Assembly (NCBI RefSeq): GCF_001984155.1
Contig: NZ_MTQO01000030.1
Span: 62,001 to 126,000, forward strand
DNA from: Actinosynnema sp. ALI-1.44
Lineage (GTDB): Bacteria > Actinomycetota > Actinomycetes > Mycobacteriales > Pseudonocardiaceae
Length of the DNA: 64,000 bases
Direction of reading: 5' to 3'
Below, in pieces: positions 1 to 64,000 of this stretch. The notes beneath the pieces were generated by a model. That model was given only the letters and a program-made list of their open reading frames with translations. It was not told the DNA's origin and did not search any database. A program made the translations under genes and the position numbers. Numbering within the stretch: the first letter of the stretch is position 1; each line of letters opens with the position of its first letter.

Positions 1-73
1 CGTCCACTACGTCGGCTGAGCCAGTCGAACCTCTTCGCGGGGTGGTATGCCGAGCCGCTCTTACCGCATCACC

Positions 74-184
74 ATGGGGTGTATGAGCGACGAGTGCGGC
101 GCCGCACTGGCCGCGGTCGGGCCACGACTGTGTGAGGTGCGCCACCGCCGGGCCTCGATCACGGCAAAACCGACAGCAGCATAG
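74..184 (+). pseudogene. possible decayed N-terminus of an XRE-family regulator
   Basis: A short reading frame of 36 codons encodes AAVGPRLCEVRHRR, which resembles the first helix of actinobacterial XRE/cupin regulators (commonly AVGPRLRALRRQRG). The frame then loses similarity and stops before any helix-turn-helix is completed. A strong hairpin follows within 15 bases. This is a weak call made from a single motif; the frame could be chance. No other recognisable protein remains in bases 1-579. Confidence 0.22.
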
Positions 185-198
185 AACGTGTTGCGAGA

Positions 199-234
199 AA
201 GGGCGACGAGTGGCTCAATCCGCTCGTCGCCCTT
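199..234. terminator. 12-bp perfect hairpin, terminator-like
   Basis: A perfect 12-bp inverted repeat (AAGGGCGACGAG and its complement) flanks a 12-base loop. There is no clear U-tract, which is usual for actinomycete terminators. Bases 235-577 to its right hold no gene I can support. Confidence 0.5.
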
Positions 235-579
235 CCTGTTGTCACCGTCGACGGACCACGCGGACGTATCAGAGGGACGACGGCTACCTCTGAGAGGTGA
301 ACGCAACTCACCCACTGGGGAGGCCCGTCAGTGAATTGTGACGACACCCGCGATGTGCCGGTGGTACGTCGCCGTGGTGCCCGGAGTTAGTGGTGCCGCG
401 GTGACACACGAGCCTGCTCGAGCAGATTGGCTAGAGCTTGGTGTCGGATCCTGGGTGCACCGTTCGTGGAGGAGGTGAGCGGCCGCCACGAGGGCACCGC
501 CAGGATCACAGGGGAGGAGATGTCGCACCCGCATCCCGTAGCCCGCCGCATGTACGACCTGATTGATCCCATCGGCCTA

Positions 580-1455
580 AGGGATCAGTTCAGAATGAGT
601 TTTCGTAGGCAGATGATGGAGCAGGCAAGGCTGAGGATGGCTTCGTGGACATCGGTTCGGCGTTCGGTGCGGATGCGTAAGCGCCGGAAGCTTCTGAGCC
701 AGGCGAATGTCCGCGCTACCGGCCAGCGGATCTTGCCCAGTCCGGAGCCGTGCTCGGCGCCTCGACGAGCGATGACCGGGATGACGCCGCGGTCACGCGC
801 CAAGCGGCGGTACTTGTCGTGGTCGTAGCCGATCGGCGTAGAGCCGCACTGGTCGTCGTCGTGGTTTGCCGACCACGCCTCGAATGGGCGGGATGGCCTC
901 GATCAGTGGGATCAACTGTGTGACGTCGTTGCGGTGCCCGCCGGTGAGTGTGATCGCGAGCGGAGTGCCGTGTGTGTCGGTGATCAGGTGGTGCTTGGAG
1001 CCAGGCTTGCGTCGGTCGACCGGGCTCGGCCCGGGGTGGTCCCCCTGTGAGCGCGCGCAAGTGCGTGGAGTCCACCAGCGCGGCCGAGAGGTCCAGCAGG
1101 CCCGCCGCGCGAAGCTCGGCGAGCAGCAACTCGTGCAGTTGCTGCCAGACCCCGGCCTCGTGCCACTCGGTCAACCGCCGCCAACAGGTAGCACCCGAGG
1201 CATCGAACAAGGCGGTGGGCAGCCGGTTCCAGCCGATACCGGTACGCACTACATACAGAATGCCCTCCAGTGCGGCCCGGTCGTCGGCCCGCTTGCGGCC
1301 GGGATGGCGAAACCGCCGCGCACGCGTCGGAATCAACGGCTGCAGGCGCGTCCACAGCTCGTTGGTCAGGACCTCTTCCTCACCCATCCGTCGATCGTGG
1401 AACACCGTGCCGCGTCAGCCAAGCCGGCACGCCATCTCATTCTGAACTGATCCCT
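580..1455 (-). mobile_element. IS5-family (IS427-like) insertion sequence, 876 bp
   Basis: Perfect 20-bp terminal inverted repeats beginning AGGGATCAGTTCAG lie at both ends and are flanked by TA on each side, at 578-579 and 1456-1457. Counting the TA, the symmetry is 22 bp. Size, TA duplication and transposase sequence all match the IS427 group of IS5. The element carries one transposase gene, read leftwards, which is broken. Intact ends mean it could still be mobilised in trans. It lies in otherwise decayed DNA. Confidence 0.88.
585..1405 (-). pseudogene. IS5/IS427-type DDE transposase, frameshifted
   Basis: The N-terminal part (TNELWTRLQPLIP, then GILYVVRTGIGWNRLP and the first catalytic Asp in ALVDSTHLRAL) is in one frame. 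The central part (GSKHHLITDTHGTPLAI, LTGGHRNDVTQLIPLI) is in a second, entered near 1030. The C-terminal part (GYDHDKYRRLARDRGVIP, then WPVARTFAWLRSFRRL with the final catalytic region) is in a third, entered near 826. The first shift lies in a run of G and C and might be the programmed frameshift known in this group. The second is an apparent 2-base loss within the YADRGYD motif around the second catalytic Asp and should inactivate the enzyme. Confidence 0.8.
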
Positions 1456-1457
1456 TA

Positions 1458-1778
1458 CTCCGGGTAGTTGAGCAAATCCGCGATGCGACAGGGTTGGTCA
1501 CCTGACCCGTCGTCCGGGTCGTGCCCCGACGGCGGGCGGCGCGGGACGACACTGAGGGAGGGGAACACATGACAGTTCAGGACGTGTATCTACACTCCCC
1601 TGCATGAGCCATACCAGTTCCGCAGCACCCGATGCCGATCAACGCGACGATCGTGCACGCCCGGACCTTATTCCCGGGCGTATGAGAACCTGCGTCTGCT
1701 GTCGGCGATGACTGACCATTGAGGACGCGGCCGATGGGGATCGCTGGGGAACGTTCGATCACCGAGAAAGAGTGACGA
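1458..1778. other. intergenic, no gene seen
   Basis: No supported coding region lies between the insertion sequence and the arginase-like gene. The last part presumably carries the promoter and the purine-rich ribosome site (AGAAAGAG, about 8 bases before the GTG). Confidence 0.5.
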
Positions 1779-2669
1779 GTGCGACGGTTGACGGTGCTCG
1801 GGGTACCCAACAGCGCGGGTGCCTATTGCGTCGGAGTGGAGAAGGCGCCGGCGGCACTCCGCGATGCTGGTCTTATTTCCGCGCTTGGCGCCACCGGAAA
1901 CGACGTGGTGGATGCGGGAGACCTGACCGTGCGGCGGTGGATCCCCGATCGGGAGCGTCCCCTATCGCAGAATCTCGACGAGGAGATCGCAGCGGTCGAG
2001 GAACTGGCGACCACGGCCAGTGGCCTGATCCGGCCGAACGAACGTCTTCTGGTTGTGGGCGGGAGCTGCACGGTCGCCGTCGGGTTGTGCGCGGCAGTCG
2101 CTCGTGTGGGCCTGCGGCCCCGCATCGTTTATGTCGACCGCCATCTCGACCTCAACACCCCGTTGTCCACTGTGGAGGGTTCGCTGAGTTGGATGGGCAT
2201 GGCTCATGCCCTCGATCTCCCAGGGGTGAACCCACTCGTGCCCGAATCCCTCCGCCCGTTGCTGACGGCGGAGAGTCTCTCCTACGCCGGTGTCGATCTC
2301 GACGCCACGACAGCCGGTGAACGATCGGCCGCGGTTGAACTTGGCCTGCCGGTCGTCACCCAGGCCGAACTGGTCGCCGACCCACCCGCCGCGGCGCACG
2401 CGGCACGGGACGCGCTGGGGGAAGGGCCGTTCGTGGTGCACGTCGACGTCGACGTGCTCGACTTCCTCGACGCGCCGATCGCGGAGAACGTCAACGGCCG
2501 CAACAGCGGACCCACGATCGTTCAGCTCGGTCAGGCACTCGCCGTGTTGTGGGCCGACCCGGACTGCCTGGGCCTGTCTCTCGGGCAACTCGACCCCGCC
2601 CACGCCGCGTCGGACCCGACCGCCCTCCCACGGCTCGTCTCCGCTCTCGCCGACGCCCTCGCGAACTGA
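1779..2669 (+). CDS. arginase/agmatinase-family protein with altered metal site
   Basis: A protein of 296 aa of the ureohydrolase fold. Arginases and agmatinases hydrolyse guanidino groups using two Mn ions held by the motifs GGDHS, DAHxD and DVDxxDP. Here the second motif is present as DRHLD (D120, H122, D124) and the third as HVDVDVLD (D223, D225). The first motif reads GGSCT (residues 94-98), so the first metal-ligand His is absent and the Asp is Ser. Related actinobacterial proteins carry GGDCT, so this belongs to a divergent branch whose substrate is unknown. The start is GTG, preceded by AGAAAG. The gene stands alone. It could be a hydrolase of another amidine or a non-catalytic relative; true arginase activity is unlikely. 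Confidence 0.8.
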   Translation: MRRLTVLGVPNSAGAYCVGVEKAPAALRDAGLISALGATGNDVVDAGDLTVRRWIPDRERPLSQNLDEEIAAVEELATTASGLIRPNERLLVVGGSCTVAVGLCAAVARVGLRPRIVYVDRHLDLNTPLSTVEGSLSWMGMAHALDLPGVNPLVPESLRPLLTAESLSYAGVDLDATTAGERSAAVELGLPVVTQAELVADPPAAAHAARDALGEGPFVVHVDVDVLDFLDAPIAENVNGRNSGPTIVQLGQALAVLWADPDCLGLSLGQLDPAHAASDPTALPRLVSALADALAN

Positions 2670-4082
2670 ACAGAGACGATCCCGCGGCCCAGGGCTGCGT
2701 TCGGTGCCGGAACGGTCCAGCCAGGTCACCTGCTGGAATTGCGGACGGGACTGACAAGTCCGGACTCGTAACTGAGGAGGACCAGTTGGGGGGCGGTCAT
2801 GGGCGGACAGCCAGATCAACAGCCGACTCACATGGGCGCGCGCGGTGGTGGAACTGTTCCGCCCGACTACAACTGCGCTGCGGCTTGAATCACCAACATG
2901 TCCCGCACACGTATTTTTTTCACTCATTGGATGGCCAAGGCAGAGGAGCAGGAAACAGCCGCAGCCACGATCACCCAGGTGTTGACCGACTGCAAACGCA
3001 TACTTGGCCTTGGCAACCCCGGAACGCTGCTGGCACACAACGGTCAGATCAGGGCGTTGAGCCTGCCGCCCCTCGACATGCCGCTTGCGCGAGCAGAACT
3101 GTCGGAGTTCCTACGGACTCTCCACGCAGAGAGTCAAGCACGGGGTGTGGTGCCACGATGCAGGCGGTGGAGTAGAGCGCCGCCGCAGGTGGTTTCGCAG
3201 GAAGTCGGCGAGGTTGGCGAAGTCGCTGCCGGGTTGCGATGGGCGGTCGGTATGTGCAGGAGGCACTCCGCGAACGCTACTTCGGAGCGGGTCCGCGGTG
3301 GCGGAGCGGGGCACCGACCGCGGCGGCGTGCAGTTTCTTTCGCTTCGGTGTCGATGGCTGGGATGCCGGTCTCGGCGGGCGGTGCCAAATGGGGCTCGTC
3401 CCAGGTGTTCTCTTGGGCCGTCGGGTTGAGTCCCTCGAGTGGATCGGCGTCGGCCACTGCTGCGTGGAGAACGGTCAGCACCGCGGTACCCACGTGCGAC
3501 TTCATTGCGCTCGACCCCGAGGACCTGGACGACTTGCTCGACGGCGCCCGGCGAGATGAGCGACAAACTGGGCGAGTTCAGCTTGCGGACCGTGTGGGTC
3601 GCCTACCCAGCCGACCCGACCCGCCTACTGCCGGTACGGACGTAAGTGGTGCGTGGTGACCGCCGCGACGTCCACTCGTAGCAGTTGATCACGAGCGAGC
3701 TGCGCTGCGGTGCTAGCCGAGCCATCGTCGGGCGCAACGGGCGGCATGAACTCGGCTGGTAGCGTCACCCCGACCACGGGACAGCACGGCAGTGCCGGCG
3801 AGGACACGGACACGGACGCGGCGCTCGCCTATGGCAGTGTTATGGATTGGCGTCCGTTGCCCTGCGCCTCTGGCAACAGGACCATGTCGGCCAGGCCTAG
3901 TTAGATCGTGCGCCGGTTGCGGACGAACGACGAAGAGCCCTCCAATATGGACAGTAGCTTCCCCGGTCGATCCGCCCGTGGGTGAGAATCTCGCGCCGTC
4001 CGGTCGTCGCTAGCCAAGTCTCGCCACACGGCCAACTGGTTGGTTCTCTTCTCAGGACAGTTCGGTGTCATCGATATCGTCC
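2670..4082. other. 1.4-kb decayed stretch without a convincing gene
   Basis: Several short frames show patches of coding-like codon use but none is a complete recognisable gene. The best starts at 2898 (plus strand). Its first 80 or so codons, including the stretch ILGLGNPGTLLAHNG, look protein-like and then run into low-quality sequence. A second patch near 3500-3645 reads sensibly only if two frames are joined. I recognise no family. Decay after insertion or deletion is the simplest reading. Confidence 0.45.
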
Positions 4083-5198
4083 TCACTTCTGGGGAACGTC
4101 GGTGGGCTTGGTGTTTTCGTCTTCGCCGCCGCGCAGGGAGCGGATGCCCGCGTTCAGTACGGCCAGCAAGGGGACCGCCAACAGTGCCCCGGCGATGCCG
4201 GCCGCGACCAGTCCGATCGCGATGGCGAGCACCACGGCGAGGGGGTGGAGGTTGACGGCTCGGCCGAGCAGCAGGGGTTGCAGTACATGAGCCTCCAGTT
4301 GCTGGACGCCGATGACGATGCCAAGCAGGACCAGCGCCGGTACAGGACCGTTGGCGACGAGGGCGATCAGTACGGCGATCCCGCCGGCGACGACGCCGCC
4401 GATGATCGGGATGAACGCGCCGAGGAAGACCAATGCGGCCAGGGGGATCGCAAGTGGGACGCCGAGGATGACCATCCCGACCCCGGCACCGACGGCGTCC
4501 ACTGTGGCCACCGCGATGGTCGCGCGCACGTAGCTGACCAGAGCGGACAGGCCACGGCGACCGGCCACATCCGTTCGGGCGCGGATCCGGTCCGGTGCGG
4601 CGCGCAGCAGGAACGCCCAGATACGGTGGCCGTCGTAGAGCAGGAAGATCAGCACGAACAGGATCAACAGCATCTGGGCCAGGATCTCGCCGATGGTCGC
4701 CGCGGTGGTCAGGGCACCGGACGTGACGCCGGTTTGCGTGTTGGTCAGCGTGGTCACGAGGGTGTCGAAGAAGGACCGCACTTGCTCGTCACTCAGGTGC
4801 AGCGGACCGGTGGTGAGCCAGTTGCCGATGGCATCGATGGTGTGGGAGAGCTGGATTTGCAGCGCTGGCAGGCCATTGATGAAGGTGATGATCACGAACG
4901 TGAGCAGTCCGCCGAGCACCGCCAGCCCGCCGACGAGGACCAGGGCAGCTGCCAGCCAGCGGGGTACCTTGCGCTTGACGAGATATCCGACAGCGGGCGC
5001 CAGCAACGCGGCCAGCAACAAAGCGATCGCGACCGGGACAACGACCGCCGCGAGGTAGCCGACGACGATACCGATCACGGCCAGGGTCGCGGCGACCACC
5101 AACAGCCGCCAGCCCAGCGCGGCGCTCACCTGGAGGGATCTCGGCACGATCGGACGTTCGGAAGGGTCGTGCAGCGGGGTGGCGTCTGAAGTTTCCAC
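4083..5198 (-). CDS. AI-2E family (PerM/UPF0118) transporter
   Basis: A 371-aa integral membrane protein of the AI-2E exporter/PerM family. About eight hydrophobic segments are visible: two near the N-terminus, one before the central soluble loop (LPALQIQLSHTID onward), and a C-terminal block with the family-typical IPIIGG and GVQQLEAHVLQPLL. The GTG start encodes VETSDATP and is preceded by GAGAGG at 5 to 9 bases; a longer reading would run into the neighbour. Members export quorum signals or act as ion/proton antiporters; substrate here cannot be inferred. It lies 83 bases downstream of an EamA transporter read in the same direction and may be co-transcribed. Confidence 0.85.
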   Translation of the reverse strand: METSDATPLHDPSERPIVPRSLQVSAALGWRLLVVAATLAVIGIVVGYLAAVVVPVAIALLLAALLAPAVGYLVKRKVPRWLAAALVLVGGLAVLGGLLTFVIITFINGLPALQIQLSHTIDAIGNWLTTGPLHLSDEQVRSFFDTLVTTLTNTQTGVTSGALTTAATIGEILAQMLLILFVLIFLLYDGHRIWAFLLRAAPDRIRARTDVAGRRGLSALVSYVRATIAVATVDAVGAGVGMVILGVPLAIPLAALVFLGAFIPIIGGVVAGGIAVLIALVANGPVPALVLLGIVIGVQQLEAHVLQPLLLGRAVNLHPLAVVLAIAIGLVAAGIAGALLAVPLLAVLNAGIRSLRGGEDENTKPTDVPQK

Positions 5199-5281
5199 TG
5201 TGGTACCTCTCGACCGGAATGTGACGGGAACGCACACATGCCGCCAGAGTCTGGAGCGGCTCAACAGGATGCACACCGATC

Positions 5282-6115
5282 CTAGACTTGCCGGCGGGCA
5301 GCAGCCGCCGCGTAGTGCGCCACTCCGACCGCTCCGCCGATGGCCAGGACGAATCCGGCGACTGCGGGCGCGGTGAAACCGTCGCGGACCCGGTCGTCGA
5401 GGTAGATAAGCCCGATGAGCGAGGACAGTGTCGTGTTGGTGGTGAACATGACCGCGGTGACGGCGGTCGGGCCGCCTTTCTGCAATGCCATCGCGAACAC
5501 CACCGCCGCGGTGAGCCCGTTGAGCATGATGGCCCAGACCGACGGCGCCAGGACCAGATCCCACACCGAGTGCGGAACAGGCAGCGTTCGCGCCGCGATG
5601 CCGACGACGCTGAGGCTCAGGCCGGCGCCGAACGCCAGCACTGGAGCGGCCCAGACGCGATCGTGGCGCTTGACGTAGAAGGCGATCACTACCACCGGCA
5701 CCGCCACACCGAGCAGCAACCACTGCCATCCGGGCGGCAGGACCCGAGCAGAGCTCGGGTCGGCGGACACACCCAACAGGACCAACCCGGTCGCACCGAT
5801 ACCCAACGCGACCCATCCCGAACCGGCCAGGCGAGTGCCCATGAAGGCAGCGATCGTGGCCGTCACCCCGATGCTGAACGCGAGCAGCGACTGGACCAGG
5901 AACAACGGCAGACGCCGCAGGGCCGCGGCAGCGAAGAGGAACCCCACCAGGTCCGTTCCCAGACCGAGGAAGTAGATGGGCTGACGTCGAAGCGCGACCA
6001 GACCCAGGGACGTACCGCCGAATACTCCGGCACGGCGGACACCGAGGGATTGCAGGATCGAGCCGCTGCCTGACGCCAGCGCCGCGAGCACAGCGAAGAT
6101 GTATCCGAGGGCCAT
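5282..6115 (-). CDS. EamA/DMT-family membrane transporter
   Basis: A 277-aa protein with nine to ten hydrophobic helices arranged as two repeats, as in drug/metabolite transporters of the EamA type. It begins directly with a membrane helix (MALGYIFAVLAALASG). The second half contains NGLTAAVVFAMALQKGGPTAV, a typical DMT repeat motif. Such proteins move small organic metabolites across the inner membrane; the substrate is unknown. The C-terminus ends in RRQV on the cytoplasmic side. The next gene downstream is the AI-2E family transporter on the same strand. Confidence 0.82.
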   Translation of the reverse strand: MALGYIFAVLAALASGSGSILQSLGVRRAGVFGGTSLGLVALRRQPIYFLGLGTDLVGFLFAAAALRRLPLFLVQSLLAFSIGVTATIAAFMGTRLAGSGWVALGIGATGLVLLGVSADPSSARVLPPGWQWLLLGVAVPVVVIAFYVKRHDRVWAAPVLAFGAGLSLSVVGIAARTLPVPHSVWDLVLAPSVWAIMLNGLTAAVVFAMALQKGGPTAVTAVMFTTNTTLSSLIGLIYLDDRVRDGFTAPAVAGFVLAIGGAVGVAHYAAAAARRQV

Positions 6116-6179
6116 CCGTCAAGTGTGGCAGCCAGGCGCCCCACACCGGGTCGTTGGTTCCCGGTCTGGCCACCGCCGG

Positions 6180-6446
6180 TCACCGCCCCGGACGAACGGT
6201 GTCGGCCTCAGCACGGCTTGCCCCAGCTCCGGGTGTGGCCAGAGAGACCGAGCACAACCCGTGCGGGTGGGCGTGCACTTGTTCTTCGCTGCCTTCGCGC
6301 AGGAGACGAAACAGCGTGGCTGTGTCGGGCCCGGCCGGGTCCGGCACCGTGCGTAGGCTCAGGCCGTAGGCGCGTTCGTCGGTATCGATGCGTTCGCCTC
6401 CGGTAGAGAGCGGGAAGTGGCGAACAACGGTCCGGGTTGCAGTCAC
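6180..6446 (-). pseudogene. truncated gene coupled to a lost polyketide synthase
   Basis: An 88-codon frame starts with GTG overlapping the TGA of the polyketide carrier-protein remnant (CAGTGACTG), the classic four-base overlap of coupled genes in a biosynthetic operon. Its first 70 or so residues (RHFPLSTGGERIDTDE, ATLFRLLREG) look like genuine protein, then the sequence becomes low quality. I do not recognise the family. I infer that it was the next gene of a polyketide cluster and has lost its 3' end. Confidence 0.4.
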
Positions 6447-6910
6447 TGGGCGTCCTCGCCCTTGAAGTAGGTGACCAGTGACCTGGCCAGGTCGTCGATG
6501 CCGCTGCTGGCGACGATGCGCATGAGCGGAACTTCCCTGCCAAACGGCGACGCATCTTGGCGATCAGCTCCGCGCCCATGAGTGAGTCGACACCGAGTTG
6601 ATCCAGTGGTCGATTGCGGTCGATGCGGTCGGGAGCGACGCCGAGTACCTCGGCCAGCGTGGTCACGATGGTGTCAGCGGTCACCGCGATCGCGTCCTCC
6701 ACCGACGCTTCACGCAGCCGGTCGATGAGGTCGTCGTATTCGTCGTCCACAGTGTGCTCGCCGCCGATCAACTCACCCAGCCGCGGTGTGGTCAGGTGCG
6801 GGTAGAGCCTGCGCATGAATTCCCCGTCGTGACCGGTTGCCATCGGCGGCTCGCCGATCGTGCGCTGGACCGGCGAGTACAAGGTCGTGCCATCGGCCGA
6901 CGCACAGTGG
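6443..6910 (-). pseudogene. C-terminal remnant of a type I polyketide synthase (ACP domain)
   Basis: The sequence encodes an acyl carrier protein domain with the phosphopantetheine site LGVDSLMGAEL, preceded by a linker with ELIGG and a run typical of the end of a type I polyketide synthase. Near 6540 the frame breaks. The continuation LMRIVASSGIDDLARSLV is in another frame and ends in a normal C-terminal tail. No ketosynthase, acyltransferase or other domain is found upstream; similarity fades near 6910. It is therefore the stump of a megasynthase gene that has been deleted and frameshifted. It is unrelated in position to the synthase at the right end of the window. Confidence 0.75.
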
Positions 6911-7544
6911 TTGGGCCGGATTGCTGACCGGTTGGAAGGATGTAGCGGGTTGCTGCGGCGGCTTCCGGGGGCACGCAAAACATGGGCAACCCCGACAGCC
7001 GGGCGACTGGTACTCGAAGACACCTACCAGGTGTGAGTAGCGACGCCTGGCTGTTGATGTTCCTGCCTGGAACCCCATCGGCCACCTCACGGCGTCGGAC
7101 CACTTCTCTTGATCGGTTGGCTGAGGTTGGAACAGGCTTCTTACAGGCGATCGGTGCTTCCCGCCTTCCAGAAACTGCCGCCGTTGCCGAGGGGTGGTCG
7201 CCACCGAGCAGCAAAAGTCGAAGTCGAGGAGTTGGTTCACGCTTCGACTCAATTCGAGCGTGGGCGCATGGACCTGAGTCCGTCAGAGCTTGATCGGCGG
7301 GCGTCTCGCCGCCGTTCGCTGGAGGTGCTTCTAGTACAGGCAAGGCAGGAGGACACAGCTCATGGGGCAGCCCACCAGAAGCCGAGATCTGCTGACACTC
7401 TGCGGGTCCGGCTAGGGATTGGCGCCACGCCAGCTCGACGACTCGTCAAGATCGTTCGAGCAGAGTTCAAAACGAATGATGCTGCCGATGAAGGAGAACG
7501 AGCAGCACCCGCGGGGGGCCAGAACGCCGACGCGGCCTTAGGCT
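6911..7544. other. intergenic, no gene seen
   Basis: About 630 bases without a supported gene on either strand, lying between the polyketide-synthase stump and a transposase relic. Frames present here show no consistent codon bias and no recognisable motif. Confidence 0.45.
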
Positions 7545-7732
7545 AAGTGGCATTGGGTTCCGGTCCGTCGCCGACCATGCGGATGACGAGCTTCGTGACT
7601 GCTGCGGCGGTCGGTGGCCCGGCCAGGGCATCGACGGTCGCTGTGGTTCCATTTCCTGCTGATCAGTCGACGGTGCCAGGCCAGAATGGCCACTGGGGTG
7701 ACGGCGAACATCGCCAACCAGTGCCGACGTAG
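7545..7732 (-). pseudogene. relic of an integrase-core (IS3/IS481-like) transposase
   Basis: One frame gives FAVTPVAILAWHRRLISRKW, which matches the VTPATLLAWHRRLVARRW segment that precedes the integrase core in many actinobacterial transposases. A second frame then gives AAAVTKLVIRM, matching the LVIRMATENPTWGYRR segment that follows it, before the similarity stops. Two short collinear matches in different frames indicate a decayed copy. The DDE core and terminal repeats are absent. Confidence 0.5.
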
Positions 7733-7866
7733 GATGACTTAGTCATGAGTCATTTGTTGTCAAAAACTGGACAGATTCTGGTCAACTCGGCGAGCTAATT
7801 TGCGCTCAGGTGGAACTGTTACGCCTCGGAGTCGTCGGGGCGCGGCATTGCGCTTCTGTTGAAGTA

Positions 7867-7906
7867 GCGGGAGGCCCGTTGTTACGGCAACCAACGGGCC
7901 TCCCGC
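7867..7906. terminator. 15-bp perfect hairpin
   Basis: A perfect 15-bp stem (GCGGGAGGCCCGTTG and its complement) closes a 10-base loop. It is stable enough to act as a terminator. No intact gene lies close by on its left, so it may have ended a gene now lost. The bases from 7733 to 8066 otherwise hold only an AT-richer patch near 7740-7790 that could be a promoter. Confidence 0.6.
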
Positions 7907-8066
7907 CATGCAGGAGGGGGCGGTCGAACCGGGCTGATCTGGCATCGCCCACACTTCGACACCTGCGAAGTGTCATCACGTCTCACACGATCGAATGAAT
8001 CGGAGTGCGGACGGCGTGTCGCTTCCAGATCAGGTGCATTCCACTGCCATTGGCAGCGAGTTTGAC

Positions 8067-8246
8067 CTACCTCCCCTGGTGGCGTCGCACCGGCATGCGC
8101 CGGCGGATCACAATGGTCTTCGCCTGCCTGTCGGGGGTGGCCGGAGCGACTTCAGGCCTGCGGGATCCCCTCTTCGGCACCCCGCGCGGGGGCCACGACC
8201 GCTTGAGGCGTTTGCCGTTGGAGCAGGTCGCCCTGGTGTTCGTCAT
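8067..8246 (-). CDS. small basic protein, 59 aa, unknown function
   Basis: An ATG is preceded by a near-ideal ribosome site (AGGAGA, 6 bases before the start) and opens a 59-codon frame with strong G/C preference at third positions, as expected for a real gene here. The product is very basic (MTNTRATCSNGKRLKRSW, ending RRMPVRRHQGR), with no membrane segment or signal peptide. It is divergent from the large regulator gene at 8465, with about 220 bases between them. I do not recognise a family. A nucleic-acid-binding role is possible from charge alone. Confidence 0.5.
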   Translation of the reverse strand: MTNTRATCSNGKRLKRSWPPRGVPKRGSRRPEVAPATPDRQAKTIVIRRRMPVRRHQGR

Positions 8247-8464
8247 GGGTTTTCTCCTAGGATTTCTGGAAATTTCGCCGGCCGGTACGGGATTGGACCG
8301 GATCTTCCGATCGGCTTGGAGCGGAGCTTGGCACACCTGTCGCCATCCGCGCCGGCGGAAAGTATGGGTGAAGTATGGGTCGAGGCTTTGGTCATCGGCG
8401 GCAGAATCTGGTCGTGCCAGTCGCCAACCTGTTGGAACAGCAGTTCTCACCCGTAGGAGAGGTA

Positions 8465-11275
8465 GTGCGGATCCACTTGCTCGGGCAGTTCGCAGTGCAT
8501 CGGGGCGAAACAATAGTCGCCATCGGGTCTCGGTCCAGGGTCGTGCTCGTGATCGCCGTGCTCTCGCCCGGCCTGGCAGCGCCGAATTCCCGGATCGCCA
8601 ATGCCCTGTGGCCGCACGGTCCTGCCAAGTCGGTCTCCGAGGCAACCCAGGAACTGCGCAAAGTCCTGCCTGAAGTTGATCAGATACTTCATGTCCGGGG
8701 AAAGTGCGTGCTGAGGCTCAACCCTGATAACGTCGACATCCTCCGGGTCAGGCGCAAGGTGACCGCAGCCAAGTTCACGTCTGGGCGCGAGCGACTAGAT
8801 CTCCTCCGAGCCGCCCTGGCGGAGTGGCAGGGAACGCCGCTGACGGGCCCGGAGTGGGACGGCTACGACCTGGACGCCGAACGGAAGCTGCTGGACAACG
8901 AGTGGCTGAGCACCATCGTCGACTTCCTCCACGCCCTGCAGGACTGCAAGGAGGAGCAGGAGTTCGACCGGGAGCTCCGGAAGGCACTGGACCAGTGGCC
9001 GGGTGCACCCGCGTTGGTCACGCTCAAGGCAATGAACCTGATCAACTTGGGCAGACCGTCCGAGGCGGTGCAGTTCGTCCAGGACTGCATTCGTGATCAT
9101 GGCGACGACGGCGGTCAACTGGAGGAGTTGAGGAACGAACTAACCCCGCCCGGCTCCACCTGGCTCGAACCGGTCGTGCCGAAACAACTCCCTGGGCAGC
9201 ACGTGGAACTGCACTGCCGTGGGCCGCTCGAGCAAGAACTGGACGAACGCCTACTCGGCGCAAACGAGCGCCGTGCCGCGGTAGTGGTGCTCCACGGCAT
9301 GGCGGGGGTGGGCAAGTCCCAGCTCGCGAGGTCGTGGGCAGGTTCGAGGAGGGAACACTTCGGCGGCGGGACTCTTTACGCCGAGTTGCGAGGGTTCGGC
9401 CCCAAGGAAGCAGCTCGGCCGCAAGAGGTGCTCGAACAGTTCCTCGTCGAACTTGGGGTGGCCTCGCCCGTCCGCACGCTGGACGGGATGATCTCCACCT
9501 TCCGCACGGCGACCGCAGGCAGGAAGCTGCTCGTCGTCCTGGACAACGCCCGCAACGCCGACCAAGTCCGACCGCTGCTGCCCGGGATCGGCTGCACAGC
9601 CCTGATTACCAGCAGGATGCGGCTCGACGGTCTCGTCTTGTACGAGGGAGCTGTCCAGTGCCTGGTCGAGCCGTTCGACGAGAACACCGCATGTGACGTC
9701 CTCGCACGCCTTGCAAGTCTCCGGGCTGACGGCAACCCGCTGGTGGTGGACATCGCCCGCTTCGCCGGCGGACTGGCCCTCGCGCTCGCGATCGTCGCCG
9801 CCACGATCAGGAACCGGCCAGAAAACAAAGGTGTGCTCCGGGGTATCCGCGATGGCCTGCGGGAACAGCGGACCCGCCTCGACACGTTGAAGCTGGCCGG
9901 GGAAGAGAACCTCGACATGCGTACGGTCCTGTCGTATTCCTACGACCGTCTGAGCGCCGACGCCAAGACCTTGCTCTGCCTCATTGCTTATCACCCCGGC
10001 CCGACCATCGACTTGGCCGCAATCGCCGCCATCGCCGAACCCGACGTCAGGGCCAGGATTGGCGAACTCTCCGCTTTGCACCTTCTCGAAGAACCCGAGT
10101 TCGAGCGGTTCCGCGTCCACGACCTGATCCGGACGTTCGCGCTGGAACAGTTCGACACGCTGGACAGCCAGGCACGGGATCGGACCAGCCAACGACTACT
10201 GAGCCACCTGCTACAGAACGCTTGGGCCTGTGACCAGGTGCTAGTACCCGGCCGGAGGCTCCCGGTCGGCATTTCCGCCGACCTGCCCATCGTCCGAGTC
10301 ACCACGATCGACCAGGCGACCCAGTGGTTCGAGCGGGAGCAGGCAACGATCAGCAGAGCCGTCGACCACGCCGTCGAGATCGGCGACGACCACCACACCT
10401 GGCTGCTCCCGACTGTCTTTGCCACCTACCTGTGGCACCGCAACCATTACCACGAGGCAGAGCGCATCCTGGAACACGCAGGAAAGGCGGTGGAGCGGCT
10501 GCGCGAGAAAGGTGATGTGAGCGCAGTACCGACAGCGGCGGACGAAGCCTTCGTGTACAGACTCCTAGCGGGCTCCCGTCGTGGGATGCGGTCCCCCAGA
10601 GCTCGGGGAGCGCAGGCCAGGGCCCTCCAACTGAGCCGGGACGCGGGTGACCGCTACGGGGCGGCCTACGGGCACATCGGGTTGGCGGTGCTGCGAGGCG
10701 AGGAGAACGACTTCGCCGGTGCGGTGTCCGAGTACCGACTGGCTTTGGAAGTCTTCCGCGAACTCGGCGAGCGGCTGGGCGAGGCGGATGCACTTTCCGG
10801 TCTGGCGATGATGCTCGTCGACCTCGGCCAGCTCACCGAAGCCGACGAGCACGTGACGGCGGCGCTGGCGATCTACGAAGAGGTTCTCGACGTAAATGCC
10901 CGGGCCAACGCCATGGTGATCCTGGGGAGGGTGCACGCCGAGGAAGGCAACCTCGGTCGTGCCGCAGCTGTGTTCGACACGGCCGTCGCCGAGTACCGGA
11001 AGCTGGACCGGGCCAACCGCGAGGCGCCGACCCAGGTGCGCCTGGCCGAAGTCCTGTTCGCCGATCACCGGGCGATCGAAGGACAGGCCGCTCTCGAGCG
11101 TGCGCGCGAGCTCTACTCGGAACTGGCGGACGAGAAGGGGCTAGCCGCAGTCGAAGGTCTCACGACGACATGGGGAAACGCTCCTGCCGCTGGAGCTGCT
11201 CCCACCACCAACGCATTGGGTCGTGGCTCAGCCTCGGCGGAACTGGAAAAGACGCGTCCTGCAGAACGGCACTGA
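8465..11275 (+). CDS. AfsR/SARP-like STAND transcriptional regulator
   Basis: A 936-aa regulator. Residues 1-100 match a degenerate OmpR-type winged helix (RIHLLGQFAVHRG at the front). Residues 100-230 match the bacterial transcriptional activation domain. An NB-ARC ATPase follows, with Walker A GMAGVGKSQ near 278, Walker B KLLVVLDNA near 354 and the winged-helix part (MRTVLSYSYDRLSADA) near 480. Residues from about 640 onward are TPR-like helical repeats. This is the AfsR layout, in which ATP binding and ligand or phosphorylation state control DNA binding. I chose the GTG at 8465 because AGGAGAGG lies 2 to 9 bases before it. Its 3' end overlaps the convergent kinase gene by 116 bases. AfsR is controlled by Ser/Thr kinases, so a link with the neighbour is plausible. 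Confidence 0.85.
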   Translation: MRIHLLGQFAVHRGETIVAIGSRSRVVLVIAVLSPGLAAPNSRIANALWPHGPAKSVSEATQELRKVLPEVDQILHVRGKCVLRLNPDNVDILRVRRKVTAAKFTSGRERLDLLRAALAEWQGTPLTGPEWDGYDLDAERKLLDNEWLSTIVDFLHALQDCKEEQEFDRELRKALDQWPGAPALVTLKAMNLINLGRPSEAVQFVQDCIRDHGDDGGQLEELRNELTPPGSTWLEPVVPKQLPGQHVELHCRGPLEQELDERLLGANERRAAVVVLHGMAGVGKSQLARSWAGSRREHFGGGTLYAELRGFGPKEAARPQEVLEQFLVELGVASPVRTLDGMISTFRTATAGRKLLVVLDNARNADQVRPLLPGIGCTALITSRMRLDGLVLYEGAVQCLVEPFDENTACDVLARLASLRADGNPLVVDIARFAGGLALALAIVAATIRNRPENKGVLRGIRDGLREQRTRLDTLKLAGEENLDMRTVLSYSYDRLSADAKTLLCLIAYHPGPTIDLAAIAAIAEPDVRARIGELSALHLLEEPEFERFRVHDLIRTFALEQFDTLDSQARDRTSQRLLSHLLQNAWACDQVLVPGRRLPVGISADLPIVRVTTIDQATQWFEREQATISRAVDHAVEIGDDHHTWLLPTVFATYLWHRNHYHEAERILEHAGKAVERLREKGDVSAVPTAADEAFVYRLLAGSRRGMRSPRARGAQARALQLSRDAGDRYGAAYGHIGLAVLRGEENDFAGAVSEYRLALEVFRELGERLGEADALSGLAMMLVDLGQLTEADEHVTAALAIYEEVLDVNARANAMVILGRVHAEEGNLGRAAAVFDTAVAEYRKLDRANREAPTQVRLAEVLFADHRAIEGQAALERARELYSELADEKGLAAVEGLTTTWGNAPAAGAAPTTNALGRGSASAELEKTRPAERH

Positions 11276-12059
11276 GCTCATCGCGGACCTCGACTGCCGT
11301 AGGTCGGTCCGCCGGATCCCATTCGAGCATCGCGACACAGAGCCGCCGCACAACAGGGTCGACGTTCACGAGCTTGTCGACCGGAAGCGGGCGACGAGCC
11401 ATCGCGTAACCGGTCTCGTTGAGGAACGGAAACTCCATGCTCAGCATCCGGAACAGCAAGCACCCCGCAGAAAAAATGTCGAGACTGGTTTCGACGACTC
11501 CGCGGGAGGCAGCTTCCGGGGCGAGATAACCAAAAGTACCCGCAAGCATCTCAGGCTCTTCACCGGAAGGCACGGAACTTCCCAGGTCGATCAGCGTGAC
11601 CACACCACGCGGAGAGATCAACGCGTTCTCCAGCTTGATGTCCCGATGCACGAAGCCGCGTGAGTGGACCTGGTGCAGGACGGTGCACAACTGTACGAGC
11701 ACTGCGGCGGAGCGAACCGAGGAGACGGGTTGCGCGCGGCCCACGAACTCACCGAGGTCGAATCCGTCGACATGATCCATGACGAAGTAAGCACGCCCGA
11801 GATGATCTCCGAAATCGAGAGGAGTCAAGACACCGCTGATTCCGTCGAGCGAAGTGCCCAGTTCGAATTCGCGGCGGGCATCCTCGCCGTAGAGACCATA
11901 GGAGATGGTGGACTCCAGATACCGAGGTTGCTGGATCTTGAGGGCCAGGACAGCACCTGATCGCAGATCCAGAACTTCATACACCTCTCCGCCGGAGCCT
12001 TCTCCCAATTCGGAGCGGACCCGGTAACGCTCGCCGATTACATGACCTGACGTGAACAC
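11160..12059 (-). CDS. serine/threonine protein kinase (Hanks type), soluble
   Basis: A 299-aa kinase domain without membrane anchor or sensor domain. Visible motifs are the glycine loop GEGSGGEVYEV, the catalytic Lys in AVLALKI (K41), the catalytic loop HRDIKLEN, DLG in place of DFG, and the APE motif in YLAPEAAS. A short C-terminal tail carries WWWEQLQRQ. The GTG at 12059 is preceded by GGAG at 8 bases; longer starts have no ribosome site. It is divergent from the pPIWI-RE operon, sharing a 61-base intergenic region, and convergent with the AfsR-like gene, overlapping it by 116 bases. The position suggests it phosphorylates one of these neighbours. All key residues are present, so it is likely active. 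Confidence 0.88.
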   Translation of the reverse strand: MFTSGHVIGERYRVRSELGEGSGGEVYEVLDLRSGAVLALKIQQPRYLESTISYGLYGEDARREFELGTSLDGISGVLTPLDFGDHLGRAYFVMDHVDGFDLGEFVGRAQPVSSVRSAAVLVQLCTVLHQVHSRGFVHRDIKLENALISPRGVVTLIDLGSSVPSGEEPEMLAGTFGYLAPEAASRGVVETSLDIFSAGCLLFRMLSMEFPFLNETGYAMARRPLPVDKLVNVDPVVRRLCVAMLEWDPADRPTAVEVRDELSAVLQDASFPVPPRLSHDPMRWWWEQLQRQERFPMSS

Positions 12060-12120
12060 GGTGAACGCTCCGTTTCCGAACAGTGCTCTTAACACCCGAA
12101 CCTACTTGAAAGGTGTGCAC

Positions 12121-13710
12121 ATGACTGGATGGCAGCCACCTGACGGCGTGTCAGGCGACTACTCCGCCATCAAGGTCTCCGTAGGCATGCTCGGGCCGTC
12201 TCGCTTTCGTTGCCCCGCCCGTGACGCGATGGCGTCGCGACAGGGGTTGCGCGCCGAAACATTGGTGCGCCGGAAACCCGAATACCTCGAAAACTTCGCG
12301 AATGGCCCCTTCATGCGGGCGATGGACCTGATCGAGTTCCACCGACGGCCGGTGGACTGGGCGCTGCGGACGGCTTGCGCGTCGACGGTGCCTGGCCGAG
12401 TGGTCCATGCATCCGTCGAACAGTGGGCCGCGCACGGAGTGTTCGGCTACCTGCAAGCTTTCGCCGACGACTCCGAGGTAGTACCGGTTAGGGAGAACTG
12501 GCGCTACCTCAGGGAATGGAGCGTCCCCGACCAGCGGGGTGCCAAGCGGTACGCGATCTCGGTGTGGGGACGCTGCTACAACTCGGAAGACCACCGCCTC
12601 CGCGAGCTCCGACTGCTCACCAACCGGGCGAACGGGCGGACGAGGACGGAGGCGGAAGTCGCCGTCGCGGCCCTGGTCCTCGCTTCGGCGCTGCCCCAGC
12701 CACTCCCAGAACGCGTCCGGATCCGGCAGTTCGCACTGCTCGACGGTACGACGACCACCTTGTTCGACGGTTCGAGGCGGGCCGCACTCGACCTCTACGA
12801 CGTGGCTGGGAGGCCCGCGCTGGCAGGCCTCGTGGACGCACCTGGCGGCCTCGACTATCGACCTGGGGCGGCCTGCGCGGACTGTCCGTTCGCGGCGGTG
12901 TGCCCCGCCCTGCCGCGCTACGCGGGCGTGCTCGGTGTGCAGGACGACCGCAGACCACGGCGCGCGTGGTCCCCGACGACCAGCCGCTCCTACCGGCGTT
13001 GTCCCGCGCAGGAGTTCTCCCGCAGGCAGCGGCTACCGCTGGACCAGTCCAAAGAACGAGGAGAATCCGCCGAGCGTGGTCGGGCCGTGCACCGTTACCT
13101 GGAGAACCTCCACGGCGCCGGAACAGCGTCACCCTGCGACTCCAAGGTCTCGGACAACTGGGTTCCTGGCGAGTTCGACCTGCCTGACAGAGAACGCGAA
13201 CTGGGCGCGGAGTTGCTTCGGCACCACGCGGAGGTGTGCCCCCTCAAGCTCGCAGCGTCGCTGGCCGACGTGCGGGTGGAACCGGACATCGTGTTCCACG
13301 ACACCGACGCGGACACCGTGGTGTTGGCGAAGCCGGACCTGCTCTATCGCGACCGGGGCGCGTGGGTATGGCGCGAGGTCAAGACCTCGACGTCGACCGC
13401 GAGGCCGTCCCGGTGGTTCGACTACTACCCGCAACTGGCGCTGGCCGTGGTCCTCGCGGCACGCGGCGATCTCGGGCCGGGGCGCGGCAGGGTCGAACTC
13501 GAAGTGCTACGACCGTCCGGAGTGGACCTCGTTGTGTTCGACCCGGACACCCCGCGGGTCCTGGCGGAGGCAGAGTCCTCGCTGCGGGAGCACTTCCGCC
13601 CTTGGCACCTGGACGACCGATTCGCGCCGAAACCTGGCGACCACTGCCGCAACTGCGAGGTCTCGCGCTGGTGCACCGCAGCTGTCGGAGGAAGGGCCGG
13701 TAATGATTGA
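12121..13710 (+). CDS. tandem RecB/Cas4-like PD-(D/E)XK nuclease with two Fe-S-type cysteine sets
   Basis: A 529-aa protein built as two copies of a RecB/Cas4-like nuclease fold. The second copy has the RCP cysteine C294, the conserved His H324 (GRAVHRYLE), the active site D406 (KPDLLY) with E419-x-K421 (REVKTS), and C509-x2-C512-x5-C518. The first copy repeats this pattern: C31 (FRCPARD), H96 (GRVVHASVE) and C252-x2-C255-x5-C261, but the ExK position reads RELRLL and no matching Asp is seen. So both halves could bind an iron-sulfur cluster and only the second should cut DNA. The ATG is preceded by AAAGG. It is the first gene of the pPIWI-RE operon and overlaps the next gene by 8 bases. Confidence 0.8.
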   Translation: MTGWQPPDGVSGDYSAIKVSVGMLGPSRFRCPARDAMASRQGLRAETLVRRKPEYLENFANGPFMRAMDLIEFHRRPVDWALRTACASTVPGRVVHASVEQWAAHGVFGYLQAFADDSEVVPVRENWRYLREWSVPDQRGAKRYAISVWGRCYNSEDHRLRELRLLTNRANGRTRTEAEVAVAALVLASALPQPLPERVRIRQFALLDGTTTTLFDGSRRAALDLYDVAGRPALAGLVDAPGGLDYRPGAACADCPFAAVCPALPRYAGVLGVQDDRRPRRAWSPTTSRSYRRCPAQEFSRRQRLPLDQSKERGESAERGRAVHRYLENLHGAGTASPCDSKVSDNWVPGEFDLPDRERELGAELLRHHAEVCPLKLAASLADVRVEPDIVFHDTDADTVVLAKPDLLYRDRGAWVWREVKTSTSTARPSRWFDYYPQLALAVVLAARGDLGPGRGRVELEVLRPSGVDLVVFDPDTPRVLAEAESSLREHFRPWHLDDRFAPKPGDHCRNCEVSRWCTAAVGGRAGND

Positions 13711-14743
13711 TCCCACGACCGACGCTACCGGCCTGCTCACACAGATCGCCCGCGGTGTGGTTGCGTTGTCCGCGCACAGCGATCGCGGCGGCCCGACGCC
13801 TCCGCCCTACCCGCAGGAGACGCAGAGCGCACTCGATCAACTGGTGTTGTGGGCACTACGGGAGAACCGCACCCCGCCGGCTGGTGTCCCGGATCTCGTC
13901 TTCTTGTGCACTGGGCGAACTCTCGCCCAATGGGCGGCGATGGGCATCGGCGGAATCGCCGAACCTACCCAGTGTCTCGTACACAAGGTGGCACGGGCAC
14001 CCACACGAGCGTGTATGGAGATCACCGGTCAGGCGGAGTTCGCCGACCGCTTGTTCGCCTCGGCCGTCGCCGAACTCGATGTCGCCGATGTCGTCCGTGC
14101 GCGGTCGTTCCTGCAGAGCAATGTGATGATGAGTAACACCGGGCACCTCGACCTCATGAACCACGACCCGAGGTCGATAACGGTGGCGAAGGCTGTCCGA
14201 CACCTGTACGAGCCTGTGCCGACCCGATTGATCTCGGCCGGCGAGATCGCTCTGTGCCCGACCTGTCGGCTCCCAGCCCTGTCCGCCGAACTCCCCGAGC
14301 ACGGCACCATCTGGTGTGAAGCCGAAGTCTGCCCGCGGGACAAGCCGGTGACGGATAGTCCGAGAGCAGCGGATGTCCTATTGCTCCACCGGGCACTGCG
14401 GCTGTTCCTCGTACTTCCCGGTCTGGTGGAACAGAGTTGCCTCGAACGACTGCGGGACGCGGGCACGCCCCTGTCGCAGCTCGCCACCGGCACCTACGCA
14501 GGCCGTCTCGACGGAACCGATGGCGTGGTCCGTTTCTACGACCGCACCTGCGCCACCCTCTTGGCCGGGCAGGTGGTCAGGGACCGGGTCACCGTCGCGG
14601 TGGTCCCGGCCAACACCCTCGACTACGGGTTCCGTCGGGCCTTCGAAAACTCCCTGCCCGACGACACGGAGATCAGCTTGCTCTCGGACGAGGAGCTCGT
14701 CCTCCGGAACAACACGAAGGAGAAGGCTGATGCGCAGCGGTAG
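13703..14743 (+). CDS. REase-like component associated with pPIWI-RE
   Basis: A 346-aa protein. An N-terminal helical part is followed by a zinc-ribbon-like cysteine set (LCPTCRLP and WCEAEVC, near residues 185-205) and a C-terminal restriction-endonuclease-like region (PGLVEQSCLERLRDAG to LLSDEELV). That order matches the REase proteins that accompany pPIWI-RE, whose active site usually reads like VDVKD in the core strand. Here the matching stretch is VVRFYDRTC, with no lysine, so cleavage activity is doubtful. The start ATG follows GGAAGG and overlaps the previous stop. The gene overlaps the helicase gene by 14 bases, so translation is coupled throughout. Family assignment rests on layout, C-terminal pattern and context. 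Confidence 0.65.
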   Translation: MIDPTTDATGLLTQIARGVVALSAHSDRGGPTPPPYPQETQSALDQLVLWALRENRTPPAGVPDLVFLCTGRTLAQWAAMGIGGIAEPTQCLVHKVARAPTRACMEITGQAEFADRLFASAVAELDVADVVRARSFLQSNVMMSNTGHLDLMNHDPRSITVAKAVRHLYEPVPTRLISAGEIALCPTCRLPALSAELPEHGTIWCEAEVCPRDKPVTDSPRAADVLLLHRALRLFLVLPGLVEQSCLERLRDAGTPLSQLATGTYAGRLDGTDGVVRFYDRTCATLLAGQVVRDRVTVAVVPANTLDYGFRRAFENSLPDDTEISLLSDEELVLRNNTKEKADAQR

Positions 14744-17700
14744 GAGCATCCTCAAGCCCTTGATTCGCCAACTGCGGGAGAAGGGCGGGCTCCGGCTCAA
14801 GGACGCCGAGCGCTTGTGCGAGGTCGAACTCGGGTTGTACCTGCTTTCGAAGATCGCACCCGCCGAGCCGGCGGTCAGCGCCTGGACGCTGTTCAGCGGG
14901 TACCCGTACGCGTCGACGCGCGGTCTGACCGCCGTCCCAGGTGCGGCGGAGGCGGTGCGGTCGGGGCGGTTCACTCTGTGGACCCTGTCCAGGCGGAGCT
15001 CCTGGCTCGAGGCTATGCAACACTATCGAAACCTGAACACGAGCGTACGAGCGTTCAGCATCCCGTCCAACGATGGGACCGCAACAGTGCGGCCCACGAC
15101 AGGGATCGGTGACGACCGCTGGGACATCTACGACGCACTGCTCGGCAACGCACCGCCGTTCGAGGGCGAACCGCCCACCTTCGCCACTGAGGGTGTGCAT
15201 CGCTTTCCGGTGGGCAGGAGCAATCGCAAAGTGGTCCTGCCCCACATGTCGGCATTCGACCTGCCCATCGGGCACGACCTGCACCGCAAGCAGGTCAACG
15301 GAGGCAAGCCGATCGAGATCCTCTGGGAGGATCTCGAAGCCACGGCCGAGACGATGGACGACCTCGAAGAGATCCTGATCGCAGACGAGTCCAAGCGCGG
15401 CAGATGGGTGGAACGCCTCGGCGAGGTGGAGTTGTTCCTGCCCTCGGGGAAGAGCTTTCGCAAGAGGAGGCCGCACCAGAAGTTCACGATCGATCGGCTT
15501 CAGCACCTGCTCGGCATAGTAGGCGCGGGGAAGGGCACGCTCCGCGACATCCTGACCGTCCACCTAGTCAACCTGGGCATGCGCGTCACAGTGGTGGTCG
15601 GCGATGTCGCCGAAGTGCTGAAGCTCGTACGGCTGTACAAGCTCCACACTGACGACTCGGCGGCTCCCGTCCTGGGCGCGAACGGGAAGGACCGCCACGC
15701 ACGGCGGCTCCACCGCAGGTCCACCGGGCGAGGGAAACAGAACCTGCTGGCACACGACGATCAAGGATTCGAATACCTGAGCACGTCGTGTGCTCTCAAC
15801 GCCTTGCTGGACGACGACGAAGAACCGCTGGCGTTCAACCAAGCTCCTTGCACCCAACTCCAGGCGAAGGGGAAGACCGACGAGGACGCTTCGCACACTA
15901 CCTGGCTTCGAGGCAAGCGCGTGTGCCCGTGCTGGGTGAGGTGTCCTCGCCACCGGAGTTCCCACGAGCTCGTCGAGGCAGCAGCGTGGGTGGCCACGCC
16001 AGCGGGGCTCGTCGATGCTCGGGTCCCGTGGCCCCAGAACGGCGAACGAGTGCGCTACCTGGAAGTGGCGTGCAGGCGCAGCGACCTGGTCATCGTGGAC
16101 GAAGCAGACCGGGTGCAGATGAACCTCGACGCGCTCTTCGCTCCGGCCGCGCCGCTGATCGGAGTCGGGGACAGTCGGTCGCTCTGGGACGACCTGATGA
16201 AGCACAAGACCAACCAGCTCCAGGAAGGCGAGCGCATGCAGCTGTCCAACTCGGACGTCGAGAAATGGACAGCTGCCGTCAATACGATCACCACTGCCAC
16301 CGATCGCCTCTACGCGATGCTCGTGGGCAGCGAGGAGCTGAGGGAGTGGGTGCGGGTCGGTTACTTCAGCTCGTGGACATTGCAGCTCCGGCTGATTGAG
16401 GAGCGCTACCCGGCGATGGCCAGGGTCGCGGGGAACCCGGTCGACCACCTCACCCGGTTGCTCGACGAACTGCGGGACAACCCGTTCGGTGACCGGCGAC
16501 GCGCCGAGGTGCCGCGGCTCGTCGCACTGATCGCCGAGCTGCTGCACACCCAGGACGAGGCCTACACCCGCGAGAAGATGCGGGACGAGACGGTGCGGAT
16601 CTTCGACCTCGCCCCTGAGGTGGAACGTCGGCGGCGACTGGACGCGGCGCGTCGCCAGCAGTCGGCGCGGAGGGGAAAGCAGAAGCGGTCGAAGCAACCG
16701 CCGGACGCCGAAACCTGGATGAAGCTGATGGCGGAGCGGTTCGAGTTCACGTTGCTGCTGTGCGCGCTGGAGCCCAAGTTGGCGCTGATGAACGCGATGT
16801 GGCCACGAGTGGAGTCGGTACTCAAGCTCGACTTCAACGAGATGTACCAACGGCCGCGCGACTACGGTCCGATAGTCCCGGAGTCGCCGATGGGCAATCT
16901 GCTCGGCTTTCAGTTCATCCCGCACGGGTGCGCCGACGAGGGCGTGCAGAGCGGCGAGTTGCGGTACTTCCGCTGCAGTGGGGTCGGACGGGAGTTGCTC
17001 CGGCGCATACCGGAGATCCCGGAGGCCGACGGGCACCCACCGACCAACCTGCTGTTGATGTCCGGCAGCAGCTGGGCGGGCAGCTCCAGCCGATACCACA
17101 TCCAGGTACCGGTCGGAATGATCATTAAACCTCCGCCAGCGAAGGTCCGGGCAGTCGTGCGTGGCACCCGCATGCGCGTGGAACTGCTCAAGGACAACAA
17201 CGGCGTGCCGCTCAAGGTGTCGGGAGCAGGCGTGCTGCAACGCCCCGAAATCCTCCGTCGGATGGCGGTGAAGCTCGGTGAGGAGGACCACGGCGGTAGC
17301 AGACTTCAACGCGAGCTCCGCTCGCTGCCCGAGAACCGGCGGAGGATCCTGCTCCTGGTTGGTTCCTACGAGGAGGCCGCGCTCGTCGCGGACACCCTGC
17401 ACACCCTGGCCCCTCGTTGGCGGGGGCAGGTGGCCCGCCTCGTTTCCGACGACTACGAGACGGCCGACCACCCCGAGGGCGACGACAGTCACGCGCCTAT
17501 CCTGCGCCGTGGCGACGTCGACACCCTCTTTGAGACGCCGGCCCAGATCCTCGTAGCGCCACTGCTCGCCGTCGAGCGCGGGCACAACATCCTCAACGAG
17601 GACCAGGTGGCGGCTATCGGCACGGTCTACTTCCTCGCCCGGCCGAATCCACGACCTGACGACCTGATGCTCGCCGTGCACACCGTCAACGACTGGATCC

Positions 17701-18152
17701 TGAGGTTCGTCGCGGAGCCGACCGGCTTCGCGGAGGTGTTGCGCAACGCGACCAGTCTCGCCGAGGGGGCGGCCGAGGTCCGCGCACTGGGCCGGAAGGA
17801 GTGGTACAAGGCGCTCGCCCGGCCCCTGGCCTGGAGCCGCCTCGGCACGCGGTTGGACCCGGTGACCTGGGACCTGCTCGTCCTCATCTGGCAGGTCATC
17901 GGACGCCTGGTGCGCGGTGGGGTACCCGCCAAGGTGGTGTTCGTCGATGCGGCGTTCGTCCCGATGCATGCCGAGAAGCAAACGGCGAAAGAGACACGCG
18001 AGACGAGCCTCCTGGTCAACATCCACCACGTGCTCGACCAGTACCTCCGTCCGGGCAGCACCCACTGCGCCGACGAGCGCTTCATCGTCAAAGCCCTCTA
18101 TCAGCCGCTGTGGGCCGCGCTGGGCGCGTGCCTCGGCTCCCTCACCGACTAA
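14730..18152 (+). CDS. DinG-type superfamily 2 helicase of the pPIWI-RE module
   Basis: A 1140-aa helicase. Walker A is GIVGAGKGT near residue 265. Walker B/DEAD box is VIVDEADRVQ near 453. Motif VI is QVIGRLVRGG near 1055. Between the first two lies a cysteine set (C near 373, then RVCPCWVRC near 398-406), placed like the iron-sulfur ligands of XPD/DinG helicases. A basic linker (ARRGKQKRSKQ) sits near residue 650. In known pPIWI-RE systems a DinG-like helicase is the constant partner and is thought to unwind DNA or R-loops. The ATG lies inside the previous gene and is preceded by AAGGAG. It ends eight bases before the pPIWI-RE start. Confidence 0.88.
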   Translation: MRSGRSILKPLIRQLREKGGLRLKDAERLCEVELGLYLLSKIAPAEPAVSAWTLFSGYPYASTRGLTAVPGAAEAVRSGRFTLWTLSRRSSWLEAMQHYRNLNTSVRAFSIPSNDGTATVRPTTGIGDDRWDIYDALLGNAPPFEGEPPTFATEGVHRFPVGRSNRKVVLPHMSAFDLPIGHDLHRKQVNGGKPIEILWEDLEATAETMDDLEEILIADESKRGRWVERLGEVELFLPSGKSFRKRRPHQKFTIDRLQHLLGIVGAGKGTLRDILTVHLVNLGMRVTVVVGDVAEVLKLVRLYKLHTDDSAAPVLGANGKDRHARRLHRRSTGRGKQNLLAHDDQGFEYLSTSCALNALLDDDEEPLAFNQAPCTQLQAKGKTDEDASHTTWLRGKRVCPCWVRCPRHRSSHELVEAAAWVATPAGLVDARVPWPQNGERVRYLEVACRRSDLVIVDEADRVQMNLDALFAPAAPLIGVGDSRSLWDDLMKHKTNQLQEGERMQLSNSDVEKWTAAVNTITTATDRLYAMLVGSEELREWVRVGYFSSWTLQLRLIEERYPAMARVAGNPVDHLTRLLDELRDNPFGDRRRAEVPRLVALIAELLHTQDEAYTREKMRDETVRIFDLAPEVERRRRLDAARRQQSARRGKQKRSKQPPDAETWMKLMAERFEFTLLLCALEPKLALMNAMWPRVESVLKLDFNEMYQRPRDYGPIVPESPMGNLLGFQFIPHGCADEGVQSGELRYFRCSGVGRELLRRIPEIPEADGHPPTNLLLMSGSSWAGSSSRYHIQVPVGMIIKPPPAKVRAVVRGTRMRVELLKDNNGVPLKVSGAGVLQRPEILRRMAVKLGEEDHGGSRLQRELRSLPENRRRILLLVGSYEEAALVADTLHTLAPRWRGQVARLVSDDYETADHPEGDDSHAPILRRGDVDTLFETPAQILVAPLLAVERGHNILNEDQVAAIGTVYFLARPNPRPDDLMLAVHTVNDWILRFVAEPTGFAEVLRNATSLAEGAAEVRALGRKEWYKALARPLAWSRLGTRLDPVTWDLLVLIWQVIGRLVRGGVPAKVVFVDAAFVPMHAEKQTAKETRETSLLVNIHHVLDQYLRPGSTHCADERFIVKALYQPLWAALGACLGSLTD

Positions 18153-18160
18153 GAGGAACC

Positions 18161-20797
18161 ATGTACAACCAGATCAGGACCTGCGCGTTTGAACACGCTC
18201 CATCATGCGACCCGTGGGTCGAACAATTCCACGTGGCGAAGTTCGCCGAGCAGTGGCAGACCGAGCTGACGGATCTGTACGCCCTTGGCTGGCGCAGCCG
18301 GGAGGCCATGGTCGGTTTGCCGGTCAGGCACCTGAACCAGGTGTTGCGCGCCGTGGCCCCTGGGGTGTTGGCGACTGGTCGCGGCGCGGCGGCCGATCCG
18401 TCGATTCCCTGGATCTACACCAACGGCGAGGTGCCCACTGAGGTTGTGCGGGCCGCATTCTTGACCTGGGTGATGTCACTGCGACCCGAGCCCGAGCATC
18501 AAGCCGCGCTGGGCCGGGTGCTCGACTTGATCAGCGGTACCGCCATCGAATGGCTGCCAGTGGAGGTGGACCTCACCTCGGTCGACCTATCAGTGGGAGG
18601 AACCGCGCTACCACCGAGGAGGCTGTACTCGCTGCTGCCTGAACTGGTCGCAATGCGCTTGGCGAAGCGGTCGTTCCGTGCTCGGGAGTCAGACGGGGAA
18701 ACCCGGTTCCGGGTGGTCAACCGCGATCAGGGAACCGAGCTCGTGTCGTGGCCTCCGAGATCCACACCGTTCGACGGGGGTGGGCACTTCTACTCGGCAG
18801 TCGTCAGGGTCACCTGTCACACCGTTCCGTTCACCACCCATCTGCGGGTGCATGTCTCCACGGGGATTCGGCGGTGGGTCGCGGGAGACCGATTGTTTCT
18901 GCCGCACCGGCGATCCGCGACCGCACTTGTGGATACCCCGTCGCTCTGGGGGGACGGCGGGTCTGTGGCTCGGACCCGATTGTCGGTCAACAGCATCCGC
19001 TACGACGCCCGCCAGGGGCGGGTGGTCTGGGGCCGCAACAGCCCCATGGGCCTGCTCGGCGACCTCGACGTCATCGGCAGCTACCCGAAGGCCGAGGAGG
19101 TGATCTCCTCCCCGAAAGCATGGCTGACGGGCAGGGACGGAAAGGCGGTGGGCATCGTGCACAGCACGGCGTTGGAGACGACTCACGCCGTCGGCACGGG
19201 ACTGATGCCCGACGAGCGCGCGGAACTCGACGAGTGGGTTACCAAGGGGTTGGAGCCCATGCTGCGGCGAGTACCGGATCTGGTCCGGGTTCCTCGGGTG
19301 AGGAACAAGCCCGCGCTGTTGCCAGCGGTACCGAAGACCAGGCCCGAGCAGCGGGAGAGGGTCGACCGGCAGGTTGAGGAGAATCGGCGGCGTGGATTGC
19401 GGGCTGTGTTGGCCGGTGAGCCGCTGCACGTGGATGTCGTGACGATCTTTCCCGAGTCGGCGGATCGGATCCTACGCGAGTTCGCGCGCCAGCTCGGCTG
19501 CTCCGAGGAACAGGTCACCACCGAGGTGCGACAGCGGTGGTTCTTCGATGGGCTGGAAGTACGGCTGACTGTGTCATCCCTGGGTGATCTCGCCCGCGAA
19601 GTCCATGTTCCGAAGCCCGGAACGCCGCAGCGTCCCGCAGCCGTGCGGGAAGCTCACCGGGCACGACGGCTGGCCGCCGGCGGGGCCTTCCCCCGGCTCG
19701 ACGCCCCCGCCATCGCCCTGGTCGAACTACCCGGTGGCGACCGCTTCACCGAGCCGGACTCTGATCCGAAGTCAGCGCTACGGCTCGGTTTTGCCGACAG
19801 TGGGCGCCTCACGCAGTTCATCCGCCCCCTGCCCGGTTCAGGTGATGACGTCGATCAGCGAGTGCGGTCGGCATGCCTCGACGCATACCGGCAGCTCGGT
19901 GTCTTCACCACCGCCGAGCCGCGCACGAGATCGCCGCTGCCGACCGGCTTGCAGTACGTTGGTCTGTGGGTCGTCCGAGGAGCGCAGGGCAGGCGGCTCG
20001 TGGCGGTCCGGGTCCGACCTGGTGAAGAGTTTCAGCAGGTCACCGCGTGGGATGACAGGGTCAAGGACTGGGTTCCCTACCGGCGTTTCCTGTTGACCTC
20101 ATCGGCTGCAGATGCGTCGTTCCGCACCAAGGGTCGGCGGAACGCTGAGGATGATCGGCTGGAGGTGGAGCGGCGGATCAGGTCAATCCTGTACCAGTCC
20201 CGGGATCGCCCTACGTTGCTGTTGGTCAACAGCGGAAATCTTCGCGAGTCCTGGCCGTCGTTGGCCAACGGCTCTCTCATGAAGGATCACCTGGGTTTCA
20301 CCGGCATCCAGGATCAGCGAGTGGGAGCATATGGCGAGGAGCTCCGAGTGGTCTTGGTACGTGACCGGAACAGCCGGGAGGAGGTGCCACAGTGGTATGC
20401 ACCCACGCCCGAGGGAAAACCCGCAGGCTTCGCCAGCGGACTGTGGTGCCCTGGAGACAAGGCAAGCGACAACCGGGTCTTTGCCAGCACCGCGGACCTT
20501 CCCCGCAGCTTCCCGAAGACCCCGAGGGGGCTCCGGAAGCTCGGCGACGATGTGTCCTCGCAATACGGCGCGACGGTCTCGGCGTGGAACCCGCAGTACC
20601 TTGAGGTCACTTCGCTGTGTGTTGCATCGGGTGATGCAGACTCGCCGGACAGCGCGGCGGAGTGGGCATCGGTCGCACATCAACAGCGCTTCCACGACGA
20701 GTACGACCCGCTGGCCCAACCCTTCCCCGTACACCTGGCCAAGAAGGCAGAAGAGTACTGCTGCTCAACAGAGTCGACCGAAGACGAGGTGGAATAG
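18161..20797 (+). CDS. pPIWI-RE protein (prokaryotic PIWI/Argonaute relative)
   Basis: An 878-aa protein with the layout of the pPIWI-RE family: an N-terminal X region (about 1-370), a MID-like region (about 400-510) and a C-terminal RNase H-like PIWI region (about 515-870). Diagnostic stretches include PAIALVELPGG near 515, DPKSALRLGFA and GRLTQFIRPL just after, RIRSILYQSRDRP and LLLVNSGNLRESWP near 675-695, and the C-terminal HLAKKAEEYC. These match the domains known as MID_pPIWI_RE and RNaseH_pPIWI_RE. The family is proposed to bind a guide or R-loop and defend against invading DNA. GAGGA precedes the ATG by 3 bases. It is the last gene of the four-gene operon. Confidence 0.88.
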   Translation: MYNQIRTCAFEHAPSCDPWVEQFHVAKFAEQWQTELTDLYALGWRSREAMVGLPVRHLNQVLRAVAPGVLATGRGAAADPSIPWIYTNGEVPTEVVRAAFLTWVMSLRPEPEHQAALGRVLDLISGTAIEWLPVEVDLTSVDLSVGGTALPPRRLYSLLPELVAMRLAKRSFRARESDGETRFRVVNRDQGTELVSWPPRSTPFDGGGHFYSAVVRVTCHTVPFTTHLRVHVSTGIRRWVAGDRLFLPHRRSATALVDTPSLWGDGGSVARTRLSVNSIRYDARQGRVVWGRNSPMGLLGDLDVIGSYPKAEEVISSPKAWLTGRDGKAVGIVHSTALETTHAVGTGLMPDERAELDEWVTKGLEPMLRRVPDLVRVPRVRNKPALLPAVPKTRPEQRERVDRQVEENRRRGLRAVLAGEPLHVDVVTIFPESADRILREFARQLGCSEEQVTTEVRQRWFFDGLEVRLTVSSLGDLAREVHVPKPGTPQRPAAVREAHRARRLAAGGAFPRLDAPAIALVELPGGDRFTEPDSDPKSALRLGFADSGRLTQFIRPLPGSGDDVDQRVRSACLDAYRQLGVFTTAEPRTRSPLPTGLQYVGLWVVRGAQGRRLVAVRVRPGEEFQQVTAWDDRVKDWVPYRRFLLTSSAADASFRTKGRRNAEDDRLEVERRIRSILYQSRDRPTLLLVNSGNLRESWPSLANGSLMKDHLGFTGIQDQRVGAYGEELRVVLVRDRNSREEVPQWYAPTPEGKPAGFASGLWCPGDKASDNRVFASTADLPRSFPKTPRGLRKLGDDVSSQYGATVSAWNPQYLEVTSLCVASGDADSPDSAAEWASVAHQQRFHDEYDPLAQPFPVHLAKKAEEYCCSTESTEDEVE

Positions 20798-20866
20798 TCG
20801 AGCCTGGCTCCCCTCTTCGGCTGCCGCGTGACCTTGCGAGTCATGGCGGTGGACATGACAGAGATG

Positions 20867-21579
20867 TCAGCCTTCCTCGGTGCAGGAGTACGTCAGCGAG
20901 ACCGCTGTACGCATCAGCGAGGTCAGGTACGAAGTCCATCGCTCATCGTTGGGTGGTGGACCATCGTCGCAGATGCGGAATTGAGCGAATGCCTCGTTGA
21001 CCATCTGCTCCAACGTCATGCGCCTTGCGGTGTCGACGGTTGTGCGAATCACGTCGTGCTGGCGTCAGATAGCCGCACGAGGAAATGAACCCCAGCGCGA
21101 CATGGTGGTCGTCGTGGATGGGGCATACGGACCGTTCGAATGCGACCCTGAACGAAGAACCCTGTCGGGACACCGATGTCGCCACTTGGCAGGTTGATCG
21201 GTGTGGTGTCAGGCAGCAAGATCAGCGGCTCGGTGTGCGGGATGCACATCCAGACTTTGCCAGGGATCGGTGTAGAGCTGATCTTTGCCATCTCCGCTAC
21301 GAGCACCGAATGGGCGGCGTAGAAGGTCCTGTTGCGATCCCATAATCGGAACGTGCTTGCCAGGTCGAGGTTGCCCGCTGCGCATCCCACGCTGTCCAGG
21401 CCCCAACCATCTGTAGCGAAGGAAAACACCGTCCCCGCGAGCATCTGATCCAGAAGGCCGCCGCAGCCGTTGCTCACGACTCGATCGTGCGGATCCCGCG
21501 TGACTTTGACGACGTGCTCGCCGAGCTCGCGTGTGCGCCTGGCGCTCAGCGAGGATCGCAATAGGAGTCGAGCGACCAC
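20867..21579 (-). pseudogene. hypothetical gene broken by at least two frameshifts
   Basis: Three frames in series read as one protein: SNGCGGLLDQMLAGTV through FATDGWGLDSVGC to GDIGVPTGFFVQ, then FRVAFERSVCPIHDDHH with LGFISSCGYLTPAR, then LEQMVNEAFAQFR with PNDERWTSYLTS and the stop. The joins fall near 21150 and 21050. I recognise no family. It is convergent with the pPIWI-RE operon, 69 bases from its end. It may once have continued the gene that starts at 21927. Confidence 0.5.
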
Positions 21580-21618
21580 TTGGCAGGTGACCGCCCGAGC
21601 AGCGCTGGTTCGTGAAGG

Positions 21619-21927
21619 TCAGCGAAGATCGCAACTCGGACTCCAGGAAACAATCCAACTGGCATCTCGGCTGCGCTGGTCCGCAACGACCGGCGAGGGC
21701 CATACCTTGCTTGCTGCAGCAACCTCATGATCAGTGTCGTGAGCATGCGGGTGGCGCGCAAGCCACCCGCACTCGGCTATCGACTCTGGAGTAGCGGCTG
21801 GGCGTCCGCACGCTTGGCGCCACCAAACCTGTCCCGCCTGATGGCTGTTGGTTCGCCGAAGATCACCAAACCCTTCGACATCCACCACCACGATCGTCCG
21901 ATGTACCGCAGGACGCGACCATGTCAT
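21619..21927 (-). pseudogene. 5' remnant of a gene with a cyclase-like VVVDVEGFGD start
   Basis: An ATG with a good ribosome site (GGGGAA, 4 bases before) opens with SRPAVHRTIVVVDVEGFGDLRRTN. This is the start seen in many actinobacterial proteins carrying a class III nucleotide-cyclase-like fold (TIVVVDVEGFGDPRRTNPHQ). After about 30 residues the frame degenerates into unlike sequence. The frame in the adjacent reading phase (21546-21761) and the one described at 20867-21579 may be further pieces of the same dead gene. The product would not be functional. Confidence 0.5.
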
Positions 21928-22540
21928 GCGGTTCCCCTTTCACATCCTGGACCGATAGACGCGCCGCGCGACATGACCCCGGACGCGGCAGGCGATCAGT
22001 CTGTCTAGAGCACGTGGGATGATTGTAGAGATACTTACGTCAGTTAGTCCATAATAGACTAGCTGGTTCGTTTGGATTACGACAGAGTTCCGAATAGAGG
22101 GTATTGACGTCGGCGAGATATTCGGACGCGCTGACGAGGTCATTCCTGGCACAGGTTGGGCGGTTTATGGTGCGACCGGTCGATTCCTCTCACGTCTTTG
22201 CTGGTGAGGGGGCTGTGGCACGGGGTGGGCGGTATGCGTGGTAGGTTTTGAAGGTGCTCGCGGTGGGTTTCACTGTCGCTCCAGGGTGCTCTGCTGTCCA
22301 CCCTGTTCAGATCAGGGCCTCGGCTGCGTGGTCGAGGCGGTCAATGCGACGCTGAAGAGTCGGTGATTATGGTGGTTTGAACTGGGTCTGGCTCTGGTTT
22401 CGTCGTCCGGTAACGCCCTGCGGCACGTGGGCGCGCGAAGATCCAGGCTGAGCGCCAGGCGGAAGACTCCTTTACTCGGCCGGTTATACTGGGAGTCCAC
22501 CTGGGAGAACAGGCCAGAGCATGCCGCTCAGTCGTTCCGC
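21928..22540. other. intergenic, end of the island; no gene seen
   Basis: About 610 bases with lower G+C than the surroundings around 22010-22100. An imperfect inverted repeat (TAGTC at 22045, GACTA at 22057) is the only small-scale structure I noted. Integrases often lie next to the attachment site, so I looked for one here and found none recognisable. Confidence 0.5.
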
Positions 22541-22585
22541 GACTGGGGGTCAAGGGGTCGCAGGTTCAAATCCTGTCGTCCCGAC
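22541..22585 (+). other. 3' fragment of tRNA-Pro(GGG); attachment-site scar
   Basis: From GACTGGGGGTCAAG onward the sequence matches the 3' part of an actinobacterial tRNA-Pro with anticodon GGG. It includes the anticodon loop CTGGGGG, the 3' anticodon strand TCAAG, the T arm GCAGG-TTCAAAT-CCTGT and the acceptor strand CGTCCCG. Immediately 5' of this the sequence is unrelated: the 5' anticodon strand reads CGCGA rather than the CTTGA needed for pairing, and no D arm or 5' acceptor strand exists. This is the footprint left where an element integrates by recombination in the anticodon arm. The terminator that follows implies the chromosome lies to the right and the element to the left. Confidence 0.8.
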
Positions 22586-22597
22586 GGTCGAGAAGAA

Positions 22598-22638
22598 GCC
22601 CTCTGGCGAAGGTGAAAAACCTGGCCAGAGGGCTCTTT
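22598..22638 (+). terminator. terminator behind the tRNA-Pro fragment
   Basis: A perfect 10-bp stem (GCCCTCTGGC and its complement) with a 16-base A-rich loop is followed by TCTTT. It is placed as the natural terminator of the original tRNA gene. Confidence 0.75.
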
Positions 22639-23504
22639 CCTTACCGCCACCTCGATCACGGCGATGATCTTTACCGAGACCGTTCCGGGGGCTGAGTGCC
22701 TTACTGGGTGATTGCGACTCGCTGCGCCCTCGGCGGACACGCGATAGGCGGCCCAGTGCGGGCCTTGACTCACGCCAACTGAATCAGTTGCCACGTCACG
22801 CTACGCCTGTTGTACGGCGGCATTGTGTTTCCTTTGGCGATGGGGCTGTGGTGGATGGACTTCCAACGACCTTCCAGACGCCGCTCTCGGGGCATGACTC
22901 TCCGGTCTTGGCGGTGCGACCAACGGTCAACGTAACCTCGTAATCGAAAGGCTTGTATTAGGCCAAACGAGTAGCTCGTTACGACGGAAGTGGTACACGT
23001 CGCGTCGCTCTGCGTAACCAGTGAACCTGGTCGTCGCTGCTGTCGTTCCTACACGTACCGGTCAGCACCGAGAATGATCTTTCAACGCCGTCAAGTGTTT
23101 GACTTCCTTCTCGGCTTCTAACGCTTTCAGCGGCAACAAGGACCACTCGAGGCTTCTGTCGAGAGTTCGGCCGACCCATCTCAGGAATAGGGGCCTTGCC
23201 GCGATTTACTCAAGGCCGTGCGTCGAATGTAAGGGCGCGGCGAGCAGGTCGCGGCCGACAATCAGGGATAAAACTCAGGCCAGGCCGTGTCTCAGAAGTT
23301 GGCGCAGTGGGAGTCGGCCGATCAGCATGTGGTCGCCGTCGTCGCCGCGTGGAAGGTGTGCCAGCACTAGTAAGCGGTGGTCCAGCATAGTGGACTGCTG
23401 GAACGTGTCGGGCTCGTGGACCTGTACGTCCATTCCGGCGGCACGCAGTCCGTACGCCGCCACCAATCGCCGATCCCCGTGCCGATGACTTGCATCATCC
23501 CTAA
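22639..23504. other. 870-base stretch without a convincing gene
   Basis: No full gene can be supported. A patch on the minus strand near 23275-23466 has moderately coding-like sequence (QVHEPDTFQQSTMLDHR) but no start signal and no recognised family. It may be the tail of a lost gene beside the integration site. Confidence 0.45.
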
Positions 23505-23518
23505 ATCAGGCGTCTGAT
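23505..23518. promoter_or_regulatory. MarR operator, copy 1 (ATCAG-N4-CTGAT)
   Basis: An inverted repeat ATCAG-GCGT-CTGAT. The same arms and spacer length recur 63 bases downstream, about six helical turns, so two dimers would bind one face of the DNA. Both precede the MarR-family gene at 23593. Confidence 0.7.
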
Positions 23519-23567
23519 ATCAGGGTAGCCAGGTATAGCGTGGAACGCGGCTTGAGCATCTGTTCAA

Positions 23568-23581
23568 ATCAGATACCTGAT
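23568..23581. promoter_or_regulatory. MarR operator, copy 2 (ATCAG-N4-CTGAT)
   Basis: An inverted repeat ATCAG-ATAC-CTGAT ending 11 bases before the regulator's GTG. Binding here would block transcription start or early elongation, giving autorepression that is relieved by a ligand. Confidence 0.72.
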
Positions 23582-23592
23582 AGCCTGTCGGC

Positions 23593-24063
23593 GTGGGTGA
23601 TGACGAGTGGGTGAGCGAGGACTTGGCCGTGCTCCCGGCGTGGGCGATCGTGCAGGCGTATCACGCGTTGGCGCGTAGCTTGTATGAATTGTTCGGGCGT
23701 CATGGGTTGACGCCGGTTCAGTTCGGGGTTCTGGCGCAGCTGTCGGATAGCCCGGGTCTGTTGCAGGCTGAGCTCGCTCGTCGGGTGTTGATCCGCCCGC
23801 AGAGCATGACTGGCGTCATCGCCGATCTTGCCGAGCGTGGTCTGTTGCTTCGGCAGGGGCCGGGTGGGCGCGGTAAGCCGGTGCCGGTACGCCTGACCGA
23901 GGAGGGGCGGGCGGTGCTCAAGGCAGCGGGCGTCTCGATACGGAAGTTCAACGAACCGGCCGTGTTGGGCCTGGAGAGCTACGAAGCGGGGATGCTCAAC
24001 GCCCTGCTGCACAAGCTGATCGCTGCGCACGCAGGGCGTACCCGCTCGCAGGACGAACCATGA
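23593..24063 (+). CDS. MarR-family transcriptional regulator
   Basis: A 156-aa winged-helix regulator with the MarR arrangement. An N-terminal dimer helix is followed by the recognition region LLQAELARRVLIRPQSMTG (about 55-75) and the wing (RQGPGGRGKPVPVRLTEEG, about 93-112). MarR proteins repress until a small phenolic or drug-like ligand binds. Two identical-pattern palindromes lie directly upstream. The GTG start is used because the operator ends just before it and the reading frame has no earlier start with a ribosome site. Its TGA overlaps the next ATG by four bases, so it is coupled to a membrane protein that is likely under the same control. Confidence 0.88.
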   Translation: MGDDEWVSEDLAVLPAWAIVQAYHALARSLYELFGRHGLTPVQFGVLAQLSDSPGLLQAELARRVLIRPQSMTGVIADLAERGLLLRQGPGGRGKPVPVRLTEEGRAVLKAAGVSIRKFNEPAVLGLESYEAGMLNALLHKLIAAHAGRTRSQDEP

Positions 24064-24701
24064 TGACCAAGGTCTGGGTTCGGTTGTTCCTTGCCATCGT
24101 GGAGAACGTGGGCGTCCCGGTCGGTGCCTACCTGCTGTTCACCATGCTCGGTTGGCAACCGGTGTGGGCATTGGTGGGCGCCGCTGGAGTGTCAGTGCTC
24201 GTGTTGGCCGCACAGTACCTGCGTCGGCACGAGCTGACTGTGCTGGGCGGGCTCGTGCTGGCTCGTTTCGCGTTGGGAGTCCCGGTTGCCCTGGTCACCG
24301 GCGACGCGCGGGTGGAACTGGCCAAGGACTTCGTCATCACCGGTGCTATCGGGCTGTTCGCTGCGGTGTCCCTGCTCGCGCGGCGGCCGCTCATTGCGCG
24401 CATCCGTCGGGATCTCGCCGCTGACCCCGCACAGTTCGACCGGCGGTGGCGCGAGGACGCCGGATTCCACGCTCTGCACCGTCGCCTCACGCTCGTCTGG
24501 ACCATCGGCCTCAGCGCGGAAGCGGTAGTCGCGATCCTGCTGATCTACACACTTCCGCTCACGCTGGCCGTGGTCACCGCCTCGATCATCGCCCCAGCAA
24601 CCCTGCTCACCCTCATCGCCGCGACGGAGTGGCTCGCCCGCCGCTACACCACCACCCATCACGAACTCGGCGGCCAGTTGAAGCAGCTCGGCAGCCACTG
24701 A
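24060..24701 (+). CDS. integral membrane protein, VC0807-like family
   Basis: A 213-aa protein with about six hydrophobic helices: residues near 8-28, 32-50, 62-80, 90-107, 150-170 and 172-192. The central loop RIRRDLAADPAQFDRRWRED and the HALHRRLTLVWTIG helix are typical of the VC0807-like (DUF3159-type) membrane proteins common in actinobacteria. Function is unknown. It is translationally coupled to the MarR gene, which suggests a ligand-inducible membrane function such as efflux or envelope adaptation. Confidence 0.75.
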   Translation: MMTKVWVRLFLAIVENVGVPVGAYLLFTMLGWQPVWALVGAAGVSVLVLAAQYLRRHELTVLGGLVLARFALGVPVALVTGDARVELAKDFVITGAIGLFAAVSLLARRPLIARIRRDLAADPAQFDRRWREDAGFHALHRRLTLVWTIGLSAEAVVAILLIYTLPLTLAVVTASIIAPATLLTLIAATEWLARRYTTTHHELGGQLKQLGSH

Positions 24702-24816
24702 GCAGCCTCCCGGATGTCACGCCTCCCAGGCCCACGGCTGGTGCACCGCCAAGTCCGCTCCCACGCTGACGTATTGCGATCCTTGGCCGGGGAACAGGAA
24801 GGCCACCCGAGGTGAA

Positions 24817-24843
24817 CCCGGCCGGGCGCTGGGACCGGCCGGG
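24817..24843. terminator. hairpin between convergent genes
   Basis: A perfect 9-bp stem (CCCGGCCGG and its complement) with a 9-base loop lies between the membrane-protein gene and katG, which point at each other. It could serve both. Confidence 0.6.
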
Positions 24844-24861
24844 CTCATTGGCATGACGGCG

Positions 24862-27589
<2,728 letters not shown>

Positions 27590-28036
27590 ACGTCCGATGA
27601 TAGGGCGCTTATCTGGAATCAGTCAAAACGAGCGCTCCACCTCGGTCCTGTGTGCCCATCCTGAGTCAGGGAGCGCTTCGCCGCATCTCGAGATCGCGAC
27701 ACGGGCAGGTGACGTGTTCCACTCTCGGCCCTGACCGGAACGGAGTGGGTCGATGTGTCCGCTGAGGACCTCTGCCGGGTTGCCGCGATGCGCTCGGCCG
27801 CTCGGGGATCAACGGTGCCACCTGCGGGCGGGCGACCTGGTCAACCGGCGGCATCCGCCCGACCTGCGCGGGGGACGACATGATCCAGTGCCGCCAGCAG
27901 GGGAGCGACCTCGGCAACGTTCCGATCGCCGCATTCGTTGGTCTCGCCGTCCGGCGCGGCAGGACGCGGCACGGCAGCAGGCTGCGTGCCGCATCCGGCG
28001 CGGAACAGTGTCAGGACAGCGACGATCCGTTGTTCT
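27590..28036. other. intergenic; furA promoter and a possible coding remnant
   Basis: The right-hand 70 bases must carry the furA promoter. On the minus strand from about 28030 to 27841 a frame with good codon bias reads through a lipobox-like FRAGC and ends normally, but it has no usable start codon. It may be the remnant of a second small lipoprotein behind the one at 28037. No other gene is supported. Confidence 0.4.
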
Positions 28037-28966
28037 CTACTTCTGACCGAGTACGGCGACGACCTTCTCACCGAAGCTTTCGTGCTGCTGGGAGAAGATG
28101 ATGTCGAGCGGGATGTCGTCGCGCAACCTCACCCGCACGTCCCGGTTGTCAGCGGATGCCGGACGGCCGCCTACTGTCCGCTCGTAGTCGGCTTTGGTCC
28201 GCGAGGTCGGCTCCGGTCGGAAAGTCAGGTCGCTGCCGTCGGGCAACTTCGCGACGCACACGCCGTTCTCGGTGACTCTGGACGGCTTGAGGCCGAGGGT
28301 TTCCTTCGCGATCTGGCACAACTGCAGTGCCTGCAGAGGCTTCGCCAGGTCGTGGAAGACGTCCGGGGTCACCGTGACCGATTTCAGGTCGACGCCGCCG
28401 CCGGGGTAGACAGCCAGCCGGTCGGCGTCCTTCGTCAACTCCGGCAGCACCTTCGCCAGGTACTCCCGCAACAGCGTGGCATCAGCCGTGTCGGCCTCGG
28501 CCAGCAGGATCGGCCATTGGGGGCTGATCTCCCTGATGTTCATGGCGTCCGAGACAGGTGTCTCGACGAACACCTTTCCCGTTTTCTCGGTGACCATGGC
28601 ATCGTGGTCGGCGATCTTGTCGTTGCCGGTGAAGGTCGTACTGGACGCCTGCTTGAGCGAGAGATCGATGGCGTGCCGGCCCCGTGCGTCGGTGATCCGG
28701 CAGTTCGGTTTCCTGCCGCCGATGTCGGGCTCGAAGTGCACCAGCACCGGGTGCGGTGGGGCGGAGGGGGAACACAGCACTCGTGCCGCCGTTTCCGGTT
28801 GCACATAGCTCAATGCCAGGCCGCCGGCCATCCGTAGCGGGCGCTGCGGCACCTCCTTCACCGCGGGCGGTGCCGAGGTCGTGGTCGTCGGCGGTGGGCC
28901 GGAGGTGTTCGGCTGGGTAGTGCATCCGGTGAGCAGCACAGCCACAACGAGTAACCGACGGTACAT
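28037..28966 (-). CDS. secreted lipoprotein, unknown function
   Basis: A 309-aa protein with a type II signal peptide: MYRRLLVVAVLLTGC places the lipidated Cys at residue 15. It is followed by a Pro/Thr-rich spacer (TSGPPPTTTTSAPP). The rest is a mixed globular domain with several conserved-looking Cys, resembling the DUF3558-like lipoproteins of actinobacteria in general character, but I see no decisive motif. The ATG is chosen because GGGGGAGG lies 3 bases before it. It is anchored on the outer face of the membrane. The next gene upstream on the same strand encodes another exported protein. Confidence 0.8.
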   Translation of the reverse strand: MYRRLLVVAVLLTGCTTQPNTSGPPPTTTTSAPPAVKEVPQRPLRMAGGLALSYVQPETAARVLCSPSAPPHPVLVHFEPDIGGRKPNCRITDARGRHAIDLSLKQASSTTFTGNDKIADHDAMVTEKTGKVFVETPVSDAMNIREISPQWPILLAEADTADATLLREYLAKVLPELTKDADRLAVYPGGGVDLKSVTVTPDVFHDLAKPLQALQLCQIAKETLGLKPSRVTENGVCVAKLPDGSDLTFRPEPTSRTKADYERTVGGRPASADNRDVRVRLRDDIPLDIIFSQQHESFGEKVVAVLGQK

Positions 28967-29057
28967 CGTCCTCCCCCTGAACAACGGTTCGATGATTGTG
29001 GCACGACAGGTTTCGATGGCCTCGACCGTGTCCGCGACGGACGAACGTCACGGCGTC

Positions 29058-30386
29058 CTACGACGGTCCGGCTTTGGCGTAGAGGTGCGTGGTGGTGTAG
29101 TCGAAGGTGATCGTGAAGGGCTTGAGGAAGGCGTGGCTGAAGTTGGCGATGACGTCGAATCCGAACTGGCCGGACTGCCCGGGCCCCGGCCCCATCGATG
29201 GTGGCTCCGCGACGCCTTCGGCGCTGTGGTTGACGGCTTTGCCGATGCCGATGCGGTCGGGCTTGATCGGAAAACGTGTTCTTTCGTCATTCAGAGGGTG
29301 GTCGTAGTCCACGTCGAGGCCGGCTCGTTCGGCTATCTCCACGGTCGTGCCGACACCTCTTGGGTCGAGGCCGCCGGTGTCGAGGGTGACGATCCGTGTG
29401 TAGTCACGGAGGCTGCCCAGTGTGCACGGGAAATGGTCGCCTGCCAGCCACAGGGGGACTCGGGAGTGACCTTCCCGCCGTGCCTGGGCCTGGAACTGCC
29501 GTAGCTGGGTGTCGGTCTTGCGCCGCAGCACCAGGTTCTTGCCCGTGTAGTCCATTGTGGTCAGGAAGTGGTAGAACAGCGTGGTGCCGATCGCGCCCGC
29601 GGGACGCGTGCCGTCCGGCGGGCGTGGCATCTCGGGTGTGTTCTTGCCGGTCCACTGGATCGGAATGTTGCGGAGTTCGATGTCGCCGAGCCGGAGCGAA
29701 TCCAGCACACCCAAGTACAGGGTGACGGGGTGGCTGCCGACGTACCCGGTCAGTTCGGACACCGCGCGCAGGCCCAGTTCCTCCGCCACTTCCAGGGTCA
29801 GACCGGCGGTGGCATAGGTGTCGATGAGGAACAGCCGGGGTTTCCCGCCGTTCACCGACGCCTCGACGAACGGCAGCGGGTCGGGGGCGTACCAGGGCAA
29901 CCGTGTGCTCTGCGCACCGTGCACCTGCCATGGTGTACCGCCGACATGTGCGTACTGCTCGGCGAATGCCTCGTCACGCTTGCTGCCGGTGCTCCTCAGC
30001 AACGGTACCGCGCGGGCGAGTTGATCCTGGCGGACGAAGCACTCCGCCAGCCGCTTCTTCGAGGCGACATCATTGGGCGCCGACCCGAGGGCGCGCGACA
30101 GGTAGGTCTCGGCGTCACGGAATTTGTTGGACAGCAACGCGATGTAGCCGACCTGCGCGTTGGCGTGCGCGTCGCGGGGATCCTTGCGCAGGAGGTTGCG
30201 GTAGCCGCGGTCGGCTTCGTCGAACCGGCCCTCCTTGAACAGCTGATCGGGGTCGTGCGAGGTGGGTGGGCCGCTCGCTGCGGCGCTTCCGACAGACCCC
30301 AGCAACGGCAGAGCCGCGCCCACGCCCGCGACCATTCCCGCTCGTCGTAGAAACGCGCGTCGATCGACGTCGCCTGACTGCACCAT
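29058..30386 (-). CDS. Tat-exported TPR and aspartyl-protease-like protein
   Basis: A 442-aa protein with a twin-arginine signal (DRRAFLRRAGMVAGVGAALPL, residues 8-28), TPR repeats at about 45-140, and two retropepsin-like lobes. The first lobe has LFLIDTYATAG (D189), where the usual glycine after DT is Tyr. The second has VTLDTGG (D336), the normal triplet. One lobe has therefore a changed active-site turn, so protease activity is uncertain. The ATG follows GAGGAG at 5 bases. Twin-arginine export implies folding in the cytoplasm before secretion. The gene stands alone, divergent from the two-component system. Confidence 0.78.
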   Translation of the reverse strand: MVQSGDVDRRAFLRRAGMVAGVGAALPLLGSVGSAAASGPPTSHDPDQLFKEGRFDEADRGYRNLLRKDPRDAHANAQVGYIALLSNKFRDAETYLSRALGSAPNDVASKKRLAECFVRQDQLARAVPLLRSTGSKRDEAFAEQYAHVGGTPWQVHGAQSTRLPWYAPDPLPFVEASVNGGKPRLFLIDTYATAGLTLEVAEELGLRAVSELTGYVGSHPVTLYLGVLDSLRLGDIELRNIPIQWTGKNTPEMPRPPDGTRPAGAIGTTLFYHFLTTMDYTGKNLVLRRKTDTQLRQFQAQARREGHSRVPLWLAGDHFPCTLGSLRDYTRIVTLDTGGLDPRGVGTTVEIAERAGLDVDYDHPLNDERTRFPIKPDRIGIGKAVNHSAEGVAEPPSMGPGPGQSGQFGFDVIANFSHAFLKPFTITFDYTTTHLYAKAGPS

Positions 30387-30486
30387 GTTCGCTCCTCACA
30401 CACGAGTGGATCGGTTCCGCCACATGGTGTCCGACATCGCATGAAGGAAACCTGGCCGGAAACTGAGAAGATCGTGAAAGCGCAAG

Positions 30487-30512
30487 CCGTATCCTGGTCG
30501 TCCGGGATACGG
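30487..30512. promoter_or_regulatory. inverted repeat upstream of the two-component system
   Basis: Perfect arms CCGTATCC and GGATACGG are separated by 10 bases, 40 bases before the response-regulator start. It could be an operator for autoregulation or for the divergent exported-protein gene. Confidence 0.45.
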
Positions 30513-30551
30513 TCTGGTTGACGCTGTTCCGTCGACCCCAATGGACAGAAG

Positions 30552-31235
30552 ATGCGCGTGCTTGTGGTGGACGACGACCCCGATGTGCGGGAGAGCCTGC
30601 GGCACAGCCTGGAGTTCGAGGGCTACGCGGTCGTCACGGCCGGAGACGGTGAGCAGGCGCTCCACCGGATCCGTTCCGTCGAGGACGACGCGCGGATCGA
30701 CCTCGCGATCGTGGATGTGATGATGCCGGGCATCGACGGCCTCGAAGTCTGCCGGCGGCTGCGTGCCGACGGGGTCCTGATGCCGGTGCTCATGCTGACC
30801 GCGCGGCACGGGCTGGGGGACCGGGTCACCGGACTGGACGCGGGCGCGGACGACTACCTGGTCAAACCGTTCGCCCTCGAGGAACTGCTCGCGCGGCTGC
30901 GGGCCCTGCTCAAACAGAACCGGGGGCACACGCGGTCCGACGCGCTCCGGTTCGCCGATGTCGAACTGAACACAGCGTCCCGCGAGGTGACCCGAGCCGG
31001 TTACCCGATCGCGCTGACGCCGACGGAGTTCGACCTTCTACGCCTGTTCCTCACCACCCCTGAGCGGGTGCTGACCAGGGCGTACCTGCAACAGCGGATC
31101 TGGGGACACGACCCGGGCACGAACAACCTGGACGTCTACATCGGTCACCTGCGCCGCAAGACCGAGGCGCGGGGCACGGACCGGCTGCTGCACACCGTCC
31201 GGGGTGTCGGTTTCGTCCTGCGTGCGCAACCATGA
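30552..31235 (+). CDS. OmpR/PhoB-type response regulator (MprA-like)
   Basis: A 227-aa regulator. The receiver domain carries the acidic pocket VDDDP, the phosphorylation site D55 (IVDVMMPG) and K105 (LVKPF). The C-terminal winged helix (ALTPTEFDLLRLFL to HTVRGVGFVLR) binds DNA. It is the partner of the sensor kinase that follows, whose ATG overlaps the stop by four bases. The pair resembles the actinobacterial MprAB envelope-stress systems; the signal cannot be read from sequence. Confidence 0.92.
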   Translation: MRVLVVDDDPDVRESLRHSLEFEGYAVVTAGDGEQALHRIRSVEDDARIDLAIVDVMMPGIDGLEVCRRLRADGVLMPVLMLTARHGLGDRVTGLDAGADDYLVKPFALEELLARLRALLKQNRGHTRSDALRFADVELNTASREVTRAGYPIALTPTEFDLLRLFLTTPERVLTRAYLQQRIWGHDPGTNNLDVYIGHLRRKTEARGTDRLLHTVRGVGFVLRAQP

Positions 31236-32632
31236 CCCGCCGCCGTTCGGAGCGGAAACTTCTGCTGCGGGACCGGATCGGCATCATCACCGCCTGCGTC
31301 GTCGCCGTCGCGATCGTCGGTGTCGCCGCCGTCACGTGGTTGGTGACCCGGCAGAACCTGCGGGACCAACTGGACCAGACCCTGCTCGACAAGCCGATCC
31401 CCGCGGTCAGCCTGATGAACAAGGCCGCCGATCGGCCCACCTCGCTCGATGTGGCGTCGTTGATCTGCAAACCCCCTGCACAGCAACAACCTTTGCAGCA
31501 GTTTCTCGAAGGCATCCAAGTGCTGCGCGCCGACGGCAGCACCTGCGCCCCCGACGGTGTGGACAAGGTGACCACCACCCTGACCGACCACGCCGTCACC
31601 ACGCAGACCGTGCGGAACGGCGAGACCTGGTCGGGTGTGCCGGTACGGGTGGCGTTGCGCCCGGTCGGCAACGGTGACGTGATAGCCATCAGTCGCGCTC
31701 TCGCACCGATCGACGACGTCCTGACGACTCTGGGCAGCGTCCTGATCGTGATGTGCCTGGTCGGGGCGTGCACCGCTGGCGCGGCCGGGTTGTTGCTGGC
31801 ACGTCGCGCACTCGCCCCGATGCGCCAGTTGACCACCACAGCCGAACACATCGCCCGCACCGAGGACCTGGACACCTCGGTGGAAGTCGCCGGCGGCGAC
31901 GAAATCGGCCGACTCGGCAGCGCGTTCTCAGCGATGACCACAGCACTGCGGGATTCCCGGCGTCGACAACAGGAACTCGTCACCAACGCGGCCCACGAGC
32001 TGAGCACTCCGCTCACCAGCCTGCGGACCAACGTCGATTTGCTGGTCCGCAGTGAACACACCAGGCGCGCCATTCCGGCCGGCACACGAGCCACGATCCT
32101 CGACCGCATCCAGGCACAGACCGCGGAGTTCGGCACGCTCGTCGCCGAACTGGTCGAACTCGCCAGAGACAATCACGATCTGGCACATGACGACGTGGCC
32201 ATCACGACCGTGATCGAACGAGCCGTGCACCGCGCCACCAGCCGGGCACCCGACCACATCTTCGACCTCGACATCCACGCGGACACCGTCCACTGGGCCA
32301 CCGTCGGTGACGCGGCAGCCCTGGAGACAGCCGTTCTGAACCTGCTCGACAACGCGGTCAAGTTCTCCCCACCCCACTCGACCATCGCAGTCCGCACCGG
32401 AACGCACTGGCTCACCATCACCGACCAGGGCCCGGGAATCCCGCAAGAACATCGTCAGCACGTGTTCGACCGGTTCTGGCGCGCCCCCGCCGCCCGCGCT
32501 CTACCGGGTTCCGGGCTCGGCCTCGCCATCGTGGCCAACACCATCACCGCACACGGCGGCACCGTCCAGTTCGTCGACCCACCTCCGGGGTGGGGAGCAT
32601 GCGTGAGAATCGACCTCCCACCACGTCCGTGA
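31232..32632 (+). CDS. sensor histidine kinase (MprB-like)
   Basis: A 466-aa membrane kinase. Transmembrane helices at about 17-37 and 165-190 enclose an extracellular domain of about 125 residues. A HAMP domain (RRALAPMRQLTTTAEHIA) leads to the phosphoacceptor H255 in NAAHELSTPLTSLRTN. The ATPase domain has LLDNAVKFSPPHS (N box), DQGPGIP (G1) and GSGLGLAIV (G2). All catalytic residues are present. Translation is coupled to the response regulator. The sensor domain has two Cys (near residues 79 and 105) that could form a disulfide. Confidence 0.92.
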   Translation: MTRRRSERKLLLRDRIGIITACVVAVAIVGVAAVTWLVTRQNLRDQLDQTLLDKPIPAVSLMNKAADRPTSLDVASLICKPPAQQQPLQQFLEGIQVLRADGSTCAPDGVDKVTTTLTDHAVTTQTVRNGETWSGVPVRVALRPVGNGDVIAISRALAPIDDVLTTLGSVLIVMCLVGACTAGAAGLLLARRALAPMRQLTTTAEHIARTEDLDTSVEVAGGDEIGRLGSAFSAMTTALRDSRRRQQELVTNAAHELSTPLTSLRTNVDLLVRSEHTRRAIPAGTRATILDRIQAQTAEFGTLVAELVELARDNHDLAHDDVAITTVIERAVHRATSRAPDHIFDLDIHADTVHWATVGDAAALETAVLNLLDNAVKFSPPHSTIAVRTGTHWLTITDQGPGIPQEHRQHVFDRFWRAPAARALPGSGLGLAIVANTITAHGGTVQFVDPPPGWGACVRIDLPPRP

Positions 32633-32678
32633 GCGGGCGCCGGTTCAGGTGCGCCAAGACGGTTTCCTCCGCGCTCCG

Positions 32679-33113
32679 CTACGCCGCGAGGGAGCCGAGC
32701 TGCCGCAGCTGGGTGAGAACGTCGACGACGCCCCAGATCTCGGCGACCCGCCCTCCTGCGAACCGGATGATGAAGATCTCGCTGTAGGCAACGGTTTTCC
32801 CGGTAGCCGGAAGACCGCGGTACTCGCCTTGGTGGGTGCCGGTGACGGTGTTGCGGCAGACGACCTTGTCCCCGACCGCGAGCACGTCCTCGGCCGTGAC
32901 CCGCAGATCAGGGAACGCGCGAAGCAGCACAGTCCACACTTGCCTGAGCGCCTGAGCGCCCGTCGTCTCCATCGGCACCGGTGCGTGGAACACCACATCC
33001 GGTTCGACGACCTCGTCGATCATGGAGGCGATGACCTCCATGCTGCCGGAGTTGGTCGCCTCGTGAAAACGGGCGAACGCGGCCCGGTTGCGTGCTGTCT
33101 CGGCGATGGACAT
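32679..33113 (-). CDS. SnoaL-like / NTF2-fold ester-cyclase-type protein
   Basis: A 144-aa protein of the NTF2-like fold, closest in pattern to SnoaL-like ester cyclases: ARFHEATNSGSMEV, DVVFHAP, LLRAFPDLRVTAEDV, VTGTHQGEYRGLPATGK and the aromatic FIIRFAGGRVAEIWG. The family includes polyketide cyclases and many small hydrolases or binding proteins of unknown role. The start ATG follows GGGAGAGA at about 4 bases. It lies downstream of an AhpD-like gene on the same strand and converges with the histidine kinase. Confidence 0.78.
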   Translation of the reverse strand: MSIAETARNRAAFARFHEATNSGSMEVIASMIDEVVEPDVVFHAPVPMETTGAQALRQVWTVLLRAFPDLRVTAEDVLAVGDKVVCRNTVTGTHQGEYRGLPATGKTVAYSEIFIIRFAGGRVAEIWGVVDVLTQLRQLGSLAA

Positions 33114-33202
33114 GATTCTCTCCCAAGGGTGTTCGGTCGCGAACGGATGATGTGGGCCGGACCCGCGCCTGGTGGCACGAAGCCCGGCTCGTCGAACGGT
33201 GA

Positions 33203-33673
33203 CTAGGCGATCTGACCAACTCGATAGTCGCCCGCGGGGTTCTGGACGATGGCGTTCACCCGGTTGAAGGCGTTGATCAGCGCGATCACCGCCACCAGTG
33301 CGGCGAGCTGGTCCTCGTCGTAGTGCTTGGCGGCGTTCGACCACGCCTCATCGGTGACACTGCCGCCGTCCGCCATCCGGCAGGCCTGCTCGGTCAGCTC
33401 CAGCGCCGCGCGCTCGGCCTCGGTGAACACCGTCGCCTCACGCCACGCCGCGACCAAGTTGATCCGCACAGCCGACTCGCCCGCCGCGGCGGCCTCCTTG
33501 GTGTGGATGTCCAGGCACACAGCGCAACCGTTGATCTGGCTCGCGCGCATCCGCACCAGTTCCTGGGTCGCGACCGGCAGCGGTGAGTCGACCAGCGCCC
33601 TTCCGGCCGAGATGATGGTCTTCATGAACTTTCCCCCGACGGGGTTGCCGAAGTAGTCGAGCCGGGCGTCCAT
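33203..33673 (-). CDS. carboxymuconolactone decarboxylase/AhpD-like protein
   Basis: A 156-aa alpha-helical protein with the AhpD-type redox motif CAVCLDIHTKEA (Cys-x2-Cys-x3-His) in the middle. These proteins reduce peroxides with the thiol pair or act as decarboxylases; the CxxC/His version points to alkylhydroperoxidase-like activity. Length and hexamer-forming helices are typical. It precedes the SnoaL-like gene by about 90 bases. A second member of the family occurs at 56900. Confidence 0.88.
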   Translation of the reverse strand: MDARLDYFGNPVGGKFMKTIISAGRALVDSPLPVATQELVRMRASQINGCAVCLDIHTKEAAAAGESAVRINLVAAWREATVFTEAERAALELTEQACRMADGGSVTDEAWSNAAKHYDEDQLAALVAVIALINAFNRVNAIVQNPAGDYRVGQIA

Positions 33674-33744
33674 ACGAGCTCCTTGGTCGTAGCGGGTGTA
33701 CTGCCCAACCGACGATGCAGCCCCGCGAAATGTGAGCTCACCCG

Positions 33745-33960
33745 GGCGCCAAGGACCCCAGCACCTTCATCGCCCCGCTGCTGGCCGAGATGCGCACGCC
33801 GCACGGCAAGCTCAACCTCAGCCTGGGCCTGTGGGTGCAGGACTTGGGCCCGGACGGCACCATCGTCCACCACAACGGCGGCGCCCCGGGTGGCTACGGT
33901 GCGCTGATGATCAGCACGCCCGACGGCAGCAAGACCCTGACGGCCACGCTGACCACGCCG
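33745..33960 (+). pseudogene. C-terminal relic of a beta-lactamase-like serine hydrolase
   Basis: About 70 codons read as the end of a class C-like serine hydrolase: IAPLLAEMRTPHGK, LGLWVQDLGPDGTIVHHNGGAPGGYG and STPDGSKTL. The HNGGAPGG stretch stands where the third active-site motif (HxG) lies. No upstream part with SxxK or YxN remains. It faces a second, different relic of the same superfamily on the other strand. Confidence 0.6.
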
Positions 33961-34148
33961 GGCCGAGCAGGCACCACCGGTCGACGATCCCGCACAGAGC
34001 GGAGCCGACCAAGGGGGATGCCTGCTCGGCCTTGCCGCGTGTCGTGTCGGTAAGCCTTTGACGCGCTGGCGATGCGGGCTCACAACGGTTGGCCTCATGA
34101 TCCCGGGTTGCAGTAAACGTATGACCTGCGCAGCCCGCGTCGGTGATG

Positions 34149-34725
34149 TCAGCTTGCCGGGGTGCCGCACAACGCGGAGTCGATGACGTGGTTTCGTGTT
34201 GTCGTGCCTTCGGCTATGGCGAAGGTGTTGGTGACCATCGCCGCATGCCTGCCGTCGTCGGTCACGAGAGTCGCGCCTGAGTGACCGGTCGCGGAGTCGC
34301 CGAGGTTCCCCCAGGCCCGCGCGCCGCAGGACAGGTCGAGACGCACCAGCCCGAGACCGTAACCCATGGTGGGGGCACCAGGAATCGGCACTGCGGTACG
34401 CATCTGGGCCAGTGCCGCGGGCGACATCAGCTTGCCGTCGGCCAGCGCCCGCTGGAAGGCGACCAGGTCCAGTTCGGTTGACGCCATGGCTCCGGCTGTC
34501 GCGAACTGGGACAGTTCCCAAGCGGTGGTCCGCTCGGTCCAGAAGAAGAACGGGCCGGTCCGGATACCGATGTAGCCGGGCAGATAAGGCGTGTCCAGCT
34601 TTCGGTCACCGGGACGGGGATACGTGGTCCTGGTCAGGCCGAGCGGTTCGATGATCCGGCTGGTGATCGCGTCCCCGGCGGGCATTCCGGTGATCTGCAC
34701 GCCAATCCCGCCTTTACCACCATTG
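34149..34725 (-). pseudogene. C-terminal two thirds of a beta-lactamase-like serine hydrolase
   Basis: The frame starts abruptly at VQITGMPAGDAITSRIIEPLG, which in intact proteins follows the YSNxNY motif, and runs through TRTTYPRPGDRKL, the ATAGAMASTELDLVAF segment and GHSGATLVTDDGR (the HxG motif) to a normal stop. The 5' part with the SxxK serine is missing. The break lies right beside the promoter of the TetR gene at 34761, so a deletion that joined the two is likely. Confidence 0.7.
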
Positions 34726-34760
34726 TGGCCCATGCGGTCCAGAACTAGTACTGTGGGTGC

Positions 34761-35357
34761 ATGCCCCGACCTCGTGAGTTCGACGAAGATCGCGTGGTCC
34801 TCGCTATCCGCGACGAGTTCTGGGACAAGGGCTACGCGGCGACGTCGATGGATGACCTGCTGCGCGTGAGTGGGCTGGGCAAAGGCAGCCTCTACGGGGC
34901 GTTCGGGGACAAACGCAACCTGTTCCTGCGGGTGCTGCGCGACTATGACGACGCGAACCTGCTGATGCTGCGCGAGCGTCTGCTGTCCGCGGCGCGGGGG
35001 ATCGACCTGGTCCGTGAGTTCGTGCTCGGCCCGACCGACGACCCGACCGGAGCAACCGCGCGTCGAGGTTGCTTGCTGGCCAACAGCAACGCCGAGCTGG
35101 CCACCAGCACTCCGGACGTGGCCGCCGAGGCCCGCCGCAGCTACGACGCGATCACCACCATCCTCACCGCAGCACTGAAGCGCGCCCAGCGCGAAGGGGA
35201 CCTCGACCCCGACGCCGATGCCACCGAGACCGCCCGCGCTGTCCTCGCTGCCCAACTCGGCCTCATCGCGCTCGGGCGCACCGGCATGGACATCGACGTG
35301 CTCATCACGGTGGCCCAATCCGCCTTGGCGCGGTTACTGCCCACCTCAACGCACTAG
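34761..35357 (+). CDS. TetR/AcrR-family regulator, paired with SDR
   Basis: A 198-aa repressor. The DNA-binding helices are residues 8-55 (AIRDEFWDKGYAATSMDDLLRVSG, GSLYGAFGDKRNLF), followed by a helical ligand domain with RRGCLLANSNAEL, a signature of the TetR_C subgroup that regulates oxidoreductases. It lies 124 bases before an SDR gene that carries a perfect operator over its promoter, so that gene is the likely target. A similar TetR/SDR pair occurs at 50811-52278. Confidence 0.9.
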   Translation: MPRPREFDEDRVVLAIRDEFWDKGYAATSMDDLLRVSGLGKGSLYGAFGDKRNLFLRVLRDYDDANLLMLRERLLSAARGIDLVREFVLGPTDDPTGATARRGCLLANSNAELATSTPDVAAEARRSYDAITTILTAALKRAQREGDLDPDADATETARAVLAAQLGLIALGRTGMDIDVLITVAQSALARLLPTSTH

Positions 35358-35416
35358 CACACCTCACCGGCCAGTTGCGCCCTGCAACTCTGCCGGGAGC
35401 CGCGTGTCGAAAGTTC

Positions 35417-35445
35417 TTGACTGTCCGGTCCAGATCGGGCAAGGT
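35417..35445 (+). promoter_or_regulatory. promoter of the SDR gene
   Basis: TTGACT is followed after 17 bases by CAAGGT, a reasonable -35/-10 pair for the main actinobacterial sigma factor. The -10 end runs into the operator described next. Confidence 0.55.
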
Positions 35446-35469
35446 TATGGACGTAACAGTCCATAACCT
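35442..35469. promoter_or_regulatory. 28-bp operator with perfect 11-bp arms
   Basis: Arms AGGTTATGGAC and GTCCATAACCT flank six bases. The site overlaps the -10 element and ends 12 bases before the SDR start, which fits a TetR dimer site. The upstream TetR regulator is the natural candidate to bind it. Confidence 0.75.
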
Positions 35470-35481
35470 GAAGGGGGCGGC

Positions 35482-36216
35482 ATGGCCGTCTTGGCAGACA
35501 AGGTCGCCGTGGTCACCGGGGCCAGCACCGGCATCGGGTTCGCGACCGCACGCGCGTTCCGCGCCGAGGGTGCCAGGGTGTTCATCACCGGTCGCCGCAA
35601 GGACGCGCTCGACGCCGCGGTCGCCGAGCTTGGACCCGACGTGACCGGCGTGGTCTGCGACGCTTCGGTGCCCGCGGAGCTCGACGCGTTCTACAGGACC
35701 GTGCACGACCAGGCCGGACGCATTGACGTGCTGGTCGCAAACGCCGGCGTCGGCACCGCAGCTCCGTTCGGCGAGGTGACGGAGGATCTGATTGACTCAG
35801 TGTTCGCCACCAACGTCAAGGGAACGATCTTCACCCTGCAGCAAGCGCTGCCCCTGCTCAGCACGAACGCCTCGGTGATCCTGACGGGTTCGACCGCCGC
35901 GACACGGCCCAACCAGGGACTCGAGGTCTACGCGGCGTCGAAGGCCGCGGTCCGCAGCCTCGCCCGTGGTTGGGCCCTCAGCTCGCGCGTGCACGGCTTT
36001 CGGGTCAACGTCGTGTCCCCGGGCGGTACACGCACTCCCGGTCTGCTCGAGCTGGTCACGCCCGAGATGCTCAAGCAGGCCGAAGGCGTCGTCCCCCTTG
36101 GGCGGCTCGCCGAGCCCGAGGAGATCGCCGCTGTGACGACGTTCCTTGCCTCGGACGCGTCGAGTTACATCAACGGTGCCGAGTTCTTCGCAGACGGTGG
36201 ATACGCGCAGGTGTGA
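35482..36216 (+). CDS. short-chain dehydrogenase/reductase
   Basis: A 244-aa NAD(P)-dependent oxidoreductase of the classical SDR family. The cofactor motif TGASTGIG is at residues about 13-20, NAG in VANAGVG near 88, the catalytic Ser in LTGSTAA near 138, and YAASK near 151-155. FFADGGYAQV at the end is the usual C-terminal turn. Its substrate is unknown. A purine-rich ribosome site (GAAGGGGGCGG) precedes the ATG. Expression is expected to be held off by TetR at the overlapping operator. It is a paralogue of the SDR at 51544. Confidence 0.92.
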   Translation: MAVLADKVAVVTGASTGIGFATARAFRAEGARVFITGRRKDALDAAVAELGPDVTGVVCDASVPAELDAFYRTVHDQAGRIDVLVANAGVGTAAPFGEVTEDLIDSVFATNVKGTIFTLQQALPLLSTNASVILTGSTAATRPNQGLEVYAASKAAVRSLARGWALSSRVHGFRVNVVSPGGTRTPGLLELVTPEMLKQAEGVVPLGRLAEPEEIAAVTTFLASDASSYINGAEFFADGGYAQV

Positions 36217-36372
36217 ATGTTCTCGTAGGCGCTGCACTGCTCGCGCGTGACGCGCCGCGCGCCATATCTCACCAACCACGTTGCCCGAAGGCGCCGGACC
36301 GGTCCACCTGGTAACGGCGCACGACGTCCCCTCGATAGCCGGTTGCGAACAAACCTGGCCGCAGGGGGGCAA

Positions 36373-38154
36373 ATGGGTTTCACACGCGCGTTCTCGACAA
36401 TGAGCGCCGCGCTCGTTCTCTTGTCCGCCGTCGTCGCTGTGGCACCACCTGCCGCTGCCGACTCAGTCGACCAGGTTCCCAGCAAGTCCTGGGCCTACGT
36501 CGACGCCCGGAAGCCGACGACGTCCTTCCCCGACCAGCCCGGTGACGCGCCGGTCGGTGCGCGCATCGACCCGGACCACAGCTATCACCTGGCCAAGTCC
36601 TACTTCACGCTCGACGTTCCCGCGCTGCGGGGCGCCCGGATTCTCGCCGTCCACGTGTTCGCCGCCGAGGTGTCCGCGAACGACTGCACGAAGCCGCGCT
36701 CCACCGAGTTGTGGGCTGTCCCGGCGCGGGCCAAACCGCCGACGTGGGCCGACCAGCCGAGGGAGCTGGCGAAGCAGGAACTGCTCACCACCACGTCCGA
36801 CTGCGTTGTGCCGCGTGTGACCTGGGACGTCACGAAGCAGGTGGCCGATGCGGTGCGGGAAGGCAGGAAAACACTGACGTTCGCGATGCGGATGCCAGCC
36901 GACAAACAGGGCAATCCTGCCTACGGCCGCGTGTATGCCAACCGGATCACCATGCGTTACGAAGTCAACTGGCCTCCGGACGTGCCCAGTGACCGCACCG
37001 TGGAGATCTTCAAGTGCGCCGACGGGCATCTGTTCAACGCCAATCCCCGGGCGGGCATCATCGCCTCCCTGCGGGACCCGGACTTCAGCGACAAGCTGTC
37101 CGGCAGGCTCAGGATCTGGCCCGCGGACAACCCGGCCGACGTGACGGAGCGCGTCCTCGGTCCGATGAACAACTTCAGCAGTGCGCAGTGGTATCCGCCG
37201 GACGGTTTCCTCACCGACGGCCGCACGTACATCTGGACGATGCGAGCCGAGGACAGCCGGGACAGCTCCGCGTGGTCGCCGGAGTGCGCGTTCACCATGG
37301 ATCTCACCCCGCCGGACAAACACCCTCAAGTGTCCTCTTCGGACTACCCGGAGAACGCGGAGCCACCGGGATTCGGTGGCGCGGGCGTACCGGGCCGGTT
37401 CACCCTCGGCCCGAACGGCGTGTCCGATGTGGTGGGCTACTACATCAACGGCACCTACGTCGCGGCCGATCGTCTGGGCGGCGGGGCTACCGTGAACTAC
37501 GCGCCGCAGAACGACGGCCCCGTGTCCATCGCGGTGTCGAGCGTCGACCGCGCCAGGCACCACTCACCGACGACGTACTACCGGACCTGGGTGGCCAGTA
37601 CCGGCCCCGACGTCACATGCCCGAAACGCACAGGTCTCCTGCCGTTCCAATGTGTCTTCAAAGCGGTGCGGGTGCCCGATGCGGCGACCTTCACCTACCG
37701 GGTCGGGAACGGCCCGGAGACCACGGTCCCCGCTGTCAACGGTGTGGCCACTGTGGACATAACAGCCACGATGGGCGAGCACGTCCTGTACGCGTGGAGT
37801 ACGTCGAGCGCGGGCGTCCGATCCGGTTTCGAGACAGTCGGCTTGGACGTCCGGGACAGCCCGATCGTGTCCAGCGACGTCTACCCGGAAGACGGAAACG
37901 GTGGTGGCGGCGCGGGCGTACCGGGCGAGTTCGTGTTCGAGCCCGGCATGCCGGGCGTCGCGACCTATCGCTACAGCCTCGATCCGGACGTCCATCCCGA
38001 ATCCGGAACAGTGCCGGCCGGGCCTGACGGCACCGCGACGGTGACTTTGACACCCAAGCGTGCAGGGTTTGTCACCCTCGACGTGTGGTCGGTGAACGCG
38101 GACGGGAGCAGGTCCACCATGACGGCTCGATACCAGTTCTTCGTCAGCGGCTGA
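36373..38154 (+). CDS. secreted DNRLRE-type multidomain protein
   Basis: A 593-aa exported protein. The signal peptide ends near SAVVAVAPPAAA. Residues about 35-195 resemble the DNRLRE (CBM96-like) beta domain of actinobacterial surface proteins (SWAYVDARKPTTSF, RILAVHVFAAEVSA, VTWDVTKQVADAV). Later Ig-like segments follow, with an internal duplication: VSSSDYPENA with GAGVPGRFTLGP, and VSSDVYPEDG with GAGVPGEFVFEP, about 190 residues apart. No catalytic motif is visible, so a binding or structural role outside the cell is most likely. The ATG is preceded by AGGGGGG. Confidence 0.72.
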   Translation: MGFTRAFSTMSAALVLLSAVVAVAPPAAADSVDQVPSKSWAYVDARKPTTSFPDQPGDAPVGARIDPDHSYHLAKSYFTLDVPALRGARILAVHVFAAEVSANDCTKPRSTELWAVPARAKPPTWADQPRELAKQELLTTTSDCVVPRVTWDVTKQVADAVREGRKTLTFAMRMPADKQGNPAYGRVYANRITMRYEVNWPPDVPSDRTVEIFKCADGHLFNANPRAGIIASLRDPDFSDKLSGRLRIWPADNPADVTERVLGPMNNFSSAQWYPPDGFLTDGRTYIWTMRAEDSRDSSAWSPECAFTMDLTPPDKHPQVSSSDYPENAEPPGFGGAGVPGRFTLGPNGVSDVVGYYINGTYVAADRLGGGATVNYAPQNDGPVSIAVSSVDRARHHSPTTYYRTWVASTGPDVTCPKRTGLLPFQCVFKAVRVPDAATFTYRVGNGPETTVPAVNGVATVDITATMGEHVLYAWSTSSAGVRSGFETVGLDVRDSPIVSSDVYPEDGNGGGGAGVPGEFVFEPGMPGVATYRYSLDPDVHPESGTVPAGPDGTATVTLTPKRAGFVTLDVWSVNADGSRSTMTARYQFFVSG

Positions 38155-38223
38155 GCGGTGCGGGTTGTCCCCGGACTTCTTTGCCCTCGGCGCGAATGAC
38201 GAGCAGGGACGGCGCGGTGACCG

Positions 38224-39465
38224 ATGGCTTCGCCAGACGATCATGTTGACGGGTACGCGGAGCAGACGGGGGAAATCGTGGCCGAGCCTGTCTTCACTGT
38301 CATCGCCCCACCCGAGTCCACCTTCCGGCACCGTCCCTACCTGATCGGTCTGGCGTTGTTGACCGTCGTGTGTGTCGCGGGCGGTGCGACGCTGTTGGCG
38401 GTGGGGATGACGCACCACAGCACGCAGCTCCGGGGCGTGATGTCGTCCAAAAAGGACTACTTCGAGGACTCCGAGGTCGCTCGCCTGTTGATGAAGGAGG
38501 GCCTGCGGGTGCAGGTCACGGACTCGCGGGGGGCGCAGAACATCACCAAGGGCCAGCGGCCATCCCACTACGATTTCGTGATGCCGTCCGGGCAGGTCGT
38601 CGGGCAGACCGTGGTCGAGTACTGGGGCGGGAACTCGACGATTCCGTTCACGAGTCCGCTGGTGGTCGTCGGTTTCCGGGACTACGTCAACGGCCTCGTG
38701 CTCGGTAAGGCGGCGGAGCCCCAGCGGTCCGCTCAGCCACAAGGAGCCGACCTCTACTACTACCTGGACATGACGGCCTTCGTCGAACTGTCCGTGAAGG
38801 GCACCAGGTGGCGTGAATTGGGCGTACCGAGTGACAACCGCATCCGGGCATACGCCCCGGACGCCTGCAAGTCCTACTCGGGTGCGGCCTATCTGGGGTT
38901 GGTCAGCGGGGTGCTCAGCAGGAACGGCGAGCCGCCGGTCTGGAACCCCGTGACCAAGCAGGGCACAGTCCCCGACGCGGCCGCGCGGATCGCACCGTGG
39001 TGGGAGAGTGGCGGTTTACCCGACGAAGGTCTGTCGGACAAGTTCTTCAGCCACGAAGGCCCTACGTTCGCGCCCCTCGCGGTCGTCTACGAGCATCAGT
39101 TTCTCAACCACCAGATGCGCCACGTCGAGCAGTACGGCAGCCCGGACTTGACCCGCGTGGTGCTCTACCCCTCGCGACACCATCACACCGAGCCGTGGAT
39201 CGTGGCCTTCACCGAAAACGGCAATCGGCTGTTGGACCTCCTGCGCACCAATCGCGACCTGCGCAGGCGCGCGGCCGAAATCGGTTTCCGACCCATGGAC
39301 CCGCAGCAAGGGGAGCTGACCCTCGCCGACGCACTGGCCGCCAGAGGGCTGTCCATGCCGAGCATCAACAGCTCCGACAGCCGCACCGAACTGCCCAACC
39401 GGCCCGCCTTGGCCGAACTGATCAAGGAGGTGACCAGGTGCCGCGAATCCGGCATTCCGTGGTGA
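38224..39465 (+). CDS. membrane-anchored extracellular protein of the SBP/vWA cluster
   Basis: A 413-aa protein with a short cytoplasmic N-terminus, one membrane helix (residues about 39-62) and a large outer domain. The outer part has pattern fragments seen in extracellular solute-binding proteins, with KDYFEDSEVARLLMKEGLRV and DYVNGLVLGKAAEP. It overlaps the next gene, an SBP-vWA lipoprotein, by 28 bases and is therefore coupled to it. A third membrane protein completes the set. Proteins of this layout occur together in actinobacteria, but the function of the set is not established. Confidence 0.7.
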   Translation: MASPDDHVDGYAEQTGEIVAEPVFTVIAPPESTFRHRPYLIGLALLTVVCVAGGATLLAVGMTHHSTQLRGVMSSKKDYFEDSEVARLLMKEGLRVQVTDSRGAQNITKGQRPSHYDFVMPSGQVVGQTVVEYWGGNSTIPFTSPLVVVGFRDYVNGLVLGKAAEPQRSAQPQGADLYYYLDMTAFVELSVKGTRWRELGVPSDNRIRAYAPDACKSYSGAAYLGLVSGVLSRNGEPPVWNPVTKQGTVPDAAARIAPWWESGGLPDEGLSDKFFSHEGPTFAPLAVVYEHQFLNHQMRHVEQYGSPDLTRVVLYPSRHHHTEPWIVAFTENGNRLLDLLRTNRDLRRRAAEIGFRPMDPQQGELTLADALAARGLSMPSINSSDSRTELPNRPALAELIKEVTRCRESGIPW

Positions 39466-40934
39466 AGCTGGCCACCGCCGCGGCGGCGGTCGCCATGGTG
39501 GCCGGGTGCACGTCCGGCTCGACCGGACCGACCGTACTGACCGTCTTGGCCAGTGCGGAGCTGGCCGATCTCGGGCCGGTGCTCACCCAGTTGCGGCAGG
39601 AGACCGGGATCGAGCTGCGGATGACCCACGAGGGCACGGTCAGCGCCAGCGCGCGGGTCGCTGCGGGGTCGGCGGGTCATGACCTGGCGTGGCTTTCGTC
39701 GGACCACCTGCTGCGCTTACGCACCGAACAGCTCCCCCTGCGAGAGAACATCATGATGTCGCCGCTGGTGATCGGGCTGGAACCGGCCGCGGCCGCCCGG
39801 CTGCGGGCGGCCGCACGCGGGGAGCCGACCTGGGCCGACGTCGCCGGGCTGGCCGCAGCCGGGGAGCTGCGGTACGTACTGTCCGACCCCCGCGTGTCCG
39901 GCAGCGGCCTGTTCACCCTGATCGGTGCGGCGACCGCGGCTGCGGGGACAGGGGCCGCGCTGCGACCGGAGGACGTGCGCTGCGACCGGCTGCGGAGTTT
40001 CCTGACCGGCCGTGCCGCATCCGCGGGCTCCGCCGAACAGCCTGCGGCGGAGTACGCGCGTGTGCACGGCGACGTGGATGCCGTGGTCGCCTACGAGTCG
40101 ACCCTGGTGTCGCTGAACGCCTCCAAATCGCTCCCGGAACCGCTGGAGTTGGTGTACCCGCGGGACGGCGTCGTGCTCGCGGACTACCCGCTGATGCTGC
40201 TGGACACCGGCAAACGCACCGCGTATGACACCGCTGTGGCGTGGTTGCGCGGACCGGACGGCCAGCGAGCGATCATGCGTACCACCGCGCGGCGACCGGT
40301 GGACCCGGCCGTGGAGCGCCCGGAGGCACTGGCTCGTCCGCTGGGCACCGGGCTGTACTTCCCGGGCAGGCAGGAGGTGGTGGACGCGCTGCTGGCCGCC
40401 TACGACCGGGCGGGCGAACCGGTCCGGATCGTGTACGTGCTGGACTACTCGACCTCGATGCGAGGGCCACGGATCGCCGGATTGCGGCGGACGTTCGAGG
40501 TGCTCGCCGGCCATGGCGGCTTCGAGCAGTTCCACGTCGGCGAGACGGTCACCGTGCTGCGGTTCGCGGGAACGGTGCTCGAGGAACGGACAACCACCGT
40601 CGCCGGACGCCCCGACCTCGACGCCCTGCGCGCCTCGGTGTCCGCCAACGACCTCACCGACGGCACGGCCATCTGGTCGGCGTTGGACCGCGCGTACCGG
40701 GTCGCGGGGAAGGGGAATGTCATCGTGGTCACCGACGGGGAGAACAACACGGGAATGACTCCGCAGGAGTTCACCGCCGCGTGGCCCACCCCACCTGTCC
40801 CGACGTGGGTCGTCCGCCTCGACGGCGCCGACCCCGTCCGCCTCGCCGATGTCGCCACCCGCACCGGCGGTCGCGCTGTCGACGCCGACGCCGACTCCCT
40901 GCTGACCGCGTTGAGGAGCATCCGTGGCTGCTGA
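39438..40934 (+). CDS. lipoprotein fusing a solute-binding domain to a von Willebrand A domain
   Basis: A 498-aa lipoprotein. Lipobox MVAGC puts the modified Cys at residue 24. Residues about 30-290 form a periplasmic-binding-protein-like domain (TVLTVLASAELADLGPVLTQL at the front). Residues about 325-495 form a vWA domain with a complete metal-adhesion site: DYSTS near 335, the Thr in DLTDGTAIW, and the Asp in VVTDGENN. Such sites bind a divalent ion and a protein ligand. The GTG is chosen because AAGGAGG lies 7 bases before it. It overlaps genes on both sides, so all three are made together. Confidence 0.8.
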   Translation: MPRIRHSVVKLATAAAAVAMVAGCTSGSTGPTVLTVLASAELADLGPVLTQLRQETGIELRMTHEGTVSASARVAAGSAGHDLAWLSSDHLLRLRTEQLPLRENIMMSPLVIGLEPAAAARLRAAARGEPTWADVAGLAAAGELRYVLSDPRVSGSGLFTLIGAATAAAGTGAALRPEDVRCDRLRSFLTGRAASAGSAEQPAAEYARVHGDVDAVVAYESTLVSLNASKSLPEPLELVYPRDGVVLADYPLMLLDTGKRTAYDTAVAWLRGPDGQRAIMRTTARRPVDPAVERPEALARPLGTGLYFPGRQEVVDALLAAYDRAGEPVRIVYVLDYSTSMRGPRIAGLRRTFEVLAGHGGFEQFHVGETVTVLRFAGTVLEERTTTVAGRPDLDALRASVSANDLTDGTAIWSALDRAYRVAGKGNVIVVTDGENNTGMTPQEFTAAWPTPPVPTWVVRLDGADPVRLADVATRTGGRAVDADADSLLTALRSIRGC

Positions 40935-41628
40935 CGAATCGCTCTGGTGGCCGGTATGGGGACCGTGGCTGATCTTGGAGGGCGTCGTGGCGGTGGGCCT
41001 CGCCGCCTGGGTGTGGCTGGCCTTGAGGTACCGGGCCGCGAAACGCGCCGCCGAACGCCGCCCCAGCGAAGCGGCGCCCGGCATCGTCGTCTATCTGGAC
41101 GAGGAGGCCCTGAACGGCATCAACGTCCCGGAACACCCCGGTGACCGAACGGTCAGGACGTCCTTCCACGTCCAACTCCCCCTCGGCATCGGCGGGGGAG
41201 CCGCCGCCGAGAGAACCCCTGCACCGTCCGAGAGCTCCCAGGCCGTACTCGGCCGCCTGATCCAATTCCTGGACTCCCACGACTTCCTGGTCCGTGGGGA
41301 CCTCGCCCAGCGCACTGTGCTGGGCGACCACGCCGCCCGCACGGTCTCCGACGAACCCGCGCCCGCGAAAGTCCAACTCAGCGCGTACACCGAGAAGTAC
41401 GTCCTGGTCACCGGCGAATTCTCGGTGGTGGACAGGAAGTCCGCCCGCTTGACGTTCGAGGCCCCCGTCCGCACGGCATCCGAAGTGCACAAGGTCGTCC
41501 TCGAGTGCAACACCACCTCACGCCGCGAGGTCCTCCCGGACCGCGCGTTGAGCTGCCTCGGCCGGATCCTGTGGTCGCCCGGAACCGACGGCCCCTTTCG
41601 CATCCGCGCCATCGCCGTCTTCCAGTAG
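40924..41628 (+). CDS. membrane protein of the SBP/vWA cluster
   Basis: A 234-aa protein with one N-terminal membrane helix (WLILEGVVAVGLAAWVWLAL) followed by a basic stop-transfer stretch (RYRAAKRAAERR) that orients the rest inside the cell. The soluble part has no motif I recognise. The GTG start overlaps the vWA gene by 11 bases. It may link the outer vWA/solute-binding proteins to the cytoplasm. Confidence 0.7.
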   Translation: MAADESLWWPVWGPWLILEGVVAVGLAAWVWLALRYRAAKRAAERRPSEAAPGIVVYLDEEALNGINVPEHPGDRTVRTSFHVQLPLGIGGGAAAERTPAPSESSQAVLGRLIQFLDSHDFLVRGDLAQRTVLGDHAARTVSDEPAPAKVQLSAYTEKYVLVTGEFSVVDRKSARLTFEAPVRTASEVHKVVLECNTTSRREVLPDRALSCLGRILWSPGTDGPFRIRAIAVFQ

Positions 41629-41954
41629 TCGCTCGACGCGAAATGAGCCGACGTCGGAGGTGGCGTTGGCCGTGTAAGCCGGGATGACATCCGGGTTGGC
41701 GTACAGCGCCAGCTTCTGCTCCTGGACGGGCGTCGGGGTGGCGGGAAGGCCGCGGGCGGCGTCGTGCATCACCCGGACCTGGGCGCTGAACTCGGCGTAC
41801 GACTCGTCAGTGTCGTCCACGATGAGCAGCGGGCGATCCGTTGCTGCTCGAACCGGCCCAACGCGTTCTCCGCCTGCCCGCCCTCCGCCGAGGGAGCCAC
41901 GCCTGCCAACGCCACGGCGACCAGTAGCGCAAGGACGTACTTCTGTTGTTTCAC
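41518..41954 (-). pseudogene. small secreted protein broken by a frameshift
   Basis: The first frame gives a clear signal peptide, MKQQKYVLALLVAVALAG with APSAEGG, and continues to RFEQQRIA. The second frame takes over near 41830 with LLIVDDTDESYAEFSAQ, VMHDAARGLPATPTPVQEQKL and ANPDVIPAYTANA. Read together they form one plausible exported protein of about 110 residues with an extension that overlaps the convergent membrane-protein gene. A single one-base error or a true mutation would explain it. No family is recognised. Confidence 0.45.
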
Positions 41955-42021
41955 ACCGGAAACGCTAGGCGCGAGCTAACGGCGAAACCTCGTCCCACGG
42001 GCAGAGATCACAGCGGTCTGC

Positions 42022-42165
42022 CTACAGGTAGTGCGCCATCCACAGCAGGCACCCGGCCACGCCGCCGAACCCGAGGGCGAACAGCATTCGCCGCAGGGAC
42101 GCGATCTCGCCAGACCGCCCGCCGGTCTCGACCAGACGGGTGTGGATGTTCGTCGAATCAGCCAT
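42022..42165 (-). CDS. small single-pass membrane protein, 47 aa
   Basis: A complete 48-codon frame from ATG to TAG encodes MADSTNIHTRLVETG, a short basic stretch and then a membrane helix (MLFALGFGGVAGCLLWMAHYL) at the very end. The topology is that of a tail-anchored or C-tail membrane peptide. Third positions are mainly G or C, which supports real coding. No strong ribosome site precedes it. Function is unknown. Confidence 0.45.
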   Translation of the reverse strand: MADSTNIHTRLVETGGRSGEIASLRRMLFALGFGGVAGCLLWMAHYL

Positions 42166-42239
42166 GGGACTGGACTGCCCCAACGTATGGAGCTTCACAC
42201 CTGAGTGCGCGGGTCGTCGCCCGAACGGGTGGCGATGGG

Positions 42240-42626
42240 GTGTTCGCCTGCGGTAGCGTGCAGGTGAAAGGACGCGCGAAAGTCGACACGGGACTGCGTC
42301 AGCTGTACGGCAAGATACCGCTCACCGCCCAGACCCGGGAACTCTTCGATCCGGGGAGGTACGCGGTGTTCACCATCGTCTCAGGACCGGACAAACCCCT
42401 GATCGGGTTCGCGCCGGTCGACTACCCCGAACCGGTCGCCGACGCCTGCGCGCGGCTGGCGCCCGGCACGCGAATCCGTGACCATGAGCCGTACATGACC
42501 TGTTCCTTCAGCGCCCGCAAGGAGACTTCCAGGCCCGTCACCGCGGGCCGTCCACAGCCAGCCGAACTCCGCAAGGGGCACCTGTCGCCCGTGTGCTCAC
42601 CGCGACCACGCGAAGAGTGCGGATGA
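42240..42626 (+). CDS. hypothetical protein, start uncertain
   Basis: A frame of about 128 residues with typical codon bias: GKIPLTAQTRELFDPGRYAVFTI, PLIGFAPVDYPEPVADAC. No signal peptide, membrane segment or known motif. The GTG used is the first plausible start after the divergent small membrane-protein gene; no good ribosome site is present, so the true start may differ or the gene may have lost its 5' end. Confidence 0.4.
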   Translation: MFACGSVQVKGRAKVDTGLRQLYGKIPLTAQTRELFDPGRYAVFTIVSGPDKPLIGFAPVDYPEPVADACARLAPGTRIRDHEPYMTCSFSARKETSRPVTAGRPQPAELRKGHLSPVCSPRPREECG

Positions 42627-42786
42627 AGACGGTGCGCTGGCCTTCGATGCCGGGGGCCGATCTCGGTGACCCACACCGAGACGGTGTCGGTGTTCGACAG
42701 CGAGAAACCGGCCGGTCGCAGTACCTCTACAGCGGTGCGGTGCCGCAAACACGTGTCCACGTCCACGAAGGAGGGGACTGGTTCCG

Positions 42787-43176
42787 GTGTCTCTGATTCA
42801 TTCGACTGACCCCGACTTTTGCGTGTGTCGGATCAGCTTCGATCTGCTGCTCGAGATTCAGCTGGAGGCAGAGGAGCGAGGCTGGGCGACTCGGTGGTCC
42901 TCGGTGAACGCACTTCGCGGCCAGGTCAAGGAAGAAGCTGTCGTCCTGCAGTCGCTGATGCGCGAGACGCGAGGAGGGGCTGTGCGGGCCTATCGATGCG
43001 TCGTGCTGTTCTCGACCGTGGATGGCGAGGACGCAGGCGGAATCGCCACCGTGGATCTTGATCCGGCGAGGTTCGCAGCACTGGAGCGACTCGATCGGGA
43101 CCCGGATGTCCGGAACGTACTCGCCCGGTTGTTCGCCCTCGCGATGGGCGGAATCTCGATGGTCTCGAAGAAGTAG
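42787..43176 (+). CDS. hypothetical protein, 129 aa
   Basis: A soluble 129-residue protein of mixed helix and strand (LLLEIQLEAEERGWATRWSS, VRAYRCVVLFSTVDGED, ARFAALERLDRDPDVRNVLARLF). An AAGGAGGGG ribosome site lies upstream, though spaced further than usual from the GTG. It is followed by a small hairpin. No family is recognised. Codon use supports a real gene. Confidence 0.55.
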   Translation: MSLIHSTDPDFCVCRISFDLLLEIQLEAEERGWATRWSSVNALRGQVKEEAVVLQSLMRETRGGAVRAYRCVVLFSTVDGEDAGGIATVDLDPARFAALERLDRDPDVRNVLARLFALAMGGISMVSKK

Positions 43177-43228
43177 CGGGCTCTGCTGTGGAGCATAAGG
43201 GGCAGACGCACCAAAGTGCTGTCGCTCC

Positions 43229-43248
43229 AGCTTGCCAATCGGCAAGCT
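43229..43248. terminator. 8-bp hairpin between convergent genes
   Basis: AGCTTGCC, a four-base loop, and GGCAAGCT form a perfect short stem between two genes that point at each other. Confidence 0.5.
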
Positions 43249-43318
43249 CGACAAGGTCTACTCTGCGGCCATTGCGGATTTGGGGCTGGATTGACGCACG
43301 CTGCTGTACCAGGCGCTT

Positions 43319-43768
43319 TCAGCGCTTGTGTCGGGAGGCGTCGTCGAGGCTGTGTGTCCAGCTGCTTTGTATGCTGCGGCGGGAGATTCGCCAGCCTTGC
43401 GGGGTGCGGGTGTACTCGTCGATGTACCACATGCCCAGTAGTGTGAGGTGCGGGTTGGCTTCTTCGACTGGAATCCCGAGAGTGTTCAGGCACATCGCTC
43501 GCCCGGTTGCGTGGTCGCCGTCGAACTGGATGGCGGGGTTGGCCACCAGATGCTGGCATACGGCGAACTGGGCCATGCTCGAGGTCAGGAATTCCTTTAT
43601 TTCGGCGCGAGTTCCCGCGATGCCGCCGAACGCCGTGTAGTCGATCTGGGCGTCCTCGGTGAACACCTGGTCCAGGGCGTCGAAATCCTTGCCGTCGATC
43701 GCGGTCGCGTAGCTCACCAGCAGGTCCTGGATCTCCAGGCGGTCGGAAATCTCCTGAATGTCGAGCAC
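43319..43768 (-). CDS. SnoaL-like / NTF2-fold protein
   Basis: A 149-aa NTF2-fold protein of the SnoaL_4 type: EISDRLEIQDLLVSYATAIDGKDFDALDQVFTED is cut here to its core LLVSYATAIDGKDFD and VFTEDAQIDY. The closing helix and strand are GMWYIDEYTRTPQGWRISRR. The family includes steroid isomerase-like enzymes, polyketide cyclases and dehydratases. The GTG is chosen because GGGAGG lies 4 bases upstream; an earlier start has no ribosome site. It stands alone. Confidence 0.8.
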   Translation of the reverse strand: MLDIQEISDRLEIQDLLVSYATAIDGKDFDALDQVFTEDAQIDYTAFGGIAGTRAEIKEFLTSSMAQFAVCQHLVANPAIQFDGDHATGRAMCLNTLGIPVEEANPHLTLLGMWYIDEYTRTPQGWRISRRSIQSSWTHSLDDASRHKR

Positions 43769-43901
43769 TTGACCTCCCGGGACACCGCAATCGTTCAACC
43801 GTTATCTTATCCAGCGGATACTCAGGGCCGTTGTCCTGCTGAGGAAAGGCAAAGAACTTGTCCGATGGGGGCAGAGCGTCGCGGCAGCGGGGTGCTCGGA
43901 G

Positions 43902-44516
43902 TCAGTCCCTGTCAGGCTGAGTGGACCGGCTGCGGTGGCGAAGTGCTTTCGTGCGGTTGCCGCAGGCTGCCATCGAGCACCATCGTCGGGGGCGTGCTCG
44001 TGACGCGTCGACGAGGCGTAGTGAGCAGTCGGGGCCGTCGCAGAGGCGTATGTGGTGGGCTCGGTGCTCGAGCAATGTGGCTGTGTCGGTGGCGAGTCGG
44101 CTGAGTGCGTGCGCGTTGGTGGTGGCGGGCGCGCGGGTGAAGCGTTCACCGTCCCAGACGAGTGGTGTCTGCGCCATGTGCTGGTTGAGGTGTGTGAGGG
44201 CGTCGGGGGCGACGGTCGCGCGTCCGGTGGCGGTGAGCAGGCATTGGTCGACTGCTTCCCGCAGACTGCGGGCCGCGATCAGGTCGTCCTGGGTGCTCGG
44301 GCGGCTTGTGGTGCCGAAGGCGGTGGAGAGCCAGGCGTCGAGATCCGATGGTACGCGGAGGAGTTCGACTCCGCCGTGGTGGCGCAGGCGGACGGTGTTG
44401 ACGAAGTCGACCACGGGATCGCCTGCGACCCATAGGAAGTACTGTGCGCCTTGGTCGATCGCCGCGTTGGCCACCGGCGGATCACGCGAGGGCAACGGTG
44501 GGATGCGATCACGCAT
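43902..44516 (-). CDS. ABATE/CGNR zinc-finger protein, putative regulator
   Basis: A 204-aa protein. The N-terminal ABATE-like domain includes LWVAGDPVVDFVNTVRLR. The C-terminal CGNR zinc finger has RLCDGPDCSLRLVD and RRWCSMAACGNRTKA, giving four Cys. CGNR proteins are thought to be transcription factors controlling nearby enzymes. Its ATG lies two bases after the stop of the alpha/beta hydrolase gene, so the two form an operon. A strong palindrome lies ahead of the operon and is a candidate binding site. Confidence 0.82.
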   Translation of the reverse strand: MRDRIPPLPSRDPPVANAAIDQGAQYFLWVAGDPVVDFVNTVRLRHHGGVELLRVPSDLDAWLSTAFGTTSRPSTQDDLIAARSLREAVDQCLLTATGRATVAPDALTHLNQHMAQTPLVWDGERFTRAPATTNAHALSRLATDTATLLEHRAHHIRLCDGPDCSLRLVDASRARPRRWCSMAACGNRTKALRHRSRSTQPDRD

Positions 44517-44518
44517 GC

Positions 44519-45253
44519 TCAACCCGTCCAGGCGGTGATCGCGTCTAGGACTGCCTCGGGGGCGTCGCGGTGCACCGAATGCCCGGCGTTGGGCACAATC
44601 CGGTACTCGATCGCCGTGTTGGCCGCGGCGGCGGTGCCACCCAGGTCTGGCCCGAAAACCGCGCCGACAGCGGGATCGGCACCCAGGATCAGAGTCGGCG
44701 TGGCCAGCGTCTCGACGTCGGCGAGGTAGTGCCACGGCGCGTTGTCGCGCATCGTTCGCTCGGCGACGAATGGACTGGTTGCCAGCACGGCGAGGTACTT
44801 CAGACGCGCGTCTTCCGGGTGCCACCGCGGGTTCGCCGCCAGCAGTGCTTCGGGAATTGGGGGACGCTGGACTTCCTGCACGTTGAGCTCGGTGTAGCGC
44901 TCGACGTCGCTGTCCGACAGTTCGACAGCGGGATCAAGCAGTACCAGCCGTGCGGTCCAGCCCGGCTCACGCGCGGCGTGTACGGCGATGAGCCCGCCGA
45001 GGGAGTGCCCGACGACCAGGTCCCACCGCTTGCCGAGCGTGCGGATGTCGGCGGCGTAGTCGGTGGCTGCGTAGCGCGAGGCACGTGGGCTGTCGCCGTG
45101 GCCCCGCAGATCAGGCGCGGTGACCGTGAAGCCCTGTGCGCCGAGCGCGTCCGCCACTCGCCACCAGGTGTTGCCCGAGGAGTTGATGCCGTGCAGAAGA
45201 AGAGCGTGACGATCGCCGTCGCCCCATTGCCGGGTGGTGAGACGAACCACCAT
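44519..45253 (-). CDS. alpha/beta hydrolase
   Basis: A 244-aa alpha/beta-hydrolase-fold enzyme. The oxyanion-hole region HGINSSGNTW, the nucleophile elbow GHSLGG, a downstream acid in LILGADPAVG and the catalytic His in NAGHSVHRD are all present. Substrate is unknown; relatives hydrolyse esters or lactones. The ATG follows AGGAGG at 8 bases, which excludes the longer reading. It is the first gene of an operon with the CGNR regulator. Confidence 0.87.
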   Translation of the reverse strand: MVVRLTTRQWGDGDRHALLLHGINSSGNTWWRVADALGAQGFTVTAPDLRGHGDSPRASRYAATDYAADIRTLGKRWDLVVGHSLGGLIAVHAAREPGWTARLVLLDPAVELSDSDVERYTELNVQEVQRPPIPEALLAANPRWHPEDARLKYLAVLATSPFVAERTMRDNAPWHYLADVETLATPTLILGADPAVGAVFGPDLGGTAAAANTAIEYRIVPNAGHSVHRDAPEAVLDAITAWTG

Positions 45254-45289
45254 CAGGTCAGCCTCCTGCCGTATGCCACGACGTGGATC

Positions 45290-45309
45290 GTAACCCTTTA
45301 GAGGGTTAC
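45290..45309. promoter_or_regulatory. 20-bp operator palindrome, 8-bp arms
   Basis: GTAACCCT-TTAG-AGGGTTAC is a perfect inverted repeat placed 37 bases ahead of the hydrolase start. It lies between the divergent hydrolase/CGNR operon and terC. Confidence 0.65.
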
Positions 45310-45398
45310 CCGTCAACCGTGCAGGTCCAATGAGGACAACCTCTGCGGGTCGGTCTAGGATCGATCGCATCCGGTTGCCGTGGAAAGACAGGGTGCGG

Positions 45399-46397
45399 AT
45401 GCTGCAGATCGACGGTCTCACCTGGACAGTCACGATCGGACTCGTGCTCGCGCTGCTGGTGCTCGACCTCGTCCTGGCGGCGGTGCGGCCGCACCGGGTC
45501 GGGTTCGGTGAGGCGGTCGCGTGGTCGGTCGGCTACATCCTGGTCGCGGTGGCGTTCGGCGTCTGGCTGACGCTGGCGCACGGCGGTGATTTCGGGCAGC
45601 AGTACTTCGCGGGGTACATCGTGGAGAAGAGCCTGTCGGTCGACAACCTCTTCGTCTTCGTGATCATCATGAGTACCTTCGCGGTGCCCGAGGAGCACCA
45701 GCACAAAGTGCTCACGTTCGGCATCATCGTCGCGCTGGTCATGCGTGCGGTTTTCATCGTGCTCGGCGCCACGCTGCTTTCGTTGTTCTCGTTCATGTTC
45801 CTGCTGTTCGGGTTGCTCCTGATCTATACCGGGATCCAGCTGTTCCGGCATCGTGACGAGGATCCGGACGTCGAGAACAACGTCGTGGTGCGGACCGCGC
45901 GTCGTGTCCTGCCGTTGTCCACCGAGTACGACGGCGGAAAGCTGTTCACCCGGCTCGACGGCAAGCGCGTGGGCACGCCGCTGGTCGTCGTACTGCTGGC
46001 CATCGGTGGGATCGACCTGTTGTTCGCGCTCGACTCGATTCCCGCGGTGTTCGGCGTCACCGACGAGCCGTACCTGGTCTTCACCGCCAATGCCTTCGCC
46101 CTGCTGGGCCTGCGCGCGCTGTACTTCCTGGTCAAGGGCCTGCTGGACCGGCTGGTGTACCTGTCGGCCGGGCTGGCGGTGATTCTCGGGTTCATCGGGA
46201 TCAAGCTGATCCTGCACTGGGCCCACGTCGACATCGACGAGAGCGTTCCGGAGATCTCGACGCCGGTCAGCCTCGCGGTGATCATCGGCATCCTTGTCGT
46301 GGTCACCGTGGCGAGCTTGGTCAAGACCCGGAACGACCCGTCGGCCAAGGCTCATCCAGGCTCGTTGCGCGCCACAGGCGGACGCGACACCGACTAG
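45399..46397 (+). CDS. TerC-family membrane protein
   Basis: A 332-aa integral membrane protein with about nine helices, of the TerC/Alx group. Family signatures are KSLSVDNLFVFVIIMSTF, and GGIDLLFALDSIPAVFGV with acidic residues inside the membrane, thought to bind or move Mn or other metal ions. FTANAFALLGLRALYFL follows. Length is normal. The ATG lacks a strong ribosome site, so the start may differ by a few codons. It converges with the DHA2 exporter, overlapping stop codons by four bases. Confidence 0.9.
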   Translation: MLQIDGLTWTVTIGLVLALLVLDLVLAAVRPHRVGFGEAVAWSVGYILVAVAFGVWLTLAHGGDFGQQYFAGYIVEKSLSVDNLFVFVIIMSTFAVPEEHQHKVLTFGIIVALVMRAVFIVLGATLLSLFSFMFLLFGLLLIYTGIQLFRHRDEDPDVENNVVVRTARRVLPLSTEYDGGKLFTRLDGKRVGTPLVVVLLAIGGIDLLFALDSIPAVFGVTDEPYLVFTANAFALLGLRALYFLVKGLLDRLVYLSAGLAVILGFIGIKLILHWAHVDIDESVPEISTPVSLAVIIGILVVVTVASLVKTRNDPSAKAHPGSLRATGGRDTD

Positions 46398-47929
46398 TGG
46401 GACTGTTTGGTGATCTGCAGGGTGCGCGGCACCAGCAGAAACGTCGCGACGGCCGCGCCGAGCATCGTCAGCGCGCCGACGAGGCCGGTGAACGTGAGCG
46501 AGTCGAGGAACGCTTCTGTGGCACGGGCCGCCAGACCGGTGGATCCGTGCTGCGTGGCGATCCCCAGCGCACCGGCCAGGGACTCCCTCGCCGCCTCCGA
46601 CTGGACGGGGTCCAGACCGGCGGCCGTCATGGTGGCGTCATCGAGGTGCGTGGCGTACGTCGCGGCCGCGACACTGCCGAGGATGGCCACGCCCAGCACG
46701 CTGCCGAGCTCGTAGGAGGTTTCCTCCAACGCGGCGGCGTTGCCCGCCTTCTCCTGGGGCGTGTCGGCCATGATGATCGCCGACCCGACCGCCAGCGCAC
46801 TTCCGCCGCCACCGAGCAGGACCAGGGCGAGCGCGACCCACGGGTAGCCGAGCGGGCTGGGCGCGAGGTAGATGACCAGGAAACCCAACGCCGCGATGGC
46901 CAGACCGCCGCCGAGTACGTTGCGTGCGCCGATACGCCCCGCCAACCCCGGTGCCAGCGGTGAGGCGATCCCCATCGCCACGGCTGCGGGCAGCAGCGCG
47001 AGACCAGCCTGCAGCGGGGAACGGCCGTCCACGAGTTGCAGCCACTGAGCCACCAGCAACATCAGCGCGCCCATGGCGAACATCGACGCCAGGGCGGCCA
47101 CGATGCCCGCGGTGAACGGAGGCCGGCGAAACAGCCGCAGGTCCAGGATGGGGTCGGGACGACGCAGGCATCGCCGCACGAACCAGCCGAGGCACAGCAC
47201 GGCGGCACCGAACGCGGCCCACGCCAGGCCGTCGCCGAAACCCTTGTCAGCGAAGTGTTTGATCGACCAGACCAGGGCAACCATGCCCGCGATGGACGCG
47301 ATGGTCCCTGGCGTGTCCCAGCGGGGCGGGGTCGGCGTGCGGTACTCGGGCAGCAGGAAGTACGCGGCGACCAGTGCGAGCCCCATGAGCGGCACGTTGA
47401 CCAGGAACGCCGACTGCCACGAGACGTGTTCGAGGAGCAGGCCGCCGACGACCGGGCCGACCGCGATGCCGACCGCGGACACTGATGCCCAGATACCCAG
47501 GGCGGTGGCGCGTTCCTTCGGGTCGGTGAAGATGACGCGGATCATCGACAAGGTTGTCGGCATGATCATGGCGCCGCCGGCGCCCAGGAACGCCCGGACG
47601 AGGATGACGCCGGCGGGGGAGCCCACGGCCAGGATGGCCAGCGAGACCGCGCCGAACGTCAGGTACCCGGCCAGCAACACGCGCTTGCGGCCGAACCGGT
47701 CGGCCAGCGCGCTGACGGGTACGAGCAGGCCGGCGAGGATCAGCGAGTGGATGTCGACGATCCACAACTGCTGTGCGGCCGTGGGCGCGAGTTCTTCGGT
47801 GATGCGCGGCAGGGCGACGTTGAGGATCGTCATGTCCATGGCGATCACGAGCAGGCTCGCGGACAACACCGCCAACGCTGCCCAGCGTCGGCCGGTGCTT
47901 GTCTGGCGGGTGTCGTGCGTGGTGCTCAT
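46394..47929 (-). CDS. DHA2-type (EmrB/QacA) MFS drug exporter
   Basis: A 511-aa major facilitator with 14 predicted membrane helices. Motif D1-type LNVALPRITEEL follows helix 1, motif A is ADRFGRKRVLLAGY between helices 2 and 3, and motif C occurs as AVGPVVGGLLLEH. Such pumps expel drugs or natural products by proton exchange. The ATG follows AGGAGAAGAA and overlaps the stop of the TetR gene by four bases, so repressor and pump are co-translated. Confidence 0.93.
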   Translation of the reverse strand: MSTTHDTRQTSTGRRWAALAVLSASLLVIAMDMTILNVALPRITEELAPTAAQQLWIVDIHSLILAGLLVPVSALADRFGRKRVLLAGYLTFGAVSLAILAVGSPAGVILVRAFLGAGGAMIMPTTLSMIRVIFTDPKERATALGIWASVSAVGIAVGPVVGGLLLEHVSWQSAFLVNVPLMGLALVAAYFLLPEYRTPTPPRWDTPGTIASIAGMVALVWSIKHFADKGFGDGLAWAAFGAAVLCLGWFVRRCLRRPDPILDLRLFRRPPFTAGIVAALASMFAMGALMLLVAQWLQLVDGRSPLQAGLALLPAAVAMGIASPLAPGLAGRIGARNVLGGGLAIAALGFLVIYLAPSPLGYPWVALALVLLGGGGSALAVGSAIIMADTPQEKAGNAAALEETSYELGSVLGVAILGSVAAATYATHLDDATMTAAGLDPVQSEAARESLAGALGIATQHGSTGLAARATEAFLDSLTFTGLVGALTMLGAAVATFLLVPRTLQITKQSH

Positions 47930-48519
47930 TTCTTCTCCTCGCCTGCCGCGGGCAGGCGCATCAGGGCGGTGATGGCGCGGCTGAGGGCCGCGCGATCCAG
48001 CGGTTCGTCGTGCAGGAGCGCGTGGACGCCGACGCCGTCCACGAACGCGGCGACCAACCGCGCGTTGATGGGGCTGGTCCAGGCCGAGAGCAGCTCGGCC
48101 ATGTTGTCGGCCCATCGCCGTTCCAGGTGACGCAACTCGGGTCGTTGGAGAGCGGCACCCTGTAGTGCTGCGTCAGCGCGCAGTCGATCGCGGTCGCAGA
48201 GGTAGTCGTACAGCTGCGACGCGAGCACGTCCGGGTCTCCGTCGGCCTCGGCGGTCTGCTGTCGTGTTTCGGCGAACGCCTCGTCGAGCCCTTCCGCCAG
48301 CAGGTTCAGCGCGGCCTCACGCAGTTCGCCGAGGTCAGCGAAGTAGTAGGTGGTCGAGCCGAGTGGTACGCCGGCGCGGTCGGCGACACGGCGGTGGGTG
48401 AGGTCACCGCCTTCCACCAGCAGGTCGGCCGCCGCCTGGGTGATCGCCCGGCGGCGGGCGACCGGGTCACGGCGGCTGCGGGGGACGGCCTGGTCGGGGC
48501 CGTCGGACGGGGCAGGCAT
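47926..48519 (-). CDS. TetR-family repressor of the DHA2 exporter
   Basis: A 197-aa regulator with helix-turn-helix HRRVADRAGVPLGSTTYYFADLGELREAA cut to its core VADRAGVPLGSTTYYF, and a helical ligand domain. It is the first gene of an operon with the exporter. A 28-bp palindrome lies just upstream. The expected mode is autorepression released by the exporter's substrate. Confidence 0.9.
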   Translation of the reverse strand: MPAPSDGPDQAVPRSRRDPVARRRAITQAAADLLVEGGDLTHRRVADRAGVPLGSTTYYFADLGELREAALNLLAEGLDEAFAETRQQTAEADGDPDVLASQLYDYLCDRDRLRADAALQGAALQRPELRHLERRWADNMAELLSAWTSPINARLVAAFVDGVGVHALLHDEPLDRAALSRAITALMRLPAAGEEKK

Positions 48520-48550
48520 TCGCGGTCCTTCCGGAGGTGGACGGGGTACT

Positions 48551-48578
48551 TGTACTAATGTACATGTACATTCGTACA
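48551..48578. promoter_or_regulatory. 28-bp TetR operator palindrome
   Basis: The centre AATGTACATGTACATT is a perfect 16-bp palindrome. Extending outward, the arms reach 14 bp with one mismatch (outer TGTAC and GTACA). It lies about 30 bases before the TetR start and is by far the strongest dyad near this gene. Confidence 0.8.
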
Positions 48579-48579
48579 C

Positions 48580-48975
48580 AAGCCCGGTGGTGTGGGCTCC
48601 ACCACCCGAACCTGCTTGGCGTCGCGGTCTGTGGATCGCTGCTCAGCGTGCGTGGCACGACCTCGGCATCGGTCTGAACGACCAGGTGGTCACCGTGGAC
48701 CGCGACGATGGTGGTCGCAGGCTGGCGGAGGGGCATTTCGTACTGGAGTTCGCCGGACTCGACGTCCCAGACCCGCAGGAATCCATCGGCGCCCGAAGTC
48801 GCGATCCGCGCCGACCCGCCGTGCCGCCACGCCACCAGCGCCGTGACCGGTCCGGAGTGGGCCACGAACTCGATCACTGCCTGATCGTTCCCGGCCAGGG
48901 GTATCAGCCGGACGTGGCCGTCCTGCCCACCTTCCGGCCGGACGAGACGGTCGTGCAACAGAAGGTTGTGGTCGA
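48580..48975 (-). pseudogene. C-terminal WD40-repeat remnant
   Basis: The frame contains one and a half WD40 repeats: VAHSGPVTALVAWRHGG, ATSGADGFLRVWDVESGEL and ATTIVAVHGDHLVV. It has no start codon with a ribosome site. A complete WD40 protein needs six to eight repeats, so most of the gene is missing on the 5' side, next to the plus-strand gene at 49026. The frame runs on without a stop through the TetR operator, so its 3' end is also disturbed. Confidence 0.5.
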
Positions 48976-49025
48976 GCGAGTGGGAGGCAAGTGGGTTGGT
49001 GGCACCTGACGGGTCGCGCGGGCGG

Positions 49026-50732
49026 ATGTCGCCGGACGAAGCCGTCGACGTGGCGGCCCAGGCACCGGACAGTCTGCGCGACAACCCCTTGATGCCGCGT
49101 ACCGTGCCCACCGAACCGGACCTGTGGCCACCGCTGCGACAGCTCGGCTTCAGCCTCGTCGACGGCGGCGACTTCCCCAACGAGCTGCGGGACTTCCAGG
49201 CACTGCGGCCTGGCGTGTCCCACCCGAGTTGGGTCGCCGCGCCGCCGGAGGAGACGTTCGTCGTCGGTGACGCCACCGCGAAGGTCCTTGCGGCGTACGG
49301 GATCTCCACCTCCAGCATCCGTCCGGCGGACAGCTTCGCTGCCGACAACCTGCTCAGGCGGCTGCGCAAGGCGGAATCGGCGGTGGAGGAGCGGCAGGCG
49401 CTCTCGCGGGAGGTGAAGGCGGAGCACCTCCTCGTGATCAGGCAGTGCCAGCAGGACCTGGAGACCTGGCTGGAGCAGAACCACGGTGAACACTCGCTGA
49501 TCGGGCACCTGGTCCACCACGTCGACAAGGAGATCGACGAGGCCCGACACGCACTGATCGCCCTGGCGAACGAGTACAAGCACCAGAACGTCCGGCGCGT
49601 CGAGGTCCTGCGACCGTTGGAGCGCATTCGCGATCGGCTGGTGTTCCGCCTGACCGGCTACGTGCCCGTCACCGCGGTCGCGGACGCGATCTGGATCACC
49701 GCCCTGCTGACCGGCCTGCCCCCACGGGTGGTCGGCGCGGCGGTGGTGGCGACCGGTGCGGTCGCGGTGGCGCAGTACTACGTCTTCCAGCTCGCTTCGA
49801 AGGCGAACAGGCTGGAGTACGAGCTGGCCCGTCTGGACGCACGCCGGACGCAGACCATGGCGGCGGTGAAGCGCTGGCCGGGGGAAGTGGAGAGGCTGGG
49901 CGCGCTCTACAACATCATGCTGGACTGGGGCGAGATCATCGGCTGGCTGCTGCACAAGCCGTTCTCGTACTCGGATGCGGGCGACGGCTCGGGATTCGGC
50001 GCCCACAGCAGACCGGAGGCGTTCCACTGGGGACAGACGAGGATCGACAGCCCCGCGGTGAACGACCTGGCCACCGCGGTGACCCGGGACGTGTTCACCT
50101 CCGGGTGGATCGGAGAGCTGTACGAGGCGGTGTACGCGGCCGCCGTCCCGGAATCCGTCACGACGACGGTACCGGACGCCTACACCGACGCCGATCGATC
50201 ACCCGCGGCCTCCCGGTTGGCGACCCAACCGGAGGACTCCGACGAGCCCGACGTTCCCGGACCGGTGCCTGAGCACAGACCGCTGTACGCGCGGGAGCGC
50301 CTGCTCCGGGCGTTCCGCGACCTCGAATGCGGAGACACCGCGGGCCGGCACCTCGCGGCCGACATCGAGAAAGTGCTGCTCGCCATGGAGCCGGAGAAAC
50401 TGCTGGCCGCGGTGTCCGTCGAACAGACGCCTCCGCACGCCGTGCCCGCGGTCGAGTTTCTCTCGGCGGTGCTGCCCAAACCGGTCGGTGGAGCGCCGTG
50501 CCCCCAGTTGGCGATGACGATCTTCAGTGACCGGGGCCGCATCGACAACAAGGGAAAAGTGGTTCGAGTGCACCTGTGGGGCGTCGCGCACCAACTGCCC
50601 CGCGAACCGGGCGCCCAGGTCAGGCTGCACCGGGGAGGCACTGTGGAGGGCAGCGTCCAGTACCAGTTCTCGATCATCAGGCTCGACGTGTCGGCGGGAT
50701 GTGAGCCGGAGGACTTGCGCCTGCCCGTGTGA
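49026..50732 (+). CDS. membrane protein with coiled coil, unknown function
   Basis: A 568-aa protein. Residues about 100-200 are highly charged and helical (LLRRLRKAESAVEERQALSRE, ALIALANEYKHQNV), suggesting a coiled coil. Two hydrophobic segments follow near 215-255 (VPVTAVADAIWITALLTGL, VVGAAVVATGAVAVAQYY). The C-terminal 200 residues are soluble with FRDLECGDTAGRHLAADIEKVLLAM. No known catalytic motif is visible. The start is uncertain; an in-frame GTG exists 60 bases earlier. It may be a membrane-associated effector or scaffold. Confidence 0.65.
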   Translation: MSPDEAVDVAAQAPDSLRDNPLMPRTVPTEPDLWPPLRQLGFSLVDGGDFPNELRDFQALRPGVSHPSWVAAPPEETFVVGDATAKVLAAYGISTSSIRPADSFAADNLLRRLRKAESAVEERQALSREVKAEHLLVIRQCQQDLETWLEQNHGEHSLIGHLVHHVDKEIDEARHALIALANEYKHQNVRRVEVLRPLERIRDRLVFRLTGYVPVTAVADAIWITALLTGLPPRVVGAAVVATGAVAVAQYYVFQLASKANRLEYELARLDARRTQTMAAVKRWPGEVERLGALYNIMLDWGEIIGWLLHKPFSYSDAGDGSGFGAHSRPEAFHWGQTRIDSPAVNDLATAVTRDVFTSGWIGELYEAVYAAAVPESVTTTVPDAYTDADRSPAASRLATQPEDSDEPDVPGPVPEHRPLYARERLLRAFRDLECGDTAGRHLAADIEKVLLAMEPEKLLAAVSVEQTPPHAVPAVEFLSAVLPKPVGGAPCPQLAMTIFSDRGRIDNKGKVVRVHLWGVAHQLPREPGAQVRLHRGGTVEGSVQYQFSIIRLDVSAGCEPEDLRLPV

Positions 50733-50810
50733 GGCTGGGTGGTCGGCGACGCCGACGGGCGTGGACTCGCCAGGTCTCGGCGTATCCGCTGATCGACGGA
50801 TACGCTCCCG

Positions 50811-51428
50811 CTAGCCCGGTGCCTCCGCGGGGAGGGCGTTGTCGATGAGGACGGCGGCGATGGCGGCGGCGGTGGGGAGAGCGTCGGTGTCGAGTGCCCG
50901 GGTGCGGACGGAGGCGCCGTCGAGCAGCAACGCGAGCTGTTCGCCGAGTTGTTCGGGTTCGACCGCACCTGCCTGGCGTGCGGTCTCGGTGAAGCGGGCG
51001 GCGACCGACGCCTTGTAGTCGTGTGCGCGTCGACGTGCCGGGTGGTCGGTGTCGTTGATCTCAACAGCGGCCGCGATGAAGGGGCACAGCGGTGTCGTCT
51101 CGGCCGGTGGCACCGATGGTGGCTTTTCGAAGGCGGCGAGCAGCCGTTCGCGGGGTGTGAGCTCGGCGCTGTCGAAGATTTCGGGCATCGTGTCGGGATC
51201 GTGCCGGCGCAGGTACTCGGTGACGAGCTCGTCCTTGCTCGTGAAGTGCTGGTAGGCGGTGCGTTTGGACACCTGGGCCACCGCGCAGAGCTGGTCCATC
51301 CCGGTGTTGTTGATGCCTTGTTCGCGGAACAGCTGCTGCGACGCGCTGAGGATGCGCTCGCGCGCGCCTCTGCCGCGTCGTTGGCCAGTTGGGCCTTTCT
51401 CCAGCTTGGTCACCTCGTCAGCATACAA
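50811..51428 (-). CDS. TetR/AcrR-family regulator, paired with SDR
   Basis: A 205-aa repressor: ERILSASQQLFREQGINNTGMDQLCAVAQVSK is cut to its core FREQGINNTGMDQL, then TAYQHFTSKDELV. The C-terminal ligand domain has CPFIAAAVEIND, the same subgroup mark (a Cys-x-F/L-x-A/N pattern) as its counterpart at 34761. The start is unclear: TTG at 51428 or GTG 15 bases later; neither has a good ribosome site. It is divergent from the SDR at 51544. Confidence 0.85.
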   Translation of the reverse strand: MYADEVTKLEKGPTGQRRGRGARERILSASQQLFREQGINNTGMDQLCAVAQVSKRTAYQHFTSKDELVTEYLRRHDPDTMPEIFDSAELTPRERLLAAFEKPPSVPPAETTPLCPFIAAAVEINDTDHPARRRAHDYKASVAARFTETARQAGAVEPEQLGEQLALLLDGASVRTRALDTDALPTAAAIAAVLIDNALPAEAPG

Positions 51429-51446
51429 CGCGGGTAACGGCGAGTG

Positions 51447-51508
51447 TACTTAACTTGCGTCCGTCGGGGCGGCCTTGCTAGCCTATGTACACAAATCGTT
51501 CTACTTAA
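51447..51508. promoter_or_regulatory. divergent TetR/SDR control region with repeated TACTTAA
   Basis: TACTTAA occurs at 51447-51453 and again at 51502-51508 in the 115-base region between the divergent genes. These AT-rich repeats may be half sites or -10-like elements. No long perfect dyad is present, unlike the other TetR genes in the window. Confidence 0.35.
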
Positions 51509-51543
51509 GGCGTTGGCGTGTCGCAGCGCGAAAGGAATGAGTC

Positions 51544-52278
51544 ATGGGAAAGCTTGACGGCAAGGTCGCGGTGGTCACGGGAGGAACGACCGGACTGGCT
51601 CTGGCGAGCGCCAAGCTGTTCGTCGAGGAAGGCGCTTACGTCTTCATCACCGGGCGGCGAGAGGACGTCCTGGACGAAGCCGTCGCGCTGATCGGGCGCA
51701 ATGTGACCGGTGTGCGGGGTGATGCCGCGAACCTCGCCGACCTGGACCGTCTGTTTGAGACGGTGAAGCGGGAGAAAGGCAGCATCGACGTGCTGTTCGC
51801 GAGCGCGGGAACGGGAGAAGCGGCCAAGCTCGGCGAGATCACCGAGGACCACTTCGACAAGATCTTCGGGCTGAACGCGCGTGGCACGCTCTTCGCGGTG
51901 CAGAAGGCGCTGCCGCTGTTCAACGACGGCGGGTCGATCTTCATGACCGGGTCGATCGCCTCGGTCAAGGGCTGGCCCGACTGGAGTGTCTATTCGGCGA
52001 GCAAAGCCGTGCAGCACGCCTTCGCCCGGGTGTGGCTGGCCGAACTGAAGGACCGCCACATCCGGGTCAACGTGCTGAGTCCTGGGCAGGTCGCCACGCC
52101 GATCCAGGAGCGGTTGTTCGATGCGGAGACCAAGGCGCAGTTCGAATCCCTGATCCCGCGGGGGAAGATCGGGCGCCCCGAGGAGATCGCCGCGGCAGCG
52201 CTGTTCCTCGCGTCGGACGACTCGTCCTACGTCAACGGCATGGAACTGGCGGTCGACGGCGGCACCTCGGCGATCTGA
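51544..52278 (+). CDS. short-chain dehydrogenase/reductase
   Basis: A 244-aa classical SDR. The cofactor motif is TGGTTGLA (residues about 13-20) rather than the usual TGxxxGIG. SAG replaces NAG in FASAGTGEA near 88. The catalytic Ser is in MTGSIAS near 138, and YSASK near 151-155 holds Tyr and Lys. Length and layout equal the SDR at 35482, and large parts align by eye, so they are paralogues. It is divergent from a TetR regulator that probably controls it. AAAGGAATG precedes the start. Confidence 0.9.
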   Translation: MGKLDGKVAVVTGGTTGLALASAKLFVEEGAYVFITGRREDVLDEAVALIGRNVTGVRGDAANLADLDRLFETVKREKGSIDVLFASAGTGEAAKLGEITEDHFDKIFGLNARGTLFAVQKALPLFNDGGSIFMTGSIASVKGWPDWSVYSASKAVQHAFARVWLAELKDRHIRVNVLSPGQVATPIQERLFDAETKAQFESLIPRGKIGRPEEIAAAALFLASDDSSYVNGMELAVDGGTSAI

Positions 52279-52591
52279 CCGTTCCGCCCACTCAAGATCA
52301 CCAATGGGAAAGGAATGCCATGGCCGGTCCTTGCGTTTCTTGCCGACGGTTCGATCCAGCACAGCGCACCCGCCAGAGTCGCCAACGTCTCTCCTCAACC
52401 CTCAAGCCTTCGCCTGCGATGCTGCTTTTGCTGTGAAGCCGCTAATTCGGATCTTGAAACGGAACCCGCCTGCTGCTGCCGAGCCACCCATGGTGCCTGC
52501 CGCCACACATCCGCTGTCACGGAGCCCTTTCGGGAAAGAGGTCATCCAGAAGGGGGCACTCAGTCATGGGGGGACAGAGGACACTGGTCGG
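52279..52591. other. intergenic, no gene seen
   Basis: A short frame starting MAGPCVSCRRFDP (52316) with AAAGGAATGCC before it lies directly behind the SDR but is not recognisable and soon loses coding character. Otherwise empty. Confidence 0.4.
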
Positions 52592-52933
52592 ATGGATCCG
52601 GTCTACGCCCTGTGGGGAGCGCTGGGTGCGGCGGCGAATCTGGGGGTGATTTTCCTGGAGGCGTCCCGCAGGGTCAAAGGCTGGCCGTGGGTTCGACCGC
52701 ACGGTCCTGGCGGGGGCGTGTACGCCGTCATGATCGCTGTCAATCTCGCTATCGCCGCGGTGACCACCGCCGCTGTGGCGACAACCCATATCGTCAACAG
52801 TGGCCTTGTCGCGTTCGGATTGGGCGCCACCGCCCCGATTGTCGTCAAGAAAGTCGCTCGCTACGCCGAGAGCCTTCTGCCCGGTGACGACGAGGACGCT
52901 CCGCCGCGGGCAGGTGACGTGGATGCCCACTGA
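52592..52933 (+). CDS. small membrane protein, two helices
   Basis: A 113-aa protein with hydrophobic helices near residues 3-20 (VYALWGALGAAANLGVIFLE) and 40-85 (VYAVMIAVNLAIAAVTTAAVATT onward) and an acidic C-terminus (GDDEDAPPRAGDVDAH). Its stop overlaps the next gene by 11 bases. In related actinobacteria such two-helix proteins sit beside NACHT-type proteins; here the partner keeps only a NACHT-protein-like tail. The ATG lacks a strong ribosome site. Confidence 0.55.
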   Translation: MDPVYALWGALGAAANLGVIFLEASRRVKGWPWVRPHGPGGGVYAVMIAVNLAIAAVTTAAVATTHIVNSGLVAFGLGATAPIVVKKVARYAESLLPGDDEDAPPRAGDVDAH

Positions 52934-53927
52934 TGCCGTGGCCAGGCGGCTGTTGGCTGCGTTCGCTGGTACCGCGCCCGCTTTCACGCGCGAACCCCGT
53001 TCTGTCCCACGTGGTGCGGTGCGGCGGCTGCTGGCCGCGTTCGCAGGCTCCGCACCCGCGTTCACCCCGGGCGGCATGGTGGACCAACACACCTCTACGG
53101 CTCAGGCAGCCGTGGGCGAGCCGCCCCTGCCGACCGGACTGGTCGTTGACGTTTCCCAGGCTGGTCCGCGACGCGGGCACACGCTGGCACAGGTCGCCGA
53201 CGAGTTCGCGTCGCGCAACGCTCACGACCGCCTGACCGCACGAATCTGGCTCGAAGGCGCGGAAATGCGGCTTGCCTACCAGCTTCTGGACGCGATGGAC
53301 AAGATCAAGGCCCTTCGAGGCCTGTTCGACCGCGAGCACATCGTCGATCTCGCCATCCCGCTGAACCGTGCGCGAGCCATCGCCCGCCTCCATGACTCGA
53401 CCCGTGACCTCGCCATCCATCTTGACGTGGCGCACGGCCAGGTCCGCGACCTCGCTGATGCTTACGGTCTCGCCTTGGGCCGTGCCAGCGCCCGTCAACT
53501 CGACCTTTCCCGTGACCTCGCACGAGACCTGACCCGCCATCTCCCGGGTGACCTGGCACGCCTGCTCGGGCGTGTCGTGGTCAGGCTGCCCGAGTACGAA
53601 TTCGCTCGGGACATCAGCGCGGCTTTCGATGAGAACATCGCGCCGTCGGGAAATGCGGCGCTCGCGCTGCTGAACACGCTGTCCCGGACGGTGGTGCGGC
53701 TGCGAGACGCCGCGTCTGACATGGTCGACGCGGATCTGGTCGAGGTGGATCTGGGTGATCCGGACCTACGGGAGCGGCTGCTGGACGGCGTGCGGTGGTC
53801 CACCGGCACGCGGTGGCCCGCGGAACTGCGCACCTGGATCGAAGCCCATTCCACCTCGATAGAGGGTGGCCTCTACAAGATCCGCCTACGCGATGATTCC
53901 CCGGATCGCACGACGAGCACCGCATGA
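52923..53927 (+). CDS. protein resembling the C-terminal part of a NACHT/STAND protein
   Basis: A 334-aa protein. The first 45 residues contain a short tandem repeat, ARRLLAAFAGTAPAFT and VRRLLAAFAGSAPAFT. Next comes a helical stretch, then a pseudo-repeat of RDLA units (HDSTRDLAIHLDVAHGQVRDLA, LSRDLARDLTRHLPGDLARLL). The end reads VRWSTGTRWPAELRTWIEAHS, a form common at the C-terminus of actinobacterial NACHT proteins. No Walker motif is present. It may be a shortened, still translated derivative of a signalling NTPase, or a separate adaptor. Confidence 0.5.
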   Translation: MPTDAVARRLLAAFAGTAPAFTREPRSVPRGAVRRLLAAFAGSAPAFTPGGMVDQHTSTAQAAVGEPPLPTGLVVDVSQAGPRRGHTLAQVADEFASRNAHDRLTARIWLEGAEMRLAYQLLDAMDKIKALRGLFDREHIVDLAIPLNRARAIARLHDSTRDLAIHLDVAHGQVRDLADAYGLALGRASARQLDLSRDLARDLTRHLPGDLARLLGRVVVRLPEYEFARDISAAFDENIAPSGNAALALLNTLSRTVVRLRDAASDMVDADLVEVDLGDPDLRERLLDGVRWSTGTRWPAELRTWIEAHSTSIEGGLYKIRLRDDSPDRTTSTA

Positions 53928-53984
53928 GGCCCCTGCGGGCGTGTTTTCGGCGCCTACCGCGCTGACCGCACTGATCACCAGTAG

Positions 53985-54004
53985 CTCGCCGGAAAACCGG
54001 CGAG
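53985..54004. terminator. 8-bp hairpin with AAAA loop
   Basis: CTCGCCGG-AAAA-CCGGCGAG is a perfect, very stable short stem 58 bases behind the preceding gene. Confidence 0.6.
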
Positions 54005-54128
54005 TGTTCCGGAATATGGACCTGTGCGACCCGCGGACGACCTGGAGCGCTTCGAGTGGCACAGTGATCACCAGGACAAGACGTCAAGCGCCTTGACCAT
54101 TCGAGGCGGGTGTGACTAAGGAGAGACG

Positions 54129-54587
54129 ATGGCTGCACCGGAGATCCCCGCGCTCCTGGCGATGGCTTTCCGCGTGATCATGGATCACGTGCACGCCTCA
54201 CTGGCGGTCGACGGGTTCGACGATGTGCGGCCCGCGCACGGGTTCGCCTTCCAGTACCTCTCGACGCACTCGCAGGCCACCGCGGTGGAGTTGGGCCACC
54301 ACCTCGGTGTGACCAAGCAGGCCGCGGTCCAGTTGGTGGACGAGCTGCAGCACCTCGGCTACGTCCAGCGGGTGCCGCATCCGGTCGACCGGCGCAGCCG
54401 CGTGATCATGCTGACCCCGCGTGGCTGGGCGTGTATCCAACGAGTGGTGAACCTCTGGCAGGACACCGAGATCCGGTGGGGCGAGCTGATCGGCCGGGAA
54501 CGGCTCAACGGGCTCCGCCAGGACCTGGTGACCCTGATCGTCGACTGTTCCGGCGGTCAACCGGTGGCGCTGCGCCCGGTCTGGTAA
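54129..54587 (+). CDS. MarR-family transcriptional regulator
   Basis: A 152-aa winged-helix regulator. The recognition region is ATAVELGHHLGVTKQAAVQLVDEL cut to its core GHHLGVTKQAAVQLVD. The wing is VPHPVDRRSRVIMLTPRGW. The start follows AAGGAGAGACG. Its 3' end overlaps the convergent MFS gene by 31 bases, which suggests it may control that exporter, though no clear operator is seen. Confidence 0.88.
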   Translation: MAAPEIPALLAMAFRVIMDHVHASLAVDGFDDVRPAHGFAFQYLSTHSQATAVELGHHLGVTKQAAVQLVDELQHLGYVQRVPHPVDRRSRVIMLTPRGWACIQRVVNLWQDTEIRWGELIGRERLNGLRQDLVTLIVDCSGGQPVALRPVW

Positions 54588-55789
54588 GCCGCGCCCACCG
54601 CGGCCAGCGCCACGACCGCGCCGCCGCAGGCCAGGGCGAGTGCGGAGTACCCCGCTGCGCCCAGCAGCACGCCCGCGACCGCCGACCCGGCGGCTCCGGC
54701 CAGCCCCATCGCGAGGTCCGCGAGCCCCTGCACCGTCGGTCGTGTCGCGGCAGGCAACGACTCGGTGAGCAGGGTCGAGCCGCCGATCAGCGTCGCCGAC
54801 CAGGACAGCCCGAGCAGGACGAGCACGACCGTCAACACGGTCGTGTCCCGGTCGAAAGCCCAGGCCAGAACGCACGCCGCCAGCAGCCCGGCCGCACCCG
54901 CGGCGATCACCGCCCGCCGGCCGAACCGGTCGCTCGCCCACCCGATCACCGGGGAGGCGGCGAACATACCGGCCAGGTGCGCGCTCATGATGGCGCTCAC
55001 GGTGCCCAGCTCGCCCCCCACGTGGTCGAGGTGCACGGGCGTCATCGACATCAACGACACCATGACCAAGTGCCCTGCCACCATGGCGAGCACGCCGAAC
55101 CGGGCGGCCGGGATCGAGCGCAACGCCCGGATCGTGGCGCGCCTGCCCGTCGGGACCACATCGGGACCGATCCCGCGCGCGCGGGCGACCAGCAGCGGGT
55201 CGGGACGCAGGCCGACGGCCACGATCGCGGAGGCCACCAGGAAGGACAGGAACGCGACGGCGAACGGGCCTGCCATCGCGGGCCAGCCCGCCTCGCGGGC
55301 GACGGTGTCGGCGTGGGCCGCGATGGCGGGACCGCTCACCGCGCCGACCGTCGTCGCCCAGACCACAGTGGACAGTGAACGGCCGCGCGTGGCGGGCGCG
55401 GCCAGGTCGACAACGGCGAACCGGGCCTGGAAGTTGGCCGTGGTCGCCGCACCGAAGCAGAACATCGCGGGGTAGAGCACGGCAACCGACCCGGTGATCG
55501 CACACCCGACGAGCAGCGCCGCGCCGATCGCGCCGACGAGGTAACCCGCGGCCAGCCCCAGGCGTCTGCCTCGCGCCAGCATCAGCGAGGCCATCGGCGG
55601 GGCGAGTACGGCCGAGCCCACTACCATGGCCATACCCGCGACGCCCGCACCCGCCTGGCCGACCAGCCGCGCGGCGAACAACACGCCGACGGCGATGCCG
55701 ATTCCCATCCCTATGCCGCCGACGAGCTGCGAGACGAACAAGACGGCGACAACGCGGCGCTGTACCTCTGTCCTACTTGTGGTGTCCAT
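54557..55789 (-). CDS. MFS transporter, 12 helices
   Basis: A 410-aa major facilitator with about 12 hydrophobic segments. The N-terminal half is poor in charged loops. The second half carries GWASDRFGRRAVIAAGAAG, the family's motif A in its repeated position. Likely an exporter of a small molecule. It is convergent with a MarR regulator and stands downstream of the lipoprotein gene. Confidence 0.87.
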   Translation of the reverse strand: MDTTSRTEVQRRVVAVLFVSQLVGGIGMGIGIAVGVLFAARLVGQAGAGVAGMAMVVGSAVLAPPMASLMLARGRRLGLAAGYLVGAIGAALLVGCAITGSVAVLYPAMFCFGAATTANFQARFAVVDLAAPATRGRSLSTVVWATTVGAVSGPAIAAHADTVAREAGWPAMAGPFAVAFLSFLVASAIVAVGLRPDPLLVARARGIGPDVVPTGRRATIRALRSIPAARFGVLAMVAGHLVMVSLMSMTPVHLDHVGGELGTVSAIMSAHLAGMFAASPVIGWASDRFGRRAVIAAGAAGLLAACVLAWAFDRDTTVLTVVLVLLGLSWSATLIGGSTLLTESLPAATRPTVQGLADLAMGLAGAAGSAVAGVLLGAAGYSALALACGGAVVALAAVGAAYQTGRSATG

Positions 55790-55816
55790 GGATCTCCCGT
55801 GTGGCAGGGGAGCGCA

Positions 55817-56815
55817 CTACGGCGTGCCGTGCCCACTGTGAGCAGGGCCCGTGTCCGGCTGTGGTGCGGTCTCGGTTGACTGGGGAGGGAGCAACCAGTC
55901 CGGCGGCGTGGTGCCCGCGGGGGCCGCGCGGTAGGCGAAGTCCTCGAACGTCATCAGGTAGTCCCGCTGGTGCTGGCGGTGGCTGACGCAGGACTTGCGG
56001 GGGTAGTGCCCGCTGACCTCGACTTCGGGTGCCCACTTGAGCGTCAGGCAGTTGCGGTGCGGGCGCTCGGTCTTGAGCCAGTCGGTCGCGAACACCGTCT
56101 CCCAGAAGCTGATGTGGCTGTCGTAGGTGCCGTAGACGAATGCCTGGGTGAACGGGCCTGGTGTGAACGGCGGCGCGTTGACGTCACCGAGGTGGTTGCC
56201 CATGCGCCCGGCCGCGCCCGGCTCGCCGAAGCCGATCGGGTTGAACGGGGCGGGAACCGGCTTCATCGCCGTCGCGTTGTCGTCGCAGTTGACGAACACG
56301 GCGCCGCAGGGTCCGGTCCGGATGGCGTTGCGGGACTCGTAGTCCTGGATGAAGAAGTGCAGATCGAAGTGCGGCTTGTCGAACACGTGCGCCGGGCCGT
56401 GCCCCTTGGCCTGCCAGTTGAACATGATCCACTGGAACGGCAGGCCCTTGAGCCGCGGGAACCACAGCACGCGCTCGTGCCCGCTGCCGCACTCCGTGCT
56501 GGGGTCGACCTTGCCGCTGTTGTCCTTGTCGAAGCACGTGTTGCCGTCGTGGGTGGGCACGGTCGGCAGGCTGTTCATCGCCGACTCGCTGACTGCCACG
56601 CCGATCATCGTGGGGGCGCCGTTGGCCCCTCGTGAGTAGACGGTCTGGACGTAACCGTTGCCGAGGGAGACCTGGTTCTCGACGAGAACCCCGGCGCCCG
56701 CCGCGTTGTCGGTGCCGGTACCGGCGCTGGTTCGGCCAGGCGCGCCGCACCCCGCCGCGACCACCGACAGCGCGGTCATGGATAACAGCAGTGTGCGGTT
56801 GAATCTGTTCCTCAT
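55817..56815 (-). CDS. lipoprotein, possible TTHB210-like domain
   Basis: A 332-aa lipoprotein: TALSVVAAGC places the lipidated Cys at residue 23. The mature part includes GVAVSESAMNSLP, ERVLWFPRLKGLPFQWIMFNWQ, KPHFDLHFFIQD and GDVNAPPFTPGPFTQAF, rich in His and aromatic residues (HFDLHFF could bind metal). The pattern resembles secreted TTHB210-like proteins, but I cannot verify this. The gene ends in SGHGTP. It lies between the MFS exporter and the AhpD-like gene, all read leftwards. Confidence 0.68.
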   Translation of the reverse strand: MRNRFNRTLLLSMTALSVVAAGCGAPGRTSAGTGTDNAAGAGVLVENQVSLGNGYVQTVYSRGANGAPTMIGVAVSESAMNSLPTVPTHDGNTCFDKDNSGKVDPSTECGSGHERVLWFPRLKGLPFQWIMFNWQAKGHGPAHVFDKPHFDLHFFIQDYESRNAIRTGPCGAVFVNCDDNATAMKPVPAPFNPIGFGEPGAAGRMGNHLGDVNAPPFTPGPFTQAFVYGTYDSHISFWETVFATDWLKTERPHRNCLTLKWAPEVEVSGHYPRKSCVSHRQHQRDYLMTFEDFAYRAAPAGTTPPDWLLPPQSTETAPQPDTGPAHSGHGTP

Positions 56816-56899
56816 GAAATGAAGATTCCTTTGATCCGTTGGTGAACAGAAAGCGGCCGGCTCCGCCGCACTCGGCGGGTCCGGCCGCTGGTGGCGTGC

Positions 56900-57466
56900 T
56901 CAGGAGGCAGTCGGGCCTTCCCAGCGGTACTTCTCGAACGGTGCGTCCAGCGGGACGCGCGTCAGCCGGTTGGCGAAGGTCGACATCGTGTAGGTGCCGA
57001 TGCCGAGCACGACCTCAAGAGCGTTCTGCCGCGTGTACCCCGCGGCAAGGAACGCGGCGACGTCCTCGTCGCCCACACCGCCGTTGGCGGCGATGACGGC
57101 CTTGGTGAACTGGCGGATCGCCTCGAGGCGCGCGTCCTCCAGTGGCTTGTCGTCACGCAGGTCGTCGATCACCTTCGCCGGGGTTTCCGCCCCTGCCAGC
57201 ATGGTGGAGTGCATGGCCACGCAGTAGTGGCACTGCACGTGCGTCGCCATCGTCATGATGATGACCTCGCGCTCCATCTGGGTGAGGGAGGTCTGGTCGA
57301 AGGCTGCGATGTTCTTGAGGAAGGTGCCGAGCAGTTCGGGTGATTCGGCCATCTTGGCGACCGGTGCCGGGATGTAGCCGAACTTCTTCGTCGTACCCTC
57401 CAGCATCGGCTTGGCGCCCGCCGGCGCGGTTTCCGCGGTGTGGCTGACGAATGTGGACTCGGTCAT
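56900..57466 (-). CDS. AhpD/carboxymuconolactone decarboxylase-like protein
   Basis: A 188-aa protein with the AhpD-type motif HVQCHYCVAMHSTML (Cys-x2-Cys-x3-His) in a helical fold. It probably reduces peroxides through the thiol pair. The ATG is chosen because AGGAGG lies 8 bases before it. It is the first gene downstream of the polyketide/peptide synthase on the same strand, 92 bases away, and could be a co-expressed helper or simply a neighbour. Confidence 0.87.
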   Translation of the reverse strand: MTESTFVSHTAETAPAGAKPMLEGTTKKFGYIPAPVAKMAESPELLGTFLKNIAAFDQTSLTQMEREVIIMTMATHVQCHYCVAMHSTMLAGAETPAKVIDDLRDDKPLEDARLEAIRQFTKAVIAANGGVGDEDVAAFLAAGYTRQNALEVVLGIGTYTMSTFANRLTRVPLDAPFEKYRWEGPTAS

Positions 57467-57558
57467 GAAAGTGTCCTCCTGGGACGGTGGGGGTTTTCCC
57501 GCTGGCGGGAAACTGGGTGTGATCGTGCGGATGGGAACAGGACGCTGGGCTCGACCGG

Positions 57559-60500
57559 CTAGCGGCTCCCTTCGACAGTGGGCAGGACGGGCAGGAGGGC
57601 CGCACGCAGGCGATCGGCCAGTGCGGTCACCTGCGGGGCGCGCATCACGCTGTAGTGGTCGCCGGGCACAGCCACGCAGTGCGCGTCGCCCGGAACGAGG
57701 TCCAGCCACGCCTGGGTGACGTCCGGGCTCGCTCCCTGCTCCGCGCGTACGAGAAGGACCCGACCCGGGTACGGCGCGGGGTTGTAAGCGAGCAGGGCTC
57801 GGTAGTTGCGCGCGAACCGCTCGAAGATCGCGCCGAGCGTCTCACTGTCTATATCGGACGGCAGGACCTGCTCGGCACAGGCCCGCGTGTGCAGCACGCG
57901 CAATGCCTCGGCGCTGCCGCCGGGAAAGCTCTCCGGTGCCGGTGCCCACGAGCGACCCGCGAGGCCCGCGAGGTCGCGTGCGAACCACGACAACAACTGC
58001 GGGTCGTCGACCTCACGGCCGGGTCCGGAACCGGGTGGCTCCAGCAGGTCGATGACGGCGACGAGGTCGACCTCGTGCCCGGCGTCGGAGAGCTGCCGGG
58101 CGATCTCCAGTGCGACCATACCGCCCATGGACCACCCGCCGACCCGGTACGGCCCGGTGGGGATCGCGGCGGTGAGCGCGGCCACGTAGTGCCTGGCCAG
58201 ATCCGGCACGGTGCCGAGGGGGACGTCGGCGTCGGGAACCTGGAGCCCGTAGCACGGCTGGTCGGCACCGAGGGCGTCGGCGAGTGCGGCGTAGCACAGC
58301 ACGTCGCCACCGACCGGGTGCACGAGCAGCAGCGGCGGCTGGGTCCCTCCGGTGCGGATCGGGACGAGTGCGTCGCGGCCGGTCTCGGCCTTGACGTCAC
58401 GCAGCCGCTCGGCGAGCCCCTCGATGGTCGGCCTGCCGAACAACTCCGACAACGGCAGCGCGCGGCCGAACTCGGCACGGACCCGCGACACCAGCCGCAC
58501 CGCGAGGAGCGAATTGCCGCCGAGGGCGAAGAAGTCGGACGCCACCCCGACCTCGCTGCCGGGGAAGAACTCCGACCACACCTCCACCAGCCGGGCCTCC
58601 ACCGCGTCGCGCGGGCCGGTCGCGTCCGTCGCGCCCGATGCGGGGGCGTCCGGCGACGGAAGCGCCGCGCGGTCGACCTTGCCGTTGGCACTCAACGGAA
58701 GTGAGTCCACGATGACGACACGCGACGGCACGAGGTAGTCCGGCAGTTGCGCGCGGAGCCCGGCGAGGAGACCGGATTCGGTGACATCCCCCACGGCGTA
58801 GGCGACGAGCCGTCTGGTGTGCCTGTCGCCGACCGCCGCGGCCACGGCGGCGCGCACGCCTGGCTGCCGCAGCAGCGCCGCGTCGACCTCGCCCAGTTCG
58901 ATCCGATAGCCGTTGATCTTGACCTGGAAGTCCTCGCGGCCCAGGAACTCGATGGTGCCGTCCGGCAGGTAGCGGCCGAGGTCGCCGGTTCGGTACAGCC
59001 GCTCGCCGGTCACCGGATGGCGGACGAAACTCGCGTCGGTCTTCGCTCTGTCGCCGAGGTAACCACGGGCCAGTCCGGCGCCCGCGATGTGCAACTGCCC
59101 GGGTACCCACACGGGACACGGCCGCATCTGCTCGTCGAGCACATGGAAGCGCTGGTTGCGCATGGGCGTGCCGTACGGGATCGACGTCCACCGCGGGTCG
59201 ACGCGGTCGATCGGGTACCAGATCGACCAGATCGCCGCCTCGGTCGCGCCGCCGAGGCTCCACACGCCCGCGTCGGGCAGGAGCGTCCGGATGCGGTCGG
59301 GCAGGGTGACCGGGATCCAGTCACCGCTCATCATCACGACGCGCACCGGCAGGGCGTCCACCTCGGCGGCGAGCGCGTGCTCGGTGAACATCTCCATCAG
59401 CGTGGGCACGGTGTTCCAGACCGTCACCCGGTGTTCGGCCACCAGTTCGGCCCACCGCGCGGGCTCGCGCAGCGCCTGGGGCTCGGGCAACACCAGCGCG
59501 CCGCCGACGCCGAGCACGCCGAACACGTCGTAGACCGACAGGTCGAAGTTCAACGCGGACAGGCCCAGCACCCGGTCGTCCCCGGTCACGCCGAAGCGCT
59601 CGTTGACGTCCACCACGGTGTTCAACGCGGCCGCGTGCTCGATCATGACGCCCTTCGGCGTGCCGGTCGAGCCGGAGGTGAAGATGACGTACGCCAGGTC
59701 GGTGGGCTCGGTCGTCGTGGGCAACGGGTCGTCGGCGGGCTGCTGCGCCTCCGGGCCGTCCACGGCCAGCCGGACGGCGTCCCCCGGCCAGTCGACGCGA
59801 TCCTCCACCCACGACTGGGTCAGCAGGACTGAGCCGCCGCACAGGGCAAGCAGGGTGTGCAGCCGTTCGGTGGGCACTCCCGCGTCGACGGGCACGTACG
59901 CCGCACCGGCCCGCAGGACGCCGAGCACGCCGACGACCTGCTCCCAGCCCTTCTCCATCACCACCGCGACCAGATCACCCGCGCCGACGCCGTGTTCGCG
60001 CAGCCAGTGGGCGACGCGGTTGGCGGCTTGGTCCAGCTGGCCGTAGCTCAGCGTGCGATCAGCAGCGATGACAGCGGGAGCGTCGGGCCGTTCGGCGGCG
60101 GCAGAGGCGATCGGCTCGTGCAGCAGCCCACGGGGGCGTGGCCCGGCGGTGTCGTTGACCCGCCCGCGGATCTCCAGGTCCGCGGCGGGGACCAGGACCG
60201 GCGTGGCCGCGTCCCAGGCGGCCTCGTCGTGGCAGAGCCGGCGCAGCAGGTCGACGTACGCGCCGAACATCGCGTCGACCATGCCCTCCGGGAACAGGTC
60301 CTCGACGACGTCCCAGTTGACCGCCAGCCCACCCTGGTCCTCCACGACCTGGTGGTCGAGCCACACCTGCGGGGTGCGGATCGAACTGGACACCTGGGTG
60401 CCGCGCTCACCCAGTTCGATCAGGTGTTGCGCGAGGCCGGTCGCCGCCGGGTCGTTCTCGGAGGACGCGAAGTTGACCATGCTGGCGAACACGACCGGCA

Positions 60501-63500
60501 TGCCCGCCGAGCCCGCTGTGCCACGCACGCGGTTGAGCTCGCGCAACACGGCGACACCCGAGACGTGACTGTGCTCCAGATCGGTCCACAAGCGGCGTTG
60601 CACCCGCTCGGCCTGGGCGGTGAAGGCCTCGCCCGCGCCGCAGTGCACTTCCAGCAGGGTGGTGGCGCTGAAGTTGCCGACCACGTCCGGGACCTGCTCG
60701 TGCAACGGCAGCCGGTTGAAGAACAGGACGTTCAGCGTGAAGCTCCCGGACTTGCTCCACGCCGCGAGCACCTGGGAGTAGGCCGTGCACAGCGCGGCGG
60801 ACGCGGTGACGCCACGGGCGCTCGCGTGCCGTTTGAACGCCGCCCACACCGACGGGTCGAGCCGCGTGGAGCGGTGGGCGAAGCGCGGTGCGCTGATCGC
60901 CGCCGGACTGGTGGCCAGCGGCAGGTCCGGCGCGGGCGGCAAGGTTTCGACCCGTTCACGCCAATAGCGCTCGGCCGCGTCGTGCACAGGCGTCCCGGCG
61001 ATGGACTTGGCGGTGGTGACGTAGTCGCGGTATGTGATCTCCAGCGGCGGCAGGTCGCCGTCCTCGCCGCGGTAGGCCGCTGCCCACTCGCGCAGGAACA
61101 CGGATGTGCTCCACGCGTCGATGATGAGCGCGTCGAGTCCGATGTGGAGCCTGGCGGACTCGTCGGTGAGCCTGGTGGCGCGCACGACGAACAACGGCCA
61201 GACGGCGGGGTCGAAGACCTGGTCGCGGACCTCCGCGTGGATGGCGGCGAGCGCGTGCTCGCGTTCGTTCTCCGGCAGGTCGCGCAGGTCTGTGACGTCG
61301 ATCCGGTAGTCGGGCACCTCAGGCAGCACCCGCTGGGTACCGTCCGGGCTCACCACCGCGCGGAGCATGTCGTGCCGTGTGATCATGCGGCGCAGCGCCG
61401 CGTCGAGCCGTTCGAGGTCCACCTCGACGTCGACCTCCAGGAAGAAGTAGGTCGACACCCCGCCGAGTTCGAACACCTCGGACCGGCCGAGCAGGTAGGC
61501 CTGCTGAAGGTCGGTGAGCGGGAACGGGTCGTGGCGGGCCGCTTCGTCGGCGGTGATCGCGGGCAGTCCGGCCGCGGGGTGCGGCTGCTCCTCGGACGCG
61601 CCGCCCAGCAGGGCGATCGCCTCCTCGGCGAGGCCGGCGATGCTGCGTCCTTCGAGGAAGGCCACCAGCGGCAGCGTGATGCCGAGTTCGACGGCCATCG
61701 CGTCCTTGACTTCCAGCGCCATCAACGAATCCAGGCCGAGGTGGGGCAGCGGCTCGTGCACGTCCAGGTCCTCACCACGAGAACCGAGCGCACGACCGAT
61801 CAGACGGGCGAACTCCACGCGCAGATGCCCGGACCGCTCGGCGGCGGGCACCTGTGCGAGGACATGACCGGCCGGTTCGGTGCGTACCACAGCGGCAGGG
61901 CGGACCGGCGGGCTCTGCGGACTCGGTGCACTGCGCAGCAGCGTGGATCGTTGTGCTCGCTTCAGGTAGACGCCTTCTGCTTCGGCGACCGCCCGACCTG
62001 TCGCGTCGTAGAGCCGCACGGTCGCTGCCAGCGTCGACGACGGGTCGGATGTCGGCGCGAGCCGCACATGGCAGTACGTCGTCTGGTCGGGTTCGTAACC
62101 GTGGAACACGAAGCGCTCCATGCCCACGAGCATGAACACGGCATCACGCGGAGTCTCCGCGGGCAGGCAGGAGAACACGGTCTGGAACATGGCGTCGATC
62201 AAGCCGGGGTGCAGCAGGTAGGGCGCGCACTCGCCGGGCCGTGGTGCGCGCATCCGGGCCAGCGCTTCTCCCGGTTCGCACCAGACGTGCTCGATCCACC
62301 TGGCGGAGTCGCCGAGGTAGACCCGGCGCCGCCACATCCGGCGGTGGAAGTCCACATCGGACAGCTCGCCGGTCAGGCGACCCCGCACGGCGTCGAGGTC
62401 GAGTGTCCCCGCCGCGACCGTGTGCGCCCGGAAGGCGCCGCTGGCGTGCAGGGTCCAGAACGAGCCGCCGTTCTCGGCACGGTGTTCGGCGTGGTAGCCG
62501 AAGGTGGACGCCCCGTCGACACCCGGTTCGACGACGAGCTGGACCCGTTTCCGCTCACCGTGTTCCAGCACCAAGCTCGTGAGCACGAGGCTGTCGGTGA
62601 CCGCGACCGCACCGGTGCCGCCGAGCCGCGCGGATGCGGCGAACACCGTGTCCAGGTACACACCGATGTTGACCACCGGCAGCCCGTCGACCATGCAGTC
62701 GTTGAGGCACGGGTGCGTCTCGGGATCGAGGACGGCGTCGAACTGCGTTTGCGCGAGTGGCGAGGACACCAGGTCACCGAGCAGGTCGACGGACCCCGTC
62801 GGTGCCGCGGCGACCGCGCGCACCACAGTGGGTTCAGTGGGTTCGAACCATTGGCGGGAGCGCTGGAAGGGATAGGTCGGCACTGTGGCGCGGCGTCGGC
62901 CCCGGCCCGCGTCGAACGTCGCCCAGTCGACCTCCACACCGACGGTGTGCAGTCTGGCGAGACTGTCGGTCAGCACCTGCCAGTCACTGTGTCGCGGCCG
63001 CAGCGACGGCAGGAAAACCAGGGGCCGCTCGGGTTCGCCGGGCGGAGCGAACCGCTTGGCCATGCCGGTCAGCGTCGGCGCGGGCCCGATCTCGACGAAA
63101 ACGCGGTGGCCCGCGTCGTACAGAGCGGTCATGCCCGCGTGGAAGGCCACCGGCGCACGGGCGTGCTCACGCAGATAGGCCGCGGAGTAGACGTTCTCGC
63201 CGAGCAGCACCTCGCCGGACACGTTGGACACCAGGGGGATGCGTGCGGCGTGGTACTCCACAGTAGACGCTTCGGCCTCGAAGGCGGCCAGCATCGGGTC
63301 CATCCGCGGGGAGTGGAACGCCCGGGACACGGCCACTGGTTTGGCGCGTATCCCTTGCTCGGCCAGCACGGCCAGCACCTGTGCCACGGCGTCCTCGGCT
63401 CCGGAGACCACCACGCTCTCCGGCCCGTTGACGGCCGCGATCGAGACTTCCCCGCCCCACGGCTCGAGGACCGCGCGAACGGACTCGGCCGACGCGAACA

Positions 63501-64000
63501 CCGACGCCATCGCGCCACCATCGCCCAGGTCCTGCATCAGTTGACCCCTGCGGGCCGCGAGACGCAGCGCGTCCCGCAGGTCGAGCACTCCCGCCACACA
63601 CGCTGCCACGAGTTCGCCAAGGCTGTGCCCCAGCACCGCCGCCGGTTCCACACCCCACGACCGCCAGAGCGCCGCGAGCGCGTACTCCACAGCGAACAGC
63701 GCGGGCTGGGTGTAGCGGGTCTCGTGCACCAGGTCGGCCTCGTGCGGAGCCGGATCGAGCACCGACCGCAGCCGTCGGCCCAACAGCGGTGCCAGCACCT
63801 CGTCGCACTCGTCCAGCGCGGCACGGAACACCGGCTCCGTGGCGTCGAGTTCACGGGCCATGCCCGGGTACTGCGCGCCCTGACCGGTGAACAGGAACAC
63901 AACCTTGGCCTTGCTCCCAGCAGGCACGTGGGCCGTGTACGCCGATGACGGCATGCCGCCCTCGGCGACGTCTGACAGCGACTCGTGCAGGCTCTTGGCT
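57559..64000 (-). CDS. hybrid polyketide/nonribosomal peptide synthase, 5' end outside window
   Basis: At least 2147 aa, continuing past the window edge, where a ketosynthase is expected. Residue numbers count from the Met at 63954. Domains in order: acyltransferase (GQGAQYPGM near 25, GHSLGE near 108, AFHSP as in malonyl-specific types); DH-like double hotdog (THPCLNDCMVDG with C420 where the catalytic His should be, HPGLIDAMFQ with D587 kept); ACP (LGLDSL, S743); heterocyclization domain (FPLTDLQQAYLLGR near 808, DALIID near 938, TPQVWLDHQ); adenylation domain (FTSGSTG near 1425; pocket read by eye as DLYNMSLIW, the cysteine code); PCP (GGNSL near 1812); thioesterase (GWSMGG near 1940, GDHYS near 2098). 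There is no ketoreductase or methyltransferase. It should join an unreduced polyketide to cysteine, cyclise it to a thiazoline and release the acid. Confidence 0.92.
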   Translation of the reverse strand, partial: AKSLHESLSDVAEGGMPSSAYTAHVPAGSKAKVVFLFTGQGAQYPGMARELDATEPVFRAALDECDEVLAPLLGRRLRSVLDPAPHEADLVHETRYTQPALFAVEYALAALWRSWGVEPAAVLGHSLGELVAACVAGVLDLRDALRLAARRGQLMQDLGDGGAMASVFASAESVRAVLEPWGGEVSIAAVNGPESVVVSGAEDAVAQVLAVLAEQGIRAKPVAVSRAFHSPRMDPMLAAFEAEASTVEYHAARIPLVSNVSGEVLLGENVYSAAYLREHARAPVAFHAGMTALYDAGHRVFVEIGPAPTLTGMAKRFAPPGEPERPLVFLPSLRPRHSDWQVLTDSLARLHTVGVEVDWATFDAGRGRRRATVPTYPFQRSRQWFEPTEPTVVRAVAAAPTGSVDLLGDLVSSPLAQTQFDAVLDPETHPCLNDCMVDGLPVVNIGVYLDTVFAASARLGGTGAVAVTDSLVLTSLVLEHGERKRVQLVVEPGVDGASTFGYHAEHRAENGGSFWTLHASGAFRAHTVAAGTLDLDAVRGRLTGELSDVDFHRRMWRRRVYLGDSARWIEHVWCEPGEALARMRAPRPGECAPYLLHPGLIDAMFQTVFSCLPAETPRDAVFMLVGMERFVFHGYEPDQTTYCHVRLAPTSDPSSTLAATVRLYDATGRAVAEAEGVYLKRAQRSTLLRSAPSPQSPPVRPAAVVRTEPAGHVLAQVPAAERSGHLRVEFARLIGRALGSRGEDLDVHEPLPHLGLDSLMALEVKDAMAVELGITLPLVAFLEGRSIAGLAEEAIALLGGASEEQPHPAAGLPAITADEAARHDPFPLTDLQQAYLLGRSEVFELGGVSTYFFLEVDVEVDLERLDAALRRMITRHDMLRAVVSPDGTQRVLPEVPDYRIDVTDLRDLPENEREHALAAIHAEVRDQVFDPAVWPLFVVRATRLTDESARLHIGLDALIIDAWSTSVFLREWAAAYRGEDGDLPPLEITYRDYVTTAKSIAGTPVHDAAERYWRERVETLPPAPDLPLATSPAAISAPRFAHRSTRLDPSVWAAFKRHASARGVTASAALCTAYSQVLAAWSKSGSFTLNVLFFNRLPLHEQVPDVVGNFSATTLLEVHCGAGEAFTAQAERVQRRLWTDLEHSHVSGVAVLRELNRVRGTAGSAGMPVVFASMVNFASSENDPAATGLAQHLIELGERGTQVSSSIRTPQVWLDHQVVEDQGGLAVNWDVVEDLFPEGMVDAMFGAYVDLLRRLCHDEAAWDAATPVLVPAADLEIRGRVNDTAGPRPRGLLHEPIASAAAERPDAPAVIAADRTLSYGQLDQAANRVAHWLREHGVGAGDLVAVVMEKGWEQVVGVLGVLRAGAAYVPVDAGVPTERLHTLLALCGGSVLLTQSWVEDRVDWPGDAVRLAVDGPEAQQPADDPLPTTTEPTDLAYVIFTSGSTGTPKGVMIEHAAALNTVVDVNERFGVTGDDRVLGLSALNFDLSVYDVFGVLGVGGALVLPEPQALREPARWAELVAEHRVTVWNTVPTLMEMFTEHALAAEVDALPVRVVMMSGDWIPVTLPDRIRTLLPDAGVWSLGGATEAAIWSIWYPIDRVDPRWTSIPYGTPMRNQRFHVLDEQMRPCPVWVPGQLHIAGAGLARGYLGDRAKTDASFVRHPVTGERLYRTGDLGRYLPDGTIEFLGREDFQVKINGYRIELGEVDAALLRQPGVRAAVAAAVGDRHTRRLVAYAVGDVTESGLLAGLRAQLPDYLVPSRVVIVDSLPLSANGKVDRAALPSPDAPASGATDATGPRDAVEARLVEVWSEFFPGSEVGVASDFFALGGNSLLAVRLVSRVRAEFGRALPLSELFGRPTIEGLAERLRDVKAETGRDALVPIRTGGTQPPLLLVHPVGGDVLCYAALADALGADQPCYGLQVPDADVPLGTVPDLARHYVAALTAAIPTGPYRVGGWSMGGMVALEIARQLSDAGHEVDLVAVIDLLEPPGSGPGREVDDPQLLSWFARDLAGLAGRSWAPAPESFPGGSAEALRVLHTRACAEQVLPSDIDSETLGAIFERFARNYRALLAYNPAPYPGRVLLVRAEQGASPDVTQAWLDLVPGDAHCVAVPGDHYSVMRAPQVTALADRLRAALLPVLPTVEGSR

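What the first reader, a model, noticed from the sequence alone, without database searches (positions are those of the whole stretch)
12121..20797. pPIWI-RE defence module with an extra, fourth nuclease gene
Four coupled genes (8-base and 14-base overlaps, then an 8-base gap) encode a RecB/Cas4-like nuclease, a REase-like protein, a DinG-type helicase and pPIWI-RE. The last three match the three-gene pPIWI-RE module described computationally by Burroughs, Iyer and Aravind (2013). The added front gene is co-translated, so it is probably part of the machine rather than a passenger. A PIWI-helicase complex using an Fe-S nuclease would be a new architecture.
Basis: partly seen in the sequence, partly recalled or inferred. 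Interest (0 to 1): 0.9.

Follow-up and report, generated by a model that had tools for sequence, protein, structure and literature searches.

The report
Six-gene pPIWI-RE locus with swapped nuclease
A bacterial gene cluster built around an Argonaute-like protein and a helicase, probably a defence against foreign DNA, carries an added iron-sulphur-type nuclease while its original nuclease has lost its active site, and it sits with its own kinase and sensor-type regulator.

Summary
The four coupled genes are real: RecB/Cas4-like nuclease (NUC), REase-like protein (RE), DinG helicase, pPIWI-RE. The fourth gene is not new: PADLOC-DB (2023) has a model for it (PprPDDEXK), and it precedes RE in 79 of 80 related loci; the last is cut by its contig end.

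Not found in print, in the searches named: (1) The window's RE has lost its D...DxK active site. In 151 de-duplicated loci it is intact in 39 of 39 assessable NUC-less loci but lost in 59 of 111 NUC-bearing ones; NUC's own site is invariant in 110 of 110 aligned. (2) Two genes outside the given coordinates belong: a divergent Ser/Thr kinase (11160-12095) and an AfsR-like SARP-NB-ARC-TPR protein (8375-11275); 58 of 59 RE-dead loci have both. (3) Kinase-bearing loci with intact RE carry an N6 DNA methyltransferase instead (15 of 18; RE-dead 1 of 58).

Best reading: NUC took over cutting, RE became a pseudo-nuclease, and a kinase/STAND pair replaced methylation-type control. The tree shows only two full losses, so causality is unproven.

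The parts
8375..11275 (+). AfsR-like SARP-STAND protein: BTAD + NB-ARC/AAA + TPR, 966 aa (P0007)
   Evidence: BTAD 3.9e-5, TPR_12 5.4e-13, AAA_16 6.2e-5, NB-ARC 1.3e-3; NCBIfam AfsR model 4e-61 but 207 bits against a 1430-bit cut-off; homologue within 5 kb in 59 of 111 NUC+ and 3 of 40 NUC- loci; locus-specific subfamily
11160..12095 (-). Hanks-type Ser/Thr protein kinase, 311 aa (P0006), divergent from NUC; true start uncertain (GTG 12095 or a GTG 36 bases further in)
   Evidence: Pkinase 7.4e-36; catalytic K53, H150-x-D152, K154, N157, D170-x-G172 present; adjacent and divergent in 75 of 111 NUC+ and 0 of 40 NUC- loci, one of the 40 (L029) not assessable
12121..13710 (+). NUC: two RecB/Cas4-like domains in tandem; C-terminal one catalytic (H331, D406, E419-x-K421), each with a C...CX2CX5C Fe-S-type set (C31/252/255/261 and C294/509/512/518)
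   Evidence: AF2 model pLDDT 94.6; Foldseek AdnA-AdnB entry 8e-8, ACE1 3.5e-6; N half vs C half hhalign E 1.2e-5
13703..14743 (+). RE: pPIWI_RE_Y + zinc-ribbon + degenerate REase domain (no D...DxK)
14730..18152 (+). DinG-type Fe-S helicase with pPIWI_RE_Z domain; Walker A GAGKGT, DEAD box and QxxGRxxR motifs and four conserved Cys present
18161..20797 (+). pPIWI-RE protein (X, MID, RNaseH domains)
12096..12120 (.). kinase-NUC divergent intergenic region (about 60 bases if the kinase starts further in), presumed shared promoter region
   Evidence: sequence; promoter role inferred, no operator found

Best explanation
This is an actinobacterial pPIWI-RE anti-invader locus of six genes. SHOWN from sequence: a SARP-NB-ARC-TPR protein and a Ser/Thr kinase with intact catalytic residues stand upstream of a four-gene operon NUC-RE-DinG-pPIWI-RE; NUC keeps a full RecB/Cas4-type active site and two Fe-S-type Cys sets; RE keeps its Y domain and zinc ribbon but has lost the REase catalytic residues. 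INFERRED mechanism: the kinase and the SARP-STAND protein sense infection and switch on or license the operon from the region between kinase and NUC, as AfsK/AfsR-type pairs act on their targets. pPIWI-RE with a bound guide recognises foreign DNA or R-loops. The DinG helicase opens it. NUC, not RE and probably not the PIWI domain, does the cutting. RE remains as a structural adaptor (a pseudo-nuclease). In kinase-bearing relatives whose RE is still active, a DNA N6-methyltransferase mostly takes the upstream slot that here holds the SARP-STAND gene. So a methylation-marked self/non-self logic was probably exchanged for a sensor-gated one when the active nuclease changed.
For: NUC present in 79 of 80 loci (the 80th, L029, starts 143 bases before RE at a contig end). 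NUC active-site residues H331/D406/E419/K421 and all eight Cys invariant in 110 of 110 pPIWI-linked near-full-length NUCs aligned. RE D...DxK: intact in 39 of 39 NUC-less loci (L029 not assessable), lost in 59, partly lost in 1 and intact in 51 of 111 NUC+ loci. Helicase tree, fewest changes: NUC state changes twice (read as two gains), RE lost twice, both losses inside NUC+. Kinase adjacent and divergent in 75 of 111 NUC+ against 0 of 40 NUC- (one of the 40, L029, not assessable). RE-dead loci: 58 of 59 have kinase and SARP-STAND; RE-intact NUC+ loci: 1 of 51 has SARP. Kinase-bearing NUC+ loci: methyltransferase within 6 kb in 15 of 18 RE-intact and 1 of 58 RE-dead; Pfam N6_Mtase confirmed on L080 and L088 (kinase-bearing) and L063 and L077 (kinase-less). 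In a thinned tree, 20 of 21 linked SARPs plus 4 of 4 of clade L015/L128-L130 form one group (100*) without any of ten high-scoring paralogues of the window's own genome; L045 falls outside. The window's SARP and kinase are closer to linked copies in other genomes (41-42% and 45%, up to 87%) than to the best-scoring own-genome paralogue of the SARP (36%; short stretches up to 39%) or any own kinase (34% at most).
Against: No experiment. Only two full RE losses (plus one partial) exist on the tree; an independent-pairs test cannot reach significance, and NUC+ branches make up 24.2 of 58.8 of tree length, so both losses falling there by chance is about 0.17 (my arithmetic). About half of the NUC+ loci keep RE intact, so NUC does not by itself make RE dispensable. 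24 NUC+ RE-intact loci have none of kinase, methyltransferase or caspase gene as my profiles define them. Three NUC-less loci have a SARP and three a kinase nearby. No operator repeat specific to SARP-bearing loci was found. Kinases and SARPs are abundant in this genome: 35 and 80 matching stretches, counting fragments and the queries themselves. The RE model has no PDB match at E 0.001, and no solved structure matches the NUC or PIWI profiles by sequence.
Confidence: 0.5

Rival explanations
1. NUC is a guide-making or DNA-end-processing enzyme (as Cas4 in CRISPR adaptation, or the Argonaute-associated Cas4-family ACE1), and the target is cut by another component or only blocked by the PIWI-helicase complex.
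For: Foldseek links NUC to ACE1 (9iac/9iab, E 3.5e-6 to 1.2e-5) and to AdnAB/AddAB nucleases. A review (passages seen) proposes guide generation and target cleavage for nucleases next to PIWI-RE. PsPIWI-RE binds and uses guides (abstract and one section of PMC10991935).
Against: In this locus RE lacks its active site and by eye no Asp stands at the first-strand position of the PIWI domain, so NUC is the only evident intact nuclease.
Confidence: 0.25
2. The locus is a repair or replication factor rather than defence, as suggested for PsPIWI-RE (ciprofloxacin sensitivity of the deletion).
For: Abstract and passages of PMC10991935; DinG and RecB-type enzymes are repair enzymes (established knowledge).
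Against: Patchy presence: PF13032 in 77 of 390 same-family genomes, 3 of 8 of the window's genus and 6 of 396 of a phylum sample; occurrence on plasmids; neighbours in related loci that match restriction, methylase and caspase models.
Confidence: 0.12
3. Kinase and SARP-STAND are an independent regulatory pair that merely shares the site, and do not act on the nuclease operon.
For: Both families are common in the genome; no operator found; in clade L015/L121-L130 the SARP lies downstream instead.
Against: 58 of 59 RE-dead loci against 1 of 51 RE-intact NUC+ loci have SARP; constant divergent adjacency of the kinase (75 of 111 NUC+); locus-specific subfamilies.
Confidence: 0.1
4. RE is not dead but uses a shifted, non-canonical active site.
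For: Asp residues remain near the site (RLDGTDG, and the near-invariant D280); by eye the strand-helix order of an REase core is kept in the model.
Against: The letters at the three positions vary freely among RE-dead loci (R, Q, H, Y, L, A and others), as in decay rather than relocation; Foldseek gives no match of any kind at E 0.001 or better.
Confidence: 0.1

Closest known systems
pPIWI-RE three-gene island (Burroughs, Iyer, Aravind 2013, PMC3702460; abstract and the bacterial-family section read)
   Same: RE (Y + ZnR + REase-fold region), DinG helicase with Z domain, pPIWI-RE; same order and coupling
   Different: The paper reports strict order with REase first and models an REase that cuts; here a second nuclease comes first, the REase site is lost, and kinase and SARP-STAND genes are linked
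PADLOC-DB 2.0 Ppr models (PprPDDEXK, PprRE, PprDinG, PprPIWI)
   Same: All four operon proteins match, so the four-gene set was known to that library's authors
   Different: No Ppr model is among the 25 of 35 families listed for the kinase or the one for the SARP; no paper in the held library holds the name PprPDDEXK
PsPIWI-RE of Pseudomonas stutzeri (PMC10991935; abstract, passages and one section seen)
   Same: pPIWI-RE protein coupled to DinG and a nuclease gene
   Different: PsPIWI-RE is reported as a guided nuclease weakened by D525 or D610 mutation; the window's protein shows by eye no Asp at the first-strand position; no NUC gene is mentioned in the passages seen
RecB/AddB/AdnAB and Cas4/ACE1 nucleases (PDB 9np6, 4cej, 9iac, 4ic1)
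   Same: PD-(D/E)XK fold, active-site set and C...CX2CX5C Fe-S-type Cys (the motif comparison is recalled)
   Different: Two such domains in tandem in one chain, the first without catalytic residues but with its own Cys set; extra invariant C339/H369/C373
AfsK/AfsR of Streptomyces (PMC10936776; passages seen)
   Same: Ser/Thr kinase plus SARP-NOD-TPR protein in one locus
   Different: Scores far below the AfsR cut-off; kinase is a bare 311-aa catalytic domain; linked to a nuclease operon, not antibiotic control. The AfsR paper itself found that AfsK phosphorylation likely does not trigger AfsR

Membership tests
pPIWI-RE three-gene island | pPIWI-RE protein with X, MID and RNaseH/PIWI domains | tested here: met
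   8.2e-95, 6.3e-22, 9.8e-57
pPIWI-RE three-gene island | DinG-type helicase with Z domain and Fe-S Cys | tested here: met
   Z 2.4e-40; PprDinG 1.8e-244; invariant C354, C374, C399, C405
pPIWI-RE three-gene island | First-gene protein with Y domain and zinc ribbon | tested here: met
   (Y 8.4e-19); four Cys in the window (CPTC...CEAEVC), three of them invariant in 47 rows (C185, C188, C205)
pPIWI-RE three-gene island | REase active site D...DxK in that protein | tested here: not met
   window letters A, R, Y at the three positions
pPIWI-RE three-gene island | REase gene always first (PMC3702460) | tested here: not met
   NUC is first and overlaps it by 8 bases
pPIWI-RE family | The conserved R and E that name the family | tested here: inconclusive
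   R729 and E741 are invariant in 8 rows, but I did not map them on a reference with known R and E
pPIWI-RE family | Catalytic Asp residues of the PIWI domain (a subset only) | tested here: inconclusive
   by eye no Asp at the first-strand position in the window, but no verified active member was aligned
PADLOC Ppr four-gene set | PprPDDEXK, PprRE, PprDinG and PprPIWI all present and adjacent | tested here: met
   the system rule file itself was not available
RecB/Cas4-type Fe-S nuclease | H, D, ExK active site and four Cys | tested here: met
   metal content not testable here
AfsR (SARP-NOD-TPR) | Above the equivalog cut-off of the AfsR model | tested here: not met
   207 bits against 1430; domain order alike
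Anti-phage or anti-plasmid system | Measured interference | not testable with these tools
   none

The most novel reading that the evidence does not exclude
An undescribed six-gene type of pPIWI-RE immunity in which one slot decides the self/non-self logic: with a DNA methyltransferase in it the REase stays active; with a SARP-STAND sensor in it the REase decays, the tandem Cas4-like NUC is the sole cutter, and a dedicated kinase/STAND pair gates the machine. That would be an Argonaute-like nuclease system under phospho-STAND control.
Probability: 0.33. Interest if true: 0.85.

Novelty: new variant of a known kind. Interest (0 to 1): 0.66.

Why it matters
How pPIWI-RE systems tell foreign DNA from their own and which part cuts is open: the 2013 model is computational and the biochemistry I found is one enzyme. 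Nature has made the deletion here: an REase active site lost while the complex persisted. This makes the division of labour directly testable. The slot exchange between a methyltransferase and a STAND-type regulator suggests two alternative licensing strategies for one nuclease core.

Tried and rejected
Rejected: 'new architecture' for the fourth gene (PADLOC model; 79 of 80 loci). Rejected: passenger status of NUC. Rejected as evidence of defence: the PD-T4-6 label on the kinase, since those PADLOC models also catch a gene reported in all analysed S. thermophilus genomes (passages). Rejected: a SARP operator in the kinase-NUC gap; GAAC/GTTC counts were above shuffles in 58 SARP+ loci (48 against 31) but also in 12 SARP- loci (31 against 14). 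Rejected: ARAGORN's tRNA-Val at 9148-9242, which lies antisense inside the SARP gene. Led nowhere: paper searches for ACE1 and for PprPDDEXK; P0001 against phages (no match); sequence searches of solved structures with the NUC and PIWI profiles (none); RE fold search (none at E 0.001). The PIWI catalytic state stays open.

Claims 'not found in print' rest, in a library of CC0/CC BY/CC BY-SA papers without preprints. One search listed 20 of 150 papers and 15 of 109. Of those that hold the name, I opened PMC3702460, PMC10991935 and PMC10573157; PMC4258305, PMC11705971, PMC10515653 and PMC11458871 were seen as listings only.

Loci without a detected RE are not in the 151. Of 91 pPIWI-RE places listed, 77 were fetched (window included); the 14 left out are short or partial matches except one near-complete (G001:C45:61285). 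Of the plasmid records matched pPIWI-RE loci were fetched. Trees use 54, 80, 69, 37 and 52 rows after thinning of near-copies; all are quick searches without bootstrap, and long branches among NUC-less rows are flagged by the program. Upstream of NUC, unnamed-genome loci reach only some 3-4 kb, named ones mostly about 7 kb, so a missing partner weighs less in the former. The SARP paralogues are ten of the eleven best-scoring own places; one was skipped.

Full report
WHAT IS THERE. The four ORFs are at the stated places with the stated overlaps. Pfam and PADLOC models place RE, helicase and pPIWI-RE without doubt, and NUC as a PD-(D/E)XK nuclease. PADLOC-DB of 2023 has a dedicated model for NUC, PprPDDEXK (E 2.2e-123), so the four-gene set was already known to that library. 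The 2013 paper (abstract and the bacterial-family section read) describes three genes with the REase always first.

HOW COMMON IS NUC. A scan of named genomes with a helicase alignment gave 80 loci, the best of 323, all actinobacterial by their titles. My own profiles find NUC directly before RE in 79; in the last (L029) the contig ends 143 bases before RE. This sample favours close relatives. A less biased one starts from PF13032 in 390 same-family genomes (77 positive; 91 places): I fetched 77 of the 91 places, the rest being short or partial matches and one near-complete one; 71 loci have RE and helicase, 45 of them with NUC and 26 without. In a phylum-wide sample PF13032 is rare: 6 of 396 genomes. 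The 11 three-gene loci that I fetched from cyanobacterial, proteobacterial, Bacteroidota and Streptomyces plasmids lack NUC. NUC has also been acquired by a second, very divergent pPIWI-RE lineage (L131, L144, L164, L165, L169, L170), and it occurs without any pPIWI-RE gene in the fetched stretch (L110, L111, L188-L193). It is therefore a mobile component, not an accident of this genome.

NUC ITSELF. An AF2 model from window and scan loci only has pLDDT 94.6. By eye the chain holds the same secondary-structure order twice. The C-terminal half carries H331, D406, E419-x-K421 and C294/C509/C512/C518; the N-terminal half carries C31/C252/C255/C261 but no catalytic set. A profile comparison of the halves gives E 1.2e-5 over 82 columns (probability 81%). 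All these residues are invariant in 110 of 110 pPIWI-linked sequences aligned; C339, H369 and C373 are invariant in all 118, the eight free-standing ones included, and may bind a further metal. Nearest solved folds are an AdnA-AdnB entry (8e-8) and the Argonaute-associated Cas4-family protein ACE1 (3.5e-6). ACE1 is known to me from the PDB title only; no paper was found.

RE HAS LOST ITS ACTIVE SITE. Three-gene RE proteins read like 'FDAYDL...WAVDVKDW'. The window reads 'GTYAGRLDGTDGVVRFYDRT': the two Asp and the Lys are A, R and Y. In the de-duplicated set of 151 loci, NUC-less loci keep the site in 39 of 39 (L029 apart, which groups with NUC-bearing loci); NUC-bearing loci have it intact in 51, partly lost in 1 and lost in 59. 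In the family sample the figures are 27 lost of 45 NUC+ and 0 of 26 NUC-. On the 80-row helicase tree the fewest changes are two for NUC, read as two gains, and two for loss of the site, both inside the NUC+ clade; a 54-row tree that counts the partial case L092 as dead needs three. Two events are few: an independent-pairs test cannot reach significance, and NUC+ branches hold 24.2 of 58.8 of the tree length. That the window's RE still has an REase fold rests on homology and on the strand order of its model (pLDDT 90.3); the fold search gave no match at E 0.001.

TWO FURTHER GENES. Window 11160-12095 (-) is a Ser/Thr kinase (Pkinase 7.4e-36) with all catalytic residues. Its homologue stands divergent and within 700 bases upstream in 75 of 111 NUC+ loci and in 0 of 40 NUC- loci, of which L029 cannot be judged; three NUC- loci have one about 2 kb downstream. 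Window 8375-11275 (+) is an AfsR-like SARP-NB-ARC-TPR protein. A homologue lies within 5 kb in 59 of 111 NUC+ and 3 of 40 NUC- loci. RE-dead loci have both in 58 of 59; the exception, L012, is a broken locus. RE-intact NUC+ loci have the SARP in 1 of 51 (L128, sister to an RE-dead clade). Neither gene looks like a random local paralogue: the window's copies are nearer to linked copies in other genomes than to its own genome's paralogues. In a thinned tree 20 of 21 linked SARPs and the 4 of clade L015/L128-L130 form one supported group without ten high-scoring own paralogues, L045 being the exception; in the kinase tree one of eight own paralogues (L204) sits beside two linked rows with weak support.

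THE SLOT EXCHANGE. Among kinase-bearing NUC+ loci, those with intact RE carry an N6_Mtase-family DNA methyltransferase in 15 of 18, in 13 of these on the operon strand 1.55-1.8 kb before NUC, behind the kinase. The 58 with dead RE carry the SARP-STAND gene in 58 (50 hits upstream on the operon strand and 12 downstream on the other, over all NUC+ loci), and a methyltransferase in 1 (L159) (Pfam on four methyltransferases). Caspase-DEAD fusion genes take the divergent position in 5 of 6 loci of the second NUC+ lineage, and stand further upstream in six NUC- loci. 24 RE-intact NUC+ loci have none of these partners by my profiles; in unnamed-genome loci only some 3-4 kb upstream of NUC was fetched, so absence weighs less there.

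READING. The simplest account is that NUC supplied a second nuclease; in two lineages the REase then decayed to a pseudo-nuclease, self-protection by methylation was no longer needed, and a kinase plus SARP-STAND pair became the control. For AfsK/AfsR the literature reports phosphorylation of the SARP protein by the kinase, but also that this phosphorylation likely does not trigger activation (passages of PMC10936776), so the wiring here is a guess. By eye the PIWI domain shows no Asp at the first catalytic strand in the 25 proteins I aligned, but no proven active member was among them. Steps shown: gene content, linkage, residue loss and conservation. Steps inferred: sensing, induction, guide use, cutting by NUC, adaptor role of RE. 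Defence itself is untested.

NOVELTY. Four-gene set: known to PADLOC. Dead RE, six-gene make-up and slot exchange: not seen in the papers that my searches reached (some hits seen as listings only), which excludes preprints and most subscription journals.

Noticed in passing
L131, L144, L164, L165, L170 (divergent, 32-101 bases upstream of NUC); L176, L179, L184-L187 (about 1.4-1.7 kb upstream, no NUC): Caspase (Peptidase_C14)-DEAD-helicase fusion gene linked to divergent pPIWI-RE loci (Pfam run on L131 and L164 only).
   Followed up: partly
L110:9091-12662, L111:8752-12454: NUC homologue without pPIWI-RE genes on two plasmids, followed by a protein of about 266 aa (weak PIN match in L111) and, on the other strand, an ImmA/IrrE peptidase.
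   Followed up: partly
L016:13059-14234, also L017, L147, L149: NUC-less loci with a Cys-rich, HNH-like gene (by eye; no Pfam hit) directly after pPIWI-RE, and a kinase about 2 kb downstream.
   Followed up: partly
L020:9606-11359: Streptomyces plasmid three-gene locus followed by an unknown 227-aa gene and an Mrr_cat endonuclease gene.
   Followed up: no
L012 (G001, same genus): Related locus with helicase and pPIWI-RE in several frames and NUC matching only in its second half, i.e. broken or frameshifted; left as it is.
   Followed up: no
L047:7194-8462 and 10519-11751: Two gaps of about 1.2 kb interrupt NUC and the helicase in Streptomyces acidiscabies; possible insertion elements.
   Followed up: no
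L064:6092-6967 (-): Unknown 291-aa gene, divergent from NUC, conserved in 13 loci (one a copy) of the kinase-less NUC+ clade; no Pfam or PADLOC hit.
   Followed up: no
window P0001 residues C339, H369, C373: Three more invariant metal-ligand-type residues in NUC, in 118 of 118 sequences aligned.
   Followed up: no
window 9148-9242 (-): ARAGORN tRNA-Val call inside the SARP gene, probably false.
   Followed up: no
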